Source of the DNA: Actinocatenispora thailandica
GTDB taxonomy: Bacteria > Actinomycetota > Actinomycetes > Mycobacteriales > Micromonosporaceae
Assembly: GCF_016865425.1 (NCBI RefSeq)
Contig: NZ_AP023355.1
Span: forward strand, 3,780,198-3,844,197
Reading direction: 5' to 3'
DNA: 64,000 nucleotides
The notes below the pieces were generated by a model, which saw only the letters and a program-made list of their open reading frames with translations, made no database searches and was not told the origin of the DNA. Below are positions 1-64,000 of this stretch, piece after piece. How positions within the stretch are numbered: position 1 is the stretch's first letter; each line of letters starts with the position of its first letter. Both the position numbers and the translations under genes were made by a program.

Positions 1-235
1 ATCTCGTCGCGCCTTTCGCCGGCGTGCCCGGAGGTGCCGCGCCCCCCGTCGACGCCGAGTCCGTACGGTCTCGCGGTCGGTGTCGAGGCAGGCCCGCGCG
101 GGCCTGACTCGTTACGCTCCAGACGTCGATGTCTGCCGGCGACCCTACCCAGCGCGCGACGCGCCGCGGTCGCGCTTCTCAGGATCCGGCCGCGGTGAAA
201 ATCACCGAATCGCCGCGGCGCGTCGAAGCTGTCGG

Positions 236-241
236 TACGGT
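236..241 (+). promoter_or_regulatory. -10 box of a probable leaderless promoter for the CapA-like gene
   Basis: TACGGT ends 6 nt before the ATG at 248 and no Shine-Dalgarno lies between them. In actinobacteria a TANNNT box at this distance places transcription start on the start codon. I see no convincing -35 element. Confidence 0.45.
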
Positions 242-247
242 TGGCCG

Positions 248-1468
248 ATGTCGCGACGCGCCGAGACCGCCCCCCTGCGGCGTGCGGCCCCCCGCGGGGC
301 CACCCGGGCGCGCCGCACCTGGCAGCGCAGCTGCACGATCGTCGCTGCCGCGGCGGCGACGCTGGTCGCCGCCGCCGGCTGCGCGGCGGACGGGCCGCGG
401 ACGGTCTCCCCCGCCGCATCCGCACCGGCCCGCTCCGCCGCGCAGCCCTCAGCGTCCGGGCCGCGCCAGGTCACCGTGCTCGGCGCCGGTGACGTACTCG
501 TCCACCCACCGGTCTGGCAGCAGGCCCGCTCCGACGGGCACGGCCGGATGGACTTCCGCGACATCCTCGCCGGGGTACGCCCGGACGTGTCGGCGGCCGA
601 TCTGGCGATCTGCCACCTGGAGACGCCGCTCGCGGGGCCGGGGGACGCACCGCGCGGCTGGCCCCGGTTCGCCGCCCCGCCGCAGGTGGTCACGGCGATC
701 CGGGACACCGGATTCGACGACTGTTCCACCGCCTCCAACCACTCGTACGACCAGGGCACCGCCGGGGTCGCCGACACCCTCGCCGCGCTCGATGCCGCGC
801 ACCTGCACCACGCCGGCACCGCGCGCAGCGCCCGGGAGGCGGGCCGGACCGACCTGATCGACGTGCACGGGGTGCGCATCGCCGACCTGTCGTACACGTT
901 CGGGCTCAACACCGGGCTGTCGCTACCGGCCGGCCAGTCCTGGCTGGTCGACATCACCGACGTGCACCGGATCCTGACCGCCGCGCACGCGGCCCGCCGG
1001 GCCGGCGCCGACATCGTGTTGCTGTCGCTGCACTGGGGTGTGGAGTACCAGCAGCAACCGACCGAGGAGCAACGCGCGCAGGCCCGTACCCTGCTCGCCT
1101 CGCCCGACGTGGACGCGATCCTCGGCTGCCATGCCCACGTGGTGCAACCGTTCCAGCGCATCGGCGGCAAGTGGGTGGTGTACGGCATGGGCAACGAGAT
1201 CGCCCGGCACGAGGACCCGATCGCGGCGAGCCGGGAGGGCGTGATGCCGCGGCTGACGTTCACCGAGTCGCCCGGTGGCCGCTGGCGGGTGACCCACCTG
1301 GACGCGGTACCGACCTGGGTGGACATCGCACCGAAGATCCGGCTGGTCACCCTGTCCGCGGCGCTCGCCGGCCACCCGTCCGCCGCGCGGCGGGCGGTCT
1401 ACCAGCGCGAGTACCGCAGGATCGGTGCCGCGGTGAACTCTCTCGGCGCCCGCGTACCGCTGGCCTGA
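248..1468 (+). CDS. CapA/PgsA-family lipoprotein (metallophosphatase-fold)
   Basis: Predicted 406-residue exported protein of the CapA (poly-gamma-glutamate biosynthesis) family, a calcineurin-like phosphoesterase fold. The N-terminus is arginine-rich, then has an alanine-rich hydrophobic stretch ending LVAAAGCAAD, a lipobox with Cys about 46, so it should be a lipoprotein on the outer face of the membrane. Family motifs are visible: GAGDVLVH (about 78-85), ICHLETPLAG, SLHWGVEYQQQP and GCHAHVVQP followed by WVVYGMGNE. The ATG at 248 is chosen because it gives the lipoprotein signal and follows a -10 box; the same frame is open further upstream without a better start. The substrate is unknown. 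No capsule or polyglutamate genes are nearby, so this is probably a stand-alone cell-envelope enzyme. Confidence 0.8.
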   Translation: MSRRAETAPLRRAAPRGATRARRTWQRSCTIVAAAAATLVAAAGCAADGPRTVSPAASAPARSAAQPSASGPRQVTVLGAGDVLVHPPVWQQARSDGHGRMDFRDILAGVRPDVSAADLAICHLETPLAGPGDAPRGWPRFAAPPQVVTAIRDTGFDDCSTASNHSYDQGTAGVADTLAALDAAHLHHAGTARSAREAGRTDLIDVHGVRIADLSYTFGLNTGLSLPAGQSWLVDITDVHRILTAAHAARRAGADIVLLSLHWGVEYQQQPTEEQRAQARTLLASPDVDAILGCHAHVVQPFQRIGGKWVVYGMGNEIARHEDPIAASREGVMPRLTFTESPGGRWRVTHLDAVPTWVDIAPKIRLVTLSAALAGHPSAARRAVYQREYRRIGAAVNSLGARVPLA

Positions 1469-1509
1469 CCGCCGGCTCCGGGTGGGGCACCCCCGGCCCG
1501 CTTCCGGCC

Positions 1510-1547
1510 GCAGCGGTCCCCGGCCGCCGCACGGAGCGGACCGCTGC
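1510..1547. terminator. Bidirectional hairpin terminator
   Basis: Perfect 10-bp arms GCAGCGGTCC and GGACCGCTGC around an 18-nt loop, between the convergent CapA-like and DUF6343 genes. There is no U tract, as is usual in high-GC actinobacteria. Confidence 0.6.
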
Positions 1548-1564
1548 TGGTACCGGCGGAGCAG

Positions 1565-1822
1565 CTACTCGAACAGCGAATGGTGCCGGCCGCCCTCGGC
1601 CCGGCTGCGCTGGCGGCGCCGGTGCTGGACCCAGGCGGCGTTGCCGAGGGCGACGACCGCGATGGCGGCCAGGACGAACCCGCCCAGCACCCGGCCCAGC
1701 AGGAACCCGGCGACCGCCGCCCCGCCGGCAACGACGAACCCGAACAGCGCCAACGCGAGGCGCAGGTTCAGCGCGCTGTGCGCCGGCGGCCCGAACGGCA
1801 GGTCGCCCCGTGGCCGCGTCAT
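1565..1822 (-). CDS. DUF6343-like small membrane protein
   Basis: An 85-residue protein starting MTRPRGDLPFGPP, followed by two hydrophobic helices (about 23-42 and 45-65) and a basic C-terminal tail with WVQHRRRQR. The arrangement matches the small actinobacterial DUF6343 proteins, whose function is unknown. The ATG at 1822 is preferred over an upstream in-frame one because the family begins with this segment. It is transcribed divergently from hrpB and converges on the CapA-like gene across a hairpin. Predicted location is the cytoplasmic membrane with both ends inside. Confidence 0.7.
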   Translation of the reverse strand: MTRPRGDLPFGPPAHSALNLRLALALFGFVVAGGAAVAGFLLGRVLGGFVLAAIAVVALGNAAWVQHRRRQRSRAEGGRHHSLFE

Positions 1823-1986
1823 ACCGTGCGGGTGCCCGCACCGAGCGGGCGAAAACCTCACGTCGCCGGCCAGGCGCTCGGGTCACCCGGCCGGCTGACG
1901 GCCCGGGCCGGCCAGCCGAGCGGACCGGCCCGGGCCGACCAGTCACCGCTCGGGCGACCGGCGGACCGGCAGGTCCCGCCAGGGCC

Positions 1987-2023
1987 GGGCCGACCAGGTG
2001 GGTTGAGTTCACCTGGTCGGCCC
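1987..2023. promoter_or_regulatory. 14-bp perfect inverted repeat upstream of hrpB
   Basis: Arms GGGCCGACCAGGTG and CACCTGGTCGGCCC flank a 9-nt loop. It sits in the divergent intergenic region between DUF6343 and hrpB, so it is not an ordinary end-of-gene terminator. It covers the -35 zone of the presumed hrpB promoter. It could be an operator or an attenuating hairpin. Confidence 0.45.
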
Positions 2024-2041
2024 GGCACCGTGGCGGTGCGG

Positions 2042-2047
2042 CAGACT
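2042..2047 (+). promoter_or_regulatory. Possible -10 box of a leaderless hrpB promoter
   Basis: CAGACT ends 6 nt before the hrpB ATG, with no Shine-Dalgarno in between. The first base departs from TANNNT, so the call is weaker than the others of this type. Confidence 0.3.
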
Positions 2048-2053
2048 GGCCGG

Positions 2054-4522
2054 ATGCTGCCCGCCGCGCCCGACCTGCCGATCCGGGCGGTGCTGGGCGA
2101 GTTGACCGACACGCTGCGCGGCGCCGGCACCGCCGTGCTGGTGGCCCCGCCGGGTACCGGCAAGACCACGCTGGCCCCGCTGGCGCTGGCCGACGCGGTC
2201 GAGGGCCGGGTGCTGGTGGCCGAGCCGCGCCGGGTGGCGACCCGGGCGGCGGCCCGGCGGATGGCGGCGCTGCTGGGCGAGCCGGTCGGCGAGCGGGTCG
2301 GTTTCGCGGTGCGCGGTGAGCGCCGGGTCTCGCCCGCCACCCGGGTCGAGGTGGTCACCACCGGGCTGCTGGTGCGGCGGTTGCTGCGCGACGAGGAGCT
2401 GCCGGGGGTGGCCGCGGTGGTGCTCGACGAGTGTCACGAGCGGGCGCTCGACTCGGATCTGGCGCTGGCGTTCAGCGCCGACGTGCGGGCGGTGCTGCGC
2501 GAGGACCTCTGGCTGCTCGCCACCTCGGCGACCGCCGACGTACCGGCACTGACCGCGGCGCTGTCCGCTCCGGTGGTGACCGCCTCGGCGGCGCTGCATC
2601 CGGTGACGCCGGTCTGGTGCCCGCCGCCGGCGGCGGTACGGCCGGCGCTCGGCCTGCGGGTCGATCCGGCGCTGCTCGCCCACGTGGCCGCCACGGTGCG
2701 CCGGGCGCTCGCCGAGACCGCCGGCGACGTGCTGGTGTTCCTGCCCGGTACCGGCGAGATCGGCACCGTCCACACCGCACTGTCCACTGTGGACGCCGAG
2801 GTGCTGGAGCTGCACGGGCGGCAGCCGGCGGCGGCCCAGGACGCGGTGCTGCGCGGCGGGCCCCGGCGCCGGGTGGTGCTCGCCACCTCGGTCGCCGAGA
2901 GCAGCCTCACCGTCCCCGGCGTACGGATCGTGGTGGACGCCGGCCTGGCCCGGGTACCGCGGATGGACCTGGCCCGCGGCCTCGGCTCGCTGGCCACCGT
3001 GCCGGTCTCCCGGGCCGCCGCCGAGCAGCGCGCCGGCCGGGCCGGCCGGGAAGGCCCCGGTACCGTCTACCGGTGCTGGTCGGCCGCGCAGCACGAGCGG
3101 CTGCCCGCCCGGCCCGAACCGGAGATCGCGGTCGCCGACCTGACCTCCTTCGCGCTCGATCTGGCCTGCTGGGGGCGACCGGACGGGACCGGGCTGGCAC
3201 TGCCGGAGCCGCCGCCGGCCGGCGCGATGGCGGTGGCCGGCGAGGCGCTCACCGCGCTCGGTGCGGTGGACGCGCGGGGCCGGGTGACCCGGCGAGGCCG
3301 GGCGCTCGCCGCCGTCGGCACCCATCCGCGGTTGGCCCGGGCGCTGCTCGACGGGGCGCCGCGGCTGGGCAGCCGGCGTACCGCCGAGCTGGTGGCCCTG
3401 CTCGCCGAACCCGACGGGGCCGGCACCGACGACCTCGCCGCGGCCCGGCGGACGCTCGACCGGGACCGGCGTGCGGCCGGCTGGCGGGCGGAGATGCACC
3501 GGTTGGAACGCGCCGCACCGAAGCACCCGGCCACCGGCGTGGGCGCCGAGGCAGCGGCCGGCGTCGTTGCCGGGCTGGCGTTCCCGGAGCGGCTGGCCCG
3601 CCGGCGCGAGGGCGACGAGGACACCTACCTGATGGCCGGCGGTACCGCCGCGCAGCTGTCACCGGGCTCGGCGTTGCACGGCGCGCAGTGGCTGGCGATC
3701 GCGGTCGCGGACCGCCCCGTCGGCCGGGCCGCCGCCCGGATCCGGCTGGCCGCACCGATCGACCCGACCACCGCTGCCGAACTCGGCGCGGCGCTGCGGC
3801 ACACCGAGGAACGGATCGGTTGGTACGACGGTGATGTCCGCGCGGACCGGATCGACCGGCTGGGCGCGATCACGCTCGCCACCCGCCCGGTGCCCGACCC
3901 GGCGCCGGCCGCCGTGCACGACGCGTTGCTGGCCGGGCTGCGCGGCGAGGGCCCGCGGTTGCTGCGGTTCGGGCCGGGCGGCGTGGCGCTGCGGGCCCGG
4001 ATCGCGTTCTGCCGCACCGTGTTCGGCGAGCCCTGGCCGGACGTGTCGGATGCCGGCCTGGTCGCCGACCCGGACGCGTGGCTGGGCCCCGAGCTGGCCC
4101 GGGCCCGGCGGCGGGCCGACCTGGCGCGCATCGACGCCAGCGCCGCGCTGCGCCGGCTGCTCGACTGGCGCCAGGCGGCCGAGCTCGACCGGCTCGCGCC
4201 GGAACGGGTGACGGTACCCAGCGGCTCGTCGATCCGGGTCGACTACACCGATCCGGCGGCACCGGTGCTCGCGGTGAAGGTGCAGGAGATGTTCGGCGCC
4301 ACCGACACCCCGCGCATCGGCGCCGGGCGGGTACCGCTGACGCTGCACCTGCTGTCGCCCGCCGGGCGACCGGCCGCGGTGACCAGCGACCTGGCGTCGT
4401 TCTGGCGCACCGGCTATCCGGCGGTACGGGCCGAGCTGCGCGGGCGCTACCCCCGGCACCCGTGGCCGGCCGACCCGACCATCGCACCGGCGACCCGCCG
4501 CACCAACCCGCGCCGCCGCTGA
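2054..4522 (+). CDS. hrpB: ATP-dependent helicase HrpB
   Basis: An 822-residue DEAH-type superfamily 2 helicase, the usual length for HrpB. Visible motifs: Walker A PPGTGKTTLA (about 35-44), VAEPRRVATRAAARRMA (motif Ia), VVLDECHERALDSD (Walker B, DECH form), LLATSATAD (motif III), VVLATSVAESSLT and QRAGRAGREGPG (motif VI). The HrpB-specific C-terminal domain follows, including RVDYTDPAAPVLAVKVQEMFG. HrpB proteins are RNA/DNA helicases of unclear physiological role in bacteria. The ATG is placed where homology starts; the frame is open far upstream but that part is low-complexity. Monocistronic; the downstream YciI gene converges. Confidence 0.92.
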   Translation: MLPAAPDLPIRAVLGELTDTLRGAGTAVLVAPPGTGKTTLAPLALADAVEGRVLVAEPRRVATRAAARRMAALLGEPVGERVGFAVRGERRVSPATRVEVVTTGLLVRRLLRDEELPGVAAVVLDECHERALDSDLALAFSADVRAVLREDLWLLATSATADVPALTAALSAPVVTASAALHPVTPVWCPPPAAVRPALGLRVDPALLAHVAATVRRALAETAGDVLVFLPGTGEIGTVHTALSTVDAEVLELHGRQPAAAQDAVLRGGPRRRVVLATSVAESSLTVPGVRIVVDAGLARVPRMDLARGLGSLATVPVSRAAAEQRAGRAGREGPGTVYRCWSAAQHERLPARPEPEIAVADLTSFALDLACWGRPDGTGLALPEPPPAGAMAVAGEALTALGAVDARGRVTRRGRALAAVGTHPRLARALLDGAPRLGSRRTAELVALLAEPDGAGTDDLAAARRTLDRDRRAAGWRAEMHRLERAAPKHPATGVGAEAAAGVVAGLAFPERLARRREGDEDTYLMAGGTAAQLSPGSALHGAQWLAIAVADRPVGRAAARIRLAAPIDPTTAAELGAALRHTEERIGWYDGDVRADRIDRLGAITLATRPVPDPAPAAVHDALLAGLRGEGPRLLRFGPGGVALRARIAFCRTVFGEPWPDVSDAGLVADPDAWLGPELARARRRADLARIDASAALRRLLDWRQAAELDRLAPERVTVPSGSSIRVDYTDPAAPVLAVKVQEMFGATDTPRIGAGRVPLTLHLLSPAGRPAAVTSDLASFWRTGYPAVRAELRGRYPRHPWPADPTIAPATRRTNPRRR

Positions 4523-4647
4523 CCGCAACCCTGCGGGCGATACTCGCCCCCGTCAGGGCGCACCCGGCCGGCGTACACCGGGGCTGCCGGGTGCCGGCGT
4601 GGTCGCCGGCCACCGACGACGAGCACTGGACGGGCCGTCGGTCGTGG

Positions 4648-5058
4648 CTAGTCCAGCCTCGCCCTGCCTCCGGAGAAGGACATCCGGAGGGAGACGGTGC
4701 CCTCGTTGAGCAGCCAGGTCCGCACCGTGTAGCTGCGCGCGCCGCAGGCGTGCATCGGATCGGCCGCGGCAAACTCCCGGGCCTGTGCCAGGGAACCGGC
4801 GCGGTAGATGAACATGCCGCTGCCCTCCCAGTTCCGTTCGTCCGCACCGGCGAACGGGCCGGCGCCGAACATGACCCCGTCCTTCTCCAGTTTCGCCTGG
4901 TAACGCAGGTGCTGTTCGAGGTTGGCCAGGACCGGACCGAAGCCGTTCGTGGGTTCGGACAGCACCACGTACAGCTGCTTGGCCAGCAGGCCCTGGTTGG
5001 CCGAGTACTCGACCGCCTCGGTCCAGGCCATCGCGGGGGCCATCGTGGGGTCGCTCAT
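4648..5058 (-). CDS. YciI family protein
   Basis: A 136-residue protein of the YciI/YCII dimeric alpha-beta barrel family. Recognisable segments are LLAKQLYVVLSEP (first strand), HLRYQAKLEKDGVMFGAGPF (the conserved central block) and AREFAAADPMHACGARSYTVRTW. YciI-like proteins are ferredoxin-fold enzymes, some involved in aromatic degradation (for example muconolactone isomerase-like or chlorohydroquinone dehydrochlorinase roles), so a link to the adjacent dioxygenase-like gene is plausible. It is the last gene of a leftward operon after the FAH-type hydrolase and the VOC protein, with a 54-nt gap. The exact reaction cannot be read from sequence. Confidence 0.75.
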   Translation of the reverse strand: MSDPTMAPAMAWTEAVEYSANQGLLAKQLYVVLSEPTNGFGPVLANLEQHLRYQAKLEKDGVMFGAGPFAGADERNWEGSGMFIYRAGSLAQAREFAAADPMHACGARSYTVRTWLLNEGTVSLRMSFSGGRARLD

Positions 5059-5112
5059 GCGCGTGCTCCTTCGGTTGGTGTGCGCAGACGCGGCGGCGAT
5101 GGCCGCCGCCGG

Positions 5113-6042
5113 TCACCCGTGCGTGTCGGTCATCAGACCGGCGAGGTCGTCCGGGGCGAGGAAGGACGGCGGCGGTGGCGGCCCCCAGGCGTAGAGGCTC
5201 CGCTCCGCTGCGACGACTCCCGGCTCCCAGAGCTGGTCCTCGACGATGCAGTCGAGATCGGAGTAGTACTCGGAGAAGTTCCCGGCGGGATCCCGCAGGT
5301 ACCAGAAGAAGTTCGATCCGACGTAGTGCCGCCCGAGGCCCCAGGTGTGCCGCTCGGGATGTCCGTCGAGCATGCCGGTGGCGCCGCGCCCGACCTCGTC
5401 GACATCGTCGACCTCCCAGGCGGTGTGGTGCAGGAAGGCCACCGGCGCCTGCTGCACGAGGACGTTGTGGTGGTCGGTCGAGCACCGCAGGAACGACGCC
5501 AGCCCCGGCGCCTCGTCACTGACCTTGAATCCCAGGCCCGCGGTGAAGAAGCGCTGGGTGGCCGCCTGGTCGACGGAGCCGAACACCACGTGCCCCAGCT
5601 TCCGGGGCCGCACCGGCTGCTCGCGGTCGACGCCCGGGGCACGGGCGTTGCGACGCTGTGGCGCACCGGGGCCGTTGTACCGCGGCGGCGGTGTCGGCGG
5701 CTGCGCCAGCCGCGGCGCCACCGACACGCCGACCTCCAGTCCCGTCGTCGGATCCACCGTGTACAAGGTGTCGCCGGCGCGGCGGCTCGGCACCTCGATG
5801 CGCCCCAGCGCCACGGCGATCCGGTCGAGGTCGTCCGGGTTCTCGACGCCGATCCCCAGCGACAGCAGCCGTCGTCGCCTGCTGTATCGCAGGCTCAGCT
5901 GCTCGCCGCCGTCCACGGTCGCGAACCTTTGCCGGTCGTCCGCACCGGGAACCGGCGACAGCCCGAACTCGGTGTAGTACGCGGCCGTGTCGGCCACGTT
6001 CGGCACTCCCACGGTGATCCCGGTCAGGCGGTGCACGCCCAT
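5113..6042 (-). CDS. VOC superfamily protein, type I extradiol dioxygenase-like (two-domain)
   Basis: A 309-residue protein with two tandem vicinal-oxygen-chelate modules, the layout of catechol 2,3-dioxygenase and biphenyl-2,3-diol dioxygenase. Module one begins VHRLTGITVGVPNVADTAAYY; module two begins PRKLGHVVFGSVDQAATQRFF. The second carries candidate metal ligands: His of LGHVVFG, His of FLHHTAWEVDD and Glu of NFSEYYSDLD. The ATG at 6042 is separated by a single base from the stop of the preceding FAH-type gene, so the two are almost certainly translationally coupled. Expected role is ring cleavage of a catecholic substrate in the cytoplasm; the substrate is unknown. A non-dioxygenase VOC function remains possible. 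Confidence 0.75.
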   Translation of the reverse strand: MGVHRLTGITVGVPNVADTAAYYTEFGLSPVPGADDRQRFATVDGGEQLSLRYSRRRRLLSLGIGVENPDDLDRIAVALGRIEVPSRRAGDTLYTVDPTTGLEVGVSVAPRLAQPPTPPPRYNGPGAPQRRNARAPGVDREQPVRPRKLGHVVFGSVDQAATQRFFTAGLGFKVSDEAPGLASFLRCSTDHHNVLVQQAPVAFLHHTAWEVDDVDEVGRGATGMLDGHPERHTWGLGRHYVGSNFFWYLRDPAGNFSEYYSDLDCIVEDQLWEPGVVAAERSLYAWGPPPPPSFLAPDDLAGLMTDTHG

Positions 6043-6043
6043 C

Positions 6044-6913
6044 TCAGCCCTCCGTCTCCGCGCCGACGACGCGTTCGCGGCCGACGAACCGGTGGCGCAT
6101 GTCGCCGATCCCGTCGATGGTGCTGACCAGCTCGTCGCCGGCACGCAGGAACCGCTTCGGGTTCCGCGCGGCACCGACGCCCGCGGGGGTTCCGGTGAAG
6201 ACGAGATCCCCCGGCAGCAGGGGCAGCACGGCCGACAGCCGCGCGATCAGCTCCGGGATCGAGAAGATCAGCTGGCTGGTCCGTGCCTGTTGCACCGGCC
6301 GGCCGTTGAGGGCGCAGCCCAGCGCGAGGTCGTCCCTGTCCACCAGCTCGTCCGGGGTGACCAGGCACGGCCCGGTCGGCCCGAAGCCGGGAAAGGACTT
6401 TCCCAGGCTGAACTGCGGTGCCGGTCCGGCCAGCTGCACGGTGCGCTCCGAGAGGTCCTGCCCGACCGTGAGGCCGGCGACGTGATCCCATCCCCGGGCC
6501 ACGGACACGTCGCGGGCCCGGCGCCCGACGACGGCGACGAGTTCCACCTCCCAGTCGACGGTCGACCCGGGGAGGGCGATCTCGCCGCGCGGACCGGCCA
6601 ACGAGGTGGCGAACTTGGTGAACACCGCCGGCGAGGCCGGCAGCTCCAGCCCGGCCTCCGCCGCATGATCCCGGTAGTTCAGGCCGATGCCGAACACCTG
6701 CCGCGGCGCCGGCACCGGAGCGCGCACCCGCGCCTCGTCGAACGCGGCGACCGGCCCGGTCGGCGCGGTGCGCGCCCAGTCCCGGAACTCGTCCCAGCGC
6801 TCGTACACCGCCTGCGGGTCCGCCCCGAACCGACCGCTGCTCGCGCGCTGCACGTCCACGGCACCAGCGTCGGTGTGCAACACCAGCCGACCAGCAAGAT
6901 TCGCGATCCGCAT
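6044..6913 (-). CDS. Fumarylacetoacetate hydrolase family protein
   Basis: A 289-residue FAH-superfamily enzyme. The N-terminus MRIANLAGRLVL resembles the small domain of 2-hydroxyhepta-2,4-diene-1,7-dioate isomerases. The catalytic domain shows GIGLNYRDHAAEAG, EVELVAVVGRRARDV (the E-x-E metal-binding strand), GYDV-type DLSERTVQ, GKSFPGFGPTGP and VFTGTPAGVG. The family hydrolyses C-C bonds, decarboxylates or isomerises ring-cleavage products, which fits the adjoining dioxygenase-like gene. The start at 6913 is preferred over one 54 nt upstream because it matches the family N-terminus. First gene of the leftward operon, divergent from the FadR-type regulator. Confidence 0.85.
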   Translation of the reverse strand: MRIANLAGRLVLHTDAGAVDVQRASSGRFGADPQAVYERWDEFRDWARTAPTGPVAAFDEARVRAPVPAPRQVFGIGLNYRDHAAEAGLELPASPAVFTKFATSLAGPRGEIALPGSTVDWEVELVAVVGRRARDVSVARGWDHVAGLTVGQDLSERTVQLAGPAPQFSLGKSFPGFGPTGPCLVTPDELVDRDDLALGCALNGRPVQQARTSQLIFSIPELIARLSAVLPLLPGDLVFTGTPAGVGAARNPKRFLRAGDELVSTIDGIGDMRHRFVGRERVVGAETEG

Positions 6914-6971
6914 GACGACCCCCTCCGGCGGCCTCACGTCGTGCCGGACGGCGATCGTATCCGACAATGAA

Positions 6972-7042
6972 CATGATGAATATGGTCATCAGAGTGGATG
7001 CTTGGTAGGCTGCTGTCAAGACGACCCGGCATATTCATCATG
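6972..7042. promoter_or_regulatory. Paired operator: 13-bp inverted repeat in divergent promoter region
   Basis: CATGATGAATATG at 6972-6984 has an exact reverse complement, CATATTCATCATG, at 7030-7042. Each arm is itself an imperfect CAT-N7-ATG palindrome. The AT-rich pair is conspicuous in GC-rich surroundings and lies between the FAH operon and the GntR gene, the expected place for the regulator to bind. Confidence 0.55.
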
Positions 7043-7068
7043 CTGGATTGCGCAGACAAGGAGTCCAG

Positions 7069-7788
7069 ATGGCCACCGACGAGACGGCCGTGGGCCGCCC
7101 GGAGCGCGCGGCCCGGCAGATCGGCGACCTCGCTCGCGCCGCATCCCCCGGCACCTGGCTGGGCACCAAGGAGGATGTGCGCAGGACCTGCGACGTATCG
7201 GTCGGCACGTTCAACGAGGCGCTCCGCCTCGCCCAGTCCCGAGGACTGGTCAGGGTGCGGCCCGGGCCCGGCGGCGGGCTCTTCGCCGCCGCACAGTCAC
7301 CGCTGGCCCGGCTGGGCAACTCGGTGCTGGCCCTGGACACCGACGAGACGTCGGTCGCCGACGCCATCCGGATCCGCGACGCGCTCGAACCGTTGATCAT
7401 CAACGACGCGGCGTGGCACTCCTCCCCCGCCGACATCGCCACCTACCGGGCCCAGCTCGACGCCATGGCCGCGGCGAGGGACGACGCGGACCCGACGGCC
7501 TTCCTGCACGCGAACTGGCAGCTGCACGAACGGCTCGCCGGCGTCAACCCCAGCCCGATGCTGCGCGCGATGTACACCGCGCTGCTCGACGTCGTCCGCA
7601 ACCACACCACCGCGGTCCACGCCGCCGAGGGACACACCACCGACGAGCTCATGCAGACCCGGTACGAGGCACACGTCGAACTCGTCGCCGCCGTGGCCGA
7701 CGGCGACCCGGAACGCATCCGCGGCGCCATCGCCCGGCACAGCGTCGTGCACGCCAACGACCACCGGCAGGCCGACCGGACGACCTGA
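7069..7788 (+). CDS. FadR/GntR-family (FCD domain) transcriptional regulator
   Basis: A 239-residue regulator with an N-terminal winged helix (LGTKEDVRRTCDVSVGTFNEALRLAQSRGLVRVRPGPGGG, about 27-68) and a C-terminal all-helical FCD effector domain (DAIRIRDALEPLI, HANWQLHERLAG, THEELM-like DELMQTRYEAHVELVAA). FCD regulators usually repress catabolic operons and are released by a carboxylated pathway intermediate. The ATG follows AAGGAG at a normal distance. It is divergent from the hydrolase/dioxygenase operon, heads the deacetylase/amidohydrolase operon and probably binds the paired repeat immediately upstream. Confidence 0.85.
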   Translation: MATDETAVGRPERAARQIGDLARAASPGTWLGTKEDVRRTCDVSVGTFNEALRLAQSRGLVRVRPGPGGGLFAAAQSPLARLGNSVLALDTDETSVADAIRIRDALEPLIINDAAWHSSPADIATYRAQLDAMAAARDDADPTAFLHANWQLHERLAGVNPSPMLRAMYTALLDVVRNHTTAVHAAEGHTTDELMQTRYEAHVELVAAVADGDPERIRGAIARHSVVHANDHRQADRTT

Positions 7789-7830
7789 CCCGCGCGCACG
7801 CCCTGCCGGTACACCGCCGAGGAGGACCAC

Positions 7831-8682
7831 ATGCCGTTGCACCTTCCCGAGGGGAAGCGTCTCGCCGTCAACATCGGCGTCGACTTCGACGCCCACTCCG
7901 TCTGGATGGGGCTGTTCGAGCGAACCAGCCCGCTGTACCTGTCCCGCGGCGAGTTCGGCGCCGAGGTCGGCGTTCCCCGTCTCCTCGATCTGTTCGACCG
8001 GCACGACGTGCGCGCGACGTTCTTCACCCCGACCCACACCATGGCGACCTTCCCGGACCGCGTCGCGGCCGTCGTCGACGCCGGCCACGAGATCGCCGCA
8101 CACGGCTGTTACCACGAGTTCGTCCCGGCCCTCGACGCGCCGGAGGAGCGTCGCCTCATGGAGGTGACGATCGGGCTGCACGAGAAGTACATCGGTCGCC
8201 GCCCGATCGGCTACCGGTCACCGGCATCCGACTTCACCGACGAGACCCACCGGCTGCTGGAGGAGTTCGGGTTCGGCTACGACTCGTCGCTGATGGGGCG
8301 AGACTTCCAGCCGTACCGCCCGCGGCCCGTCACCACCGTCGACCGGGAACGGGGCAACACCTTCGGCGACCCCGCCTCGTTCCTGGAGTTCCCGGTCTCC
8401 TGGTACCTCGGCGACTTCCCCGCCACCGAGTACGTGCCGGGAGCCAACCCGGGATTCACCCCGATCGAGCCGCTGCTGACCCAGTGGATGGAGCAGTTCG
8501 ACTACGCCTACGCGAACGAGCCGAACGGATCGGTCTGTCTGACGGTTCACCCGCAGTGCATCGGCCGAGCCCACCACATCATGGCGCTGGAACGGTTCGT
8601 CGAGTACGTCGGCTCGCACCGCGACGTCTGGCTGGCCCCCCTCCGCGACCTGGCCGCCAGGTGGGAGGACACACGCACCTGA
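7831..8682 (+). CDS. Polysaccharide deacetylase family (NodB-fold) hydrolase
   Basis: A 283-residue NodB-homology protein without signal peptide. Visible features: VNIGVDFDAHSVWMG (motif 1 with the catalytic/metal Asp pair), DVRATFFTPTHTM, HEIAAHGCYHEF (motif 2, H-x3-H) and GYRSPASDFT (motif 3). The sequence resembles cytoplasmic amidohydrolase-like members such as allantoinase PuuE and related C-N hydrolases rather than secreted chitin or peptidoglycan deacetylases. Given its place between a FadR-type regulator and an ACMSD-type amidohydrolase, it probably hydrolyses a C-N bond in a small catabolic substrate. An AGGAGG sequence precedes the ATG. Confidence 0.8.
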   Translation: MPLHLPEGKRLAVNIGVDFDAHSVWMGLFERTSPLYLSRGEFGAEVGVPRLLDLFDRHDVRATFFTPTHTMATFPDRVAAVVDAGHEIAAHGCYHEFVPALDAPEERRLMEVTIGLHEKYIGRRPIGYRSPASDFTDETHRLLEEFGFGYDSSLMGRDFQPYRPRPVTTVDRERGNTFGDPASFLEFPVSWYLGDFPATEYVPGANPGFTPIEPLLTQWMEQFDYAYANEPNGSVCLTVHPQCIGRAHHIMALERFVEYVGSHRDVWLAPLRDLAARWEDTRT

Positions 8683-8891
8683 GCATCGATCGGCCGTCAT
8701 GCGTTCCGTTCCGGAGGAAGGCACGCGGCCGACTTGACGGTGCCCACCGAGCGCCCGCTCGCGGGTGTCTCGCTCCGGCCCGCCGGGGGCCACCGGACAT
8801 CGCGTGGCGACGGGATCTCCCCGAGAGCGCGTGCGGGTGATGTCCGAAGACCATGTTCGAAGCAGCAGATGACGATCGGAGGCGACCGGTG

Positions 8892-9845
8892 ATGGCGAAC
8901 GGTCTGGTCGACGTGCACGCGCACTTCACCACGCCCGACTACATCGAGTCGGCGAAGGCGGCCGGACGGGTGGAGCCGGACGGGATGCCGGAGGCGTTCT
9001 GGCCGCGCTGGAGCGCGCAGGACCATCTCGACCTGATGGACACGGCAGGCATCGAGCGGGCCATGCTGTCACTGTCCTCACCGGGCGTGCACTTCGGTGA
9101 CGACGCCGCGGCCCGGGTACTCACCCGTGAGATCAACGAGTTCTGCGCGGGCGTCGTGCGGGCGCACCCGCACAGGTTCGGTCAGCTCGCCACGCTGCCA
9201 CTGCCCGACGTCGACGGTGCACTGGACGAACTCGCCTACTGCTTCGACGAGCTCGGCGCCGACGGGGTCGCGCTGCTGTCCAACCACGGCGGCGTACGGC
9301 TGGGCGACCCGCGGTTCGCACCCGTCCTGGCCGAGCTGGATCGGCGCGCGGCGGTCGTGCTGCTGCATCCGACCACCTGCCGGGGCCACGAGGAGCTCTC
9401 CTCGGGTCGGCCGCAGCCGATGATCGAGTTCCTGTTCGAGACGGCGCGCACCGTGGTCGACTTCATCCTCGGTGGTGCGGCGGAGCGCTTCCGCGACATC
9501 CGCCTGATCGTGCCGCACCTCGGTGGCGTGCTGCCGCTGCTCGCCGAACGGGTCGAACTGTTCCGGGCGATCAGCGGAGCGCCCGCCGACCGGACCACGG
9601 TCGCCGAGCTGCTCGGGCGGTTCTACTACGAGCTGGCCGGGACACCGTCGACAACGCAGATCGCGGCGCTGAACTCCATCGCCAGTCCGGACCGGCTGCT
9701 CTACGGCAGTGACTACGCCTGGACGCCTCGCGAGCACGCGATCGACCTGCTGCGGGCGCTCGACACGGTGCTGGCCGCCGAACACGACGACTGGCGCAGG
9801 CAGACGACCGAGAACGCGCACGCCCTCTTCGGACGAGGCGGCTGA
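8892..9845 (+). CDS. Amidohydrolase family protein (ACMSD / salicylate-type decarboxylase-like)
   Basis: A 317-residue amidohydrolase_2 protein. Metal-site motifs are readable: VDVHAH (H-x-H, residues 6-11), VLLHPTT (His about 158), IVPHLGG (His about 208) and LLYGSDYAW (Asp about 274). This pattern is that of aminocarboxymuconate-semialdehyde decarboxylase and the related 6-methylsalicylate and gamma-resorcylate decarboxylases. The ATG at 8892 follows GGAGG with a 9-nt spacer; an in-frame ATG 39 nt upstream lacks a ribosome-binding site. Probable role is non-oxidative decarboxylation or hydrolysis in the same catabolic route as the neighbours, in the cytoplasm. Confidence 0.82.
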   Translation: MANGLVDVHAHFTTPDYIESAKAAGRVEPDGMPEAFWPRWSAQDHLDLMDTAGIERAMLSLSSPGVHFGDDAAARVLTREINEFCAGVVRAHPHRFGQLATLPLPDVDGALDELAYCFDELGADGVALLSNHGGVRLGDPRFAPVLAELDRRAAVVLLHPTTCRGHEELSSGRPQPMIEFLFETARTVVDFILGGAAERFRDIRLIVPHLGGVLPLLAERVELFRAISGAPADRTTVAELLGRFYYELAGTPSTTQIAALNSIASPDRLLYGSDYAWTPREHAIDLLRALDTVLAAEHDDWRRQTTENAHALFGRGG

Positions 9846-9971
9846 AACGTCGGAAACCCGTGTCGGGTGGGCCGGGCAGGCGCCGGATGGTCCGAGTCGA
9901 CGACCGCGGTGCGCCGCCGGGCCGGACGGCTGCGCTCCTCGACCGGGTGGTCAGGACCGATCCGGCCCGGA

Positions 9972-10781
9972 TCAGGCCGAAACGCCGGGCCGGTGGGGCG
10001 CCGGCCCGCGCCCCGAACCCGCGTCGGCCGGCAGCTGGTAGACCACCAGGGTCTGGTCGGGCCGCTCGGCGACCTGGAACGCGGCGTGCGGCACGGTGAT
10101 CACACCCAGCCGGGGATGCCGGAGGCGTTTGTGGCCCGCGTGGCTGAACTGGATGTCGTACTGCGGCCACCATTCGCGCGCCTCGGGGCTGGCCGCCGTC
10201 AGCTCGGCCACCAGCCTGGCCACCCGCGGGTGGCCGGAGTGCCGCCCCGCGATCGCGCGCAGCCGGGCCAGGATGTGGCGTGCCTCCGGCTCCCAGTCGA
10301 CCAGCACGTCTCGGGCTGCGGGCTCGGTGAGCATCCAGCGCACGAGGTTGCCGCCCGGACCGACACCCGGCAGGAGCTCGGCGGCGGCGGCGTTGCACGC
10401 GAGGATGTCGTAGCAGACGCCGGTGACGTAGGCGGGGTTGTCGCCCAGCAACGCCGGGACCGCCGCGACCTCGGGCGTGACCTGCTCGGCGAGGTCCTCC
10501 TCGGGGGCGGCCGTGCCGCCGGCGAGGCGGCGGAGGTGCTCCTGCTCGGCGTCGGTGAGCCGCAGCGCGCGGGCCAGGGCGTCGAGCACCTGGCGGGACG
10601 GGCGCACGTCACGGCCCTGTTCGAGGTAGGTGAGCCAGGTGGCGCTGATGCCCGCCAGCAACGCCAGCTCCTCGCGGCGCAGCCCGGGGGTGCGGCGGCG
10701 GCCGGTGACCGGCAGGCCCGCGTCGGCCGGGGCCATTCGCTCCCGGCGGCTGCGCAGGAACGCGCCCAGCTCCACGCTCAC
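9972..10781 (-). CDS. XRE-family regulator with MmyB-like ligand-binding domain
   Basis: A 269-residue regulator of the actinobacterial MmyB type. The Cro/CI helix-turn-helix lies at about 5-70 (LGAFLRSRRERM, TPGLRREELALLAGISATWLTYLEQGRDVRPS), followed by the PAS-like MmyB domain (DILACNAAAAELLPG, NLVRWML, ARHILARLRAIAGRH, WWPQYDI). These proteins sense small hydrophobic ligands and usually control an adjacent oxidoreductase. The GTG start follows GGAGG with a 7-nt spacer. Divergent from the MDR oxidoreductase, with a symmetric site between them. Confidence 0.85.
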   Translation of the reverse strand: MSVELGAFLRSRRERMAPADAGLPVTGRRRTPGLRREELALLAGISATWLTYLEQGRDVRPSRQVLDALARALRLTDAEQEHLRRLAGGTAAPEEDLAEQVTPEVAAVPALLGDNPAYVTGVCYDILACNAAAAELLPGVGPGGNLVRWMLTEPAARDVLVDWEPEARHILARLRAIAGRHSGHPRVARLVAELTAASPEAREWWPQYDIQFSHAGHKRLRHPRLGVITVPHAAFQVAERPDQTLVVYQLPADAGSGRGPAPHRPGVSA

Positions 10782-10793
10782 CCTGGAACCTCC

Positions 10794-10824
10794 GATACCA
10801 GAACAACGCGATTCTGGATACCAG
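10794..10824. promoter_or_regulatory. Candidate operator between MmyB regulator and MDR oxidoreductase
   Basis: GATACCAG occurs at both ends (10794-10801 and 10817-10824) as a direct repeat, and CCAGAA/TTCTGG (10798-10803, 10812-10817) forms an inverted repeat with an 8-nt spacer. The site fills the 68-nt divergent gap, so it is well placed to control both genes. Confidence 0.45.
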
Positions 10825-10849
10825 CTTAATCTGCTGCCAGGCTGCGTTC

Positions 10850-11938
10850 ATGCGAGCTTGGACTGTTGCTTCACCAGACGACGGCGTACGCCTCCGCGAG
10901 GTACCGGAACCCACCCTCCAGGGCGGTGGCGTCCTGATCGACGTGCTCGCCGCGCACGTCCCGGCGTACACGAAGGCGGTGGTGCGCGGGAACCGCGGCG
11001 GCCTGCCGGTACCGCTGACCCTGGGTCCCGCCTGCGTCGGCCGGGTGATCGACGTCGCGCCCGACGTGTTCGGTGTCGCGCCGGGCGACATCGTGCTGGA
11101 CACGGCGCTGCTCGACGCGGGGGACGGCGACGCGATACTGGTGGGCTGGGTCGGCCTCGGCGGTTCCGGCGCCGGCAGCGAGCGCACCGACCGGATGCGT
11201 GCGGTGTGGCGCGATGGCGTCTTCGCCGAACGGGCATTGTGCGCCAAGGAGACGCTGGTCCGGCTGCCCGGCGCGGAGCGGTACCCGGACCCGGCCCGGC
11301 TGTCGTTCCTGCCGTGGCTCTGCATCGCCGCCTCGGGGCTGTCCGCCGCGGGCCCGCTGGCCGGCCGAGATGTGGCGGTGATCGGTGCGACCGGCCAGCT
11401 GGGCGGCGCGGCGGTGTTGATGGCACTGGCGCAGGGCGCGGCGACGGTGACCGCGGTGGGCCGCAACCAGCGGGCGCTCGACCGGCTGGCCGGGCTCGGC
11501 CCCCGGGTGCGCACCCACCGGTTGACCGGCGATCGCCCGACGGACGCGGCGGGAATCGGCCCGGTGCATGTCGCGCTCGACACTCTCGGCGCCACGCCGA
11601 CCCCGGACGCGACCATGGCCGGCTACGACAGCCTGCGGGAACGCGGCACCCTCGTCCTGGTCGGCGGGGTGCGCCAGGAGCTGCCCATCCCGTACGGTGA
11701 CCTGATGCGCCGCGGACTCACCGTGCGCGGCTCCTGGATGAGCGACGAGCAGACGGTGACCACGGTGTGGAACCTGATCCGCTCCGGCCTGCTGGACCTG
11801 TCCGCGGTCGAGCCGCTGCCCGTCGGGCTGGACGACCCGGCAGCCGCCCTCGACCTGGCGGAACGCACGACCGGTCTGGACTTCGTCGCACTCCTGCCCG
11901 CACCGGCCCCGCAGCCGGTCACCCCCGGCCGGGGGTGA
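10850..11938 (+). CDS. MDR-superfamily alcohol dehydrogenase-like oxidoreductase
   Basis: A 362-residue medium-chain reductase with the GroES-like N-terminal domain (VREVPEPTLQGGGVLIDVLAAHV, VIDVAPDVFGVAPGDIVL) and a Rossmann domain carrying VAVIGATGQLGGAAVLMALAQGA. The structural-zinc cysteines of classical alcohol dehydrogenases are not apparent, so it is closer to zinc-independent quinone oxidoreductases. The start lacks a strong Shine-Dalgarno but agrees with the family N-terminus. Likely regulated by the divergent MmyB regulator. Cofactor preference and substrate are not determinable here. Confidence 0.75.
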   Translation: MRAWTVASPDDGVRLREVPEPTLQGGGVLIDVLAAHVPAYTKAVVRGNRGGLPVPLTLGPACVGRVIDVAPDVFGVAPGDIVLDTALLDAGDGDAILVGWVGLGGSGAGSERTDRMRAVWRDGVFAERALCAKETLVRLPGAERYPDPARLSFLPWLCIAASGLSAAGPLAGRDVAVIGATGQLGGAAVLMALAQGAATVTAVGRNQRALDRLAGLGPRVRTHRLTGDRPTDAAGIGPVHVALDTLGATPTPDATMAGYDSLRERGTLVLVGGVRQELPIPYGDLMRRGLTVRGSWMSDEQTVTTVWNLIRSGLLDLSAVEPLPVGLDDPAAALDLAERTTGLDFVALLPAPAPQPVTPGRG

Positions 11939-11943
11939 CCGGC
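11914..11943. terminator. 30-bp perfect palindrome spanning the stop codon of the MDR gene
   Basis: The two 15-nt halves, centred between 11928 and 11929, are exact reverse complements with no loop. The TGA of the oxidoreductase gene lies inside the right half. As it separates convergent genes it should act as a bidirectional terminator. Confidence 0.6.
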
Positions 11944-11961
11944 GGGGCGCTCGGGCGGCGA

Positions 11962-13011
11962 TCAGTCGGGCAGCAGGCCGGCCTCGCGCAGCAGGGTGGA
12001 CAGGCCGGCGCCGTCCGGGGCGGACAGCCAGGTCAGATCGCGGGTGTTCGGCGCACCGTGCGGTGCCGGCAGCCCCCGGGCCAGCAGCGACTGGGCCGGT
12101 GACAGCCGGCGGATCGCCACCGCGGCCACGTGCTCGCCGAACTCGGCGGCGAACTCCGCGTACAGCTGCTCGTCGTGCTGCCCGTCGTCACCGATCAGCA
12201 ACCACCGGATCGACGGGAACTCCCGGGTCAGCCGGCGCAGCGTGTCCCGCTTGTGCTCGCGCCCGCTGCGAAACCACGAGTCGGTGGTCGGCCCCCAGTC
12301 GGTCAGCAGCAGCGGGCCGGCCGGGAACAGGTGCCGGGACAGGAACCGGGACAGCGTCGGCGCCACGTTCCAGGCGCCGGTGGACAGGTAGAACACCGGC
12401 GATCCCGGGTGCCCGGTCGCGAGCCGCTCGTACAACACGGCCATGCCCGGCACCGAGGCACGGGCGTGCTCGTCCAGAACGAACGTGTTCCAGGCGGCGA
12501 GCAGCGGTCGCGGCAGCGCGGTGACCATCACGGTGTCGTCCACGTCGGAGACGATGCCGAACCGGACGTCCGGGTCGACGACCCGGACGGGCGCCGGCAC
12601 GGCCGCGGTGCCCTCGCTCTCCAACAGCACTTGGTCCCAGCCGGGGGTCAGCTCGGCGTCCACCCGCAGGTCGACGAACCCGCCGCGGTCGGTGAGCGCC
12701 TCGACCCTGCGCTCCCCCGCCACGATCGTCACCGGCACACCCTGCGCCGGGACCGACGTGAAGCTGCGCCAGCCGCGTACCTTGCGGTGTTTCGTGCGGG
12801 GTCGCGGCGGCCGCGGGTCCGGCGGTCGCAGCAGCACCCGGCAGATCACCCGGGCCCAGTCCGGGGCGCCGTAGCCCGCGTACGGGACGATCATCGTGCG
12901 CCAGCCCCGCTGCCGCAGGCGCCGCTCGGCGAGCGCACGCATCGAGTCCGACACCCGGGCGGCCCGGTGCATCGGCGTCTCGTCGGTACCCGTCGACATT
13001 TCGCCAACCAT
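11962..13011 (-). CDS. App1-family phosphatidate phosphatase domain protein (DUF2183)
   Basis: A 349-residue protein whose C-terminal half is the App1 catalytic domain of the HAD-like superfamily: GIVSDVDDTVMVT carries the DxDxT nucleophile motif (about 180-192), followed by GSPVFYLSTGAWNV, DWGPTTDSWFRSG, KRDTLRRL and LLIGDDGQHDEQLY. The N-terminal half contains a beta-rich segment (VPVTIVAGERRVEALTDRGG) typical of the bacterial family. Yeast App1 is a phosphatidate phosphatase; bacterial members are largely uncharacterised. I chose the ATG at 13011 because AGGTGG lies 7 nt upstream; an ATG 12 nt downstream is an alternative. Confidence 0.82.
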   Translation of the reverse strand: MVGEMSTGTDETPMHRAARVSDSMRALAERRLRQRGWRTMIVPYAGYGAPDWARVICRVLLRPPDPRPPRPRTKHRKVRGWRSFTSVPAQGVPVTIVAGERRVEALTDRGGFVDLRVDAELTPGWDQVLLESEGTAAVPAPVRVVDPDVRFGIVSDVDDTVMVTALPRPLLAAWNTFVLDEHARASVPGMAVLYERLATGHPGSPVFYLSTGAWNVAPTLSRFLSRHLFPAGPLLLTDWGPTTDSWFRSGREHKRDTLRRLTREFPSIRWLLIGDDGQHDEQLYAEFAAEFGEHVAAVAIRRLSPAQSLLARGLPAPHGAPNTRDLTWLSAPDGAGLSTLLREAGLLPD

Positions 13012-13078
13012 GCCACATCCACCTGAACGGCCGCCGCAACCCGCCGGTGACCGGACCGTGGACCGCAGGTTGCGGAGC

Positions 13079-14349
13079 TCAGCCGCGGGCGTCCAGCACA
13101 CCGTGCCGCAGCGCGAACAGGGCCGCCTCGGTGCGGGAGGCGGCACCGGTCTTGCGCAGCACGTTCGACACGTGCACGGTCGCGGTCCGGACCGAGATGT
13201 CCAGTGCCCGAGCCAGCTGCCGGTTGGTCATCCCGTCGGCGAGCAGCCGCACCACGTCGCGTTCCCGCGCGGTCAGCGACGCCCAGCGCCGGGTCGCGTC
13301 GCTGTCCGCCGGCCAGGCCGATCCCGATACCGCATTCGACCGGGCCGCGCCGACCGCCGAGCGCAGCGACGGCAGCGCCGCGGCGGCCAGCGACTCGGCC
13401 AGGATCGGCTGTTCGAAGCGCAGCCCGCCGCCGGCGTCGAACCGCAGGACGCCGCTGGACACCAGCCGGTCGACGGCGGCGTCCGGCGCCGGCCGGCCGT
13501 CGTCGGCGGGCGGCGCGAACCGGGCCAGGGCCGCCGGCTCGACCGGCTCGCCGAGCAGCGCGGCGGCCTGCGCGAGGCGGACCAGCCCGGCCGGTACCCG
13601 ATCGGTCGCCAGCGCGACCAGCTGGTCACCGGGCGGGCCGGTCAGCTCGCCGGCGGCGACCAGTTCGGTCAGCCAGGACGGATTCCCGCCGGTCCGGCGC
13701 CACACCCGGGCGGCGAGATCGGCGTCGCCGGACGAGCGGCCCGGCAGCGCCGCGGCGACCTGCTCGACCGACAGCGGCGCGAGGTGCAGCCGGGTACTGC
13801 GGTCGGTGCCGCACAACCGGGCCAGCACCCGACCGGCCAGGCCACGGGCGGTTCGGCTGGTGACCAGCAGCAGCACCGGCAGGTCGGGGCGGCGGCCAGC
13901 TCGTCGACCACCTCCAGGCTGGCCGGGTCCAGGTCGTGCAGGTCCTCCACGACCAGCACGCCGGGCCCGGCCCGGTGCAGCGACCGGATCGCGTCCACCG
14001 CGGTCCGCAGCAGCGCCTCCGGCGCGAACCGCCGGGTGGCCGGTTCCGGCCGCTGGGTCAGCCAGGCGAGCGCATCGACCGAGATGCCGAGTTCGGCCGC
14101 GCCGCGACCGCTCAACGCCGACGCCGTCAGGTCGTACGGCGCGGGCTGGTGCGCCCGGGCCTGGCCGGTGAGCACCGGCCCCGGGGGCGGCGACAGCGCG
14201 GCCACCGCTTCGGCGGCGAGCCGGCTCTTGCCGGCGCCGATCTCCCCGGTGATCACCACGATCCGACACCGTGCCGGTTCGTCGCGTAACGTACGCCAGG
14301 CGGCCGACACCGCCCGCAGCTCGTCCGTACGCCCCACCAACGGCAGCAC
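13079..14349 (-). CDS. LuxR-family ATPase regulator, frame interrupted by an apparent 1-base loss
   Basis: Read across one frameshift this is a 423-residue STAND/LAL-like regulator. The N-terminal frame gives LVGRTDELRAVSAAW, Walker A GEIGAGKSRLA and Walker B VLVVEDLHDLD. The C-terminal frame gives PVLLLVTSRTA (sensor strand), WRRTGGNPSWLTELV and a C-terminal LuxR helix-turn-helix (LTARERDVVRLLADG, NRQLARALDISVRTATVH). Adding one G in the run at 13886-13889 joins the frames as DELAAAPDLPVLL, and the total length then becomes divisible by three. GTG at 14349 follows GGAGG by 7 nt. At about half the usual LAL length it lacks the TPR region. Divergent from a PP2C phosphatase; likely a cytoplasmic activator. 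Confidence 0.75.
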
Positions 14350-14408
14350 CCGCCCACCTCCGCCCGTCCACTCTAGAAGGCCCTGCCGCCCGTTCCCGAG
14401 GCCGCTAC

Positions 14409-14424
14409 TACGTACAAGTACGTA
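14409..14424. promoter_or_regulatory. 16-bp palindrome TACGTAC-AA-GTACGTA
   Basis: Perfect 7-bp arms around a 2-nt centre, in the 110-nt gap between the divergent LuxR and PP2C starts. The AT-rich symmetric sequence is a strong candidate binding site, possibly for the LuxR regulator itself. Confidence 0.5.
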
Positions 14425-14459
14425 CAGACGCGCGGGCCCGGAATCGGCAGGGTGGGGTG

Positions 14460-15182
14460 GTGCGACCAGCAACGCGGCACGCGACCGCCAGCCACATCGG
14501 CCTGGTGTACGACCACAACGAGGACTGTGCGTACGCCGGCCGCCGGCTGTTCGCGATCGCCGACGGGGTGGGCGGCGAGGCCGCCGGCGAGGTGGCCAGC
14601 GCGCTCGCGATCGAGGCGGTGCGCGCCGCGGACACCCGCACGCCCCGACTGGACGCGCTCGTCGCCGACGCCAGCCGCCGGCTCGCCGCCGCGGTCGACG
14701 CCGAGCCGGCGCACGCCGGCATGGCGACCACCCTGACCGTACTGGCGCCGGAGCGGGACGCCATCCGGGTGGCGCACGTCGGCGACTCCCGCGCGTACCG
14801 GCTGCGCGACGGCGCGCTGAGCCAGCTGACCCGGGACGACACGTTCGTCCAGCAGCTGGTGGAGAGCGGCCACCTGGCCGCGGCGGACGTCCCGCGCCAC
14901 CCGCACCGTTCGGTGGTGACCAGGGTCCTGGACGGCCGGCCGGTACCGGCCTGGCACGCCCGGCTGCCCGCCGCACCGGGCGACCGGTACCTGCTGTGCA
15001 GCGACGGGCTGCCGGACGCGGCGGGCGCCGCCGACATCGCCGACGTGCTGCGCGCCGAGGAGTCGCCGCGACGGGCCGCGGACCGGCTGATCGAGCTGGC
15101 CCTGGCCGGTGGCGGCCCGGACAACGTGACGGTCGTCGTGGTCGACCTGAAACCGGCCCGCCGCCGGCCCTGGCGCCGCTGA
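14460..15182 (+). CDS. PP2C-family serine/threonine phosphatase
   Basis: A roughly 240-residue PPM/PP2C phosphatase without transmembrane segment. Motifs in order: GLVYDHNEDCAYAG (motif 1), LFAIADGVGGEAAGE (motif 2, metal Asp/Gly), MATTLTVLA, IRVAHVGDSRAYRL (motif 8-like), LLCSDGLPDAAG and GGGPDNVTVVVV. All metal-ligand positions appear present, so it should be an active Mn/Mg-dependent protein phosphatase opposing Hanks-type kinases. Two adjacent GTG codons (14457, 14460) can start it; an upstream ATG in the same frame would run into the divergent gene. No kinase lies beside it; the LuxR gene is its divergent partner. Confidence 0.85.
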   Translation: MRPATRHATASHIGLVYDHNEDCAYAGRRLFAIADGVGGEAAGEVASALAIEAVRAADTRTPRLDALVADASRRLAAAVDAEPAHAGMATTLTVLAPERDAIRVAHVGDSRAYRLRDGALSQLTRDDTFVQQLVESGHLAAADVPRHPHRSVVTRVLDGRPVPAWHARLPAAPGDRYLLCSDGLPDAAGAADIADVLRAEESPRRAADRLIELALAGGGPDNVTVVVVDLKPARRRPWRR

Positions 15183-15200
15183 CGGCGCCGTCAGCGGCGC
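15173..15200. terminator. 28-bp perfect palindrome spanning the PP2C stop codon
   Basis: Two exact 14-nt complementary halves (centre 15186/15187) without a loop include the TGA of the PP2C gene. It lies between convergent genes and probably serves as a bidirectional terminator. Confidence 0.6.
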
Positions 15201-15255
15201 GGCAGAGTGTGGGTCGGCGACGCCGGGGCCGGCCGCGGCGACGGCCGGGCGGCCG

Positions 15256-15999
15256 TCACGGTGCCATCAGGGTCAGCTCGAAGGTGTAGCGGGACGCGCG
15301 GTAGAGGTGGCAGCCGTACTCGACGGGTATCCCGCCGGCGTTGTAGGCGACCCGGGTCATGGCGAGCAGCGGGGCGCCGCGAGGTTCGTCCAGCAGCCGG
15401 GCCTCGGCGGAACTGGCCCGCCGGGCGCCGATGGTCTGGTCGGCCACCCGCAGCCGGATCCCGGCGTCGCGCAGCGCCGCGTACAGTCCACCGGCGACGA
15501 GCTGGGTGCGGGTCAGGTCGGCCACCGCGACCGGCAGGTGGTTGTGCATCAGCGCGAGCGGCTCCCCCGCGGCGAAGCGCAACCGTTCCAGGTAGGTCAC
15601 CTCGGCTCCGGGTTCGATCCGCAGCGCCGCCGCGACCTGCTCGTCCGCGGTGCGCCGCTCCAGCGTGAGCAGCTCGGTGCGGGGCTGCTGGTGGGCGCTG
15701 GCCAGATCCTCGTACAGGCTGGTCAGCTCCAGCCTGCGGCGGACCCGGTCGTGCACCACCTGGGTGCCGACGCCGCGCTTGCGGGTCAGCATGCCGCGGT
15801 CCACCAGGTGCGCGATGGCCTGGCGCATGGTCGGGCGGGACAGGCCGAGCTCGTCGGCGAGCTGGATCTCGTTGTCCAGCCGGCTGCCGGGTGCCAGTTC
15901 GCCGCTCTCGATCAGCTCCTCCAGCCGGGAGGCGACCTGGAAGTAGAGCGGGATCGGGCTGCTGCGGTCGATCGTGATCAGGTCGGTCACGCGGGTCAC
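15256..15999 (-). CDS. GntR/HutC-family regulator of the inositol cluster
   Basis: A 247-residue GntR regulator: winged helix at about 1-75 (IPLYFQVASRLEELIESGELAPGS, LADELGLSRPTMRQAIAHLVDRGML) and a UTRA effector-binding domain (EVTYLERLRFAAGEPLALMHNHLP, MTRVAYNAGGIPVEYG). Divergent from the first inositol gene, it should repress the cluster and be relieved by an inositol catabolite, as is known for GntR-type regulators of actinobacterial inositol genes. GTG at 15999 follows GGGAG by 6 nt; a second in-frame GTG lies 9 nt downstream. Confidence 0.85.
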   Translation of the reverse strand: MTRVTDLITIDRSSPIPLYFQVASRLEELIESGELAPGSRLDNEIQLADELGLSRPTMRQAIAHLVDRGMLTRKRGVGTQVVHDRVRRRLELTSLYEDLASAHQQPRTELLTLERRTADEQVAAALRIEPGAEVTYLERLRFAAGEPLALMHNHLPVAVADLTRTQLVAGGLYAALRDAGIRLRVADQTIGARRASSAEARLLDEPRGAPLLAMTRVAYNAGGIPVEYGCHLYRASRYTFELTLMAP

Positions 16000-16070
16000 G
16001 TCGGGCTCCCTTGCTGTCCGCGGCGGTTCGCGCCGCCGCCACCCCACCTGCTCAGGGCCACAGATTATCA

Positions 16071-16126
16071 ATACGTCCGTATGTCCTAACAAATGCTTGA
16101 CGGGTCGGCTCCGGCCGGGATACAAC
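16071..16126 (+). promoter_or_regulatory. Promoter and candidate operator of the inositol operon
   Basis: TTGACG (16097-16102) and TACAAC (16121-16126) are separated by 18 nt and read toward the operon. Just upstream is the palindrome ATACG-TC-CGTAT (16071-16082), followed by a near-repeat GTATGTCC. The AT-rich symmetric block is a plausible site for the divergent GntR repressor. Confidence 0.5.
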
Positions 16127-16188
16127 GGTGTCGCTCCCTCACCCGCCGGGCCACGGGATCACCACAGACCGCAGGAAGGCAGCAACGC

Positions 16189-17178
16189 ATGCGCATCGGA
16201 CTCGTCGGGGCGGGCCGCATCGGCGCCTGTCACGCCGGTAGCCTCAGCCGCCTGGCCGGCGTCGACGAGGTGCTGCTCGCCGATCCCGATCCGGCCCGGG
16301 TCGAGCTCGTCGCCGCCGACACCAGCGCTCGCCCGGCCCGGATGGCCGACCTGCTCGACCGCGCCGACGGTGTGGTCGTCGCGACCCCGACCGGTACCCA
16401 CGCGCAGCTGATCCGGCGGATCGCCGATGCCGGCCTACCGATCTTCTGCGAGAAGCCGGTCGCCGCCGACGTGGCCGAGACCCGCGCCGTCCTGGCGCAC
16501 GTCGCCGCGGCCGGGGTCGCGCTGCACGTCGGGTTCCAGCGGCGCTTCGACGCCGGCTTCGCCGCGGTACGCGAGGCGGTGCGCGCCGGTGAGCTGGGCG
16601 TGCTGCACACCGTCCGCGCCTGCACCAGCGACCCGCGACCGCCGAGCCCCGAGTACCTCGCCCACTCCGGTGGCATCTTCCGCGACTGTGCGGTGCACGA
16701 CTTCGACGCGGTGCGCTGGATCACCGGCCAGGAGGTGACGGAGGTCAGCGCGCTCGGCGGGACCACCGGCGCCGCGCACTTCGCCGAGCACGGCGACGTG
16801 GACACCGCGGTCGCGGTGCTGACCCTGTCCGGCGGATGCCTCGCCAGCTGCACCGCCACCCGGTACAACGGGGGCGGCTACGACGTCCGGCTGGAGGCGT
16901 GCGGGCGGGACGGCACGCTGGTGGCCGGGCTGGACGCCCGCGCGCCGCTGCCGTCCGCCGAGCCGGGCTGGCCGGCACCCGGCACGCCGTACCAGGGGTT
17001 CGCGGACCGGTTCGCCGCGGCGTACTCCGCCGAGCTGGCCGCGTTCGTCGAGGTGGTCCGCGGCGAGCGGGACGCACCGTGCACCGGCGCCGACGCGCTC
17101 GCCGCGCTGCTGGTCGCCGAGGCCGCCGAGCGGTCCCGGCGCGAGCACCGACCGGTCCGGGTCGAGGAGGTCGCGTGA
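16189..17178 (+). CDS. iolG: Gfo/Idh/MocA oxidoreductase, inositol 2-dehydrogenase-like
   Basis: A 329-residue NAD(P)-dependent dehydrogenase. The Rossmann motif GLVGAGRIGACHAG is at the extreme N-terminus, PTGTHAQLI and FCEKPVAAD (the EKP motif with the catalytic Lys) follow, and SGGIFRDCAVHDFDAVRW carries the substrate-site Asp/His of inositol dehydrogenases. It should oxidise myo-inositol (or scyllo-inositol) to inosose, the first step of the pathway. The ATG follows AGGAAGG. Its stop TGA overlaps a GTG (GTGA), the start of the repeat reading frame that leads into the next gene. The substrate call rests on cluster context; the family also acts on other sugars. Confidence 0.85.
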   Translation: MRIGLVGAGRIGACHAGSLSRLAGVDEVLLADPDPARVELVAADTSARPARMADLLDRADGVVVATPTGTHAQLIRRIADAGLPIFCEKPVAADVAETRAVLAHVAAAGVALHVGFQRRFDAGFAAVREAVRAGELGVLHTVRACTSDPRPPSPEYLAHSGGIFRDCAVHDFDAVRWITGQEVTEVSALGGTTGAAHFAEHGDVDTAVAVLTLSGGCLASCTATRYNGGGYDVRLEACGRDGTLVAGLDARAPLPSAEPGWPAPGTPYQGFADRFAAAYSAELAAFVEVVRGERDAPCTGADALAALLVAEAAERSRREHRPVRVEEVA

Positions 17179-17323
17179 GCACCGCTGATCCTTCCCGCGG
17201 AGGCGGCGTGAGCACCGCCGACGTGATCCTTCCCGCGGAGGCGGCCATGAGCACCGCCGACGTGATCCTTCCCGCGGAGGCGGCCATGAGCACCGCCGAC
17301 GTGATCCTTCCCGCGGAGGCGGC
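17175..17323 (+). repeat. 39-bp tandem repeat carrying duplicated translation-initiation regions
   Basis: Four copies: 17175-17207 (degenerate, 33 nt), 17208-17246, 17247-17285 (both 39 nt) and 17286-17323 (38 nt). Each starts with GTG or ATG followed by AGCACCGC and ends with the Shine-Dalgarno GGAGGCGGC. The full 39-nt copies are identical apart from the first base. The array fills the whole space between the iolG-like and iolE-like genes. Confidence 0.9.
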
Positions 17324-17327
17324 GTGA
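17175..17327 (+). CDS. Putative 50-residue repeat-encoded small ORF
   Basis: The repeat array is one open frame: a degenerate 11-residue unit, then the 13-residue unit STADVILPAEAA (with initial V or M) three times, ending at TGA. It begins with a GTG that overlaps the iolG-like stop and its TGA overlaps the GTG start of the iolE-like gene, so ribosomes can pass from one gene to the next without leaving. Internal in-frame starts with their own Shine-Dalgarno mean shorter peptides could also be made. I know no homologue; it may act only as a coupling or dosage element rather than as a functional protein. Confidence 0.35.
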   Translation: MSTADPSRGGGVSTADVILPAEAAMSTADVILPAEAAMSTADVILPAEAA

Positions 17328-18187
17328 GTAGCGCCGCACGGATCGCCGCGGCGCCGATCTCCTGGGGTGTCTGCGAGGTGCCGGGCTGGGGCCACCAGCT
17401 CGCTCCGCAGCGGGTACTGGCCGAGATGGCGGCGCTCGGGCTGTCCGCCACCGAGTTCGGACCGGACGGTTTCCTGCCGGCGGCACCGACCGAGCGGGCG
17501 GCGCTGCTCGCCGGGTACGGCATGGTCGCGGTCGGCGGTTTCGTGCCGGTGGCGCTGCACACCGACGGCGCGGTCGACCGGGTCCTGTCACACTTCCCGG
17601 CGTTTCGCGCGACGGCTGCCGACACCCTGGTGCTCGCCGCGGCGAGCGGCACCGACGGGTACGACGACCGTCCCGAGCTGTCCGCGGAGCAGTGGCGCAC
17701 CCTGCTGAGCAACCTGGACGAGATCGCCGCGCGGGCCACCGACGCCGGACTGGTCGCGACCCTGCATCCGCACGTCGGCACCCTGGTGGAGAACGGCGCG
17801 GAGGTCGAGCGGGTGCTCGACGGCAGCCGCGTCGGACTGTGCCTGGACACCGGTCACCTGCTGGTCGGCGGGGTGGACCCGGTGGCGTTGAGCCGATCGG
17901 CGGCCGACCGGATCGGCCACGTGCACCTCAAGGACGTCGACGCGGCGCTCGCCGCCGCGGTGCGCGCCGGCACGGTGCCCTACAGCACCGCGGTACGCGA
18001 CGGGTTGTACCGGCCGCTCGGCGCCGGTGACGTGGACGTGCCGGCGATCGTCGCCGCCCTCGGCGACTACCCCGGCTGGTACGTGCTGGAGCAGGACGTG
18101 GTGCTGTCGGGTGAACCGGCGCCCGGCGCCGGCCCGGCCGTCGACGTCGCCGCCAGCCTGGCCCGGCTGCGGGCGGTGCTGTCGTGA
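17324..18187 (+). CDS. iolE: IolE/IolI-like sugar phosphate isomerase/epimerase (inosose dehydratase candidate)
   Basis: A 287-residue xylose-isomerase-like TIM barrel. The opening IAAAPISWGVCEVPGWGHQL is characteristic of inosose dehydratase-type proteins, and metal-site segments follow: LSATEFGPDGFLP, ATLHPHVGTLVE, GLCLDTGHLLVGG, GHVHLKDVD and YVLEQDVVLSG. In the pathway it would dehydrate 2-keto-myo-inositol to the diketone substrate of IolD. An IolI-type isomerase role is the alternative, as the two share the fold. The GTG start overlaps the preceding TGA; the 3' end overlaps iolC by 4 nt. Confidence 0.8.
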   Translation: MSSAARIAAAPISWGVCEVPGWGHQLAPQRVLAEMAALGLSATEFGPDGFLPAAPTERAALLAGYGMVAVGGFVPVALHTDGAVDRVLSHFPAFRATAADTLVLAAASGTDGYDDRPELSAEQWRTLLSNLDEIAARATDAGLVATLHPHVGTLVENGAEVERVLDGSRVGLCLDTGHLLVGGVDPVALSRSAADRIGHVHLKDVDAALAAAVRAGTVPYSTAVRDGLYRPLGAGDVDVPAIVAALGDYPGWYVLEQDVVLSGEPAPGAGPAVDVAASLARLRAVLS

Positions 18188-19143
18188 CCGGGGCGGGCTT
18201 CGACGTGTTGGCCGTCGGCCGGCTCGGCGTCGATCTGTACCCGCAGCGCATCGGCACCCCGCTGGCGCAGGTCGAGCAGTTCGGCCGCTACCTCGGCGGT
18301 ACCGCGGCGAACGTCGCGGTCGCCGCGGCCCGGCACGGCCGCCGGGTGGCGCTGGTCTCGCGCACCGGCGCCGACCCGTTCGGCGAGTTCCTGCACACCG
18401 CGCTGCGCGAGTTCGGGGTTGACGACCGGTGGGTGACGCCGGTGCCGGAGCTGCCGACGCCGATCACGTTCTGCGAGATCTTCCCGCCCGACACGTTCCC
18501 GATCTGGTTCTACCGCTACCCGGCCGCACCGGACCTGCAGCTCGGTCCGGACGAGATCGACCTGGACGCGGTGGCCGCGGCGCGGGTGCTGTGGCTGACC
18601 GGTACCGGGCTGTCCGCGCAGCCGAGCCGGGCCGGCCATCACGCGATGCTCGCCGCCCGGGACCGGCGGCCGTACACGGTGCTGGACCTGGACTACCGGC
18701 CGACGCTGTGGCCGGACGAGGCGACCGCGCGGCGCGAGATCGGCGCGGCGGTGACGCAGGTCGACGTCGCGGTCGGCAACCTGGCCGAGTGCGAGATCGC
18801 GGTCGGTGAGGCCGAACCGGAGGCGGCGGCCGAGGCGCTGCTCGCCGCCGGGGTGCGGCTCGCGGTGGTGAAGCAGGGACCGGCGGGCGTGCTGGCCCGC
18901 ACCGCCACCGAACGGGTGCAGCTGCCGCCGCTGCCGGTGGAGGTGGTCAACGGGCTCGGTGCCGGCGACGCGTTCGGCGGCGCGCTGTGCCACGGGCTGC
19001 TGGCCGGCTGGCCGCTCGCCGACACGGTGCGGTTCGCCAACGCGGCCGGCGCGCTCGCGGCCGGGCGGCTGGCCTGCTCGGTCGACATGCCGTACACCGC
19101 GGAGGTGGCGGCGCTGCTGGATCGGGCGGCCGCCGATGCCTGA
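18184..19143 (+). CDS. iolC: 5-dehydro-2-deoxygluconokinase (PfkB family)
   Basis: A 319-residue ribokinase-fold kinase. The N-terminal signature GGTAANVAVAAARHGRRVAL and the C-terminal PfkB signature VNGLGAGDAFGGALCHGLL (anion hole and catalytic Asp in GAGD) are intact. IolC phosphorylates 2-deoxy-5-keto-gluconate (DKG) at C6 using ATP. GTG at 18184 overlaps the upstream stop as GTGA, and the next gene begins 8 nt before its own stop, so translation is coupled on both sides. Confidence 0.88.
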   Translation: MTGAGFDVLAVGRLGVDLYPQRIGTPLAQVEQFGRYLGGTAANVAVAAARHGRRVALVSRTGADPFGEFLHTALREFGVDDRWVTPVPELPTPITFCEIFPPDTFPIWFYRYPAAPDLQLGPDEIDLDAVAAARVLWLTGTGLSAQPSRAGHHAMLAARDRRPYTVLDLDYRPTLWPDEATARREIGAAVTQVDVAVGNLAECEIAVGEAEPEAAAEALLAAGVRLAVVKQGPAGVLARTATERVQLPPLPVEVVNGLGAGDAFGGALCHGLLAGWPLADTVRFANAAGALAAGRLACSVDMPYTAEVAALLDRAAADA

Positions 19144-20011
19144 GCCGCTCCGCGCCCGGCTGGTACGCACCCGGGCCACCGCGCCGGACTCGGTGCGGGT
19201 GGCCGCGGCGAACCGGCCCCGCGGGCCGGAACTGGCGCAGCGGGGGCGGTTCCTGCTGATCGCCGCCGACCACCCGGCCCGCGCGTCGATGACCGTACGG
19301 GGGCGGGCGAACGCGATGGCCGACCGGGTCGACCTGCTCGACCGGCTGCTCGTCGCGCTGTCCCGGCCCGGGGTCGCCGGGGTGCTCGGTACCGCCGACA
19401 TCCTGGAGGACCTGCTGCTGCTCGACGCGCTGGCGGGCAAGATCGTGGTCGGTTCGATGAACCGGGGCGGGGTGCCGGGGACCGTCTTCGAGATCGACGA
19501 CCGGTTCACCGCCTACGACGCGGACACGCTCACCGCGATGCGCTTCGACGCCGGCAAGATGCTGCTGCGCATCGACCCGGACGACCCGGCCACCGCGAGC
19601 GCGCTGGAGCGCTGCGCGCAGGCGGTGTCCGCGCTCGCGGCGCGCGAACTGGTCTCGGTCGTGGAGCCCTTCTGGGTACGCCGGGACGGCGCCGGCGCGC
19701 GGGTCAACGACCTGTCCACCGACGCGGTGATCCGGTCGGTCGCGGTGGCGCAGGCGCTGGGCAGCCGCTCGGCGTACACCTGGTTGAAGCTGCCGGTGGT
19801 CGACGACATGCCGCGGGTGCTGGCCGCCACCACGCTGCCGGTGGTGCTGCTCGGCGGTGACCCGCAGGGCGACCCGGACGCGAGCTACCAGGCGTGGCGG
19901 CGGGCGCTGACCGACGAGTCGGTGCGCGGGCTGGTCGTCGGCCGGGCCCTGCTGTACCCGCCGGACGACGACGTCGCCGCGGCCGTCGACACCGCCGCCG
20001 GCCTGTTGTGA
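19136..20011 (+). CDS. Cgl0159-family TIM-barrel aldolase (DKGP aldolase role)
   Basis: A 291-residue protein of the Cgl0159/DeoC-LacD-like (beta/alpha)8 family found in actinobacterial inositol clusters. Visible: RGRFLLIAADHPAR, GVLGTADILEDLLLL, GKMLLRIDPDD (Schiff-base strand candidate Lys), LVSVVEPFWV, TWLKLPVVDDM and VRGLVVGRALLYP. In this position it most likely replaces IolJ, splitting 2-deoxy-5-keto-gluconate 6-phosphate into dihydroxyacetone phosphate and malonate semialdehyde. That function is inferred from context. The ATG lies inside the end of iolC. Confidence 0.75.
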   Translation: MPEPLRARLVRTRATAPDSVRVAAANRPRGPELAQRGRFLLIAADHPARASMTVRGRANAMADRVDLLDRLLVALSRPGVAGVLGTADILEDLLLLDALAGKIVVGSMNRGGVPGTVFEIDDRFTAYDADTLTAMRFDAGKMLLRIDPDDPATASALERCAQAVSALAARELVSVVEPFWVRRDGAGARVNDLSTDAVIRSVAVAQALGSRSAYTWLKLPVVDDMPRVLAATTLPVVLLGGDPQGDPDASYQAWRRALTDESVRGLVVGRALLYPPDDDVAAAVDTAAGLL

Positions 20012-20023
20012 GGGGACCTGAGA

Positions 20024-20869
20024 ATGGACTGGTACCAGCCGTTCGGCGACACCGCGAGCCCACCGTGGACGGTCCGCACCGGACTCACCCACGCCGGGCT
20101 GTCGGTGCTGGCGCTGCCGCCGGGCGGCAGCGCGACGATCGACACCGGCGAGCAGGAGATGCTGGTCCTGCCGTTGGCCGGCGCCGCGCACGTCGATCGC
20201 GGTGGCCAGCGGTACGAACTGCGGGGCCGGGCCGACGTGTTCGCCGGGCGCAGTGACTTCGCCTACCTGCCGCGGCACTCGGAGGTGACGATCGGTTCGG
20301 CCGGCGGCGGCCGGTTCGCCGTCGCCGCCGGGCCCTGCGAACGCGACCTCGGCTTCCGGTACGGGCCGGCCGAGCAGGTGCCGGTCGAGCTGCGCGGCGC
20401 CGGGCGGTGCAGCCGGCAGATCCACAATCTCGCCGCGGCCGACGGTTTCGAGTGCGACCGGCTGATCGTGGTGGAGGTGCTCACCCCGGACGGCAACTGG
20501 TCCAGCTACCCGCCGCACAAACACGACGAGCACTCCGCGGTGGAGTCGGAGCTGGAGGAGATCTACTACTTCGAGATCGGTGGCGACGGCGCCGGTTACC
20601 ACCGGGTGTACGGCACCGCGCAGCGACCGATCGACGTGCTCGCCGAGGTGCGTACCGGTGACGTGGTGCTGGTGCCGCACGGCTGGCACGGCCCGTCGAT
20701 GGCGGCGCCCGGCTACCCGATGTACTACCTGAACGTGATGGCCGGGCCGCGATCCGAGCGAGCCTGGCGGATCCGCGACGATCCGGCGCACGCCTGGATA
20801 CGGTCCAGCTGGGACGGTGTGCCGGTCGACGACCGGCTACCGATGAGCGACGCGGAGGGGACGCCATGA
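20024..20869 (+). CDS. iolB: 5-deoxy-glucuronate isomerase
   Basis: A 281-residue KduI/IolB double-stranded beta-helix protein. The cupin metal site is visible in SYPPHKHDEHS (His cluster), SELEEIYYFEI and VLVPHGWHGPS. IolB converts 5-deoxy-glucuronate, produced by IolD, to DKG. It follows the aldolase gene by 12 nt with a GAGGGG ribosome-binding sequence and overlaps iolD by 4 nt (ATGA). Confidence 0.92.
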   Translation: MDWYQPFGDTASPPWTVRTGLTHAGLSVLALPPGGSATIDTGEQEMLVLPLAGAAHVDRGGQRYELRGRADVFAGRSDFAYLPRHSEVTIGSAGGGRFAVAAGPCERDLGFRYGPAEQVPVELRGAGRCSRQIHNLAAADGFECDRLIVVEVLTPDGNWSSYPPHKHDEHSAVESELEEIYYFEIGGDGAGYHRVYGTAQRPIDVLAEVRTGDVVLVPHGWHGPSMAAPGYPMYYLNVMAGPRSERAWRIRDDPAHAWIRSSWDGVPVDDRLPMSDAEGTP

Positions 20870-22725
20870 CGCGGGCGACGGTGGCGCAGGCGCTGGTGCG
20901 CTACCTGGCGAACCAGTACACCGAGCGGGACGGGGTGCGGCGGCGGCTGTTCGCCGGCTGCTTCGGCATCTTTGGGCACGGCAACATCGCCGGGATCGGC
21001 CAGGCGCTGCTGCAGGCCGGCGACGAGCTGCGCTACCACCAGGCCCGCAACGAGCAGGCGATGGTGCACACCGCCGCCGCGTACGCGCGGGTCAGCGACC
21101 GGCTGTCCACCTTCGCCTGCACCTCCTCGATCGGGCCGGGCGCGACGAACATGGTCACCGGCGCGGCCGGCGCCACCATCAACCGGCTGCCGGTGCTGCT
21201 GCTGCCGGGCGACGTGTTCGCGACCCGGCCGGCCGACCCGGTCCTGCAGCAGTTGCAGACCGGCTACGCCGGGGACGTGTCGGTCAACGACTGCCTGCGC
21301 CCGGTCTCGGTGTACTTCGACCGCATCATGCGCCCCGAGCAGCTGCTCGATGCGGCGCCCGCGGCGATGCGGGCGCTGACCGACCCGGCCGCGACCGGTG
21401 CGGTCACCCTGGCGCTGCCGCAGGACGTGCAGGCCGAGGCGTACGACTGGCCGGCGGCGTTCGCCGCGCCCCGGGTCTGGCCGGTGCGCCGCGGCCTCGC
21501 CGACCCGGAGTCGCTCGCCGAGGCGGTGGCCGCGATCCGGGCCGCGCGCCGGCCGCTGATCGTCGCCGGCGGCGGCGTGCGGTACTCGGCCGCCACCGAG
21601 GCGCTCGCCGAGTTCGCCGCCGCGACGGGCATCCCGGTCGCCGAGACGCAGGCCGGCAAGGGCTCGCTGCGGCACGACCACCCGGCCGCGGTCGGCGCGA
21701 TCGGGGCCACCGGTACCACCGCGGCGAACGCGCTCGCCGCCGAGGCCGATCTGGTGCTCGGCATCGGTACCCGGTTCACCGACTTCACCACCGCCTCGCA
21801 CACCGCGTTCGCCGATCCGGACGTGCGGTTCGTCAACGTCAACGTGTGCGCCGCCGACGCGGTCCGGCTCGGTGGTATCGCGGTGCTCGCGGACGCCCGC
21901 CGCGCGCTGGAGCAGCTGAGAGCCGCGCTGGCCGGCTGGTCGGTACCCGACTCCTACCGCACCCGGGCCCGCGACCTCGCCGCGGCCTGGTCGTCCACCG
22001 TGGACGGCGCCTACCGGCTGGGACACCGTCCGCTGCCGGCGCAGAGCGAGGTGATCGGCGCGGTGAACGAGGCCGCCACCGACGCCGACGTGGTGGTGTG
22101 CGCCGCCGGTTCGATGCCCGGCGACCTGCACAAGCTGTGGCGATCCGGCGCACCCCGGCAGTACCACGTGGAGTACGGGTACTCGTGCATGGGGTACGAG
22201 ATCGCCGGCGGGCTCGGCGCGAAGCTCGCGATCGGCGCCGAGGGCGAGGTGTTCGTCCTGGTCGGCGACGGGTCGTACCTGATGATGGCGCAGGAGCTGG
22301 TGACCGCGGTCGCCGAGGGCGTCAAGCTGATCGTGGTACTGGTCGACAACTCCGGGTTCGCGTCCATCGGCGCGCTGTCCGAAACCGTCGGCGCGCCCCG
22401 CTTCGGTACCTGGTACCGCTACCGCGACGCGGGCGGTGGGTTGACCGGCGACGTGTTGCCGACCGACCTCGCCGCCAACGCCGCCAGCCTGGGTGCCGCG
22501 GTGTCCAGCGTGGCCACCGTGCCGGAACTGCGCTCGGCGCTGGCCGCGGCGCGCGACGCCGAGCGCACCACGGTGATCCGGATCCGGACCGACCCGCTGG
22601 TCCCGGCGCCGGACTCGGCCGCCTGGTGGGACGTCCCGGTCGCCCAGACCGCCACCCTGGACGCCACCACCGCCGCGCGCCGCGAGTACGAGCGGGCCAA
22701 GCGGGCGCAACGCAGCTACCGGTAG
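20866..22725 (+). CDS. iolD: 3D-(3,5/4)-trihydroxycyclohexane-1,2-dione hydrolase
   Basis: A 619-residue thiamine diphosphate enzyme of the acetolactate-synthase fold. The N-terminal PYR domain has GCFGIFGHGNIAGIGQAL and the catalytic Glu region YHQARNEQAMVHTA; the C-terminal PP domain has GYEIAGGLGAKLAIG and the ThDP motif LVGDGSYLMMAQEL ending in VVLVDNSGFASI. IolD opens the cyclohexane ring to 5-deoxy-glucuronate. The ATG overlaps the iolB stop by 4 nt. Confidence 0.93.
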   Translation: MTRATVAQALVRYLANQYTERDGVRRRLFAGCFGIFGHGNIAGIGQALLQAGDELRYHQARNEQAMVHTAAAYARVSDRLSTFACTSSIGPGATNMVTGAAGATINRLPVLLLPGDVFATRPADPVLQQLQTGYAGDVSVNDCLRPVSVYFDRIMRPEQLLDAAPAAMRALTDPAATGAVTLALPQDVQAEAYDWPAAFAAPRVWPVRRGLADPESLAEAVAAIRAARRPLIVAGGGVRYSAATEALAEFAAATGIPVAETQAGKGSLRHDHPAAVGAIGATGTTAANALAAEADLVLGIGTRFTDFTTASHTAFADPDVRFVNVNVCAADAVRLGGIAVLADARRALEQLRAALAGWSVPDSYRTRARDLAAAWSSTVDGAYRLGHRPLPAQSEVIGAVNEAATDADVVVCAAGSMPGDLHKLWRSGAPRQYHVEYGYSCMGYEIAGGLGAKLAIGAEGEVFVLVGDGSYLMMAQELVTAVAEGVKLIVVLVDNSGFASIGALSETVGAPRFGTWYRYRDAGGGLTGDVLPTDLAANAASLGAAVSSVATVPELRSALAAARDAERTTVIRIRTDPLVPAPDSAAWWDVPVAQTATLDATTAARREYERAKRAQRSYR

Positions 22726-22739
22726 GGAAGGTGGGGGCA

Positions 22740-24215
22740 GTGCAGACGATCGAACACTGGATCGACGGGGCGACGACCGCCGGCGGCGGCGCGCGCACGG
22801 CCCCGGTGTACGACCCGGCGACCGGTCAGGTGCGGGCGCGGGTACGGCTGGCCGAGGCGTCCGATGTGGACGCCGCGGTCGGGTCGGCGAAGGCGGCGTT
22901 CGACGGCTGGCACCAGCTGTCGATCGCCCGGCGCACCGAGGTCCTGTTCCGGTTCCGGGAGCTGCTCGCCGCGCACACCGACGAGCTGGCCGAGGCGATC
23001 ACCGACGAGCACGGCAAGACGCTCGACGACGCCCGGGGCGAGGTGGCCCGGGGCCGCGAGGTCGTCGAGTTCGCCTGCGGGATCGGTCACCTGCTCCAGG
23101 GCGGGTACTCCGACCAGGTGTCCACCGGGGTGGACACCTGGTCGCTGCGGGCGCCGCTCGGCGTGTGCGCCGGGATCACCCCGTTCAACTTCCCGGCGAT
23201 GGTGCCGCTGTGGATGCATCCGATCGCGATCGCCGCGGGCAACACGTTCGTGCTCAAACCCAGCGAGCGGGATCCCTCCGCGTCGCTGATCCTGGCCCGG
23301 CTGTGGCAGCGGGCCGGGCTGCCGGACGGCGTGTTCACCGTGCTGCACGGGGACGCGGTAGCGGTCGACGCACTGGTCGACCATCCCGACGTGGCCGCGG
23401 TGTCGTTCGTCGGGTCCACCCCGATCGCCCGGCACGTGTACCAGCGGGGCACTGCCGCGGGCAAGCGGGTGCAGGCGCTGGGCGGCGCGAAGAACCACGC
23501 GGTGGTACTGCCGGACGCCGACCTCGCGGACGCCGCCCGGCAGATCACCGGCGCCGCGTACGGGTCGGCCGGCCAGCGGTGCATGGCGATCTCGGCCGTG
23601 GTCGCGGTGGGCGACTGCGCCGACGACCTGGTCGCCGCGCTGGCCACGCTGGCCGGCGGGATCCGGGTCGGCCCCGGCCGCGACCCGGGTACCGAGCTGG
23701 GGCCGGTGATCACCGCGCAGGCCGCCGAACGCATCGCCGCGCACGTCGAGCGGGCCGCCGCGGACGGCGCGACGCTGGTGGTCGACCGGCGCGAGCAGCC
23801 CGGCGACGGCTTCTTCGTCGGGCCGTGCCTGCTCGACCACGTGGATGCCGACCAGGAGATCTACCGCACCGAGGTGTTCGGGCCGGTGCTGGTGGTGTTG
23901 CGGGCGGCCACCCTGGACGAGGCGATCGCGCTGGTCAACGCGAACCCGTACGGGAACGGCGCGGCGATCTTCACCGGCAGCGGCGCCGCCGCCCGCCGGT
24001 TCGGCCGCGAGGTGACCGCCGGGATGGTCGGCGTCAACGTGCCGATCCCGGTGCCGGCCGCCTACCACTCGTTCGGCGGCTGGAAGGACTCGCTGTTCGG
24101 CGACACGCACATGTACGGCACCGAGGGCGTGGCGTTCTACACCCGCGCCAAGGCGGTCACCGCCCGCTGGCCGCGCGGCGCGGCGGCCCCGCAGTACCAC
24201 TTCCCCACGACCTGA
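22740..24215 (+). CDS. mmsA: CoA-acylating (methyl)malonate-semialdehyde dehydrogenase
   Basis: A 491-residue aldehyde dehydrogenase. MmsA-type signatures include QTIEHWIDGA at the N-terminus, ITPFNFPAMVPLWM, ALGGAKNHAVVLPDAD, the catalytic Cys in YGSAGQRCMAIS and the C-terminal HSFGGWKDSLFGD. The enzyme converts malonate semialdehyde and CoA to acetyl-CoA, closing inositol catabolism (IolA role); methylmalonate semialdehyde from valine is an alternative substrate. Two in-frame GTGs (22731 and 22740) could start it; I prefer 22740 because the family N-terminus begins there. It follows iolD by 14 nt. Confidence 0.88.
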   Translation: MQTIEHWIDGATTAGGGARTAPVYDPATGQVRARVRLAEASDVDAAVGSAKAAFDGWHQLSIARRTEVLFRFRELLAAHTDELAEAITDEHGKTLDDARGEVARGREVVEFACGIGHLLQGGYSDQVSTGVDTWSLRAPLGVCAGITPFNFPAMVPLWMHPIAIAAGNTFVLKPSERDPSASLILARLWQRAGLPDGVFTVLHGDAVAVDALVDHPDVAAVSFVGSTPIARHVYQRGTAAGKRVQALGGAKNHAVVLPDADLADAARQITGAAYGSAGQRCMAISAVVAVGDCADDLVAALATLAGGIRVGPGRDPGTELGPVITAQAAERIAAHVERAAADGATLVVDRREQPGDGFFVGPCLLDHVDADQEIYRTEVFGPVLVVLRAATLDEAIALVNANPYGNGAAIFTGSGAAARRFGREVTAGMVGVNVPIPVPAAYHSFGGWKDSLFGDTHMYGTEGVAFYTRAKAVTARWPRGAAAPQYHFPTT

Positions 24216-24284
24216 GGGGCGGCTGCCATGATCGCGTCGTGGTGGCCGGCCGGTCACCACGACGCGATCTTCGAGGCGGTCCGC

Positions 24285-24809
24285 ATGTCCCGCATTCTCG
24301 CCCTGCCCGGCGCCGCGCCGCGGCTGGCATCCGGCGCCGTGGTCCTGCCCGGCGCGACCGTCGTCGGCGACGTCGGCCTGGCCGCCGACGTCGGCGTCTG
24401 GTACGGCGCGGTGCTGCGCGGCGACGTCGCGCCGGTGACGATCGGCGCCGGCAGCAACGTCCAGGACACCGCGGTGCTGCACGCCGACCCGGGCTTCCCG
24501 GCGAGCATCGGGGAACGGGTCACCATCGGGCACGGTGCCGTGGTGCACGGCGCGACGGTCGGCGACGACTGCCTGATCGGGATGCGCGCCACCGTGCTCA
24601 ACGGCGCCCGGATCGAGCCCGGCTGCCTGATCGCCGCCGGCGCGGTGGTACCGCCCGGCACCCACGTGCCGGCCGGTTCGCTGGTCGCCGGTGTCCCGGG
24701 CCGGGTCCGCCGCCCGGTCACCGAGGCGGAGACCGCGACGATCGCCGCCTCCTGGCAGCTGTACGTGGCGCTCGCGCACCGGCACCGCGACGAGGCGACG
24801 CCCGCCTGA
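24285..24809 (+). CDS. Gamma-carbonic anhydrase-like left-handed beta-helix protein
   Basis: A 174-residue hexapeptide-repeat protein of the gamma-CA/YrdA type: PGATVVGDVGLAADVGVWYGAVLRGD, GAGSNVQDTAVLHAD, TIGHGAVVHGATVGDDCLIGM and GSLVAGVPGRVRRPV. The zinc ligands of the family, His in HAD and in GHGAVVHG, are present. An in-frame ATG 57 nt upstream is also preceded by a purine-rich sequence, so the start is uncertain; the chosen one gives the standard family length. It closes the inositol operon, though no role in that pathway is known. Confidence 0.78.
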   Translation: MSRILALPGAAPRLASGAVVLPGATVVGDVGLAADVGVWYGAVLRGDVAPVTIGAGSNVQDTAVLHADPGFPASIGERVTIGHGAVVHGATVGDDCLIGMRATVLNGARIEPGCLIAAGAVVPPGTHVPAGSLVAGVPGRVRRPVTEAETATIAASWQLYVALAHRHRDEATPA

Positions 24810-24988
24810 CCCGCCCCCGCCGGTCGGGTGGACTTCAGGGCGTCGATACCGCGGCGTTACTGACTTGTCCGGCTCCGGGTGGTAGGCAGAAGGGCTGCCC
24901 ACGCCGGGCGGCGCAGAGGTACCGACGGGACTGCCGACGAGGCTCGGGGCGCCGGCCGTCCTCCCCTACCGATCCAGGAGGACTCAGC

Positions 24989-27358
24989 GTGTTGTCACGC
25001 ATCACAGCCGCCGTGCGCCGACGGCGGCGACGCGCCGTACTCGGCGGCGCGCTCGCCCTCGCCACGGCCGGTGGCCTGACCCTCGCCGCGGTCGCGCCCG
25101 CGCAGGCCGCATCCAGCGACGTGGTGATCGCCCAGGTGTACGGCGGCGGCGGCAACTCCGGCGCCACCCTCACCAACGACTACGTGCAGTTGAGCAACCG
25201 CGGTGGCACCGCGGTGGACGTGTCCGGCTGGAGCGTGCAGTACGCGTCGGCCAGCGGCACCAGCTGGCAGGTCACGAAGCTGACCGGCAGCATCCCGGCC
25301 GGCGCGAGCTACCTGGTCGCCGAGGCGGCCGGTGCCGGCGGCAGCACGCCGCTGACCGACCCGAACGTGACGGGCTCGATCGCGATGAGCGCCACCTCCG
25401 GCCGGGTCGCACTGGTCACCGCCGGCACCGCGCTGACCTGCGGCGCGTCCTGCGCCGGCACCAGCAGCGTGCGCGATTTCGTGGGGTACGGGAAGGTCAC
25501 CGACGCCGAGGGCAGCCCGGTACCGGCGCTGTCCAACACCACCGCCGCGCTGCGCGGCGACGCCGCCGACTCCGACGACAACGCCACCGACTTCACCGTC
25601 GGCGACCCGGCCCCGGCCGGTACCGGCAGCACCCCGCCGCCCACCGGCGAGCCGGCCCGCATCCACGACATCCAGGGCGCCGCGCACCGCTCCCCGCTGA
25701 CCGGCAAGGCGGTCACCGAGGTACCGGGCGTGGTCACCGCGGTCGGCCCGCGTGGCTTCTGGTTCCAGGACCCGCACCCGGACCGGAACCCGGCCACCAG
25801 CGAGGGCCTGTACGTGTTCACCTCGGCGAAGCCGACGGTGGCGCGCGGCGACAGCGTGTCGGTGGCCGGCACCGTCAGCGAGTACCGACCGGGAAACAGC
25901 GCCGCCAACCTCTCCACCACCGAGCTGACCCGGCCGACCGTCACGGTCACCGGGCACGACGCGCGGCTGCCGAAGCCGCGGGTGCTCGGCCCCGGCGGGC
26001 TGCGCATCCCGCGCGCGGTGCGCACCGACGCGCCCGGCGACGTGGAGAAGAGCGCCACGTTCGACCCGCGGCACAACGCACTCGATGCCTACGAGTCGGT
26101 CGAGGGGATGCTCGTCGCGGTGCGGCACGCCACCGCCGTCGGCCCGACCAACAAGTACGGTGAGCTGCCGGTGATGCCGGCCGGCGACCCGGGGGTGCGC
26201 ACCCGCAACGGCGGTGTGAAGTACACCGGCTACGACAACGCGAACACCGGCCGGCTGATCCTGTCCTCGACGCTGGCGAAGGTACCGGACGCGAACACCG
26301 GCGATCGCCTGCCGGGCACCGTGTCCGGGGTGCTCGACTACCAGTTCGGCAACTACATGCTCTACCCGACCGCGACGCCGACGGTCGTCTCCGGCGGGCT
26401 GCGGCCGGGCACCACCCGGCCGCAGCGGGCGGGTGAGCTGTCGATCGCCACCTACAACGTGGAGAACCTCGCGCCGGCCGACCCGGCGAGCAAGTACGCC
26501 AAGCTCGCCACCGGCATCGTGCACAACCTGGCGTCGCCGGACATCGTCGCGGTGGAGGAGATCCAGGACAACGACGGGGCCACCAACGACGGCGTGGTCG
26601 CCGCGGACGTGACCTGGAACAAGCTGATCGACGCGGTGACCGCGGCCGGCGGGCCGCACTACCGGTGGCGCTCCATCGACCCGGTGAACGACCAGGACGG
26701 CGGCCAGCCCGGCGGCAACATCCGGGTCGGATTCCTGTTCCGTACCGACCGCGGGCTGTCCTTCGTGGACCGTTCGCCCGGCGACGCGACGACCCCGGAG
26801 GCGGTCACCTCGGTGCACGGCGTACCGCAGCTGACGCACTCGCCGGGGCGGGTGGCACCGGCCGACGACGCCTGGCAGGACTCGCGCAAGCCGCTCGCCG
26901 GCGAGTTCTCGTACCACGGCAAGCCGCTGTTCGTGATCGCGAACCACTTCGCGTCCAAGGGCGGCGACGACCCGCTGATGGGCCGCTACCAGCCGCCGGC
27001 GCGCGGTTCGGAGCAGCAGCGCGACCAGCAGGCCGTGCTGGTGCACCAGTTCGTCGGGCAGATCCAGGCGATCGACCGGTCGGCGGACATCGTGGTGCTC
27101 GGTGACCTGAACGACTACGAGTTCTCCGACACCGCGCACACCCTGACCGCCGGTCGCTCGCTCGTCGACCTGCCGGACACGCTGCCACTGCCCGAGCGCT
27201 ACACCTACGACTACGAGGGCAACTCGGAGGTGCTGGACCATCTGCTGATCTCGCCGTCGTTGCTGCCGCGGCACGACTACCAGGTGGTGCACATCAACAG
27301 CGAGTTCGCCAACCAGACCAGCGATCACGACCCGCAGATCGCCCGGATCCGGCCGTAG
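24989..27358 (+). CDS. Secreted LTD-domain endonuclease/exonuclease/phosphatase family nuclease
   Basis: A 789-residue exported protein with a twin-arginine-like basic N-terminus, hydrophobic helix and AQAASS cleavage region. Domains in order: lamin-tail domain (about 38-175, VVIAQVYGGGGNSGATLTNDYVQLSN), a YhcR/OB-like nuclease-associated domain (about 220-470) and a C-terminal EEP domain (about 480-789). EEP active-site motifs are visible: TYNVENLAP, VAVEEIQDNDG, NHFASKGGDDP, VLGDLNDYEFSD and TSDHDPQI. This is the ExeM-like extracellular DNase layout, probably used to scavenge phosphate and nucleotides or remodel extracellular DNA. GTG follows AGGAGGA by 6 nt. Confidence 0.85.
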   Translation: MLSRITAAVRRRRRRAVLGGALALATAGGLTLAAVAPAQAASSDVVIAQVYGGGGNSGATLTNDYVQLSNRGGTAVDVSGWSVQYASASGTSWQVTKLTGSIPAGASYLVAEAAGAGGSTPLTDPNVTGSIAMSATSGRVALVTAGTALTCGASCAGTSSVRDFVGYGKVTDAEGSPVPALSNTTAALRGDAADSDDNATDFTVGDPAPAGTGSTPPPTGEPARIHDIQGAAHRSPLTGKAVTEVPGVVTAVGPRGFWFQDPHPDRNPATSEGLYVFTSAKPTVARGDSVSVAGTVSEYRPGNSAANLSTTELTRPTVTVTGHDARLPKPRVLGPGGLRIPRAVRTDAPGDVEKSATFDPRHNALDAYESVEGMLVAVRHATAVGPTNKYGELPVMPAGDPGVRTRNGGVKYTGYDNANTGRLILSSTLAKVPDANTGDRLPGTVSGVLDYQFGNYMLYPTATPTVVSGGLRPGTTRPQRAGELSIATYNVENLAPADPASKYAKLATGIVHNLASPDIVAVEEIQDNDGATNDGVVAADVTWNKLIDAVTAAGGPHYRWRSIDPVNDQDGGQPGGNIRVGFLFRTDRGLSFVDRSPGDATTPEAVTSVHGVPQLTHSPGRVAPADDAWQDSRKPLAGEFSYHGKPLFVIANHFASKGGDDPLMGRYQPPARGSEQQRDQQAVLVHQFVGQIQAIDRSADIVVLGDLNDYEFSDTAHTLTAGRSLVDLPDTLPLPERYTYDYEGNSEVLDHLLISPSLLPRHDYQVVHINSEFANQTSDHDPQIARIRP

Positions 27359-27363
27359 CCACC

Positions 27364-27406
27364 GGCGCCGCCCGGTGTCGCGCCACGGCGCGGCCCGGGC
27401 GGCGCC
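27364..27406. terminator. Nested hairpin terminator
   Basis: Outer 12-bp arms GGCGCCGCCCGG and CCGGGCGGCGCC enclose an inner stem CGCGCC/GGCGCG. It starts 6 nt after the nuclease stop and separates convergent genes. Confidence 0.65.
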
Positions 27407-27433
27407 GCCGCCCTCGTCCGGCCGGGTGGCCGG

Positions 27434-27871
27434 TCAGCCGGCCGGGGTGAGCACGAAGACCGGGATGATCCGGTCGGTCTTCGTCTGGTAGTCGGCGTAG
27501 TCGGGGTAGGCCTCGACCGCACGCTGCCACCAGGTGTCGCGCTCGGCGCCGGTCGCCTGGTGCGCCACCATCGCCTGTTTGACCGGCCCGTCCTGCAGTT
27601 CGACGTGTGGGTCGGCGACGAGGTTGTAGTACCAGACCGGGTGTTTCGGCGCGCCGCCCAGCGAGGCGACCACCGCGTACTCGCCGCCGTGCTCGACGCG
27701 CATCACCGGCGTCTTGCGGATCTTGCCGGTACGGGCGCCACGGCTGGTGAGGATCACCACCGGCATGCCGCGCATCGTGGTGCCCTCGGTGCCACCGGAG
27801 CTCTCGTACAGCTCGACCTGGTCCCGCGAGTGCTGGGACGGACTCGGAACGTACTCTCCCTGCAAAGCCAT
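27434..27871 (-). CDS. F420H2-dependent nitroreductase-family (DUF385/Ddn-like) protein
   Basis: A 145-residue protein of the deazaflavin-dependent nitroreductase family. Signature segments are [65 protein letters not shown], and [19 protein letters not shown]. Members bind cofactor F420 and reduce quinones or nitro compounds. The ATG at 27871 matches the family start; the frame extends 24 nt upstream to a GTG. Single gene, divergent from msrB. Confidence 0.85.
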
Positions 27872-27975
27872 GCCGCCAGTCAACCTCTCCATCACGTCGA
27901 TCGGACCCGATTCGAACGATAGGACGCCTTCGCGCCGGCGACCACGAGAGCACCGGGGCGGCTGGGCGGGCGACG

Positions 27976-27981
27976 TACCGT
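27976..27981 (+). promoter_or_regulatory. -10 box of a probable leaderless msrB promoter
   Basis: TACCGT ends 6 nt upstream of the msrB ATG with no Shine-Dalgarno between. Confidence 0.4.
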
Positions 27982-27987
27982 GGAAGC

Positions 27988-28416
27988 ATGACTGAGCAGA
28001 GCACCAGCCGGCCGCTGCCGGCCACCGACGACGAGTGGCGCGAGCGGCTGAGCCCGGAGGAGTTCGCGGTGCTGCGGGAGGCGGCCACCGAGCGCCCGTT
28101 CACCGGGGAGTACGTGAACACCGCCACCGAGGGTGTCTACCGGTGCCGGGCCTGCGGGGCGGAGCTGTTCCGCAGCGACACCAAGTTCGAGTCGCACTGC
28201 GGCTGGCCGTCGTTCTACACCCCGCTGGCCGGCGAGGCGGTCCGGTTGATCACCGACACCAGCCTCGGCATGACCCGCACCGAGGTGCGCTGCGCCACCT
28301 GCGACTCGCACCTCGGCCACGTGTTCGAGGGCGAGGGCTACGACACCCCCACCGACCAGCGGTACTGCATCAACTCGATCTCGCTGACCCTGGAGCCGCG
28401 CGAGCCCGCCTCCTGA
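27988..28416 (+). CDS. msrB: Peptide-methionine (R)-S-oxide reductase MsrB
   Basis: A 142-residue cytoplasmic MsrB of standard length. Both zinc CxxC pairs are present ([10 protein letters not shown] and [10 protein letters not shown]), with substrate-site [11 protein letters not shown] and the catalytic Cys in [10 protein letters not shown]. It reduces methionine-R-sulfoxide in proteins using thioredoxin. Neighbours do not form an obvious operon; the GNAT gene downstream seems to have its own promoter. Confidence 0.95.
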
Positions 28417-28550
28417 TCCGGTGGAAGGGCACCGGCGAGAACCGCGGGTGGCCGGGCGCCGGCCGGGCGCCACAGACCGTCCGACCGGGTGTCCGCGCCC
28501 ACCCGGTGACTGCGGCCGGTGCCCGTGGCGGGTGTCGCGGTCGGGCGCAA

Positions 28551-28556
28551 TAGGCT
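28551..28556 (+). promoter_or_regulatory. -10 box of a probable leaderless promoter for the GNAT gene
   Basis: TAGGCT ends 7 nt before the GTG at 28564. Confidence 0.35.
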
Positions 28557-28563
28557 CGGTGGT

Positions 28564-29022
28564 GTGAGTGACCTGACCTTGCGACGGGCCCGGTTCGCGC
28601 AGCTCTCCGGCCCCGAGCTGTACGAGATCCTGCGGTTGCGGGTGGACGTGTTCGTGGTCGAGCAGGACTGCCCGTACCCGGAACTCGACGGCCGGGACAC
28701 CGAACCGGACACCGTACACCTGTGGTACGAGCGGGGCGGCCGGATCGCCTCGTACCTGCGCATCCTTGCCGAGCCTGGCGGCACCGCCCGGATCGGCCGG
28801 GTGTGCACCGCGGTCGACGAGCGCGGCGCTGGCCTCGCCGGTCAGCTGCTCGACCAGGCGCTCGCCGCGATCGGGCCACGCACCGTCGCGCTCAGCGCGC
28901 AGAGCCATCTGACCGCATTCTATGCCCGGTACGGCTTTCGACCGGATGGCGAGGGCTATCTGGAAGATGGCATCCCGCACACACCGATGGTGCGTTCGCG
29001 CGACCACCCACCGGCCACGTAG
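28564..29022 (+). CDS. GNAT-family N-acetyltransferase, ElaA-like
   Basis: A 152-residue acetyltransferase resembling ElaA: FAQLSGPELYEILRLRVDVFVVEQDCPYPELDGRD is the typical N-terminal block, ASYLRIL and IGRVCTAVDERGAGLAGQLL the acetyl-CoA binding region, and AQSHLTAFYARYGFRPDGEGYLEDGIPH the C-terminal block. Substrate unknown. The GTG start sits where homology begins. Confidence 0.85.
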   Translation: MSDLTLRRARFAQLSGPELYEILRLRVDVFVVEQDCPYPELDGRDTEPDTVHLWYERGGRIASYLRILAEPGGTARIGRVCTAVDERGAGLAGQLLDQALAAIGPRTVALSAQSHLTAFYARYGFRPDGEGYLEDGIPHTPMVRSRDHPPAT

Positions 29023-29152
29023 GGTCGGCATCGGCGCCGGTCGATCGGCTGGTCGCGGCGCCGTACGAGGCCCCGGCGACCCGACACCCCCTGCGGTCGG
29101 GGTCTCTCGCCCGACAGCCGGCGCAGCGATGCCCGGTGGAAAGGAAGCAGGC

Positions 29153-30496
29153 ATGGACGCTGGCAGCCGAAACGCTCTCGGTACCGACGATCTGGAGCTG
29201 CTGCGCAAGCAGTTCGCCGCGAACCCGGCGAACCGGCTCGCGCAGAACGCCGTGGCGGCGACCCCGGTCGACCAGGTGGCGCTGGACCGCTCGGTGGGCA
29301 ACGGGATCGACCACGCCGTGTCCCACCTGCTCGACGACTGGAAGGCCACCGACCAGCGCAAGAGCGGCCGGTGCTGGCTGTTCGCCGGGCTCAACCTGCT
29401 GCGGGTCGGCGCCAAGCGGAAGCTGAACCTGAAGGACTTCGAGTTCTCCCAGAACCACCTGATGTTCTGGGACAAGCTGGAGCGCGCCAACTACTTCCTG
29501 ACCGCGATGATCGAGACCGCCGGCGCCGACGTCGACGACCGTACCGTCGCGCACCTGCTCGGCACCGTGGCCGAGGACGGCGGCCAGTGGAACATGTTCG
29601 TCGCGCTGGTGGCCAAGCACGGGCTGGTGCCGAAGACGGCGATGCCGGAGACCGACTCGTCCGGGCAGACCGCCCGGATGAACTCGATCCTGCAGAAGGT
29701 GCTGCGCGAGGGCGCGCACGCGCTGCGCACCGCGGCCGCCGCCGGCGCCACCGACGCCGAGCTCGACGAGCAGCGGCGCGAGATCCTCGCCGTGGTGTAC
29801 CGGGTGCTCGCCATCCACCTGGGCAACCCGCCGGAGCGGTTCGAGTGGCAGTGGACCGACGCCGACCGGCAGTACCACCGGGACGGCGAGCTGACCCCGC
29901 AGCAGTTCGCGCAGCGCTACGTCGAGCTGCCGCTGGCCGACTACGTCTGCCTGGTGCACGACCCGCGCAACCCGACCGGCCGCACCTACACCGTCGAGTA
30001 CCTGGGCAACGTGCTGGGCGGCGCGCCGGTGGTCTACCTCAACGTGGACATGGCGGTGCTCAAGGACGTCGCGGCGAAGACGATCACCGGCGGCGAGCCG
30101 GTGTGGTTCGGCTGCGACGTGGCGCAGCAGTTCGACAAGAAGCTCGGGGTGTGGGACGCGAAGCTGCTCGACTACCCGTCGGTCTACTCCACGACGTTCG
30201 GGCTGAGCAAGGCCGAGCGGCTCGCGTACCACGAGTCGGCGATGTCGCACGCGATGCTGTTCACCGGCGTGGACATCGCCGACGACGGCGCGCCGCGCCG
30301 CTGGCGGGTGGAGAACTCCTGGGGCACCGACCTCGGCCAGGAGGGCTTCTTCACGATGACCGACTCGTGGTTCGACGAGTACGTGTTCGAGATCGCGGCC
30401 CGCGCCGACCTGCTGCCGGCCGAGCTGCGGGAGGCGCTGGCCGGCGAGCCGACCGTGCTGCCGGCCTGGGACCCGATGGGCGCCCTCGCCCGCTGA
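29153..30496 (+). CDS. pepC: C1 family aminopeptidase (bleomycin hydrolase/PepC type)
   Basis: A 447-residue cysteine aminopeptidase of usual PepC length. The catalytic triad is visible: Cys in RKSGRCWLFAGLN, His in SAMSHAMLFTGVD and Asn in RVENSWGTDLGQEGFF. The family forms cytoplasmic hexamers that trim peptides and can inactivate bleomycin. The ATG is preceded by GGAAAGGAAG. Transcribed alone and closed by a strong hairpin. Confidence 0.93.
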   Translation: MDAGSRNALGTDDLELLRKQFAANPANRLAQNAVAATPVDQVALDRSVGNGIDHAVSHLLDDWKATDQRKSGRCWLFAGLNLLRVGAKRKLNLKDFEFSQNHLMFWDKLERANYFLTAMIETAGADVDDRTVAHLLGTVAEDGGQWNMFVALVAKHGLVPKTAMPETDSSGQTARMNSILQKVLREGAHALRTAAAAGATDAELDEQRREILAVVYRVLAIHLGNPPERFEWQWTDADRQYHRDGELTPQQFAQRYVELPLADYVCLVHDPRNPTGRTYTVEYLGNVLGGAPVVYLNVDMAVLKDVAAKTITGGEPVWFGCDVAQQFDKKLGVWDAKLLDYPSVYSTTFGLSKAERLAYHESAMSHAMLFTGVDIADDGAPRRWRVENSWGTDLGQEGFFTMTDSWFDEYVFEIAARADLLPAELREALAGEPTVLPAWDPMGALAR

Positions 30497-30508
30497 CCGC
30501 GTTCGCCC

Positions 30509-30550
30509 ACCGGCCGGGCGCCCGTCCCCCGCGACGGGCGCCCGGCCGGT
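30509..30550. terminator. Strong hairpin terminator after pepC
   Basis: 18-bp perfect arms (30509-30526 and 30533-30550) with a 6-nt loop, 12 nt after the stop codon. Confidence 0.75.
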
Positions 30551-30606
30551 TCGTTCGGTGCGGGTACGCGTCCGATTTCGTCAAGGGGCCCGCCGGGTGC
30601 CGCGGC

Positions 30607-30612
30607 TAGCGT
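30607..30612 (+). promoter_or_regulatory. -10 box of a probable leaderless promoter for the VOC gene
   Basis: TAGCGT ends 7 nt before the ATG at 30620. Confidence 0.4.
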
Positions 30613-30619
30613 GGCCGGC

Positions 30620-31012
30620 ATGACCGCACAACTCGACTGCCTGGGCCTGGTCACCACCGATCTGGCCGCCTCGCTCGCCTTCTACCGGTCGCTCGGGCTG
30701 GACATCCCCGCCGGGGCCGAGAACCAACCGCACGTGGAGGCGCCGCTGCCCGGCGGCCTCCGGCTGATGTGGGACACCCTCGACGTGGTGCGCTCGCTGA
30801 ACCCGGACTGGACCGCGCCGAGCGGCAGCCCGCGGATCGCGCTGGCGTTCCGTTGCGCGGACCCGGCGGAGGTCGACGCCGTCCACGAGCGGATGGTCGC
30901 CGCCGGCCACCGGGGCACCACGACGCCGTTCGACGCCCCCTGGGGGCAGCGGTATGCGAGCCTGCTCGACCCCGACGGCAACGGCGTGGACCTCTACGCC
31001 CCGCTCGGCTGA
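30620..31012 (+). CDS. VOC (glyoxalase/bleomycin resistance) family protein
   Basis: A 130-residue single-module VOC protein: LDCLGLVTTDLAASLAFYRSLGLDI at the N-terminus and YASLLDPDGNGVDLYAPL at the C-terminus, with a beta-strand/turn pattern of the glyoxalase fold. The usual His at the start of strand one is replaced (CLGLVTTD), so it may be a binding protein rather than a metalloenzyme. An in-frame GTG 9 nt upstream is an alternative start. Adjacent to pepC, so a bleomycin-type resistance role is conceivable but unproven. Confidence 0.75.
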   Translation: MTAQLDCLGLVTTDLAASLAFYRSLGLDIPAGAENQPHVEAPLPGGLRLMWDTLDVVRSLNPDWTAPSGSPRIALAFRCADPAEVDAVHERMVAAGHRGTTTPFDAPWGQRYASLLDPDGNGVDLYAPLG

Positions 31013-31048
31013 CCGGCCGGGTCGCCCGCCGGGCCCCCGGATCAGCCG
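31006..31048. terminator. Inverted repeat containing both stop codons of convergent genes
   Basis: CGGCTGA at the VOC stop pairs with TCAGCCG at the AraC stop on the opposite strand, with complementary CCGG blocks inside. A weak bidirectional terminator is likely. Confidence 0.4.
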
Positions 31049-31794
31049 GTGAGCAGGGTGCTGGGTGGTACGCCGGTGAGCGCCCGCACGTCCCGGGTCA
31101 GGTGGGCCTGGTCGGCGTAGCCGAAGGCGGCCGCCACCTGCACCAGGCTCCGGCCGGTACGGGCCGCGTCCAGCGCCCGGTTCATCCGCAGGATCCGGGC
31201 CAGCGTCTTCGGCCCGTACCCGAAGGCGTCGCGGCAGCGCCGGTGCAGTTGCCGCTCGCTGAGGTACGACTCGGCCGCGACCGCACCGACCGGGGTACCG
31301 CGGCGCAGTTCGGCGACCAGCGCCCGCAGCGCCGGATCGTTCGCGGCGTGCAGCGGCTCGGCGAGCGCGGCGGCCAGTGCCGCGGCCGGGTCGGCACTCC
31401 CGGCGATGCGACCGGCCAGCGCCCGGACCCGGTGGGCGGGCCACAGTGCGGCCAGCGGCACCCGGGCGTCGCGCAGCTCGTACCCGGGGACGCCGAGCAC
31501 GGCGGGCCCGACGCCGGGATCGAACCGTACCGCGGCGAACCGGGCGCCGGGCGGGCTGGTCGACCACTGTGCCCGGGTGTCCGGGCCGGCGACAAGCAGC
31601 TCGCCGTCGACCGCGATCAGGTCCAGGCAGCCGTCCGGCAGGATCCGCCCGGTCGAACCGGCCGGGCCGACCCGGCGGGTCCACAGGGTCGCGCCGGGGA
31701 CCGCGGCCCGCCACTGCCGGTACCCGCTCTCGGTGGCCGCGGTCGACCCGCCGGCGGTGGCCGGCGCGGCCGGGGCGGGGTCCGGCGCGGACAT
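31042..31794 (-). CDS. AraC-family transcriptional regulator
   Basis: A 250-residue regulator. The C-terminal two-helix AraC domain is clear: ESYLSERQLHRRCRDAFGYGPKTLARILRMNRALDAAR followed by VQVAAAFGYADQAHLTRDVRALTGVPPSTLL. The N-terminal 130 residues form a DUF6597-like sensing domain (LWTRRVGPAGSTGRILPDGCLDLIAVDGELLVAG). It starts 16 nt after hemQ on the same strand, so it may be co-transcribed with the haem operon. Target genes cannot be deduced. Confidence 0.85.
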   Translation of the reverse strand: MSAPDPAPAAPATAGGSTAATESGYRQWRAAVPGATLWTRRVGPAGSTGRILPDGCLDLIAVDGELLVAGPDTRAQWSTSPPGARFAAVRFDPGVGPAVLGVPGYELRDARVPLAALWPAHRVRALAGRIAGSADPAAALAAALAEPLHAANDPALRALVAELRRGTPVGAVAAESYLSERQLHRRCRDAFGYGPKTLARILRMNRALDAARTGRSLVQVAAAFGYADQAHLTRDVRALTGVPPSTLLTG

Positions 31795-31810
31795 CAGCTC
31801 GGCCGGTCCG

Positions 31811-32518
31811 TTACGGCAGCGCGGCGATGATCTCGGCGACGTCGCGCCGCCGGCCGGTGTGGAAGGGGATCTCCAGCCGGGTGTGCCGGCGCGCGGTCGC
31901 GGCCCGCAGCTCGCGCATCAGGTCGACGATGCGGTGCAGCTCGTCGGCCTCGAACGCGAGGATCCACTCGTAGTCGCCGAGCGCGAACGCGGGCACCGTG
32001 TTGGCCCGCACGTCCGGGTACTCGCGGGCCATCTTGCCGTGCTCGGCGAGCATGAACCGGCGCTCGTCGTCGGGCAGCAGGTACCACTCGTACGACCGGT
32101 CGAACGGGTAGACCGCGACGTAGTTGCGCGGCCGTTCGTCGGACAGGAACGCGGGCAGGTGGCTCTTGTTGAACTCGGCCGGCCGGTGCACCGCCATCGA
32201 CGACCAGGTCGGCGTCAGGTACCGGCCGAGCTGGGTGCGGCGGACCGCGCCGAACGCGTCCTGCAGGGCGTCCGGGTCGGCCGAGTGCCACCAGACCATC
32301 AGGTCGGCGCCGGCCCGCAGCCCGGACACGTCGTACGTACCGCGCACCACCACGCCCTTGTCCGGCAACGCGGCCAACAGCCCGGTGAACTCGCCGGTCA
32401 GCTCGTCGCGCAGGGTCGGCAGCGGCGCGGTGGCGGCGAACACCGACCACATCGTGTACCGCGCGGTCGCGTTCAGTTCCCGGATCCGGGCGGCGTTGCT
32501 CGCGGTCTCCTCGGCCAT
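31811..32518 (-). CDS. hemQ: Coproheme decarboxylase HemQ (chlorite dismutase family)
   Basis: A 235-residue chlorite-dismutase-fold protein of the HemQ clade: [75 protein letters not shown] and [21 protein letters not shown]. The tyrosine of [10 protein letters not shown] corresponds to the catalytic region. HemQ decarboxylates coproheme to haem b in Gram-positive bacteria. It starts 2 nt after the hemY stop, so the genes are coupled. Confidence 0.93.
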
Positions 32519-32520
32519 GG

Positions 32521-33951
32521 TCACTCTCCTGTGCTGATCTCGGCGGGTTCGGCGGTACCGGCGTGCGCGACGCCGGCCGGAGCGGCCGGGTCCGGGGCGA
32601 CGGCGGCGAGACGGTCGGCGGCGGCGAAGCCGGACCGGATGCAGACCGGGATGCCCACCCCGTCGTAGCCGGCGCCGGCCAGCGCGAGCGTCGGGTATCC
32701 GGCGAGCCCGGCCCGGGCCCGGGCGATCCGGTCGACGTGCCCCGGCCCGTACTGCGGGAGGGCGCCGCCCCAGCGCTGCACCCGTACCCCGACGGGGTCG
32801 GGCAGCCGGGTGCCGAGGATCGCCGCCAGGTCGGCGCGGGCCAGCTCGGCCAGGTCGGCGTCGTCGCGCTGCAGCACCCGGGTCTCGCGGTACCGGCCGA
32901 GCGACAGGCGGGCCAGCGAGACGCCGGGCGCGGCGAGGTGCGGCCACTTGTGCCCGACGAACGTGGCCGCCTTGACCGCGTACCCCTCGGTGGCCGGCAC
33001 CAGGAACCCGGACGAGGCCGGCAGTACGTCGCCGGGCAGCACCAGGGTGACCAGCGCGATGCTCGCGTAGTCGAGCACGCCGACCTCGGCCGCGGCGGCC
33101 GGGGCGAACCCGGTCAGCAGCCGGGCGGCCGGCCGCGCCGGTACGGCCAGCACCACGGCGTCGGCGGTCAGGTACCCGGGATCGCGGGTGGACCCGATCG
33201 TCAGCCGCCAGCCGGCCGGGGTCGGCGCCAGCTCGCGAACCGGCGCGTCCAGCCGGGTGGTCGCGCCGCTCGCCGCGGCCAGCGCGGTGGCCAGCGCGGA
33301 CATCCCGGCGGCGGGCACGCCGAACATCGGGCCGGTCGCCTTCGGCGTCGCCGCCTGCGCGGCCCGGACCGCGGCGGACAGGGTGGTTTCCCGCTGCGCG
33401 GCGGCGTGCAGCGCGGGCACCGTGACGGCGAGCGACAGGTCGTCGGCGCGACCCGCGTACACCCCGCCGAGCAGCGGGTCGACCAGCCGGTCGACGACCT
33501 CGTCGCCGTACCGGGGGCGCACCAGGGCACCGACCGACACGTCGGCGCCGGGCGCGAGCAGCGGGTCCGGCCCGCCCGGCGGCTCCGGCGTGGCCCGTGC
33601 CGGGCCGGAACTATCCAATATGGACGGATCGGCCGGGATGCCGAGCAGGGTTCCGCGAGGCACCGGCCGGGTCGCTCCCGCAGCGACGATGCCGGCCGGC
33701 AACGGCGCCGGATGCGCCAGCGCGCCCAGCCCGAGCTCGGCAGCCAGTTCGGCGACCACCGGATCCCGCAGCAGCACCGACTCGGCGCCCTGCTCGACCC
33801 GGACACCCGCCACCTCGCCGGTGGCCAGCTTGCCACCGAGGCGGCCGGACTGATCCAGCACCGTGATGTCCACACCTGGGCCGAGGCGGCGGCGCAGACG
33901 CCACGCCGCGCTCAGCCCACTGATCCCGGCACCCACGACCGCTACGTGCAC
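32521..33951 (-). CDS. hemY: Coproporphyrinogen/protoporphyrinogen oxidase
   Basis: A 476-residue FAD protein. The dinucleotide-binding motif [17 protein letters not shown] begins at residue 3, followed by [27 protein letters not shown] and a C-terminal FAD-binding segment GNTGxx-type [19 protein letters not shown]. In an operon with hemQ it should act as coproporphyrinogen III oxidase (CgoX/HemY) of the coproporphyrin-dependent pathway. GTG at 33951 is preceded by GGAG only 3 nt away. Located 31 nt after hemE. Confidence 0.9.
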
Positions 33952-33982
33952 GGCTCCATCATTGCCCGCGCACCCGCGCCGG

Positions 33983-35029
33983 CTACGCGGGGGGCAGCCG
34001 GTGCACCAGATCGACCACCTTGGCCAGCATGTCCGGATCGGTTTCCGGCAGCACCCCGTGGCCGAGATTGAACACGTGCCCGGCCGCCTCGTCGCCCTCG
34101 GCGCAGATCCGCCGCACCTCGTCGGCCAGTACCGACCACGGTGCGAGCAGCAGCGCCGGGTCCAGGTTGCCCTGCACCGCCCGGTTCGGGCCGACCGCGG
34201 CCGCCGCGTCCGACAGCGGGGTACGCCAGTCGACACCGACCACGTCCGCACCCGCCTCGGCCATCGCCGGCAGCAGGTGCCCGGTACCGACGCCGAAGTG
34301 GATCCGCGGCACCTCCGGCGCGGCCTCCGCGACCGCGCGCAGCACCGCGGCGGAGTGCGGGGCGACGAACGTGGCGTAGTCGGCGGCGGACAGCGCACCG
34401 GCCCACGAGTCGAACAGCTGCACCGCCGCCGCGCCGGCCGCCACCTGCACCCGCAGGAACTCACCCGCGATCCCGGCCAGCCGGGCGCACAGCTCGTGCC
34501 ACACCTGCGGCGCGCCGTGCATCAACGCCTTGGTACGGGCGTGGCTGCGGGACGGCCCGCCCTCCACCAGGTAACTGGCCAGCGTGAACGGCGCCCCGGC
34601 GAACCCGATCAGCGGGGTGTCGCCGAGCTCGGCGACCAGCATCCGCACCGCCGCCGACACGTAGTCGACGTCGTCGGCGGCCAGCGGCCGGATCGCCGCG
34701 ACCGCGGCCTCGTCCCGCACCGGCTCGGCCACGATCGGGCCGACACCCGGACGGATGTCCACGTCGATGCCGATCGCGGCGAGCGGTACCACGATGTCGG
34801 AGAACAGGATCGCCGCGTCCACGCCGAGCCGCCGCACCGGCTGCAGGGTGATCTCGGTGATCAGTTCGGGCGTGGAGCACGCGGTCATCATCGGCACGCC
34901 CTCGCGCAGCGCGCGGTACTCGGGCAGCGAGCGGCCCGCCTGCCGCATGAACCAGACCGGCCGGCGGCCGGCCTGACGGCGCCGGCAGGCGGCAAGGAAC
35001 GGGGACTCGGTACTCGTCGGCGTGCTCAT
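33983..35029 (-). CDS. hemE: Uroporphyrinogen decarboxylase
   Basis: A 348-residue UroD with the diagnostic N-terminal motif [14 protein letters not shown] and later [42 protein letters not shown] and [13 protein letters not shown]. It decarboxylates uroporphyrinogen III to coproporphyrinogen III, feeding HemY. The ATG at 35029 has GAGG 9 nt upstream; an ATG 9 nt earlier is possible but lacks space for a ribosome-binding site. First gene of the hemE-hemY-hemQ operon; four imperfect repeats lie just upstream. Confidence 0.94.
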
Positions 35030-35061
35030 CGCGGTCATCCTCGCACGGCGTCCGGGCAGCA

Positions 35062-35162
35062 CCGTCGGGTGCCCGCGGCGTACCGCACCGTCGGGTGCCC
35101 GCGGCGTACGACACCCTCGGGCGCCCGCGGTGTACACCCTCGGGTGCCCGCGGTGTACCGCT
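35062..35162. repeat. Four imperfect 23-26-bp direct repeats upstream of hemE
   Basis: Units start at 35062, 35088, 35114 and 35137 and share the core CGGGTGCCCGCGGCGTAC (CGGGCGCCC in the third, GGTGTAC in the last two). They occupy the gap between the divergent hemE and DUF3000 genes, about 35-135 bp upstream of the hemE start. Confidence 0.8.
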
Positions 35163-35273
35163 GCGGGTGGGTCGTGGCGAGAAACCGGCTCGGGCACCCA
35201 CAATCCGGGCGGTCCGTGGCCAACGGTCCGTGTCCCCCGGCGTGCCCTGCCGGACCGCGGGCGCCACGCCGCC

Positions 35274-35279
35274 TAGTCT
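35274..35279 (+). promoter_or_regulatory. -10 box of a probable leaderless DUF3000 promoter
   Basis: TAGTCT ends 6 nt before the ATG at 35286. Confidence 0.4.
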
Positions 35280-35285
35280 CGTGGC

Positions 35286-35839
35286 ATGGCGCCGTCGACC
35301 GTGCTGCCCCCGAGACGTTCACGCGCGCCGTGCAGGGGCTGACCTCGGTCCGGCCGCGGGCGGAGATCGCGCTCGACCCGCTGCCGGCGCCGAAACGCCT
35401 CGCACCGTTCGCGCACGCGATCGGCGCCACGGTGCTGCGCGACGAGGACGAGGTGTCCACCGGCCGGCTGGTCCTGCTGCACGACCCGCAGGGTCACCCG
35501 GCCTGGCACGGCACGCTGCGGCTGGTCAGCTACCTCACCGCGGAGATCGAACCCGAGCTCGCGGCCGACCCGTTGCTGCCCGCCGTCGGGTGGAGCTGGT
35601 TGATCGACGCGCTGGAGGCGCACGGCGCCGACTACACCGCGGTCGGCGGCACCGTCACGCAGACGACGTCCACCCGGTTCGGCGAGCTGGCCGGGCCGCC
35701 GGCCACCGCCGACCTGGAGATCCGGGCCTCCTGGACGCCGCTGTCCACCGAACTCGGCGCCCACCTGGAAGCCTGGTGCGCCCTGCTCTCGTCGACCGCC
35801 GGCCTGCCACCGCCCGGCGTGAGCGACCTGGGCCGCTGA
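35286..35839 (+). CDS. DUF3000 family protein, 5' end out of frame by an apparent 1-base loss
   Basis: A predicted 184-residue protein of the actinobacterial DUF3000 family: ETFTRAVQGLTSVRPRAEI, PAPKRLAPFAHAIGATV, GRLVLLHDPQGHPAWHGTLRL, LPAVGWSWLIDALEAHGADYTAVGGTVTQT and RASWTPLSTEL. The conserved N-terminus has no in-frame start codon, but the ATG at 35286 reads MAPSTVLP and joins it if one C is added to the five-C run at 35307-35311. Without that, only an internal GTG at 35330 could start the frame. Function unknown; co-localisation with hemE and an RNase D-like gene is common in actinobacteria. Confidence 0.75.
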
Positions 35840-35843
35840 CCGG

Positions 35844-35880
35844 GCCGGGGGAAGCGGGCGGGCGCCCGGCTTCCCCCGGC
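35844..35880. terminator. Bidirectional hairpin terminator
   Basis: Perfect 12-bp arms GCCGGGGGAAGC and GCTTCCCCCGGC around a 13-nt loop that can form its own small stem, just after the DUF3000 stop and facing a convergent gene. Confidence 0.7.
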
Positions 35881-35908
35881 TCGTCGCGTCGGCCAGCGGT
35901 GACGGCGG

Positions 35909-36765
35909 TCAGTTCCCGAGGTAGGCGTCGGCCTTGTTGCACGGGTCCTGCAGGTCCTTGAGCAGCTTGTTGACCTTCTTGTCGTCGTTCTTCGACGCCG
36001 CGGCCAGCGCCTGCTCCAGCAGGGTCAGGCACTTGCCGATCGTGTCGCGCTCCTTGGTCACGCTCGCGTTCTTGTCCTTGGCGTCGGACAGGGCGGACTT
36101 GGCGTCGTCGCGCTGCTTCTTGACCGATGCCAGTTCCTTGTTGAGCTTGTCGGACTTGGCGTTCAGCGAGTCGATCGTCTGCTGTCGCGAAGCGGCGAGC
36201 TTCTTCTGCTGGTTGTAGTCGCCGTTCTTCGAGACATAGAGCACGGTCATGGTCGCCGAGAGGATCAGGAAGACCGCGGCGACCGCGGCCAGCACCGGCA
36301 GCCAGGGGCCCTTCTTGCGCTCGCTCGGAGCGGACGCGAACCGGTTCTCCGGCGGCATGCCGCCGGGCCCGCCCGGACCCATCGCCGGCAACGCCATGGT
36401 GTGCTGCGGGCCGTCGCCGACCGCCTGCGGCTGCTCCGGCGGGTACGGGCCGGGCGGCGGCCCGGCGAACCCGGGGCCACTGGTCGGCTGCGCGCCGTAG
36501 CCACCGGAGCCGCTGGTCGGCGGGACGCCCGGCATCCCGCTGGTGGGCGGGCCGCCGAACCCACCCTGGGCGGCTGGCCGCCCTGTGGCGGCTCACCGTA
36601 GCCGCCCTGCTGCGGCGGCGGCTGCTCGCCGAAACCGCCCATCGGCTGCGGCTGCCCGTACGGGTCGGGCGGCGGCTGGTTGTTCGGCGCTCCGGCGCCC
36701 CAACCCGGCTGCTGCGGGTTGTTGTCGGGCGGGAACGGACCACCGGGGTAGCCCGGCTGGCTCAT
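35909..36765 (-). CDS. Proline-rich single-pass membrane protein with external coiled coil (frame interrupted)
   Basis: Read across one frameshift (add one base in the GGG at 36568-36570) this is a 285-residue protein. The first frame gives MSQPGYPGGPFPPDNNP and Gly/Pro/Gln-rich sequence; the second gives GMPGVPPTSGSGGYG, then a basic ERKKGPW, one transmembrane helix (LPVLAAVAAVFLILSATMTVLY) and a coiled coil (about 185-255, SLNAKSDKLNKELASVKKQRDDAKSAL in part), ending in a short helical domain with two cysteines (GKCLTLL, DPCNKAD). Orientation should be tail in, coiled coil out. Function unknown. It follows the HtrA-like gene by 124 nt on the same strand. Confidence 0.65.
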
Positions 36766-36889
36766 CGTGACTCCTCCTCCATGGGGCGGTCGCCCCCTGC
36801 CTCAACGGACCCGGCGAAGGAACTGTCCGCAGCCCCTACCGCCGGTGGCCGTGTGACGATCATCGTTGGTCCGGGCAACCGGCCCGCCC

Positions 36890-38452
36890 TCACTTCCCGC
36901 ACACCGAGAACTTGTCGCACGGGATCGAGATCGGAATCGCGAGGCCGATCCCCTCCGCGTCCCGCGCCTTCTCGGTGGCGATGCCGACGACCTGCCCCTT
37001 CGCGTTCAGCACCGGGCCACCGGAGTTGCCGGGGTTGATCGCCGCGTCGAACTGGATGAACTTCTCGTCGCTGCCCGGCACCTCGCGCTCCGGCGAGCTG
37101 ATCACGCCGGCGGTGACCGAGTCGCCGAGCCCCAGCGGGGAGCCCACCACCACGACCGGTTCACCGGAACGCACCGGCTTGTCGACCACGCCCAGCGCGC
37201 CGAAGCTCTCGTCGCACTGCAGCAGCGCGATGTCCCGACCCGAGTCGTACTTGACGACCTTCGCCGGGTACGAACCGCCGGAGCGCTCCAGCTTCACCGA
37301 CTTGCTGCCGGAGGCGAGCAGGTGCTCCACGACGTGGTGGTTGGTCAGCAGGTAGGTACCGCCGCCCGGGGCCGAGCCGACCACGAAGGCGGTACCGGAG
37401 TACTCCCCGGCGTCCACCTGGAACACGCTGGGCAGCACCTTCGCCGCGACCCCGGCGGAGTCCAGCGACCGCTTCGCCCGCTGTTGCAGGCCGCCGACGT
37501 CGTTCTCCAGCTTGGCCAGCCGGCGATCGCTCTTCGCCCGGGCGGCGGCCGCCGCCTTCTTCTGATCGCCGAGCGCCGAGTTGGTCTCCACCAGCAGCAC
37601 CGTCTGCACGACGGTGACCACCACCAGCACGACCGCGAGCACCGCGACCACGGTGCCGAGTCGGCCGCGCTGCGGGGCCGGCGGCTGCCAACCGGGGCCG
37701 GCCAGCATCGGCTGGCCGGGCATCCCGGACAGCGGCGGCTGCGCACCCGGCTGCGGGCCGGGCTGCCCGACCGGCGGCTGCGCGGACCAGGCGGAGGTGC
37801 CGTCCGACCAGCGCCCACCGCCGTCCGGCTGTTCGGCGCCGGGCACCGGGGGCAGGCCCGACTCCGGCGCCGGCGGGTACTGGCCGGGCGCCGGCGGGTA
37901 CGGCGCGTCGCCAGCGGTCGGCGGGTACGGCGGGCCGGTGGGAGCCGGCGGGTACGGACCGGCGGACTGCGACGTGCCGGCCGCCTCCGGTGCGGCATCC
38001 CCGGCGACCGGCGGTTCGGCGAACTGCCCGGCATCGGGCTGCTGGGGAACGACCGAGCCAGTGCCATCCGAGCCGGACGCGGCGAGGTACGGGCCGGCGT
38101 CCTGGGCCGGCGCAGCCGAATACGGGCCGGCGTCCTGGGTCGGCGCACCGGAGTTCGGCTGCGAGTCCGCGGCGGGCACGCCCGGGTACGGCCCGGCGTG
38201 CTGGGCGGGTGCACCGGGGTACGGCGTGCCGCCGGCGACCGGCGTCGAGGGGAGCGGTGCGGTGTCCGGGCTCGTCGCCGCGGACGGGATCGACGGGTCG
38301 GGCGCTCCCGGGTCCGGACCGGCCGGCGAGGTCGACGCCACCGACGCCGGCCGAGCCGGCGGGCCGGCTGCGGCCGAGGTGGGGGCTGGTGCTTCCGGCT
38401 GGCCGCCCTGAGCGGGCTCGGGCCGGCCGTCCGGCGGGTACGGGTCGGTCAT
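36890..38452 (-). CDS. HtrA-like trypsin-fold serine protease with proline-rich cytoplasmic tail
   Basis: A 520-residue membrane-anchored protease. Residues 1-240 are Pro/Gly/Ala-rich with repeated QDAGPY-type blocks; one transmembrane helix (about 248-272, VVAVLAVVLVVVTVVQTVLLV) is followed by a short coiled coil and the protease domain. The triad is readable: His in LLTNHHVVEHLL, Asp in SGRDIALLQCD and Ser in AINPGNSGGPVLNAKG. No PDZ domain follows, the protein ending in IPCDKFSVCGK. Probably extracytoplasmic quality control or signalling proteolysis. GGAGG lies 11 nt before the ATG. Confidence 0.8.
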   Translation of the reverse strand: MTDPYPPDGRPEPAQGGQPEAPAPTSAAAGPPARPASVASTSPAGPDPGAPDPSIPSAATSPDTAPLPSTPVAGGTPYPGAPAQHAGPYPGVPAADSQPNSGAPTQDAGPYSAAPAQDAGPYLAASGSDGTGSVVPQQPDAGQFAEPPVAGDAAPEAAGTSQSAGPYPPAPTGPPYPPTAGDAPYPPAPGQYPPAPESGLPPVPGAEQPDGGGRWSDGTSAWSAQPPVGQPGPQPGAQPPLSGMPGQPMLAGPGWQPPAPQRGRLGTVVAVLAVVLVVVTVVQTVLLVETNSALGDQKKAAAAARAKSDRRLAKLENDVGGLQQRAKRSLDSAGVAAKVLPSVFQVDAGEYSGTAFVVGSAPGGGTYLLTNHHVVEHLLASGSKSVKLERSGGSYPAKVVKYDSGRDIALLQCDESFGALGVVDKPVRSGEPVVVVGSPLGLGDSVTAGVISSPEREVPGSDEKFIQFDAAINPGNSGGPVLNAKGQVVGIATEKARDAEGIGLAIPISIPCDKFSVCGK

Positions 38453-38780
38453 CTGATTGCGGTCCTCCACGGTGCGCTGCCCCGGGCGCCTGGCGATCGG
38501 GGTGGGGTGGTGCCGACTGAGGCCGGCACCGGCTCGTGCGGCACACGTCCGAGCCGCGGACACACCCGCTGGCACACCGTAGCCGCTGCCCGCCAGTACC
38601 GGGAAGAGCCGGTCGGGCGGGCGGAGACTACCCGACGCCGGCCGGGACCGGTACCCGTGGGCGCGTGCCGGCGAAGCGGGCGGAAACGGGTCCGGCCGAA
38701 ACGGGGGCGGGTCGGAAGAAAACACCCGCCACGGCCGGGGCGGCCGGCAATCGGCGGCGGTTTGCCCGTACGGTGGGCGG
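38453..38780. other. 328-nt divergent intergenic region
   Basis: Lies between the HtrA-like and RNase D-like genes. Apart from the leaderless promoter at its right end I find no reading frame with family features, no strong hairpin and no repeat. Confidence 0.5.
38769..38774 (+). promoter_or_regulatory. -10 box of a probable leaderless promoter for the RNase D-like gene
   Basis: TACGGT ends 6 nt before the GTG at 38781; no Shine-Dalgarno is present. Confidence 0.4.
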
Positions 38781-40075
38781 GTGGTCGACGCATCAACGCC
38801 GGTACCGCAGGACGCCACCACCCACGCGCCTGCGGACAGCACGCAGGACACAGCGGTCGGTGACGCCCCGGCTCCGGTGCTGTTGCGTGAACCTCGCGAG
38901 GGCATCCCCGAACCGGTCGCCGACGCGGCCGCGGTGCCGGGCCTCGCCGCCCGGTTCGGCGCCGGCACCGGCCCGGTCGCGTTGGACGCCGAGCGCGCCT
39001 CCGGCTACCGGTACAGCCAGCGCGCCTACCTGGTGCAGCTGCGCCGGTCCGGCGCCGGCACCGCGCTGGTCGACCCGATCCCGATCACCGACGCGGGCGC
39101 CGACCTGTCCGCGCTGTCGGCCGCGCTGGCCGACACCGAGTGGGTACTGCACGCCGCCAGTCAGGACCTGGCCTGCCTGGCGGAGTTGAACCTGCGGCCG
39201 CACCGGCTGTTCGACACCGAACTCGCGGCCCGGCTCGCCGGCTTCGAACGGGTCGGGTTGGCGGCGATCACCGAGCGGCTGCTCGGTTTCGCGCTGGAGA
39301 AGCAGCACTCGGCGGCCGACTGGTCCACCCGGCCGCTGCCGGAGAGCTGGCTCGCCTACGCCGCGCTGGACGTCGAGCTGCTGGTCGAGTTGCGCGACGC
39401 GCTGGACGCCGAGCTGCGCCGTCAGGGCAAGTCGCAGTGGGCCACCGAGGAGTTCGCCGCGCTGGTACACGGGCTGCCGTCGCGGCCGCGGCCCGAGCCG
39501 TGGCGGCGCACGTCCGGCATCCACCGGGTCCGCGGCGCCCGTGGCCTGGCCCGGGTGCGGGCGCTGTGGACGGCCCGGGACGAGGTGGCCCGTCGCCGCG
39601 ACACGGCCCGGGCCGGGTGTTGCCGGACGCCGCCATCGTCGCGGCCGCCCAGGCCGACCCCGGCGACGAGCGGGAGCTGACCGCGGTGCCCGGTTTCGCC
39701 GGCCGCGGTGCGCGGCGCCTCGGCGGTACCTGGCTTGAGGCGTTGCTGCAGGCCAAGGCGCTGTCGGCGGCTGAGCTGCCGGCGGTGAGCGTGCCGCCGG
39801 ACGGGCCGCCGCCGACGCACCGGTGGGCCGAGCGGGACCCAGCGGCAGCGGCCCGGCTGGTCCGCGCCCGCGCTGCCGTCGGCGCCATCGCCGCGGACCA
39901 CACGGTGCCGCCGGAGAACCTGCTGACCCCGGACACGCTGCGGCGACTGGCCTGGTCTCCCCCGCAGCCGGTGGACCAGGCGAGCGTGCGCGTGTTCCTG
40001 GCCGAGCACGGCGCACGGTCCTGGCAGATCGGGCTGACCCTGGACGCGCTCACCGGGGCCCTCACCGACGAGTGA
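38781..40075 (+). CDS. RNase D-like ribonuclease (HRDC), frame interrupted by an apparent 1-base loss
   Basis: Joined across one frameshift this encodes 431 residues. The first frame holds the DEDD exonuclease domain: GPVALDAERASGYRY (Exo I D-x-E), WVLHAASQDLACL (Exo II), LGFALEKQHSAADWSTRPLP and AYAALDVELLVEL (Exo III). The second holds the HRDC region: LPDAAIVAAAQADP, ELTAVPGFAGRGARRLGG and a C-terminal helical part ending VFLAEHGARSWQIGLTLDALTGALTDE. One additional G at 39615-39617 gives RAGVLPDAAIV and restores a length divisible by three. The enzyme should trim RNA 3' ends. Leaderless GTG start. Confidence 0.8.
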
Positions 40076-40112
40076 CGCCCGGCGCTGCCGCAGGTCCGCG
40101 TGCCGGCCGGGA

Positions 40113-40224
40113 CAGCGCCGCGGAGCCAGCGCCGCCGGGGCAGCGCCGCGGAGCCAGCGCCGCCGGGGCAGCGCCGCCGGGGCAGCGCGGCGGGGACAGC
40201 GCCGCGGGGACAGCGCCGCCGGGA
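40113..40224. repeat. Eight tandem copies of a 14-bp GC-rich unit
   Basis: The unit is CAGCGCCGCCGGGG with variants CAGCGCCGCGGAGC and CAGCGCGGCGGGGA; copies follow each other exactly every 14 nt. It lies in the 357-nt gap between the RNase D-like gene and fadA. I find no gene in the rest of that gap. Confidence 0.85.
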
Positions 40225-40381
40225 CGCGTCGCTGGCCGGGCACCCCGCCGGCCCGGTGCGCCGGCACCGGCCGCTCCCGATCACACCTCGCGCCGGGCGG
40301 CGCCGTCGCGGACACCTGCACCGGCGCCACGGGTACCACTGTGACCGGATGCACAGTTGGGGTGTCGTGCAAATCGCTCGT

Positions 40382-40397
40382 TACTGGCGAGTAGCAT
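40382..40397 (+). promoter_or_regulatory. fadA promoter with overlapping palindrome
   Basis: TAGCAT (40392-40397) is a good -10 box, and the palindromic core TACT-GGCG-AGTA (40382-40393) overlaps its upstream edge. An operator for a fatty-acid regulator is plausible but unproven. Confidence 0.4.
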
Positions 40398-40432
40398 CGG
40401 CAGGAGAAGCCCGTACCTGCAAGGAGGCTCGC

Positions 40433-41626
40433 GTGCCCCGTAGCGTCCGCGACGTCGTCTTCGTCGACGGCGTGCGCACCCCGTTCGGCAAGGCGGGCGG
40501 CATGTACGCGGAGACCCGCGCCGATGACCTGGTCATCCGGTGCATCCGCGAACTGATCCGCCGCCACCCGGAACTGCCGCCCGAGCGCATCGACGAGGTC
40601 GCCATCGCGGCGACCACCCAGATCGGAGACCAGGGCCTGACCATCGGCCGCACCGCCGCGTTGCTGGCCGGCCTGCCCAAGACCGTCCCCGGGTACGCGA
40701 TCGACCGGATGTGCGCGGGCGCGATGACCGCGGTGACCACGGTCGCCTCCGGCATCGCGTTCGGCGCGTACGACGTGGCGCTGGCCGGCGGGGTCGAGCA
40801 CATGGGCCGGCACCCGATGGGCGAGGGGGTCGACCCGAACCCGCGGATCATCGCCGAGAAGCTGGTCGACCCGTCCGCGCTGATCATGGGCGCCACCGCG
40901 GAGAACCTGCACGACCGGATGCCCGGCGTCACCAAGCAGCGCTCCGACGCGTTCGCGCTGGCCAGCCAGCAGAAGGTGGCCAAGGCGTACGCGGCGGGCA
41001 AGCTGCAGCCCGATCTGGTCACGATGGCGACCCGCTCGGTCGAGGAGGGCTGGGGTGTCGCGACGATCGACGAGGCGCCGCGCGACACCAGCCTGGAGAA
41101 GCTCGCCGGGCTCAAGACCCCGTTCCGGCCGCACGGCCGGGTCACCGCGGGCAACGCGGCCGGCCTCAACGACGGCGCGACCTGCTCGATCATCGCGGCC
41201 GAGGAGGTCGCCACCGAGCTGGGCCTGCCGGCCGCCATGCGGCTGGTCGGCTACGGCTTCGCCGGCGTCGAGCCGGAGGTGATGGGCGTCGGGCCGATCC
41301 CGTCGACCGAGAAGGCGCTGCGGCTGACCGGGCTGTCCATCGACGACATCGGCCTGTTCGAGCTGAACGAGGCGTTCGCGGTGCAGGTGCTCGCGTTCCT
41401 GGACCACTTCGGCATCGCCGACGACGACCCGCGGGTCAACCAGTGGGGCGGCGCGATCGCGATGGGCCATCCGCTCGCGTCCTCCGGCGTCCGGCTGATG
41501 ACCCAGCTCGCGCGCCAGTTCGCCGAGCACCCCGAGGTGCGGTACGGCCTGACCGCGATGTGCATCGGGATCGGCATGGGCGGCTCGGTCATCTGGGAGA
41601 ACCCGGCATGGGAGGGCAACAAGTGA
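40433..41626 (+). CDS. fadA: Acetyl-CoA acyltransferase (3-ketoacyl-CoA thiolase)
   Basis: A 397-residue thiolase. All catalytic residues are readable: nucleophilic Cys in IDRMCAGAMTAV, His in GGAIAMGHPLASSG and the second Cys in LTAMCIGIGMGGSV. It cleaves 3-ketoacyl-CoA to acetyl-CoA in beta-oxidation. GTG at 40433 follows AAGGAGG by 5 nt. Its stop overlaps the GTG of fadB (GTGA), so the two subunits of the trifunctional complex are coupled. Confidence 0.93.
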   Translation: MPRSVRDVVFVDGVRTPFGKAGGMYAETRADDLVIRCIRELIRRHPELPPERIDEVAIAATTQIGDQGLTIGRTAALLAGLPKTVPGYAIDRMCAGAMTAVTTVASGIAFGAYDVALAGGVEHMGRHPMGEGVDPNPRIIAEKLVDPSALIMGATAENLHDRMPGVTKQRSDAFALASQQKVAKAYAAGKLQPDLVTMATRSVEEGWGVATIDEAPRDTSLEKLAGLKTPFRPHGRVTAGNAAGLNDGATCSIIAAEEVATELGLPAAMRLVGYGFAGVEPEVMGVGPIPSTEKALRLTGLSIDDIGLFELNEAFAVQVLAFLDHFGIADDDPRVNQWGGAIAMGHPLASSGVRLMTQLARQFAEHPEVRYGLTAMCIGIGMGGSVIWENPAWEGNK

Positions 41627-43722
41627 GCGACATTCCGGTGTTCGACAACGAGGTCGTGACCTCGGCACACGTGCGCTACGTCCCGGTGCCGGCGCTGTCC
41701 GGCGAGGCCGCGCTGATCACCCTGGACAACGGGTTCGACCACAAGAAGCCGACCTCGCTCGGCCCGGCCGGCCTGGCGAACCTGAACGCCGCGATGGACG
41801 AGATCGAGGCGCACTCCCCTGCGGTGCGGCTGATCGCGGTGACCGGCAAGCCGTTCATCTTCTGCGTCGGCGCCGACGTGACCGGCATGCACCTGCTGCG
41901 CGACCGCGAGCAGGCGAAGCTGATCACCAACTACGGGCACCGGGTGTTCGCCCGGTTCCGCGACTCGCAGATCCCGACCTTCGCGTTCGTCAACGGTGCC
42001 ACCATGGGCGGCGGGCTGGAGCTCGCGCTGCACTGCGACTACCGCACCCTGTCGGCTTCGGTACCGGCGATCGCCTTCCCGGAGTGCTTCCTCGGCATCG
42101 TGCCGGCCTGGGGCGGCACCCAGCTGCTGCCGAACCTGATCGGCGCCGACAACGCGGTCAAGGTGATCATCGAGAACCCGCTCAACCAGAACAAGATGCT
42201 GCGCGCCAAGCAGGCGTACCAGCTGGGCATCGCGGACGTGCTGCTGGAGCCGGCCGACTTCCTCGAGCGCTCGCTCGCCTGGGCCACCTCGGTGGTCGCC
42301 GGTGAGACGAAGGTGCAGCGGCCGGAGGTCGAGCGCGGCGAGGCGTGGGCGGCGGCGCTGGCCAAGGGCCGGGCGATCGCGGATGCGCGGCTGCACGGCG
42401 GCGCGCCCGCGCCGTACCGGGCGCTTTCGCTGATGGCGAAGGCGGAGACGGCGCCGTTCGCCGAGGGCACCGCCGCCGAGGACGAGACCAACGCCGACCT
42501 GCTGATGAGCGAGGAGTTCCGCGCCGGGCTGTACTCGTTCGATCTGGTGCAGCGCCGCGCGAAGCGGCCGGCCGGCGCGCCGGACAAGTCGCTCGCCCGC
42601 CCGGTGACCAAGGTCGGCGTGCTCGGCGCCGGACTGATGGCGAGCCAGCTCGCGCTGCTGTTCGCCCGCCGGCTGGAGGTGCCGGTGGTGCTCACCGACC
42701 TCGACCAGTCCCGGGTCGACAAGGGCGTGGCGTACGTGCACACCGAGGTCGACAAGCTGCTCGGCAAGGGCCGGATCAGCGCCGACAAGGCCAACCGGCT
42801 GAAGGCGTCGGTGACCGGCTCGATCGACAAGTCGGTGTTCGCCGACGCGGACTTCCTGATCGAGGCCGTGTTCGAGGACATGGCGGTGAAGAAGGCGCTG
42901 TTCGCCGAGATCGAGCCGATCGTGCCGGCCGAGGCGATCCTCGCCACGAACACCTCGTCGCTGTCGATCACCGAGATGGCGGCCGATCTGCAGCACCCGG
43001 AACGGGTGGTCGGCTTCCACTTCTTCAACCCGGTCGCGGTGCTGCCGCTGCTGGAGATCGTCCGCGGCGAGGCGACCGACGATGCGACGCTCGCGACCGC
43101 GTTCGCGGTCAGCAAGCAGCTGAAGAAGAACTCGGTGCTGTGCACCGACTCGCCGGCGTTCGTGGTGAACCGGCTGCTCACCCGGTTCCTCGGCGAGGTG
43201 TTCTCCACCGTCGACGAGGGCACCCCGGTCGAGGTGGCCGACCAGGCGCTGGAGCCGCTCGGGCTGCCGATGAGCCCGTTCGTGCTGCTGCAGTTCGTCG
43301 GGATGCCGGTGGCGCACCACGTGTCCGAGACGCTGCACGCGGCGTACCCGGACCGGTTCAAGGTGTCGGACAACCTGGCCCGGCTGATCGAGGCCGGCAA
43401 GCCCGGCGTGTACGTGTGGGACGAGAAGGGCCGGCAGTCGGTCGACCCCGATCTCGCCGGCCTGCTCAAGGTCGGTGACACCGTGCTGACCGCCGAGCAG
43501 GTACGCGACCGGGCCCTGTCCGCGCTCGCCCAGGAGGCGCGGCTGATGCTGGACGAGGGTGTCGTCGCGGAGGCGGCCGACCTCGACCTGTGCATGATCC
43601 TCGGTGCCGGCTGGCCGTTCCACCTCGGCGGCATCACGCCGTACCTGGACCGCACCGGCTACAGCGAGAAGGTCACCGGCCAGCGGTTCCTGCCCAAGGG
43701 CGTGGCCAGCCTGCCCGCCTGA
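41623..43722 (+). CDS. fadB: Fatty-acid oxidation multifunctional protein (enoyl-CoA hydratase / 3-hydroxyacyl-CoA dehydrogenase)
   Basis: A 699-residue FadB/FadJ-type protein. The N-terminal crotonase domain (about 1-300) shows FIFCVGADVTGMHLL and FVNGATMGGGLELALHCDYR (oxyanion-hole glycines and catalytic Glu region) and AFPECFLGIVPAWGGTQLLP. The NAD-binding domain begins KVGVLGAGLMASQLALLFARR (about 330), and the dehydrogenase His/Glu region is VGFHFFNPVAVLPLLEIVRG. A duplicated C-terminal domain completes it. With FadA it forms the beta-oxidation complex in the cytoplasm. Confidence 0.94.
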   Translation: MSDIPVFDNEVVTSAHVRYVPVPALSGEAALITLDNGFDHKKPTSLGPAGLANLNAAMDEIEAHSPAVRLIAVTGKPFIFCVGADVTGMHLLRDREQAKLITNYGHRVFARFRDSQIPTFAFVNGATMGGGLELALHCDYRTLSASVPAIAFPECFLGIVPAWGGTQLLPNLIGADNAVKVIIENPLNQNKMLRAKQAYQLGIADVLLEPADFLERSLAWATSVVAGETKVQRPEVERGEAWAAALAKGRAIADARLHGGAPAPYRALSLMAKAETAPFAEGTAAEDETNADLLMSEEFRAGLYSFDLVQRRAKRPAGAPDKSLARPVTKVGVLGAGLMASQLALLFARRLEVPVVLTDLDQSRVDKGVAYVHTEVDKLLGKGRISADKANRLKASVTGSIDKSVFADADFLIEAVFEDMAVKKALFAEIEPIVPAEAILATNTSSLSITEMAADLQHPERVVGFHFFNPVAVLPLLEIVRGEATDDATLATAFAVSKQLKKNSVLCTDSPAFVVNRLLTRFLGEVFSTVDEGTPVEVADQALEPLGLPMSPFVLLQFVGMPVAHHVSETLHAAYPDRFKVSDNLARLIEAGKPGVYVWDEKGRQSVDPDLAGLLKVGDTVLTAEQVRDRALSALAQEARLMLDEGVVAEAADLDLCMILGAGWPFHLGGITPYLDRTGYSEKVTGQRFLPKGVASLPA

Positions 43723-43735
43723 GACCCGCAGCAGC

Positions 43736-43769
43736 CGCGGCCCCGGTCGGTACGCCGACCGGGGCCGCG
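43736..43769. terminator. Strong bidirectional hairpin terminator
   Basis: Perfect 15-bp arms CGCGGCCCCGGTCGG and CCGACCGGGGCCGCG around a TACG tetraloop, 13 nt after the fadB stop and facing a convergent gene. Confidence 0.8.
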
Positions 43770-43896
43770 CCGCGTTCCCACCCGCCGACGGGAGGTGCGC
43801 TCCTTCGCTCGCGGCGGTTGCCCATTCCGATCCCGCCGACGCGGCGTTGCCCGTCCGCGTCCGCGAACGCCGTTGCGCACCAGGCGCTTCGGTTGC

Positions 43897-46078
43897 TCAC
43901 CCGGCGGTGCGACCGGCCATTCCGCGATGCAGCAGCGCGAGCGCGCCGACGCTCGCCGCCCCGCACGCCAGCGCGAGCAGTGCCGGCTGCCACAGGTCGT
44001 GCGGGACCAACCCGAGCGCGCCGAAGGCGAGCACGTTACCCAGCGTGGCACCGGTCCCCCACCGAAGAGCACCAACGCGACGACACCGACGCCCACCTGC
44101 ACCCGGTTGGCCGGCGGACCGCAGCGCCGGCGCCAGTCACGCACCAGCAAGGCGGCCGCGACCACCATCAGCGCCACCGGGACCACGAGACCGAACCAGC
44201 GCAGCCAGTACAGACCGCTGCTGTACTGGGAGACCATGCACATGATCGTCGAGGTGAGGGTCGGCAGGACCAGCCACCAGGCGGCGGACCACCACATCGC
44301 CCGCACACCATGCGACCGCGTTTCGGCCAGTACCGGCGCCCGGCGGGCCAGCCGAGCGAAGACGACGCTGAGCACCAGCGCCGGCAGGCAGAACGTCAGC
44401 GCCGCCACTACCAGGTCTTCGCCGTAGCCGTACCCGGTGTACAGCCACCAGAACTCGTGACCCATCGCGAGGGCCGTCGTGGTACCGAACAACGACAGCA
44501 TCCCGACGCTGGTGGCCGCAACGGCACGACGGCGGTGGCCGTCGCCGTCGGCGGGCCGGGCCGGCCACGGCTGCGCCAGCAGCCATCCCGCGGTCGTCAC
44601 CAGGGCGAGCGTGGTCACGAAGCCGACGAGTATGCCCGGGAGCGCGGCGAGGTGGATGGCCAGTGCCCAGCCGGCGAGACTCGCCAGGAGTGCGCCGGCG
44701 AACAGCGCGATCGACGGTGCCATGGAGGGGTGAACACCGGCGTTGGCAGGCTCGCGCACCCTTTCTTGGACGTGTGGGTTGCCAGCAGCCAGCAATCCGA
44801 CGACGGCCGGGCCGGCGTCGTCGACCGATGGCCCGGCGGCGGGGGCAGAGCGCTCACCGGAGTCGCCGCCGACCCGGCGGTTCCAGCTGCCCCGCTCGGC
44901 ACCAGCTGCCTGTTCGTCGCCGGGCCGGCGGCAACGGTACCGGAGTCGGCGGGTGGGCCGGATGTCACGCGGGCGGCGGTCGGGTCGGAGCTCGCCCGGG
45001 CGGCGGCGGTGCGGAGGGCGCCTTCGGCGACGACGGTCTCGGGCTGGTCGAGGGCGTCGGGCGCCACCCGGGTGGCGCGGTGCACGGTGGTGGCGGCGAG
45101 CGGTACCCGGGACGAGCCGCCGACCAGGAAGATACCGGCCAGCTCGGCGGTCCCGATGCCGACCCGCTCGATCAACTGGGCGGTCAGCTCGGCGGCCCGG
45201 GCGAGCTTCGGGCCGGCGGCGGCCTCGAACTCCTCCCGGCTGATCTGCACGTCACGGTCGAGCAGCGGCACGAACAGGCCGGCGGCGCTGCGCCGGGACA
45301 GCATCTCCTTGGCCGCCCGGGCGTCGTCCCACAGGGTTCGGAACGCGCGCCGGTCGGCGGCGGTCTCGGGTGCGGTCAGCCGCCGCCAGGCGTCCGGATC
45401 GGCGTCCGCGACGGCGGCACCGACCTGCCGCACCACCACCTCGTCCAGGTCCAGCCCGCCGAACGAGCCGAGCCCGTCCACGTCGACCACCTCGTAACCG
45501 TCCGCGGTACGGCGTACCGCGGAGACGTCGAACGTGCCCGCACCCAGGTCGTACACCACGAGCTGCTGACCGGGGCCGAGCCGGTGCCCGAGTACCGAGG
45601 TGAAGTACGCCGCGGCGGCCACCGGCTCGGGCACCAGCCGGGGCGCGGGCAGCCCGGCCAGGGAGGCCGCGTCGTGCAGCACCCCGCGGCGCGGTGCCGC
45701 CCAGGCCGCCGGGTAGGTGAGGACCACGCTGTCGGGCGCCGCGCCGACCGAGCGCCTCGCCTCGGCGGCCACCAGCCGCAGCGTCGCCGCGACCGCCTCG
45801 GCCACCGGCACCTCGACGCCGCCGAGCAGCAGCGCGTCGTCGCCGGCGCGGCTCTTCGGGTATGGCTCGTAGCTGGCCGGGTCGAGCCGGGCGCTGTGCA
45901 CCGCGTCGCGGCCGGCGAGCAGCGCACCGTCGGCGTCCCGGTGCACCGCGGAGGGCAGCAGCGGGGAGCCGTCGAACAGCACCGGGCGTACCCTGCCGTC
46001 CGGCCAGCGCAGCACCGCGACCGTGTTGGAGGTCCCGTAGTCGATGCCCAGCGCGACGCCGGCCGGTGGATCTTGCAT
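43897..46078 (-). CDS. Hsp70-like ATPase fused to an eight-helix membrane domain (two apparent 1-base losses)
   Basis: The intact frame encodes an actin/Hsp70-fold ATPase: phosphate-1 GIDYGTSNTVAV (11-22), phosphate-2 VYDLGAGTFDVSAV (175-188), GGLDLDEVVV and adenosine motif IFLVGGSSRVPL (316-327). The substrate-binding domain of DnaK is missing. Instead an Ala/Pro linker follows, and adding one base in the run at 44841-44845 carries the frame into a hydrophobic region starting GLLAAGNPHVQERV with about eight transmembrane helices. Another added base at 44056-44060 yields the end GATLGNVLAFGALGLV ... GMAGRTAG and a stop. With both, the span is divisible by three and encodes 727 residues. If the bases are real, these are separate Hsp70 and membrane ORFs. 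Role unknown; perhaps a membrane-tethered sensor. Confidence 0.65.
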
Positions 46079-46091
46079 GGCCCGGAGTGTA

Positions 46092-46124
46092 GGCCGGTGG
46101 GGAAAGCCGCCGTGCCCACCGGCC
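46092..46124 (-). terminator. Hairpin downstream of padR
   Basis: Perfect 10-bp arms GGCCGGTGGG and CCCACCGGCC with a 13-nt loop, between the padR stop and the start of the Hsp70-like gene on the same strand. Confidence 0.5.
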
Positions 46125-46180
46125 GCCCGATCGTCCTGTGTGGACGGATGGCGGGGCCGATCGGCGCCCCCGTCGCCCGA

Positions 46181-46732
46181 TCAGCCCCGCAGCTTGGTGA
46201 CCAGCCAGCGCAGCCAGTCCAGGACGTTGCGCTCCGAGCCGATGCCGTTGAGCACCGTGGCGTAGTCCACGAACCGGGTGCTGCGCGGATCCGTCGGGGT
46301 GCCGTCCGCCTCGAACTCGGCCTGGACCGCGAGGTAGTGCGCGAGCGACGCCTCCCGGCGTTCGATCTCGGCGGTGAGCATGTCGCGCATCGTGTCCGGG
46401 TCGGCGAGCCAGCCGTTGTACACCCGCAGCAGCAGCTCGTCGTGCGGCTGCGGGGTCGGTAGCGGGCTCGCCGCCCACTCGGCGAGGGCGGCCCGGCCGG
46501 CCGCGGTGGCCGAGTAGAGCTTCTTGTCGTGCGGACCGGGGCCCGGCTCGGTGCGGTACTCGGCCCAGCCGGCTTCGACCAGCTTGCGCAGCGTGCCGTG
46601 GATCTGCGCGTGGCCGGCGTTCCAGAAGAAGCCGATCGGCTCCCGCATCAGCTGTGCCACCCGGTAGCCGCTGAGCGGGCGGCGGGCGAGCAGACCGAGG
46701 ATCGCGAATCCCAGCGTGTTCACCCGCCACAT
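46181..46732 (-). CDS. PadR-family transcriptional regulator
   Basis: A 183-residue PadR regulator: winged helix in LGFAILGLLARRPLSGYRVAQLM, HAQIHGTLRKLVEAGWAEY and DKKLYSATAAGRAALAEW, then a helical C-terminal dimerisation domain (Vir-type, about 90-183). PadR proteins repress detoxification or efflux genes in response to small molecules. Located upstream of the Hsp70-like gene on the same strand but separated by a hairpin, so joint control is uncertain. Start is the first ATG; a GTG nine bases later is the family-like alternative. Confidence 0.87.
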   Translation of the reverse strand: MWRVNTLGFAILGLLARRPLSGYRVAQLMREPIGFFWNAGHAQIHGTLRKLVEAGWAEYRTEPGPGPHDKKLYSATAAGRAALAEWAASPLPTPQPHDELLLRVYNGWLADPDTMRDMLTAEIERREASLAHYLAVQAEFEADGTPTDPRSTRFVDYATVLNGIGSERNVLDWLRWLVTKLRG

Positions 46733-46770
46733 CCTGCCTGCTTGCTCGACCGGCCGTGCCAGCTACCGCT

Positions 46771-46800
46771 CCCGGCCGGCGATTCGGGCTGCCGGCCGGG
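46771..46800 (-). terminator. Hairpin terminator after the M1 peptidase
   Basis: Perfect 10-bp arms CCCGGCCGGC and GCCGGCCGGG with a 10-nt loop; a second near-copy of the left arm follows at 46831-46840. Confidence 0.55.
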
Positions 46801-46846
46801 TCAGCGCCTGGTGCTGTCGGCCCGGCCGGCGAATCATGCGGTCGGC

Positions 46847-48346
46847 TCAGCCGACCGGGTCGGTGCGCCAGTCCGGGTGTCCGGGCATCGGCGGGGTGTG
46901 CGTGCCGTACAACCAGGCGGTGAGGAAACCGTGCAGGTCGCGGTGTGCGACCGAACTCGCCAGCGCGACGAACTGCCCGGTGGTGCCGCTGCCGCCGGCG
47001 AACCTGGCGGCCCAGGCCCGCTCGATCGCGGTGAACCGCGCGGCGCCGACCTTCTCCCGCAGCGCGTAGAGCACCAGCGCCCCGCCGTCGTACACGCCCT
47101 CGTTGAACAGGTCGTCGGCGGACGGCCGGGCGACGGGCCCGTACCGGTCGCGCCAGGTGTCACCGTGGGTGTACGCGGTGTGCATCCGGTCCACGAAGCT
47201 CGCGTACCCCTGCCGGTCGGCCCAGCTGGCCTCGTAGTAGCTCGCGTGTCCCTCGTTGAGCCACACGTCCGACCAGCGCGCCGGCGCCACCAAGTCGCCG
47301 TACCACTGGTGCGCGAGTTCGTGCGCGAGCACCGGGGACCAGTACGACCGGGGCAGCGCGGTGAACATGCCGGCGGAGGTCAGCGTCAGCGTCTGGCACT
47401 CCAGCGCGAACCGGAAGTTCGCCGGCGCCGCGAGCACGCCGTAGGTGGCGAACGGGTAGCTGCCGGCCTGCCGGCGCATCCAGGCCAGCTGCGGCCCGGT
47501 CACCGCCAGGTCCGGGCCGAGCGTGCCGGCCATCGAGGTCGGTACCACGTTGCGGATCGTGGTGTGGTCCGGCCCGGCACTGGTCTGCACGGTGTAGTGG
47601 CCGACGGCGACCTGCACCAGCTCGGTGGCCATCGGTACCCGCTGCCGGTAGGTCCAGGTGGTCTCGCCGGCGTGCTCGGCGCGTCCGGTGAACGCGCCGT
47701 TGGCGACGGCGGTCAGCCCGTCCGGCACGGTCACCCGGAACGTGTAGCTCGCCTTGTCGCTGGGGTGGTCGCTGCCGGGGAACACCGACCGGGCGCAGCT
47801 GGGCTGGCCGGCGGTGACGAACCCGTCGCTGGTGGGCAGCCAGCCCGAGGTGATCGGGCTGTTGGCCGGGGCGCAGTGGTGGGTGCCGGCCGGGTCGGCC
47901 CGGTAGTCGACGGCGACCCGGAAGCGCGCGCCGCGAGGCACCGGGCGGGCCGGGGTGACGACCAGCTCGTCGCCGTCCCGGCGGTAGTCGGCCGCACGGC
48001 CGTCGACCGTCAGGCCGGTCACCGTGTTGCCGTCGAAGTCCAGGTCGAACCGGGACAGCGCCTGCGTGGCGCGGGCGGACACGGTGGTCCGGGCGGTCAC
48101 CGTACGGTCGTCCGGCCGGTAGCGCATCGCGAGCTCGTAGTGGGTGACGTCGAAGCCGCCGTTGCCCTCGTCCGGGAACAGCGGGTCGCCGATGCCGGCG
48201 GCGCCCGGTGTCGGCCCGCCCGGAGCGCCGGCGCGGGCCGGCGGCGCGGCGCTCGCCGGTGTCACCGCCACCACCAGCGCGGCGGCCACCAGCACCGCGG
48301 CGTGTCCGGTACCGCGACGCCATCGGCTCGGTCTGTCGGCGGTCAT
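46847..48346 (-). CDS. Secreted M1-family metallopeptidase
   Basis: A 499-residue exported zinc aminopeptidase-like protein. The N-terminus has basic residues, a hydrophobic helix (VLVAAALVVAVTPASA) and an Ala cleavage site. The N-terminal beta domain (HYELAMRYRPDDRTV) precedes the catalytic domain with LECQTLTL (substrate Glu region), VLAHELAHQWYGD (HExxH) and WLNEGHASYYE (third ligand Glu). The C-terminal ERAP1-like domain of long M1 enzymes is absent. It probably acts outside the cell on peptides. ATG preceded by a GGGGGAG sequence. Confidence 0.88.
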   Translation of the reverse strand: MTADRPSRWRRGTGHAAVLVAAALVVAVTPASAAPPARAGAPGGPTPGAAGIGDPLFPDEGNGGFDVTHYELAMRYRPDDRTVTARTTVSARATQALSRFDLDFDGNTVTGLTVDGRAADYRRDGDELVVTPARPVPRGARFRVAVDYRADPAGTHHCAPANSPITSGWLPTSDGFVTAGQPSCARSVFPGSDHPSDKASYTFRVTVPDGLTAVANGAFTGRAEHAGETTWTYRQRVPMATELVQVAVGHYTVQTSAGPDHTTIRNVVPTSMAGTLGPDLAVTGPQLAWMRRQAGSYPFATYGVLAAPANFRFALECQTLTLTSAGMFTALPRSYWSPVLAHELAHQWYGDLVAPARWSDVWLNEGHASYYEASWADRQGYASFVDRMHTAYTHGDTWRDRYGPVARPSADDLFNEGVYDGGALVLYALREKVGAARFTAIERAWAARFAGGSGTTGQFVALASSVAHRDLHGFLTAWLYGTHTPPMPGHPDWRTDPVG

Positions 48347-48419
48347 GGGCTCCCCCTCGTGGCTGGCCGACCCGGTGTCGCACCTCGCGACCGGATCAGC
48401 ATGGTCCGGCGCAACCTGG

Positions 48420-48437
48420 TATGTCAATGCCGACATA
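48420..48437. promoter_or_regulatory. 18-bp palindrome TATGTC-N6-GACATA
   Basis: Perfect 6-bp arms about 75 nt upstream of the M1 peptidase start, in the divergent region shared with the efflux pump. Likely a regulator site for the peptidase gene. Confidence 0.4.
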
Positions 48438-48488
48438 GTCGCCCGGCATCGGCCGATCGGCTATTCCCGGCACGCCGATGGTGTGGGT

Positions 48489-48552
48489 TACGAGACAAAC
48501 CAGTTTCGAAATCCGGGCCGGCGGCCTAATTTCGTTACGACACAGTCTCGTA
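48489..48552. promoter_or_regulatory. Candidate operator region of the efflux pump
   Basis: TACGAGAC (48489-48496) is mirrored by GTCTCGTA (48545-48552), and the latter overlaps a TACGA-N7-TCGTA palindrome at 48536-48552. The second site lies directly before the ribosome-binding sequence of the pump gene. The TetR gene downstream of the pump is the obvious candidate to bind. Confidence 0.45.
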
Positions 48553-48568
48553 TCTGAATCGGAGTGAC

Positions 48569-50161
48569 ATGGACGCGGCCGAGAACAGTGGGCATCCCCG
48601 CCGCTGGCTGATCCTCGGGGTCATGGTCGTCAGCCTGCTGGTGGTCGTCCTCGACAACACGGTCCTGAACGTGGCGATGAAGGTCATCGCCGATCCGAAG
48701 GCCGGCCTGGGCGCCTCCCAGAGCCAGCTGGAATGGGCCATCAACGCTTACACCCTCGTCTTCGCCGGGCTGCTGTTCAGCTTCGGCATCCTCGGCGACC
48801 GGCACGGCCGGCGCCGGATCCTCATCGCCGGCCTGGTGGTGTTCGGCCTCGCGTCGCTGGTCTCCGCGTACGCGACCTCGCCGGGCGCGCTGATCGCCGC
48901 CCGAGCGCTGATGGGCCTCGGTGGCGCCGCCGTGATGCCGGCGACGCTGTCGATCATCTCCAACGTGTTCGACCCGCGGGAACGGGCCCGCGCCATCGGC
49001 ATCTGGGGCGGCTCGGTCGGCCTCGCCATCGCCATCGGCCCGATCCTGGGCGGCTTCCTGCTGGAGCACTTCTGGTGGGGCTCGGTCTTCCTGATCAACG
49101 TACCGATCGTGGCCATCGGCCTGATCGCGATCGTGGCGCTGGTGCCCGAGTCGCGTAACCCGAACCCGGGCAAGATCGACATCGTCGGCGTCCTGCTGTC
49201 CATCGCCGGCCTGGTCGCACTCGTGTACGGGGTCGTGCACGGCGGCGATCACGGCGACTGGGGCAGCCCCACCGTCTGGGGCCCGCTCGCCGCCGGCGTG
49301 CTGATCCTCACCGGGTTCGTCGCCTACGAGCGGCGCAGCAGCCACCCGGCGCTGGACGTCACGCTGTTCCGCGACCCGCGGTTCTCCGCCGCGGTCGGCG
49401 CCACCGGCCTGATGTTCTTCGCCGCCATGGGCACGTTCTTCTTCTCGGTGTTCTACATCCAGAACGTGCGAGGCTTCAGCCCGTTGGAGGCCGGCCTGCT
49501 GATGCTGCCGTTCGCCGCCGCCCAGGTGGTGTTCGCCCCGCTGAGCTCCCGGCTGGTCGCCCAGCGCGGGGCGAAGCTGGTGTGCACCGTCGGCATGGTG
49601 CTGGTGGCGTTCTCGCTGGCCGGGTTCACCCAGCTCGGCGCGGACACCCCGCTGTGGGTACTGGAGGTGCTGTTCTTCGTCCAGGGCGTCGGGATGGCGA
49701 ACGTGACCCCGCCGGCCACCGAGGCGATCATGTCGGTACTGCCGCGGGAACGGGCCGGCGTCGGTTCGGCGATCGGCAACACCGTCCGGCAGGTCGGCGG
49801 CGCGCTCGGCGTTGCCGTTCTCGGATCGGTCCTGGCATCGGTCTACCGCGGCCAGATCACCCCGCACCTGACCGGGCTGCCGGACGCCGCTCGGGCCACC
49901 GCGGCCGAGTCGCTGCCGGCCACCGACGGTGTCGCCGCCGCGATGGGCCCGGCCGGGCAGTCGCTGATCGAACCGGCCAACCAGGCGTTCCTGTCCGCCA
50001 TGCACGCCGCCGCGGCCGGCTCGGCGATCGTCGCGGTACTCGGTGCCGCGGTGGTACTGCGCTGGCTGCCCGGACGCTACACCGCCCAGCACCGGCAGGT
50101 GCCGGCGCAGCGGTCGGCACCCGACCGGGTGGCCGAGACGGTGGGTAGCCGGCGAGAATAG
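48569..50161 (+). CDS. MFS transporter, DHA2 (EmrB/QacA) family drug exporter
   Basis: A 530-residue transporter with about 14 predicted helices. DHA2 signatures are present: LVVVLDNTVLNVAMKVI in helix 1, LGDRHGRRRIL (motif A), ALMGLGGAAVMPATLSIISNVF and GGSVGLAIAIGPILGGFLLEHFWWGSVFLINVP (motif C region). It should be a proton-driven exporter of hydrophobic or cationic drugs. GGAGTG precedes the ATG closely. Followed after 5 nt by a TetR gene, the usual local repressor. Confidence 0.9.
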   Translation: MDAAENSGHPRRWLILGVMVVSLLVVVLDNTVLNVAMKVIADPKAGLGASQSQLEWAINAYTLVFAGLLFSFGILGDRHGRRRILIAGLVVFGLASLVSAYATSPGALIAARALMGLGGAAVMPATLSIISNVFDPRERARAIGIWGGSVGLAIAIGPILGGFLLEHFWWGSVFLINVPIVAIGLIAIVALVPESRNPNPGKIDIVGVLLSIAGLVALVYGVVHGGDHGDWGSPTVWGPLAAGVLILTGFVAYERRSSHPALDVTLFRDPRFSAAVGATGLMFFAAMGTFFFSVFYIQNVRGFSPLEAGLLMLPFAAAQVVFAPLSSRLVAQRGAKLVCTVGMVLVAFSLAGFTQLGADTPLWVLEVLFFVQGVGMANVTPPATEAIMSVLPRERAGVGSAIGNTVRQVGGALGVAVLGSVLASVYRGQITPHLTGLPDAARATAAESLPATDGVAAAMGPAGQSLIEPANQAFLSAMHAAAAGSAIVAVLGAAVVLRWLPGRYTAQHRQVPAQRSAPDRVAETVGSRRE

Positions 50162-50166
50162 TTGTC

Positions 50167-50799
50167 GTGAGCACGCGCGAGAGCACCGCTGCGCGGCCGC
50201 CGGGGCGGCCGCGCAGCGCCCGCGTCGACGAGGCGATCGTCGACGCGGTGCTCGATCTCATCGCCGAGGGCACCACCGTCGAGGCGCTGTCGATGGATGC
50301 GGTCGCGGCTCGTGCCGGCGTCGGGAAGGCCACCGTCTACCGCCGCTGGGCGAACAAGGAGGCGCTGGTCTCCGACGCCGTCGTGGCACTCAAGGGCGAT
50401 GTCCCGACACCCCGGGGCGAATCGGTCCGGGCCGACCTGATCGCGCTGCTCACCCTGGTCGGCCGGGCGAACAACCGGGCCGGCCAGATCATGCCGTGCC
50501 TGATGCCCGAGATCAAACGCAACCCGGCCCTCTACCAGCGGTACATGGACTGGATGGAGAAGCGCCGCGAGGTCATCCGGGACGTGCTGCGCCGCGGCGT
50601 CGGCACCGGCGAGCTCGACCCCGACCTGGACATCGAGCTGGCGCTGGCGGCGCTGACCGGCCCGATGACGCTGCAGAGCGCGTTTCGCTGGCATCCGCAC
50701 CTGCCCAAGGAGCGGCTCGCCGAGCGGCTGGTCGACATGATGCTCGCCGGCATCGCCGGCCCCGCGGCACCGGCCGCCCCCGGCCCGGCTACGGCGTGA
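50167..50799 (+). CDS. TetR-family regulator of the efflux pump
   Basis: A 210-residue TetR regulator. The helix-turn-helix is at about 15-62 (SARVDEAIVDAVLDLIAEGTTVEALSMDAVAARAGVGKATVYRRWANKEAL); the C-terminal part (LIALLTLVGRANNRAGQIMPCLMPEIKRNPAL) resembles the TetR_C_16/17 ligand domains. GTG start, 5 nt after the pump gene, so it is co-transcribed. Its 3' end overlaps the convergent MDR gene by 11 bp. Confidence 0.88.
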   Translation: MSTRESTAARPPGRPRSARVDEAIVDAVLDLIAEGTTVEALSMDAVAARAGVGKATVYRRWANKEALVSDAVVALKGDVPTPRGESVRADLIALLTLVGRANNRAGQIMPCLMPEIKRNPALYQRYMDWMEKRREVIRDVLRRGVGTGELDPDLDIELALAALTGPMTLQSAFRWHPHLPKERLAERLVDMMLAGIAGPAAPAAPGPATA

Positions 50800-51787
50800 C
50801 GACGAACTTGCCGCGTACGTGCCGGTCCACCAGGTCCGCGTAGCCGACCGGCGCCCGGTCGAGCCGGTACCGACGGCCGATCGTGTCGGGCAGCAACCCG
50901 TCCAGTGCGGACCGGGCGAGCAGCGCCAGGTCGCCCGGCCCGGCCGTGGCGTACACCGTGGCCAGGGTGAGGCCGGCGGCGAACAGGGCCGGGTCGGGGC
51001 TCGGGAACGCGGCACTCAGCAGCCGGCCACCGGGTCGCAGCACCCGGCTCGCCGCAACCAGCGCCGGCCCCGGTAGGGCGAGGTTGACCAGCGTGTCGAT
51101 CCCGTCGGGGTACCGGCGGAGCGTCTCGGCGACAGGATCGACGGCACGGTGATCGACGACCTCCGCGGCACCGAGCCCGCGGAGGTACCGCTCGTCGGCG
51201 GGGATCCCGGTGGCGATCACCTGCGCACCGGCCGCGGCCAGCAGCGGCACCGCGGCACCACCCACTCCCCCGGCCGCGCCGAGCACCAGCACCGTCGCGC
51301 CGTCCGCATCGGCGGGTGGCAGCGCCCGGGTCAGGGCGAGCGCGGTCAGGCCGGCGATAGGGAGGGAGGCGGCGCGCGCCGGGTCGAGGCCGACCGGACG
51401 CCGGGTGATCGCCGGGGTGTCAGCCTCGAACACCGCGTACTCGGCCATCGTGCCGGTGGTCAGCGACGGCGGGTCGGACAGCATCGAGGCCATGCGGCCG
51501 GTCGCACGTGGCAGCGCCACGCCGAACACCTCGTCGCCCGGGTGGTAGCCGCCGACTCCGGCGCCGAGTTCGGTGACCGTACCGGCGAAGTCGCTGCCCG
51601 GCACGTGCGGGAAGGTCAGCGGGGTGAGGTCGCGCAGCACGCCGCTGAGGGTGCGCAGATCGGCCGGGTTGAGGGCGGTCGCCCGGATGCGTACCTGCAG
51701 CTGCCCCGGCCCGGGCCGGGGCTCCGGCACCTCCTCGACCGCCAGCACTTCCGGTCCGCCGTAGCCGCGGGCCACCACCGCTCGCAT
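50789..51787 (-). CDS. NADP-dependent quinone oxidoreductase-like MDR protein
   Basis: A 332-residue MDR-superfamily enzyme: MRAVVARGYGGPEVLAVEEVPEPRPGPGQLQVRIRA in part at the N-terminus, NPADLRTLSG, HVPGSDFAGTVTELGAGV and the nucleotide motif VLVLGAAGGVGGAAVPLLAAAGA. No structural-zinc cysteines are seen, so it belongs with zinc-independent quinone oxidoreductases. The ATG at 51787 follows GGGGG with a 7-nt spacer. Divergent from a TetR gene across two TGACC/GGTCA palindromes, it is presumably that regulator's target. Confidence 0.85.
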   Translation of the reverse strand: MRAVVARGYGGPEVLAVEEVPEPRPGPGQLQVRIRATALNPADLRTLSGVLRDLTPLTFPHVPGSDFAGTVTELGAGVGGYHPGDEVFGVALPRATGRMASMLSDPPSLTTGTMAEYAVFEADTPAITRRPVGLDPARAASLPIAGLTALALTRALPPADADGATVLVLGAAGGVGGAAVPLLAAAGAQVIATGIPADERYLRGLGAAEVVDHRAVDPVAETLRRYPDGIDTLVNLALPGPALVAASRVLRPGGRLLSAAFPSPDPALFAAGLTLATVYATAGPGDLALLARSALDGLLPDTIGRRYRLDRAPVGYADLVDRHVRGKFVVTP

Positions 51788-51808
51788 CACATGCCCCCAG
51801 GGAAAAGT

Positions 51809-51822
51809 TGACCGGGTGGTCA
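51809..51822. promoter_or_regulatory. Operator-like palindrome TGACC-GGGT-GGTCA
   Basis: Perfect 5-bp arms, placed 21 nt upstream of the MDR start where its promoter would be. Confidence 0.55.
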
Positions 51823-51851
51823 TTTTGACCTGGCGACGGTAGCACAGAAAA

Positions 51852-51865
51852 TGACCGTACGGTCA
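51852..51865. promoter_or_regulatory. Operator palindrome TGACCGTACGGTCA
   Basis: A fully symmetric 14-bp site located between the expected -35 and the -10 box (TAGGGT) of the TetR gene, ideal for autorepression. It shares the half-site TGACC with the site at 51809. Confidence 0.65.
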
Positions 51866-51872
51866 AGTTGGG

Positions 51873-51878
51873 TTAGGG
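51873..51878 (+). promoter_or_regulatory. -10 box of a probable leaderless tetR promoter
   Basis: TAGGGT ends 7 nt before the ATG at 51886. Confidence 0.4.
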
Positions 51879-51885
51879 TGGCCCC

Positions 51886-52512
51886 ATGCCCCGCGCCGAC
51901 GCCTCCCGCAACCGACGAGCCCTGCTCGACGCCGCCTCGGCGGAGCTCGCCGCGCACGGCCTGGACGCCTCGATCGCCCGCATCGCGGCCCGCGCCGGGG
52001 TCGCCAAGGGCACCGTGTTCAACCACTTCCCCAGCAAGGAGGACCTGGTTGCGGAGATCTTCGAGGACCGGGTCGCCGGCCTCGTCGCGGCCGGCGAGCG
52101 GCTGCGCGACGCGGCCGACCCGGTCGAGGCGCTGCTGCGGTTCATGACCGCCGGCATCGAGCTGCACACGCGGGACCGGTCGTTCTGCCAGGCCGCCGGG
52201 GCGATCCCGCGCGCCGACCCGCGGGTACGCGCGGCGAGCGAGCGGCTCGCCCGAACCGCCGAGGAGCTGACCGGCCGCGCCCGGGACAGCGGCGCTGTCC
52301 GGCCCGACATCACCGGGCACGACGTCGTGCTGCTCTTCACCGCCGCCGCGCAGGCCGCCACGCCGCTCGGAGACACCGTGCCCGACCTGTGGCGGCGCTA
52401 CCTGCACCTGATCTTCGACGGGCTCCGGGCCGACGGCGCGCACCCGCTGCCGGTGCCCGCCCCCACGACGGCCCAGTTCACCGCTGCCGCCCGGGCCACG
52501 CCCGCCGGCTGA
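51886..52512 (+). CDS. TetR-family transcriptional regulator
   Basis: A 208-residue TetR regulator: helix-turn-helix at about 8-55 (RNRRALLDAASAELAAHGLDASIARIAARAGVAKGTVFNHFPSKEDL) and a C-terminal SbtR-like ligand domain (ADPVEALLRFMTAGIELHTRDRSF, DVVLLFTAAAQAA). Divergent from the MDR oxidoreductase, with two palindromic sites between them, so autorepression and repression of the oxidoreductase are expected. Ligand unknown. Confidence 0.88.
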   Translation: MPRADASRNRRALLDAASAELAAHGLDASIARIAARAGVAKGTVFNHFPSKEDLVAEIFEDRVAGLVAAGERLRDAADPVEALLRFMTAGIELHTRDRSFCQAAGAIPRADPRVRAASERLARTAEELTGRARDSGAVRPDITGHDVVLLFTAAAQAATPLGDTVPDLWRRYLHLIFDGLRADGAHPLPVPAPTTAQFTAAARATPAG

Positions 52513-52521
52513 CCGGCTCGC

Positions 52522-52543
52522 GGCCGCCGGACGCCCGGCGGCC
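52522..52543. terminator. Bidirectional hairpin terminator
   Basis: 9-bp arms GGCCGCCGG and CCGGCGGCC with an ACGC loop, 9 nt after the tetR stop and facing the aldo-keto reductase gene. Confidence 0.6.
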
Positions 52544-52574
52544 AGATCCGGCCACACCGGAAGGTGCCGCCGGC

Positions 52575-53561
52575 TCAGCCCTGGTGCGGCATGCCCGACG
52601 CCAGGTAGCGGTCGCCGGTCGCCTTCCCGTCGAACGCTCCGGTCAACGCGGACAGCTCGGCGTCGGTCAGTCGCAGCTGCGCGGCGGCGATGTTGTCGTG
52701 CAGGTACTTCGACCGCTTCGTACCGGGGATCGCGACGACGTTGTCGCCCTGGGCCAGCACCCAGGCCAGGGCCACCTGCGCCGAGGTGGCGTCGTGCGCC
52801 TGCGCGACCCGGCGTACCTCGGCGAGCAGCGGCAGGTTCGCATCCAGTGCACCGTCGGCGAACCGCGGGTTGCTGCGCCGGAAGTCGTCCGGTGCCAGGG
52901 TGTCCAGCCCGGCGATGGCGCCGGTCAGGAACCCGCGGCCGAGCGGCGAGTACGCCACCACCGTGGTACCCAGCTCGCGGGCGGCGTCCAGCAGCCCGTT
53001 GTGCCGGATGTCCTGGCTCCACAGCGACAGCTCCATCTGGGCCGCCGCGATCGGATGCACCGCGTTCGCCCGGCGCAGCATGCCGGCGCTGATCTCGGAC
53101 AGGCCCAGCTGACCGATCTTGCCCGCGGCGACCAGCTCGGCCATCGCACCGACGGTGTCCTCGATCGGCGTCACCCCGTCCCACCGGTGCATGTAGTACA
53201 GGTCGATCCGGTCCACGCCGAGCCGCTGCAACGAGGCGTCCACGGCGCGCCGCAGGTACGCCGGGGTCGAGTCGATGCGGCGGGAGTCCCCCTCCCGGAC
53301 GATCGCGAACTTGGTGGCGAGCACCGCGTCCTCGCGGCGTTCGGTGAGAACCCGGCCGATCAGGCGCTCGTTGTGCCCGTTGCCGTACATGTCCGCGGTG
53401 TCCAGCAACCGCACGCCGGCGTCCAGCGCCTCGTGCAGCACCTGCTCGGACGCCGCGTCGTCGCCCTGCCCGTAGAACTCGCTCATCCCCATGCAGCCGA
53501 GCCCGACCACCGGGATCCGCGGGCCGTCGGTACCGAGCTGACGGGTCGGTTGTGCAGTCAC
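52575..53561 (-). CDS. Aldo/keto reductase
   Basis: A 328-residue TIM-barrel reductase. The catalytic tetrad is readable: Asp and Tyr in LDTADMYGNGHNE, Lys in VLATKFAIV and His in DLYYMHRWD. VVAYSPLGRGFLTG and AIPGTKRSKYLHDN are the NADPH-binding segments. It resembles the AKR13-like (YakC) group. Substrate unknown. GTG at 53561 follows GGAAG by 7 nt. Divergent from the MmyB regulator, which probably controls it. Confidence 0.9.
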   Translation of the reverse strand: MTAQPTRQLGTDGPRIPVVGLGCMGMSEFYGQGDDAASEQVLHEALDAGVRLLDTADMYGNGHNERLIGRVLTERREDAVLATKFAIVREGDSRRIDSTPAYLRRAVDASLQRLGVDRIDLYYMHRWDGVTPIEDTVGAMAELVAAGKIGQLGLSEISAGMLRRANAVHPIAAAQMELSLWSQDIRHNGLLDAARELGTTVVAYSPLGRGFLTGAIAGLDTLAPDDFRRSNPRFADGALDANLPLLAEVRRVAQAHDATSAQVALAWVLAQGDNVVAIPGTKRSKYLHDNIAAAQLRLTDAELSALTGAFDGKATGDRYLASGMPHQG

Positions 53562-53707
53562 GTCGGAGCTTCCTTCCTCGCTGTCGCGGCGAGTGCCGCG
53601 GCCTGGTCCCACTCTGCGCCGGTACCCGGCCGGGTGGCAGGGCGGGCCGTAGCGGGCAACGGCGTTCCTGGGTGTGGCAGGGTCACCCACCGGCGCGGCG
53701 GTACTGC

Positions 53708-53713
53708 CAGACT
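53708..53713 (+). promoter_or_regulatory. Possible -10 box of a leaderless promoter for the MmyB regulator
   Basis: CAGACT ends 7 nt before the ATG at 53721; the first base departs from TANNNT. Confidence 0.28.
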
Positions 53714-53720
53714 GGTCGGC

Positions 53721-54683
53721 ATGGCAGCAGACAACCGTCGTAGCGAGCCCGACCGCGTCGGGCTGGGCGAGTTCCTGCGGGCCCGCCGGGCCCGGGTGAC
53801 CCCGGCCGACGTCGGGCTCGCACCCGGCCCCGGCCTGCGCCGCACACCCGGACTCCGGCGGGAGGAACTGGCCGCGGTGGCCGGCGTCAGCGTCGACTAC
53901 TACATCCGGCTGGAGCAAGGCAAGGAGATCCGGCCCAGCGCCGCGGTACTGGACGCGCTGGCGCGCGCGCTGCGGCTGGACCCGGACGCGCAGGCGCACC
54001 TGCGCGCGCTCGCCGACCGGGCCGCCCGGCACTCGTCGGCGCCGCGGCCGACCCCGGTGCGTACCGTCCGGCCGGTGCTGCGGCGGATGCTGACCAGCCT
54101 GCTGCCCGCCCCCGCGTACGTGCTGAGCCGCACCAGCGACGTGCTCGCCGCGAACCCGCCGGGGCTGCGCCTGTTCGCCGGGCTGGACGAGTGGCCCGCC
54201 GAGCGGCGCAACACGGTCCGGTACCTGTTCCTGCACCCGGCGGCGCGGTCGCTGTTCCCGCAGTGGGAGCGGGTCGCCGCGGAGAGCGTCGCGCACCTGC
54301 GCACCGTCGCCGGCACCGACCCGGACGCGCCGGACCTGACCGCGCTGGTCGGCGAGCTGGTGGTCAAGTCGGACGAGTTCGCCACCATGTGGCGCCGCTA
54401 CGACGTGCGGGTCAAGGCCACCGGCCGCAAGGAGTACGAGCATCCCGACGTCGGCCGCTTCGGCCTCGACTACGAGGTGCTCTCCCCCGCCCGCGCGGAC
54501 GGCCAGCGACTCGTCGCGTACCAGGCGGAGCCCGGCACGCCGGACCACGACGCGATGCTGTTGCTGGCGCTCGCCGCCGACGCCGCCGGGCCGGACGCGC
54601 CGAGCGGCGAGCGGCGGGCGGCCCCGATGCAGCCGCCGACCGCCGCGACGCCGGACCCCGCCGGCCGGCGCGCCGACGACTGA
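53721..54683 (+). CDS. XRE-family regulator with MmyB-like ligand-binding domain
   Basis: A 320-residue second MmyB-type regulator: helix-turn-helix at about 13-80 (LGEFLRARRARVTPADVGL, TPGLRREELAAVAGVSVDYYIRLEQGKE) and MmyB domain (AYVLSRTSDVLAANPPGLRLF, RYLFLHPAARSLFPQWE, DEFATMWRRYDV). The last 30 residues are a disordered Pro/Ala tail. Divergent from the aldo-keto reductase, matching the usual MmyB-reductase pairing seen also at 10-12 kb. Confidence 0.86.
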   Translation: MAADNRRSEPDRVGLGEFLRARRARVTPADVGLAPGPGLRRTPGLRREELAAVAGVSVDYYIRLEQGKEIRPSAAVLDALARALRLDPDAQAHLRALADRAARHSSAPRPTPVRTVRPVLRRMLTSLLPAPAYVLSRTSDVLAANPPGLRLFAGLDEWPAERRNTVRYLFLHPAARSLFPQWERVAAESVAHLRTVAGTDPDAPDLTALVGELVVKSDEFATMWRRYDVRVKATGRKEYEHPDVGRFGLDYEVLSPARADGQRLVAYQAEPGTPDHDAMLLLALAADAAGPDAPSGERRAAPMQPPTAATPDPAGRRADD

Positions 54684-54714
54684 TCGCCGGCGCCCCGACC
54701 GACGGGCCGGTGGC

Positions 54715-55110
54715 TCAGTCCCGGGGCGTCGCGGCCACCTCGGCCGCGGAACGCTCCACGCAGAACTCGTTGCCCTCCGGATCGGCCAGCACCACGAAAC
54801 CGCGGCCGTCCTCCCTGCGGTGGTCGGCGAACAGGGTGGCGCCGAGCGCGAGCGCCCGGTCCACCTCCTGGTCCCGGGTGCGGCCACCGCCGGGCTGCAG
54901 GTCCAGGTGCACGCGGTTCTTGATGGTCTTGCTCTCCGGCACCGTGACGAACAGGATCGCCGGGCCGCCGTCCGGCGCCTCGACCAGCGCCTCCGGGTCC
55001 CCGGGGAGGTCCTCGACGCTCATCGGCCGGCCCAGCAGCTGGGACCAGAACCTGGCCAGCTGGTACGGGTCCGCCGCGTCGACGGTGATGTGACGTACTA
55101 CGGGGTGCAT
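54715..55110 (-). CDS. VOC family protein
   Basis: A 131-residue glyoxalase-fold protein: VVRHITVDAADPYQLARFWSQLLG at the start, NRVHLDLQP with a potential ligand His in the middle and FVVLADPEGNEFCVE at the end. This type is common in actinobacteria and has no assigned substrate. The ATG at 55110 has AAGGAG 7 nt upstream. It lies alone between convergent and divergent regulators. Confidence 0.82.
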   Translation of the reverse strand: MHPVVRHITVDAADPYQLARFWSQLLGRPMSVEDLPGDPEALVEAPDGGPAILFVTVPESKTIKNRVHLDLQPGGGRTRDQEVDRALALGATLFADHRREDGRGFVVLADPEGNEFCVERSAAEVAATPRD

Positions 55111-55330
55111 CCACAAGCTCCTTGCTTGGCTGCGCTTCCTGCCTCGATGCCGGGAAGCGCGGTTCGAAGACTCGACACGCTCACCACACCTCCTCTCGTC
55201 GGGGCCGGGCGCAACCGCGCCGGGCCTGCGCCACTGTCTACCCGATGCACCCCGTCCCCACCAGCGGATTCACCGCGACGAACGGGTCACACTTGAGTCT
55301 CCACCGACGGGAGAGGGCACGGTCGATCTC

Positions 55331-56296
55331 GTGAGCGAGCACGAGCGGTCGCGGGCCGGCGCGCCGACGCTGTCCATCGGGACGCTGTCCCGGCGCACCG
55401 GGCTGCCGGTCAAGACCATCCGGTACTACTCCGACCTCGGCCTGCTGCCGGTCGCCGGGCGCAGCAGCGCCGGGTACCGCCGGTACGACGAGGCCGCGGC
55501 GGCCCGGTTGGCGCTGATCCGGACCCTGCGCGAGCTGGGGCTGGGCCTCGCGCCGATCCGCCGGGTACTGGACCGGCAGGCCGCGCTCGCCGACGTCGCC
55601 GCGGCGCACGCGGACGCGCTCGAGCGGCAGATCCGGATCCTCCGGCTGCACCGCTCGGTGCTGCGCGCGCTCGCGGCCCGGGAACCCGATCTCACGGAGG
55701 TGGAACGAATGAACGACATCGCCCGCGCGTCGGCCGCGGAGCGGCACCGGATCCAGGAGGAGTTCCTGGACCACGTGTTCGCCGGGCTGCGGGTGAACCC
55801 GCAGTTCGAACGGATGATGCGGCAGGCCCGACCGGAGCTGCCGGACGATCCGACGCCGGAACAGCTCGACGCCTGGATCGAGCTGGCGGACCTGCTGTCC
55901 GACAACGACTTCCGGGCCCGGATCCGGCAGATGGCCGAGCAGCACGCGGCCGACGAGCAGCTGGTCGCGGGCCGGCGGGACGCCCGGTCCTCGGCGGAGG
56001 TCGCCGAGCGGGTCGCCGAGCTGGCGGGCGCCGCACTCGACGCCGGTGTCGACCCGGCGTCGGCCGCGGCGGCGCCGGTGGTGACCGAGCTGGTCGGCGT
56101 GTTCGCCGCGCACGACGACCGGACCGACACCCCGGAGTACCGGGAGTGGATCCGCACCTCGATCGGCGGCGGTGCGGACGCCCGCGCCGAGCGGTACTGG
56201 CAGCTGCTCGCGGTCATCAACGGCTGGCCGTCGGCGCCGACCCGGGTACCGGCCTGGCAGTGGTTCGCCGCCGCACTCGCCGTGCACACCGAATGA
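55331..56296 (+). CDS. MerR-family regulator with long C-terminal helical domain
   Basis: A 321-residue MerR protein. The winged helix is intact at about 14-85 (LSIGTLSRRTGLPVKTIRYYSDLGLLP, GYRRYDEAAAARLALIRTLRELGLGLAPI), followed by the dimerisation coiled coil. The C-terminal 200 residues are helical and lack the cysteines of metal sensors; they may bind an organic effector. GTG start with GGGAG upstream. Followed by a strong hairpin. Confidence 0.85.
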   Translation: MSEHERSRAGAPTLSIGTLSRRTGLPVKTIRYYSDLGLLPVAGRSSAGYRRYDEAAAARLALIRTLRELGLGLAPIRRVLDRQAALADVAAAHADALERQIRILRLHRSVLRALAAREPDLTEVERMNDIARASAAERHRIQEEFLDHVFAGLRVNPQFERMMRQARPELPDDPTPEQLDAWIELADLLSDNDFRARIRQMAEQHAADEQLVAGRRDARSSAEVAERVAELAGAALDAGVDPASAAAAPVVTELVGVFAAHDDRTDTPEYREWIRTSIGGGADARAERYWQLLAVINGWPSAPTRVPAWQWFAAALAVHTE

Positions 56297-56300
56297 TCTG

Positions 56301-56331
56301 GTGGGATCCGTTGCTACACCACGGATCCCAC
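56301..56331 (+). terminator. Hairpin terminator after the MerR gene
   Basis: Perfect 11-bp arms GTGGGATCCGT and ACGGATCCCAC with a 9-nt loop, 5 nt after the stop codon. Confidence 0.65.
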
Positions 56332-56382
56332 TCGCGCTGCCGGCGCTGCGACGGCCGACCACACCCGGCTGCGGGGTTTCGC

Positions 56383-56388
56383 TATCGT
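56383..56388 (+). promoter_or_regulatory. -10 box of a probable leaderless promoter
   Basis: TATCGT ends 6 nt before the ATG at 56395. Confidence 0.4.
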
Positions 56389-56394
56389 GGCCGG

Positions 56395-56952
56395 ATGCCC
56401 AACTCCGCGTCACGCTTCGCGCAGGCCGACGTCCGTCGACCCGGTACGGTCCTCGTTATCCTGGTCGCCGCCGTCCTCGCGGGGGCGGCCGGGCTCGCGG
56501 TCCTGGCCAGCTACCCGGTCGCCCGGTCCGCGATCGGCACGATCGTGGTCGGCCCGAACTCCCACAATCCCCGGCTCGATCTGCGGGACGCGGCGATCAT
56601 CACCGCCGTGTTCGGCGCGGTCACCCTGCTGGTCGCGGCGGCCTCGCTGTGGCTGCTGCTGCGGCCGCGACGCAACGCCAAGACCTGGCTGGTGCTCGGT
56701 TGGGTGGTGGCCGCCTGCGGCCAGCTGCTCGGCATCGCCGGCGGCTCCGGCGACAACTGGCACAACCTGCTGCCCGCCTACTACCCGCCCCTGCAGTACG
56801 GCACCGGGATGGGCGTGGTCGGCGTCGCGGTGCTGGTGATCGTGCTGCTGGCGCTGCGCCCGACCACCGCATACCTGGACGCGGCGATCCCGGCCACCGC
56901 GGGCGCCGACCAGCAGGTCTTCGACCTCAAACGGGTCAGCCGCAAGGGCTAG
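56395..56952 (+). CDS. Four-helix membrane protein of unknown function
   Basis: A 185-residue protein not recognised as a named family. Hydrophobic helices are at about 18-40 (VLVILVAAVLAGAAGLAVLA), 63-88 (AAIITAVFGAVTLLVAAASLWLLL), 95-115 (TWLVLGWVVAACGQLLGIAG) and 135-158 (GMGVVGVAVLVIVLLAL), with short external loops and a C-terminal cytoplasmic tail. The neighbouring histidine kinase converges on it. No motif suggests an enzymatic role. Confidence 0.7.
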   Translation: MPNSASRFAQADVRRPGTVLVILVAAVLAGAAGLAVLASYPVARSAIGTIVVGPNSHNPRLDLRDAAIITAVFGAVTLLVAAASLWLLLRPRRNAKTWLVLGWVVAACGQLLGIAGGSGDNWHNLLPAYYPPLQYGTGMGVVGVAVLVIVLLALRPTTAYLDAAIPATAGADQQVFDLKRVSRKG

Positions 56953-56983
56953 GTGCGTTTCGGAGTCCCGCGGGACCGTTCGT

Positions 56984-58276
56984 TCAGGGCAGGTCGGTGG
57001 TGGCCGGCGGCGGGACCGCCGCGACGGCGCCGCGGGCCACCGGGGTGACTCCCGCGGCGGGCATCGTGCAGGTGACCTCCAGGCCACCGCCGGACAGCGC
57101 GCGGGCGCTCACCGAGCCGCCGTGCGCGTCGATGACCGCCCGCACGATCGACAGCCCCAGGCCGGACCCGCGGGTGCCGGTGCGTTCCCGGCCGCCCCGG
57201 CGAAACGGCTCGAACAGTGCCGGCACCTCGCCCGGATCCAGTTCGCCACCCGAGTTGCCCACCACCAGGTAGGCGTGCTCGGCGTCGGTCGAGGTGCGTA
57301 CCCACAGCGTGCCGCCGGAGTGGTTGTAGCGCACCGCGTTCTCGATCAGGTTGCCGGCCAGCCGCTCCAGCAGGCTCGGGTCACCGACCACCGGTGCCGG
57401 TGGGGTGGCGACCGACAGCGACAGCTCCATCCGCGCCACGTCCGGCCGTACCGCCGAGAGCGCCACCGCGACCCCGGCGGCGAGGTCCGCCGGCACCTTG
57501 CGCACCAGCCGGCGGCCGGCCTGCGCCTCCGTGCGCGCCAGCAGCAGCAGCGACTCGACCAGCGAGTTGGCCCGCTCGGAAGCCTCCCGCACCACCCGGC
57601 CCATCCGGCGCAGTTCCTCGGCGTCCGATGCCGGATCGGCCAGCACCACGTCGACCTCGGTACGCATCACCGCGAGCGGCGTCCGCAGCTCGTGGCTGGC
57701 GTTGGCGACGAACCGGCGCTGGGAGGCGAACGCGTCGGTGATCCGGTCCAGCATCGCGTCGAACGTGTTCGCCAGCTCGCGGATCTCGTCGTCCGGGCCG
57801 GCGTAGCGGATCCGCTGGTCCATCGTCTCGGTGGACAGCCGCCGCGCGGCCTGGGTGACCCGGGTCAGCGGTCGCAGCGCCCGCCCGGTGACGATGTAGC
57901 CGCCGATCACCCCCGCCGAGCTGATCACCACCAGCGCGGCCAGTCCCTTGAACACCACCTCCAGCTCGGTGTCGTGCGCGAGCCGGGCCTGATAACGCTT
58001 CGCGTCGACGACCTGGCCGTCGGCCAGCGTCACCTGGGATCCGGGCTGCAACTGCTGGGCCGGTACCAGCGCCTGGCGGACCAGTAGCAGCGACAGCCCG
58101 AGCAGCAGCGCACCGGCGCCGACCAGCAGCACACCGTTGAGCAGGGTGAGGCGCAGCCGCAGCGTCGGGCGGGGCGAGTTGGCCCGGACCCGCCGGTACA
58201 GCCGGCCGCGCAGTCCGGGAGGCGGCGCGACGGTCTCGCCGTTGGCGGGGCGATCGGTACCGGGGGCGCCGGTCAT
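56984..58276 (-). CDS. Sensor histidine kinase (HAMP, OmpR-type partner)
   Basis: A 430-residue kinase with two transmembrane helices (about 42-65 and 112-132) bracketing a short external loop, then HAMP, HisKA with phospho-acceptor His in FVANASHELRTPLAVMR, and HATPase_c with NLIENAVRYNHSGG (N box), LFEPFRRGGRERTG (F box) and GSGLGLSIV (G box). The C-terminal 30 residues are Pro/Ala-rich. Its ATG overlaps the stop of the response regulator gene by 4 nt (ATGA), so both are translated together. The signal is unknown. Confidence 0.92.
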   Translation of the reverse strand: MTGAPGTDRPANGETVAPPPGLRGRLYRRVRANSPRPTLRLRLTLLNGVLLVGAGALLLGLSLLLVRQALVPAQQLQPGSQVTLADGQVVDAKRYQARLAHDTELEVVFKGLAALVVISSAGVIGGYIVTGRALRPLTRVTQAARRLSTETMDQRIRYAGPDDEIRELANTFDAMLDRITDAFASQRRFVANASHELRTPLAVMRTEVDVVLADPASDAEELRRMGRVVREASERANSLVESLLLLARTEAQAGRRLVRKVPADLAAGVAVALSAVRPDVARMELSLSVATPPAPVVGDPSLLERLAGNLIENAVRYNHSGGTLWVRTSTDAEHAYLVVGNSGGELDPGEVPALFEPFRRGGRERTGTRGSGLGLSIVRAVIDAHGGSVSARALSGGGLEVTCTMPAAGVTPVARGAVAAVPPPATTDLP

Positions 58277-58934
58277 GCGGCGGTGATGCGGTAGCCGGCA
58301 CCCACCACTGTCTCGATCAGCGGCGGATCGCCCAGCTTGCGACGCAGCGTCATCACGGTGACCCGGACCGTGGTGGTGAACGGGTCGGCGTTGGCGTCCC
58401 AGACCCGCTCCAGCAGTTCCTCGCTGGACACCACGCCGCCGCGCGCCTTGATCAGTTCCTCCAGCACGCCGAACTCCTTGCGGGTCAGGTCCAGCATCCG
58501 GCCGTCGCGCCGCGCACCGCGCTTCGCCGGATCGAGTTCGACGTCGGCGACCCGCAGCACCGGGGCGCCGCCGGCGTCGCCCGCCGGCCCAGTGCCCGGA
58601 CCCGGGCGACCAGCTCGTCGAACGCGAACGGCTTCGCCAGGTAGTCGTCGGCGCCGAGGTCGAGACCCTCCACCCGCTCCGCGACGCTGCCGGAGGCGGT
58701 GAGCATCAGCACCCGGGTGAGCAGCCCGGCCCGCACCAGATCGATGCAGATCTCGTCGCCGTGCACGCCGGGCAGGTCGCGGTCCAGCACCACCACGTCG
58801 TAGCGGGTGGTGAGCGCCATCTCGTGGCCGTTGGTGCCGTCGTAGGCGGTGTCCACCGCCATGCCTTCGCGGCGCAGCCCGCGGGCGACGGCGTCGGCCA
58901 GCGCCCGCTCGTCCTCGATCACCAGGACCCGCAC
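58273..58934 (-). CDS. OmpR-family response regulator, frame interrupted by an apparent 1-base loss
   Basis: Joined across one frameshift it encodes about 220 residues. The first frame holds the receiver domain: VLVIEDERALADAVARGL, phospho-acceptor Asp in DVVVLDRDLPG, Thr in VLMLTASG and Lys in DDYLAKPFAFDEL. The second holds the winged-helix domain: RVADVELDPAKRGARRDG, LTRKEFGVLEELI, LLERVWDANADPFTTTVRV and VVGAGYRITA. One extra base at 58562-58565 links them as AAPPVLRVADV and makes the length divisible by three. GTG at 58934 matches the receiver start. It pairs with the adjacent kinase. Confidence 0.82.
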
Positions 58935-59057
58935 CGGCAGCGCCTCCCCTCGACCACGTCGGGTGACCGGCCCTGTCGTGTCGGGCCGGCCTGGTGCATC
59001 ATCCCCGGTCGTCCCGGCACGGAGCAAGCCAGGCGAACGGCGCAATCGGAGCGGTAC

Positions 59058-59084
59058 GCCCCGGCCCGGCAGCGGCGCCGGGGC
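59058..59084 (-). terminator. Hairpin downstream of the kinase-lobe protein gene
   Basis: GCCCCGGC and GCCGGGGC form an 8-bp stem with an 11-nt loop, starting 38 nt after the stop codon of the minus-strand gene. Confidence 0.5.
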
Positions 59085-59122
59085 CGGGACGCCGGGTCAG
59101 CGCGACGGCCGGGTGGCGGTAC

Positions 59123-60814
59123 TCACTGGGTGGCGTCGCGAACACTGTTCGCGACCTTCTGCACGTCCCCCTTCGCGGCGGCCGGCGCGGTGAACCGCAG
59201 TACCACCTGGCGGTCCATCGGGCCGCCCGGCTTGCTGTGCCAGTACCGCACGAGGACCAGGCCGTAGCCGACGCGGTGGCTGGTCTCGGGCGGGGTGAAG
59301 TTCTCCGCCTGGGCCCACGAGGAGTTGCCGCCGTCCCGCTCCCAGCGCAGGCCGAACGCCTCCTCCTGCTCGCGCATGTGGATCTTCTTGGCCGCGTCGC
59401 ACGGTTCACCGCAGGTACGCACGATCACGTCACCGCTGGCCTTGCTCTTCGAACCGACGCAGTGGTAGTTGACGTAGCTGGTCGACTGGTCCTTCTTGGT
59501 GCAGGTCCAGTCGGCCGGCGCGACGAAGTCGAACCCCAACCCGGCCAGCCCGGACATCGGCTTGGTCTTGTCGCCGGAGCCGAACTTGGCGAACGAGGAC
59601 GGCCAGGACGCGTCCTTCGGCGGTTCCTTGCCCGGGTGCTGGGGCGTGCTCGGCGCCGACTTCTGCGTCCGCGGGGTCGGCTGGCCCTGCGGCGCCGTGC
59701 TCTTGCCGCCGGTCGGCTTGGCGCTCGCCGACTGCTTGGTCTGCGGGGTACCGCTGCCGCGGGTGAAGTAGACGGCGGCGCCGATGCCGCCGCCGAGCAC
59801 CACGACGATCAGGATCACCAACCCGACGAGCAACCCGGTGCGGCGCGGCTTCTCCTCCGGCTCGGCGGACAGCGGCGGGTACTGCTGCGGCGGTTGCGCA
59901 CCGAACTGGTCCTGCTGCTGCGGTTGCTGCTGGGCCGCGAACGGCGTGGCCTGCTGCGCGAACGGCTCCGGCTGCTGGGCCGCGAACGGCTCCGGCTGCT
60001 GGCCGGCGAACCCGGACTGCTGCTGGCCCTGCGGGGCGAACGGGTCGGGCGCCGGGGCGGCCTGCTGGCCGCCGGCGTTGAACGGGTCGACCGGTTCGAA
60101 CGGGTTCGGCGCGCTCGCCGTGCCGAACCCGGCCGGCTCGTCGGCACCGAACTGGCCGGCCCCGGTGCCGAGCTGATCGGCCGGACCGGGCGGCTGCTGG
60201 GCGCCCTGCGGCGGCACGGAACCGTTGGCGTCCGGCCGGATCATCGCGGTCGCCGGCTCCTCGTCCGCACCGGTCGAGGGCGGTAACCCGGAGCCTATCG
60301 GCGCGCCGGAGGCGGGCATCCCGGAGACCGGCGTCGGCTGTCCCGGTACCGGTGGCGTCGGCCCGGGCGGCCCCGACATCGGCTGACCCGGCACGGACTG
60401 ACCCGACACCGGCTGACCAGAGACCGGCTGAGCAGAAACCGGCCGACCCGGCATCGGCTGACCAGAGACCGGCTGGCCGGGCTGGTGCTGGGCGGCGGGT
60501 GCGGAGACCGGCTGGCACGGCGCGCCCATCGCGGCGAACACGTTCGCGGCGCTGGCGCCGCCGTCGTCGGGGAACGCCACCCACGGCTGCTGGCCCACGA
60601 GGTCGGCCGCCACCGGGCCGCCCACCGGCGCCGACTGGCGCACCTGTTCGACCGTGGCGCTGAACTGCCAACGGCTCTGCGGGTCGACCGCCGCCTGGCC
60701 TTCGAGCACGGCCATGGTGACCTGGTTGCCCTGCTGGTCGACTCCGCGCCAGACCCGCCCGGCCGGGCCGGCGCCGAGCAGGTCCCGCAACGCGTACGGG
60801 CCGATTGTCTGCAT
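59123..60814 (-). CDS. Single-pass membrane protein with degenerate protein-kinase N-lobe and Pro/Gln-rich linker
   Basis: A 563-residue protein. Residues 1-95 resemble the N-lobe of a Hanks-type kinase: IGPYALRDLLGAGPAGRVWRGVDQQGN matches the Gly-rich loop, but the VAIK lysine is replaced (VTMAVLEG) and no catalytic loop or DFG follows, so it cannot be an active kinase. A 230-residue Pro/Gln/Ser-rich linker with pentapeptide repeats follows, then one transmembrane helix (about 355-378, TGLLVGLVILIVVVLGGGIGAAVYF), a Lys/Ser/Pro stalk and an external domain of about 150 residues with four cysteines (DWTCTK, NYHCVG, RTCGEPC), probably two disulfides. Role unknown; it may bind a kinase or lipid inside and a ligand outside. 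Confidence 0.72.
   Translation of the reverse strand: MQTIGPYALRDLLGAGPAGRVWRGVDQQGNQVTMAVLEGQAAVDPQSRWQFSATVEQVRQSAPVGGPVAADLVGQQPWVAFPDDGGASAANVFAAMGAPCQPVSAPAAQHQPGQPVSGQPMPGRPVSAQPVSGQPVSGQSVPGQPMSGPPGPTPPVPGQPTPVSGMPASGAPIGSGLPPSTGADEEPATAMIRPDANGSVPPQGAQQPPGPADQLGTGAGQFGADEPAGFGTASAPNPFEPVDPFNAGGQQAAPAPDPFAPQGQQQSGFAGQQPEPFAAQQPEPFAQQATPFAAQQQPQQQDQFGAQPPQQYPPLSAEPEEKPRRTGLLVGLVILIVVVLGGGIGAAVYFTRGSGTPQTKQSASAKPTGGKSTAPQGQPTPRTQKSAPSTPQHPGKEPPKDASWPSSFAKFGSGDKTKPMSGLAGLGFDFVAPADWTCTKKDQSTSYVNYHCVGSKSKASGDVIVRTCGEPCDAAKKIHMREQEEAFGLRWERDGGNSSWAQAENFTPPETSHRVGYGLVLVRYWHSKPGGPMDRQVVLRFTAPAAAKGDVQKVANSVRDATQ
60370..60486. repeat. Degenerate 15-bp coding repeats (PVSGQ-type pentapeptides)
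   Basis: On the coding (minus) strand the units encode QPVSG, RPVSA, QSVPG and similar, about seven times. They form part of the linker of the kinase-lobe protein. Confidence 0.7.
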
Positions 60815-61054
60815 CTGACTCTCTCTCTTCCACGCCGCCGTGCTCTGCGACGGATGGTATAGCTCCGGTTCATCACCGGGGTACCGGCGTGCGGTGCCGC
60901 CGGCACCCCGAGGTGAGCCGTCTCCCGGCCCGCAACGGCCGCCTCCGGGGTGTTGCCCAAGGGCGGTATCTTGGGGCACTCCACCCGCAACCCCCGTATC
61001 GGCTGCCCCCGACCGCCCGCGTGACCCGTCAGGTGCCCCTGCTTGCGATGAACC

Positions 61055-63025
61055 GTGACTGAACTCGACGATGCAGCAATGCCGCCCAGCCACGACGGCG
61101 GCGGCCCCACCGACCGCACGCAGGTCCGGCGCGTCCGGCGCCGGGGCGATGCCGACGAGGCGGATGCCGAGGCCGAGTCGTTCGCCGGCTGGCTGCCCGA
61201 CGATCGCGCCGACGCCCGCCCCGCGGGTCGGGCCAGCGTCACCGGCGCGGCGAGGACGGAGCCGCGGCGGATCGCTCCGCCGCAGCGTGGCGAGCTCGCC
61301 GACGGCGTTCCGGCCGCTGAGCCGCACCAGGACGACGAGCCGCATCGCAGCTACCCCAAGCTATCGCGCGACGACGGCGAGCGACTGCAGGAGGTGGTCC
61401 CGCACCCGGGCCGAGCCAGCGTCCCGCGGATCGCCACCGCCCGGGTGCCGGCGGCGGAGCCGCGGCCGGTCGAACCGGACGACACGATGGACATCGTTCG
61501 CACCACCGACGCCGACCCGCGCCACGACCGGGGCACCCCGTCGAACGACAGCGCGGCACCGGTGTCGCCGGGAGCGGTCGTCGGTACCGCGGTGGTCGCG
61601 GACGGGTTCCGCGGCACGAACCGGGCGCTGACCCAGCTGGCCTGGCTGGGTTCGGCGCTGCTCACCGCGGTGATCACGATCTTCCGGGTGGACCGGCCGG
61701 GGCTGTGGGCCGACGAGCTCGCGACCTGGGGCATGACCACCGTGTCGGCCCACGAGTTGTGGCCGCTGCTGCGCTCCACCGACATGGTCAACGGCGCCTA
61801 CTACGTGCTGATGTGGGGTTGGACGCATCTGCTCGGCAGCTCGGATCTGGCCCTGAGACTGCCATCCGTGATCGCGATGACACTCACCGCAGCACTGGTG
61901 GCGGCGCTCGGCTCCCGGTTCGGCGGTCCGCGCGGCGGTCTGCTCGCCGGCATGCTGTTCGCGGTGGTGCCATCGGTTTCCCGCTACGGGCAGGAGGCGC
62001 GGGTCTACGCGCTGGTGGTGCTGTTCGCCGCGTTGTCGACGCTGTTGCTGGCCCGCGCGCTGGACCGGCCCCGGTTCTCCCGCTTCCTGCCGTACGTGCT
62101 GGTCGTCGCGGTGCTCGGTGCGCTCAACGTGATCTCGATGCTGCTGCTGGTCGCGCACGGGGTGCTGGTGCTGTCGCTGCGCCGGCGCGCCTTCGGCGGC
62201 TGGTTCGCCGCGGCGGTGGTCGGCGCGGTGCCGGCCATCGTGGTGCTCGCGCTGTCGGCCGGTCAGCGCGGCCAGGTCAGCTGGATCGGGCCGTCGACGA
62301 TCACCGGCCTGTCCACCCTGCCGTACAACCTGTTCGGAGCGACCGCCATCGGCGGCGCGCTGCTGGTGCTCGCCGCGCTGTCGGTGTCCTACCGGCATCC
62401 CGCCCTGGTGTACAGCGCCTGGGCGGTGCTGCCGACGGTGACGCTGTTCCTGGCCGGGCACTTCACCTCCGTGTGGCTGCCGCGGTACGTGCTGTTCACG
62501 GTGCCGGCGTGGGTGCTGCTTGCGGCCACCACCCTGGACCGCATCCCACTGGTACGAGGACTGCTCGTGGTGGCGGCGGTCGGCCTGGTGTCCCTGCCGG
62601 CGCAGATCACCATCCGCGGCGAGGCCGGGCACGAGCAGGACACCCGCAAGCTGGCCACCATCATCGCGAACAACGAGCAGCTCGGCGACGGCATCGTCTA
62701 CGGCACCGACGATCCGGGCGGTGGCTGGGTGGGCCGCGACACCGTCGCGCACTACCTGAGTCCCGGCTCTCGACCGAAGGACCTGATGGTCACCCAACCG
62801 CAGCGCACCCACGGCAAGGTGCTCGCGATCGAGTGCAAGGACGCGACGAAGTGCCTGCCGGACAAGGTGACCCGGGTCTGGGTGGTGCGGCTCGGCTCGG
62901 TGTCGGACCCGTTGCGCAATCTCGGCGGCAGCAAGGAGGAGGCGCTGCGTACCGCGTTCCAGACGAGCAAGACGTGGCACCCGGCCGGCCTGACGCTGGC
63001 CCTGCTGACACGCAAGCCGTCCTGA
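61055..63025 (+). CDS. GT39/ArnT-like membrane glycosyltransferase (GT-C fold)
   Basis: A 656-residue protein. The first ~190 residues are charged and disordered; ~10 transmembrane helices follow. The first external loop carries FRVDRPGLWADELATWGMTT, the D-E acidic motif of GT-C polyprenol-phosphate-sugar-dependent transferases, then YYVLMWGWTHLLGSSDLALRLPSV. A soluble C-terminal domain (about 520-656) ends the protein. It probably transfers a mannosyl-type residue from a lipid carrier outside the membrane. GTG start; the next gene, also a glycosyltransferase, begins 13 nt after its stop. Confidence 0.8.
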   Translation: MTELDDAAMPPSHDGGGPTDRTQVRRVRRRGDADEADAEAESFAGWLPDDRADARPAGRASVTGAARTEPRRIAPPQRGELADGVPAAEPHQDDEPHRSYPKLSRDDGERLQEVVPHPGRASVPRIATARVPAAEPRPVEPDDTMDIVRTTDADPRHDRGTPSNDSAAPVSPGAVVGTAVVADGFRGTNRALTQLAWLGSALLTAVITIFRVDRPGLWADELATWGMTTVSAHELWPLLRSTDMVNGAYYVLMWGWTHLLGSSDLALRLPSVIAMTLTAALVAALGSRFGGPRGGLLAGMLFAVVPSVSRYGQEARVYALVVLFAALSTLLLARALDRPRFSRFLPYVLVVAVLGALNVISMLLLVAHGVLVLSLRRRAFGGWFAAAVVGAVPAIVVLALSAGQRGQVSWIGPSTITGLSTLPYNLFGATAIGGALLVLAALSVSYRHPALVYSAWAVLPTVTLFLAGHFTSVWLPRYVLFTVPAWVLLAATTLDRIPLVRGLLVVAAVGLVSLPAQITIRGEAGHEQDTRKLATIIANNEQLGDGIVYGTDDPGGGWVGRDTVAHYLSPGSRPKDLMVTQPQRTHGKVLAIECKDATKCLPDKVTRVWVVRLGSVSDPLRNLGGSKEEALRTAFQTSKTWHPAGLTLALLTRKPS

Positions 63026-63038
63026 CGCCGGAGGCATC

Positions 63039-64000
63039 GTGCTCGCGTTCCTGCTGCAGATCTCGGAGTGGCTGCACTCCGGCCACATCTACCCGTTCGC
63101 CGTGTTCATGGCGGTCATCTGGCTGTTGTGGCTGACCAAGGCGATCCTGGCCCGGCAGTACCGGCCGTGGCAGGCCGACTGGCACACCACCACCTCGGTG
63201 GTCATCCCGGTGGTGGACGAGGAGGAAGAGCTGTTCGTGTCGGTGCTGGAACGCATCGTGGTGCAGCGCCCGACCGAAGTCATCGTGGTCATCAACGGTC
63301 CTCGCAACGAGACGCTGGAAAAGGTGTGCGAACGCGTCGGAGTAGTGTGGACATGGACCAAAACCCCGGAAAGCGCAACGCGGTCGATATCGGGGTCAGC
63401 ATGGCCCGGGGGAGATCGTGGTGCTCGTCGACTCGGACACCATGTGGACCCGAGACACGCTGCGTGAGTTGGTGAAACCGTTCCGCGACCCGGAGGTCGG
63501 CGGGGTCAGCACCAGGCAGCGCATCCTCAACCCCGAGCGCGGCATGCTCACCCGCTGGGCCGACTGGCTGGAGAACATCCGCAACGAGTACTCGATGCCG
63601 GCGATGAGCGTGCTCGGCACCGTCGGGTGCCTGCCCGGCCGCACCATCGCGTTCCGCACCAAGATCCTGCGCGACAACATGGAGCGGTTCCGCACCGAGC
63701 CGTTCCTCGGTGTGTTCATCGAGGTCTCCGACGACCGCACGCTGACCAACTACACGCTGATGGACGGCTACAAGACCGTCGTGCAGTCCACCTCGCTGGT
63801 CTACACCGATGCCCCGACGAAACTGACGAAGCTGGTCAAGCAGCAGTTCCGGTGGGCCCGCGGCTCGCAGTACAACACGCTGCGGATGCTCGGCTGGATG
63901 CTGCGCAACGCGCCGGTGCTGGCCCTGTTCTACGTCGCCGACATCGTGGTGCCCTTCATCCTCATCGGCTCGTACGTGTCGTGGATCGTGTCACTGCTCG
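63039..64000 (+). CDS. GT2-family membrane glycosyltransferase, partial, with two apparent 1-base losses
   Basis: At least 320 residues of a hyaluronan/cellulose-synthase-like processive enzyme, cut by the window edge. The first part has an N-terminal membrane helix and TTTSVVIPVVDEEEELF, VIVVINGP and VCERVGVVWTWTKTP. Adding one C at 63364-63367 continues as GKRNAVDIGVSMARG, and one G at 63408-63412 continues as EIVVLVDSDTMW with the D-x-D motif, then FLGVFIEVSDDRTLTN, and QQFRWARGS (the Q-x-x-R-W motif) before C-terminal membrane helices (LALFYVADIVVPFILIG). It should use a UDP- or GDP-sugar in the cytoplasm and extrude a polysaccharide. Coupled with the GT39-like gene. Confidence 0.78.

Follow-up and report, generated by a model that had tools for sequence, protein, structure and literature searches.

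A tandem array of start modules in an inositol operon of Actinocatenispora thailandica as a likely amplified insertion of a short, translation-compatible mobile element

In Actinocatenispora thailandica the junction between a dehydrogenase gene and an IolE-like gene of an inositol operon is filled by a short tandem array, each unit of which carries a start codon and a GGAGG motif. This raises the question where such an array comes from and whether the number of its units matters for the genes that it separates. We analyzed the locus within a window, i.e., the whole stretch of 64,000 nucleotides under study. The earlier note on this DNA had described tandem start modules that overlap both neighboring genes by GTGA, form one frame of 50 codons and have the geometry of stop/start coupling, and the sequence bears out this description. 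Read directly, positions 17175-17323 are filled by four units of 33, 39, 39, and 38 bp with a GTGA stop/start overlap at either end: the GTG at 17175 overlaps the upstream TGA (17176-17178), and the last unit enters the GTGA at 17324-17327, which both ends the array frame and starts the IolE-like gene, so that the frame 17175-17327 comprises 50 codons plus stop. GGAGG lies 4-5 nt upstream of every next start codon in the array. Tandem Repeats Finder reports a period of 39, 3.6 copies, 98% matches and a score of 262, the top score among its 30 rows for the window. The features are as follows.

16093-17178, plus strand: upstream gene, Gfo/Idh/MocA-family dehydrogenase, its TGA overlapping the first GTG (ORF list; Pfam GFO_IDH_MocA)
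17175-17207, plus strand: unit 1, 33 bp, with in-frame readthrough into unit 2 (sequence; partial model match, positions 11-32)
17208-17246, plus strand: unit 2, 39 bp, with GTG start, 12 codons, hairpin and GGAGG (sequence; fold; model match of 44.8 bits, this unit being among those used to build the model)
17215-17244, plus strand: hairpin of unit 2, CCGCC-GA-CGTG / CGCG-GA-GGCGG, with GGAGG in its 3' arm (fold; family-wide compensatory changes)
17247-17285, plus strand: unit 3, 39 bp, ATG start (sequence; model match)
17286-17323, plus strand: unit 4, 38 bp, terminating on the GTGA of the downstream gene (sequence; model match)
17175-17327, plus strand: fused 50-codon leader frame made from the four units (sequence; in-frame translation in the ORF list)
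17324-18187, plus strand: downstream IolE-like gene (xylose-isomerase-like TIM barrel), its GTG start inside the GTGA overlap (ORF list; Pfam AP_endonuc_2)

According to the ORF list and Pfam, the IolE-like gene is followed by PfkB, Cgl0159-like, KduI/IolB, TPP-enzyme, and aldehyde dehydrogenase genes, and a GntR/UTRA regulator gene lies upstream on the opposite strand. Simple consensus scans for promoters and terminators in 17000-17500 gave none, including no sigma-70-like site, and Rfam gave no family match up to E=1 in 16900-17600.

The array is not a chance repeat because its unit recurs elsewhere in the 7.43-Mb single-contig genome at E-values down to 5e-10. A search with a 32-position sequence model, built from 12 units of which five come from the same genome, detected 10 units in four arrays at E <1e-4 in this genome, and a DNA search found the unit at further gene junctions; matches weaker than E ~0.005, only some of which were inspected, were treated as noise. 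Besides the inositol array, the arrays lie between PAPS-reductase-like and CbiX-like genes (L002), between substrate-binding-protein and permease genes (L003) and ahead of an OtsB-like gene (L004), all named by reading rather than by family search. The element is built from a start codon and some 12 codons with an ADV-I/L-x-PAEA core; its imperfect hairpin carries GGAGG in the 3' arm, and it ends in RTGA. The fused 39-bp unit put forward in the earlier note holds for the window, but units of 38 bp are the most frequent in the family; each is closed as an ORF of 12 codons, and its TGA overlaps the RTGA that follows. The 39-bp form contains one extra C that joins the units into a single frame, and unit 1 can be read as a 38-bp unit carrying a putative 5-bp deletion. 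The extra C in each 39-bp unit together with this deletion would have merged the mini-ORFs, and the window array is thus a derived case, with one leader ORF instead of four short ones. Units of the window outscore those of the congeners on the model, which might point to a recent lateral acquisition, but the model was partly built from window units, and the difference was given no weight.

All four genomes of the genus, the own genome included, contain matches, which in G002 amount to a single match at E up to 1e-4, located inside a frame. Within the sampled family, matches were found in seven of 150 genomes, four of them from the window's genus; judged by reading, the other three comprise one clear module (L126), one partial match in an upstream region (L127) and one coding match (L128), and the latter two were set aside. 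The clear module, at L126:1003-1044, is a single start module at an apparent argC/argJ junction in another genus of the same family, in a genome that is 77% complete, and this copy is possibly lateral or a contamination. In the class sample two of 394 genomes gave matches, the own genome and G515, the copy of which (L129) is a clear module. Family f3 was found to include Gandjariella thermophila and Pseudonocardia sp. KRD291 on the basis of identical match coordinates. Of its 297 sampled genomes 66 gave matches, spread over 16 of 46 genera; 22 of these genomes have a single match and 44 have at least two, although these were not individually inspected and single uninspected matches overcount, since some at E up to 1e-4 are native coding sequence (L128, L232, L233). 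The model finds 29 to 36 matches at E up to 0.01 in each of G541 to G544. Only 18 to 48 candidates per genome were scored in the large samples, so copy numbers there are lower bounds. In family f2 the only matches (2/301; L232 and L233) are near-identical native coding matches and were rejected, as was a match from Planctomycetota (L023), a coding match outside a start-module setting. No description of this 38/39-bp unit family was found in open PMC papers. The units are scattered over unrelated genes, which speaks against the array as a special feature of the inositol operon, and an assembly artefact, which the earlier note had named as a refuting outcome, is unlikely, given that the family also occurs at orthologous sites in other assemblies of the genus.

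The history of such sites can be followed among the four congeners (G000, the own genome, and G001 to G003). Eleven junctions, picked for a unit in at least one genome, were aligned at their orthologous places; locus names are by reading, and not every genome yielded a usable match at every locus.

Inositol junction: G000 four units; G001 one degenerate unit; G002 and G003 none
dppC: G001 three units (116 bp); G003 and G000 none, with flank identities of 97% and 92%; G002 an unrelated insert
dppF: G001 and G003 three units each; G000 and G002 none
otsB: G001 four units; G003 two; G000 one; G002 no usable match
SBP/permease: G000 two units; G001 three; G003 degenerate; G002 no usable match
x80: G001 one unit; G003 none
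x59: G001 two units; G003 four; G000 without a clear count
x58, x81, x85, and cysH junction: intact units in one genome; decayed or none in others

All 11 junctions differ between at least two congeners. Site occupancy hence depends on the species, and the readily changing copy number that had been anticipated is supported between species. The GTGA persists at the empty inositol junction of G002 and G003, so the array is not needed for the overlap. RTGA, a possible target-site duplication, is present at both ends of the inserts and is indistinguishable from the element's own end; insertion and loss are not always separable because the arrays have diverged. At L101 and L107 the own genome holds decayed, barely recognizable copies where congeners hold intact units. 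G002 carries other short inserts at L114 (dppC junction, ~266-284) and at L113 (x58 junction), one of which contains TGAGCGAGCGAATCATGAG, present in one of the 231 loci examined; these inserts are possibly a second family of junction repeats.

To describe the sites more generally, a census was made of 52 regions, namely 16 arrays from G000 to G003 that contain a unit at E ≤1e-3 and 36 regions from G543 and G544 covering matches at E up to 0.01. L191 contains no recognizable unit, which leaves 51 arrays. Among these, 31 end on the RTGA start of a downstream frame and 20 run through, several of them within enzyme genes; the split places L076 by reading (the script, misled by a spurious match, gave 30/21) and counts L187, truncated by a contig end, as run-through. 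In 29 of the 31 arrays the frame that begins at the RTGA extends over 100 codons or more, compared with 49% of 435 control RTGA sites in the same GC-rich stretches. The two exceptions are L080 with 99 codons and L185 with 44, which is truncated by a contig end. Where an upstream RTGA was recognized, the mini-ORF is in frame with it in 26 of 27 arrays, and in 22 of 27 the open frame closed by this upstream RTGA is 100 codons or longer, a figure that stands without a control. The frame that terminates at the first RTGA is short in some cases (56 codons at L059, 61 at L184), and a restart from a long upstream gene is therefore not universal. Unit spacing differs between both kinds of sites: 38 bp occurs 22 times and 39 bp six times in RTGA-ending arrays, while it is 39 bp in 14 of 14 cases in run-through arrays (spacings from L062 and L068, which hold three and four units where the script saw one each, were left out). 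RTGA-separated units thus keep 38 bp, as closed mini-ORFs, and fused units keep 39 bp. At L178:600-720 three fused 39-bp units form, by reading, the N-terminal extension of an FMN-oxidoreductase-like protein, and annotated starts at sites of this type may include element copies.

Taken together, the array is likely a tandemly amplified insertion of a mobile element of about 38 bp, which is compatible with translation, largely selfish, and expands in tandem. We envisage that the element enters the RTGA overlap of two genes, whereby one coupled junction would become two. Ribosomes ending the upstream gene would restart on the RTG of the element, translation of the mini-ORF would open the hairpin and free the Shine-Dalgarno sequence (GGAGG), and ribosomes would then restart once more on the target gene. 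The downstream gene is thereby probably still translatable, thanks to the start, the mini-gene and the ribosome site that the element brings along. With coupled restarts at the element and at the target, an insertion at RTGA would cost little and be tolerated, the element could persist as largely selfish DNA, and tandem duplication could subsequently expand and contract the array.

The alternative favored by the earlier note, in which copy number has been selected to set the level of re-initiation and the proportions of the inositol enzymes, or acts as a phase-variation switch, is unlikely in our estimation. It draws on the start codon and GGAGG present in each unit of the window and on the unit differences at all 11 junctions, which had however been chosen for a unit in at least one genome. 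Against it, the occupied junctions belong to unrelated genes, two of the four congeners retain the GTGA without any array, and the units of the window are fused in one frame, which makes internal restarts unnecessary. Copy-number tuning of enzyme ratios is not needed for explaining the array.

Insertions inside genes bear on a further reading, namely that the element is maintained because its peptide (STADVILPAEAA) has a function as a short protein. From 21 loci, 10 frames were chosen by reading for a Pfam scan, and eight matched: an aminotransferase, a methyltransferase, a HAD hydrolase, a family-4 glycosyltransferase, a FAS1-like dehydratase/ChsH2-type protein, a decarboxylase, a PolX-type polymerase, and a methylmalonyl-CoA mutase, with the element located within the matched domain, between domains or beside it. 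Alignment shows a 36-bp in-frame insert in the aminotransferase gene of G003 and another in the mutase gene of G002, each lacking in the three other congeners. In the methyltransferase gene, G003 has two units and G001 decayed copies, and the element is lacking from G000 and G002; the alignment at the PolX site is not clean. The core codons do give a recognizable ADV(I/L)xPAEA motif, but the element is antisense in six of the eight hosts and sense in two, in one of these in another frame, so that the peptide is absent from seven of the eight; peptide-neutral positions (CCC GCG GAG) are conserved as well. Since copies in genes can be antisense or out of frame, a functional repeat peptide, the alternative already raised in the earlier note, is very unlikely. 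That the array arose by purely local tandem duplication of the IolE-like gene's own start region, as units beginning with codons like those of the downstream gene in several arrays (L002, L003) might suggest, is scarcely credible and is ruled out as its origin by dispersed copies, the 29-bp core being repeated at unrelated genes, in another family, and inside coding genes. Within the favored reading of a mobile element, local duplication is likely the way in which copies multiply after insertion.

The hairpin gives a further view of the element. Four single units fold to a stem of the type CCGCC-GA-CGUG / CGCG-GA-GGCGG with z-scores of -0.8 to -3.0. For an analysis of covariation we used 68 of 71 distinct units, three being dropped as misaligned or chance matches. 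Across these 68 units, 90.2% of the cells pair, and both sides have changed in 13 cells in five pairs, compared with 1.5 in shuffles, of which none in 500 reached 13, in a control that takes no account of relatedness. Slid hairpin arms gave 3 to 9 both-side-changed cells, with 29 to 63% of cells paired; the value of 9 belongs to a +3 slide of the 3' arm. Pair 13-22 is broken in 24 of 68 units, and the compensatory changes stem from 10 loci of both site kinds, some of which may have a common origin. The hairpin is also present in run-through copies and therefore looks like a property of the element and not only of start function. One pair is mostly T-G (47/68), and the inner loop is GA/GA in 62 of 71 units; both features fit only the sense strand, and the hairpin would accordingly form in RNA or DNA of this strand in single-stranded form.

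Mobile hairpins of this kind call to mind REP repeats, which are linked to RAYT. REPs are palindromic repeats of 20-40 bp (PMC3733652), and an REP-type repeat moved by a RAYT/Y1 (IS200-like) transposase would share size and imperfect hairpin with the unit described here. A match to PF01797 (Y1_Tnp) was found in two of 12 element-bearing genomes, one match each in G001 and G003, but equally in two of 12 genomes without element matches, and the 10 element-bearing genomes without one include G541 to G544 with their 29 to 36 hits each. The unit is not tied to the Y1 transposase and sits in translated positions, and we give hardly any credence to this explanation. Neither a transposase for the element nor a master copy or fresh transposition was seen; plasmids and phages gave no element match, and viral contigs no exact pattern match. 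A bolder reading, which we regard as possible but doubtful, would have a single 38-bp element use translation in two ways, as a start module at junctions and as a frame-neutral insert on either strand of genes, move via a single-stranded RNA or DNA intermediate recognized by its one-strand hairpin without a Y1 transposase, and cross bacterial families, in which case it would represent a new class of ultra-small, translation-compatible mobile DNA.

Several other repeats resemble the element in part. A palindromic amphipathic repeat coding sequence, horizontally distributed in Mollicutes and other microbes, is palindromic and lies in coding sequence, but it is described as a protein-coding repeat and not as a start module (PMC2996958). 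RPEs are rickettsial palindromic elements of ~150 bp, found in frame inside unrelated metabolic genes (PMC10969869). The unit described here is likewise palindromic and inserts in frame in genes whose orthologues lack it (G003 aminotransferase, G002 mutase), but it measures 36-39 bp, is actinobacterial, and has the RTGA overlap as its commonest census site. The element also resembles the mycobacterial MIRUs, which seem to be mobile and to insert at start codons, with an internal ORF coupled to the target gene at -4 spacing, probably with minimal impact on expression (PMC12548453), vary in tandem copy number (PMC4213456; PMC3635867), and in senX3-regX3 measure 53 and 77 bp and are reported to drive expression (PMC4213456). 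Both are dispersed short repeats at start codons with a -4 overlap, a likeness of geometry only, here at the 31 of 51 census arrays ending on RTGA, and both vary in tandem copy number at orthologous sites, here between species only. Our unit differs in its length of 38/39 bp, in its main hosts, Pseudonocardia's family and the genus of the window, and in that it also inserts inside coding genes on either strand; moreover, senX3-regX3 MIRUs are reported to drive expression, whereas the region 17000-17500 gave no sigma-70-like site. By geometry, the unit would work on the same principle as MIRUs; membership is not claimed, as length and main hosts differ.

To our knowledge, how MIRUs spread has stayed open, and the element described here is a shorter one with MIRU habit outside mycobacteria. 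With 29 to 36 matches in each of four genomes and clean empty sites, it opens insertion, copy-number turnover, and the influence on translation to direct tests. Gene calling and strain typing are affected as well, since element copies account for some of the leader ORFs, starts, and N-termini in these genomes. The window holds further repeats: about four copies of a 26-bp repeat with palindromic stretches (GCACCCTCGGGTGCCCGCGGCGTACC) at 35059-35161, and tandem arrays reported by Tandem Repeats Finder at 40106-40232, 38086-38225, and 60372-60482, with periods of 14, 33, and 15 bp, respectively.
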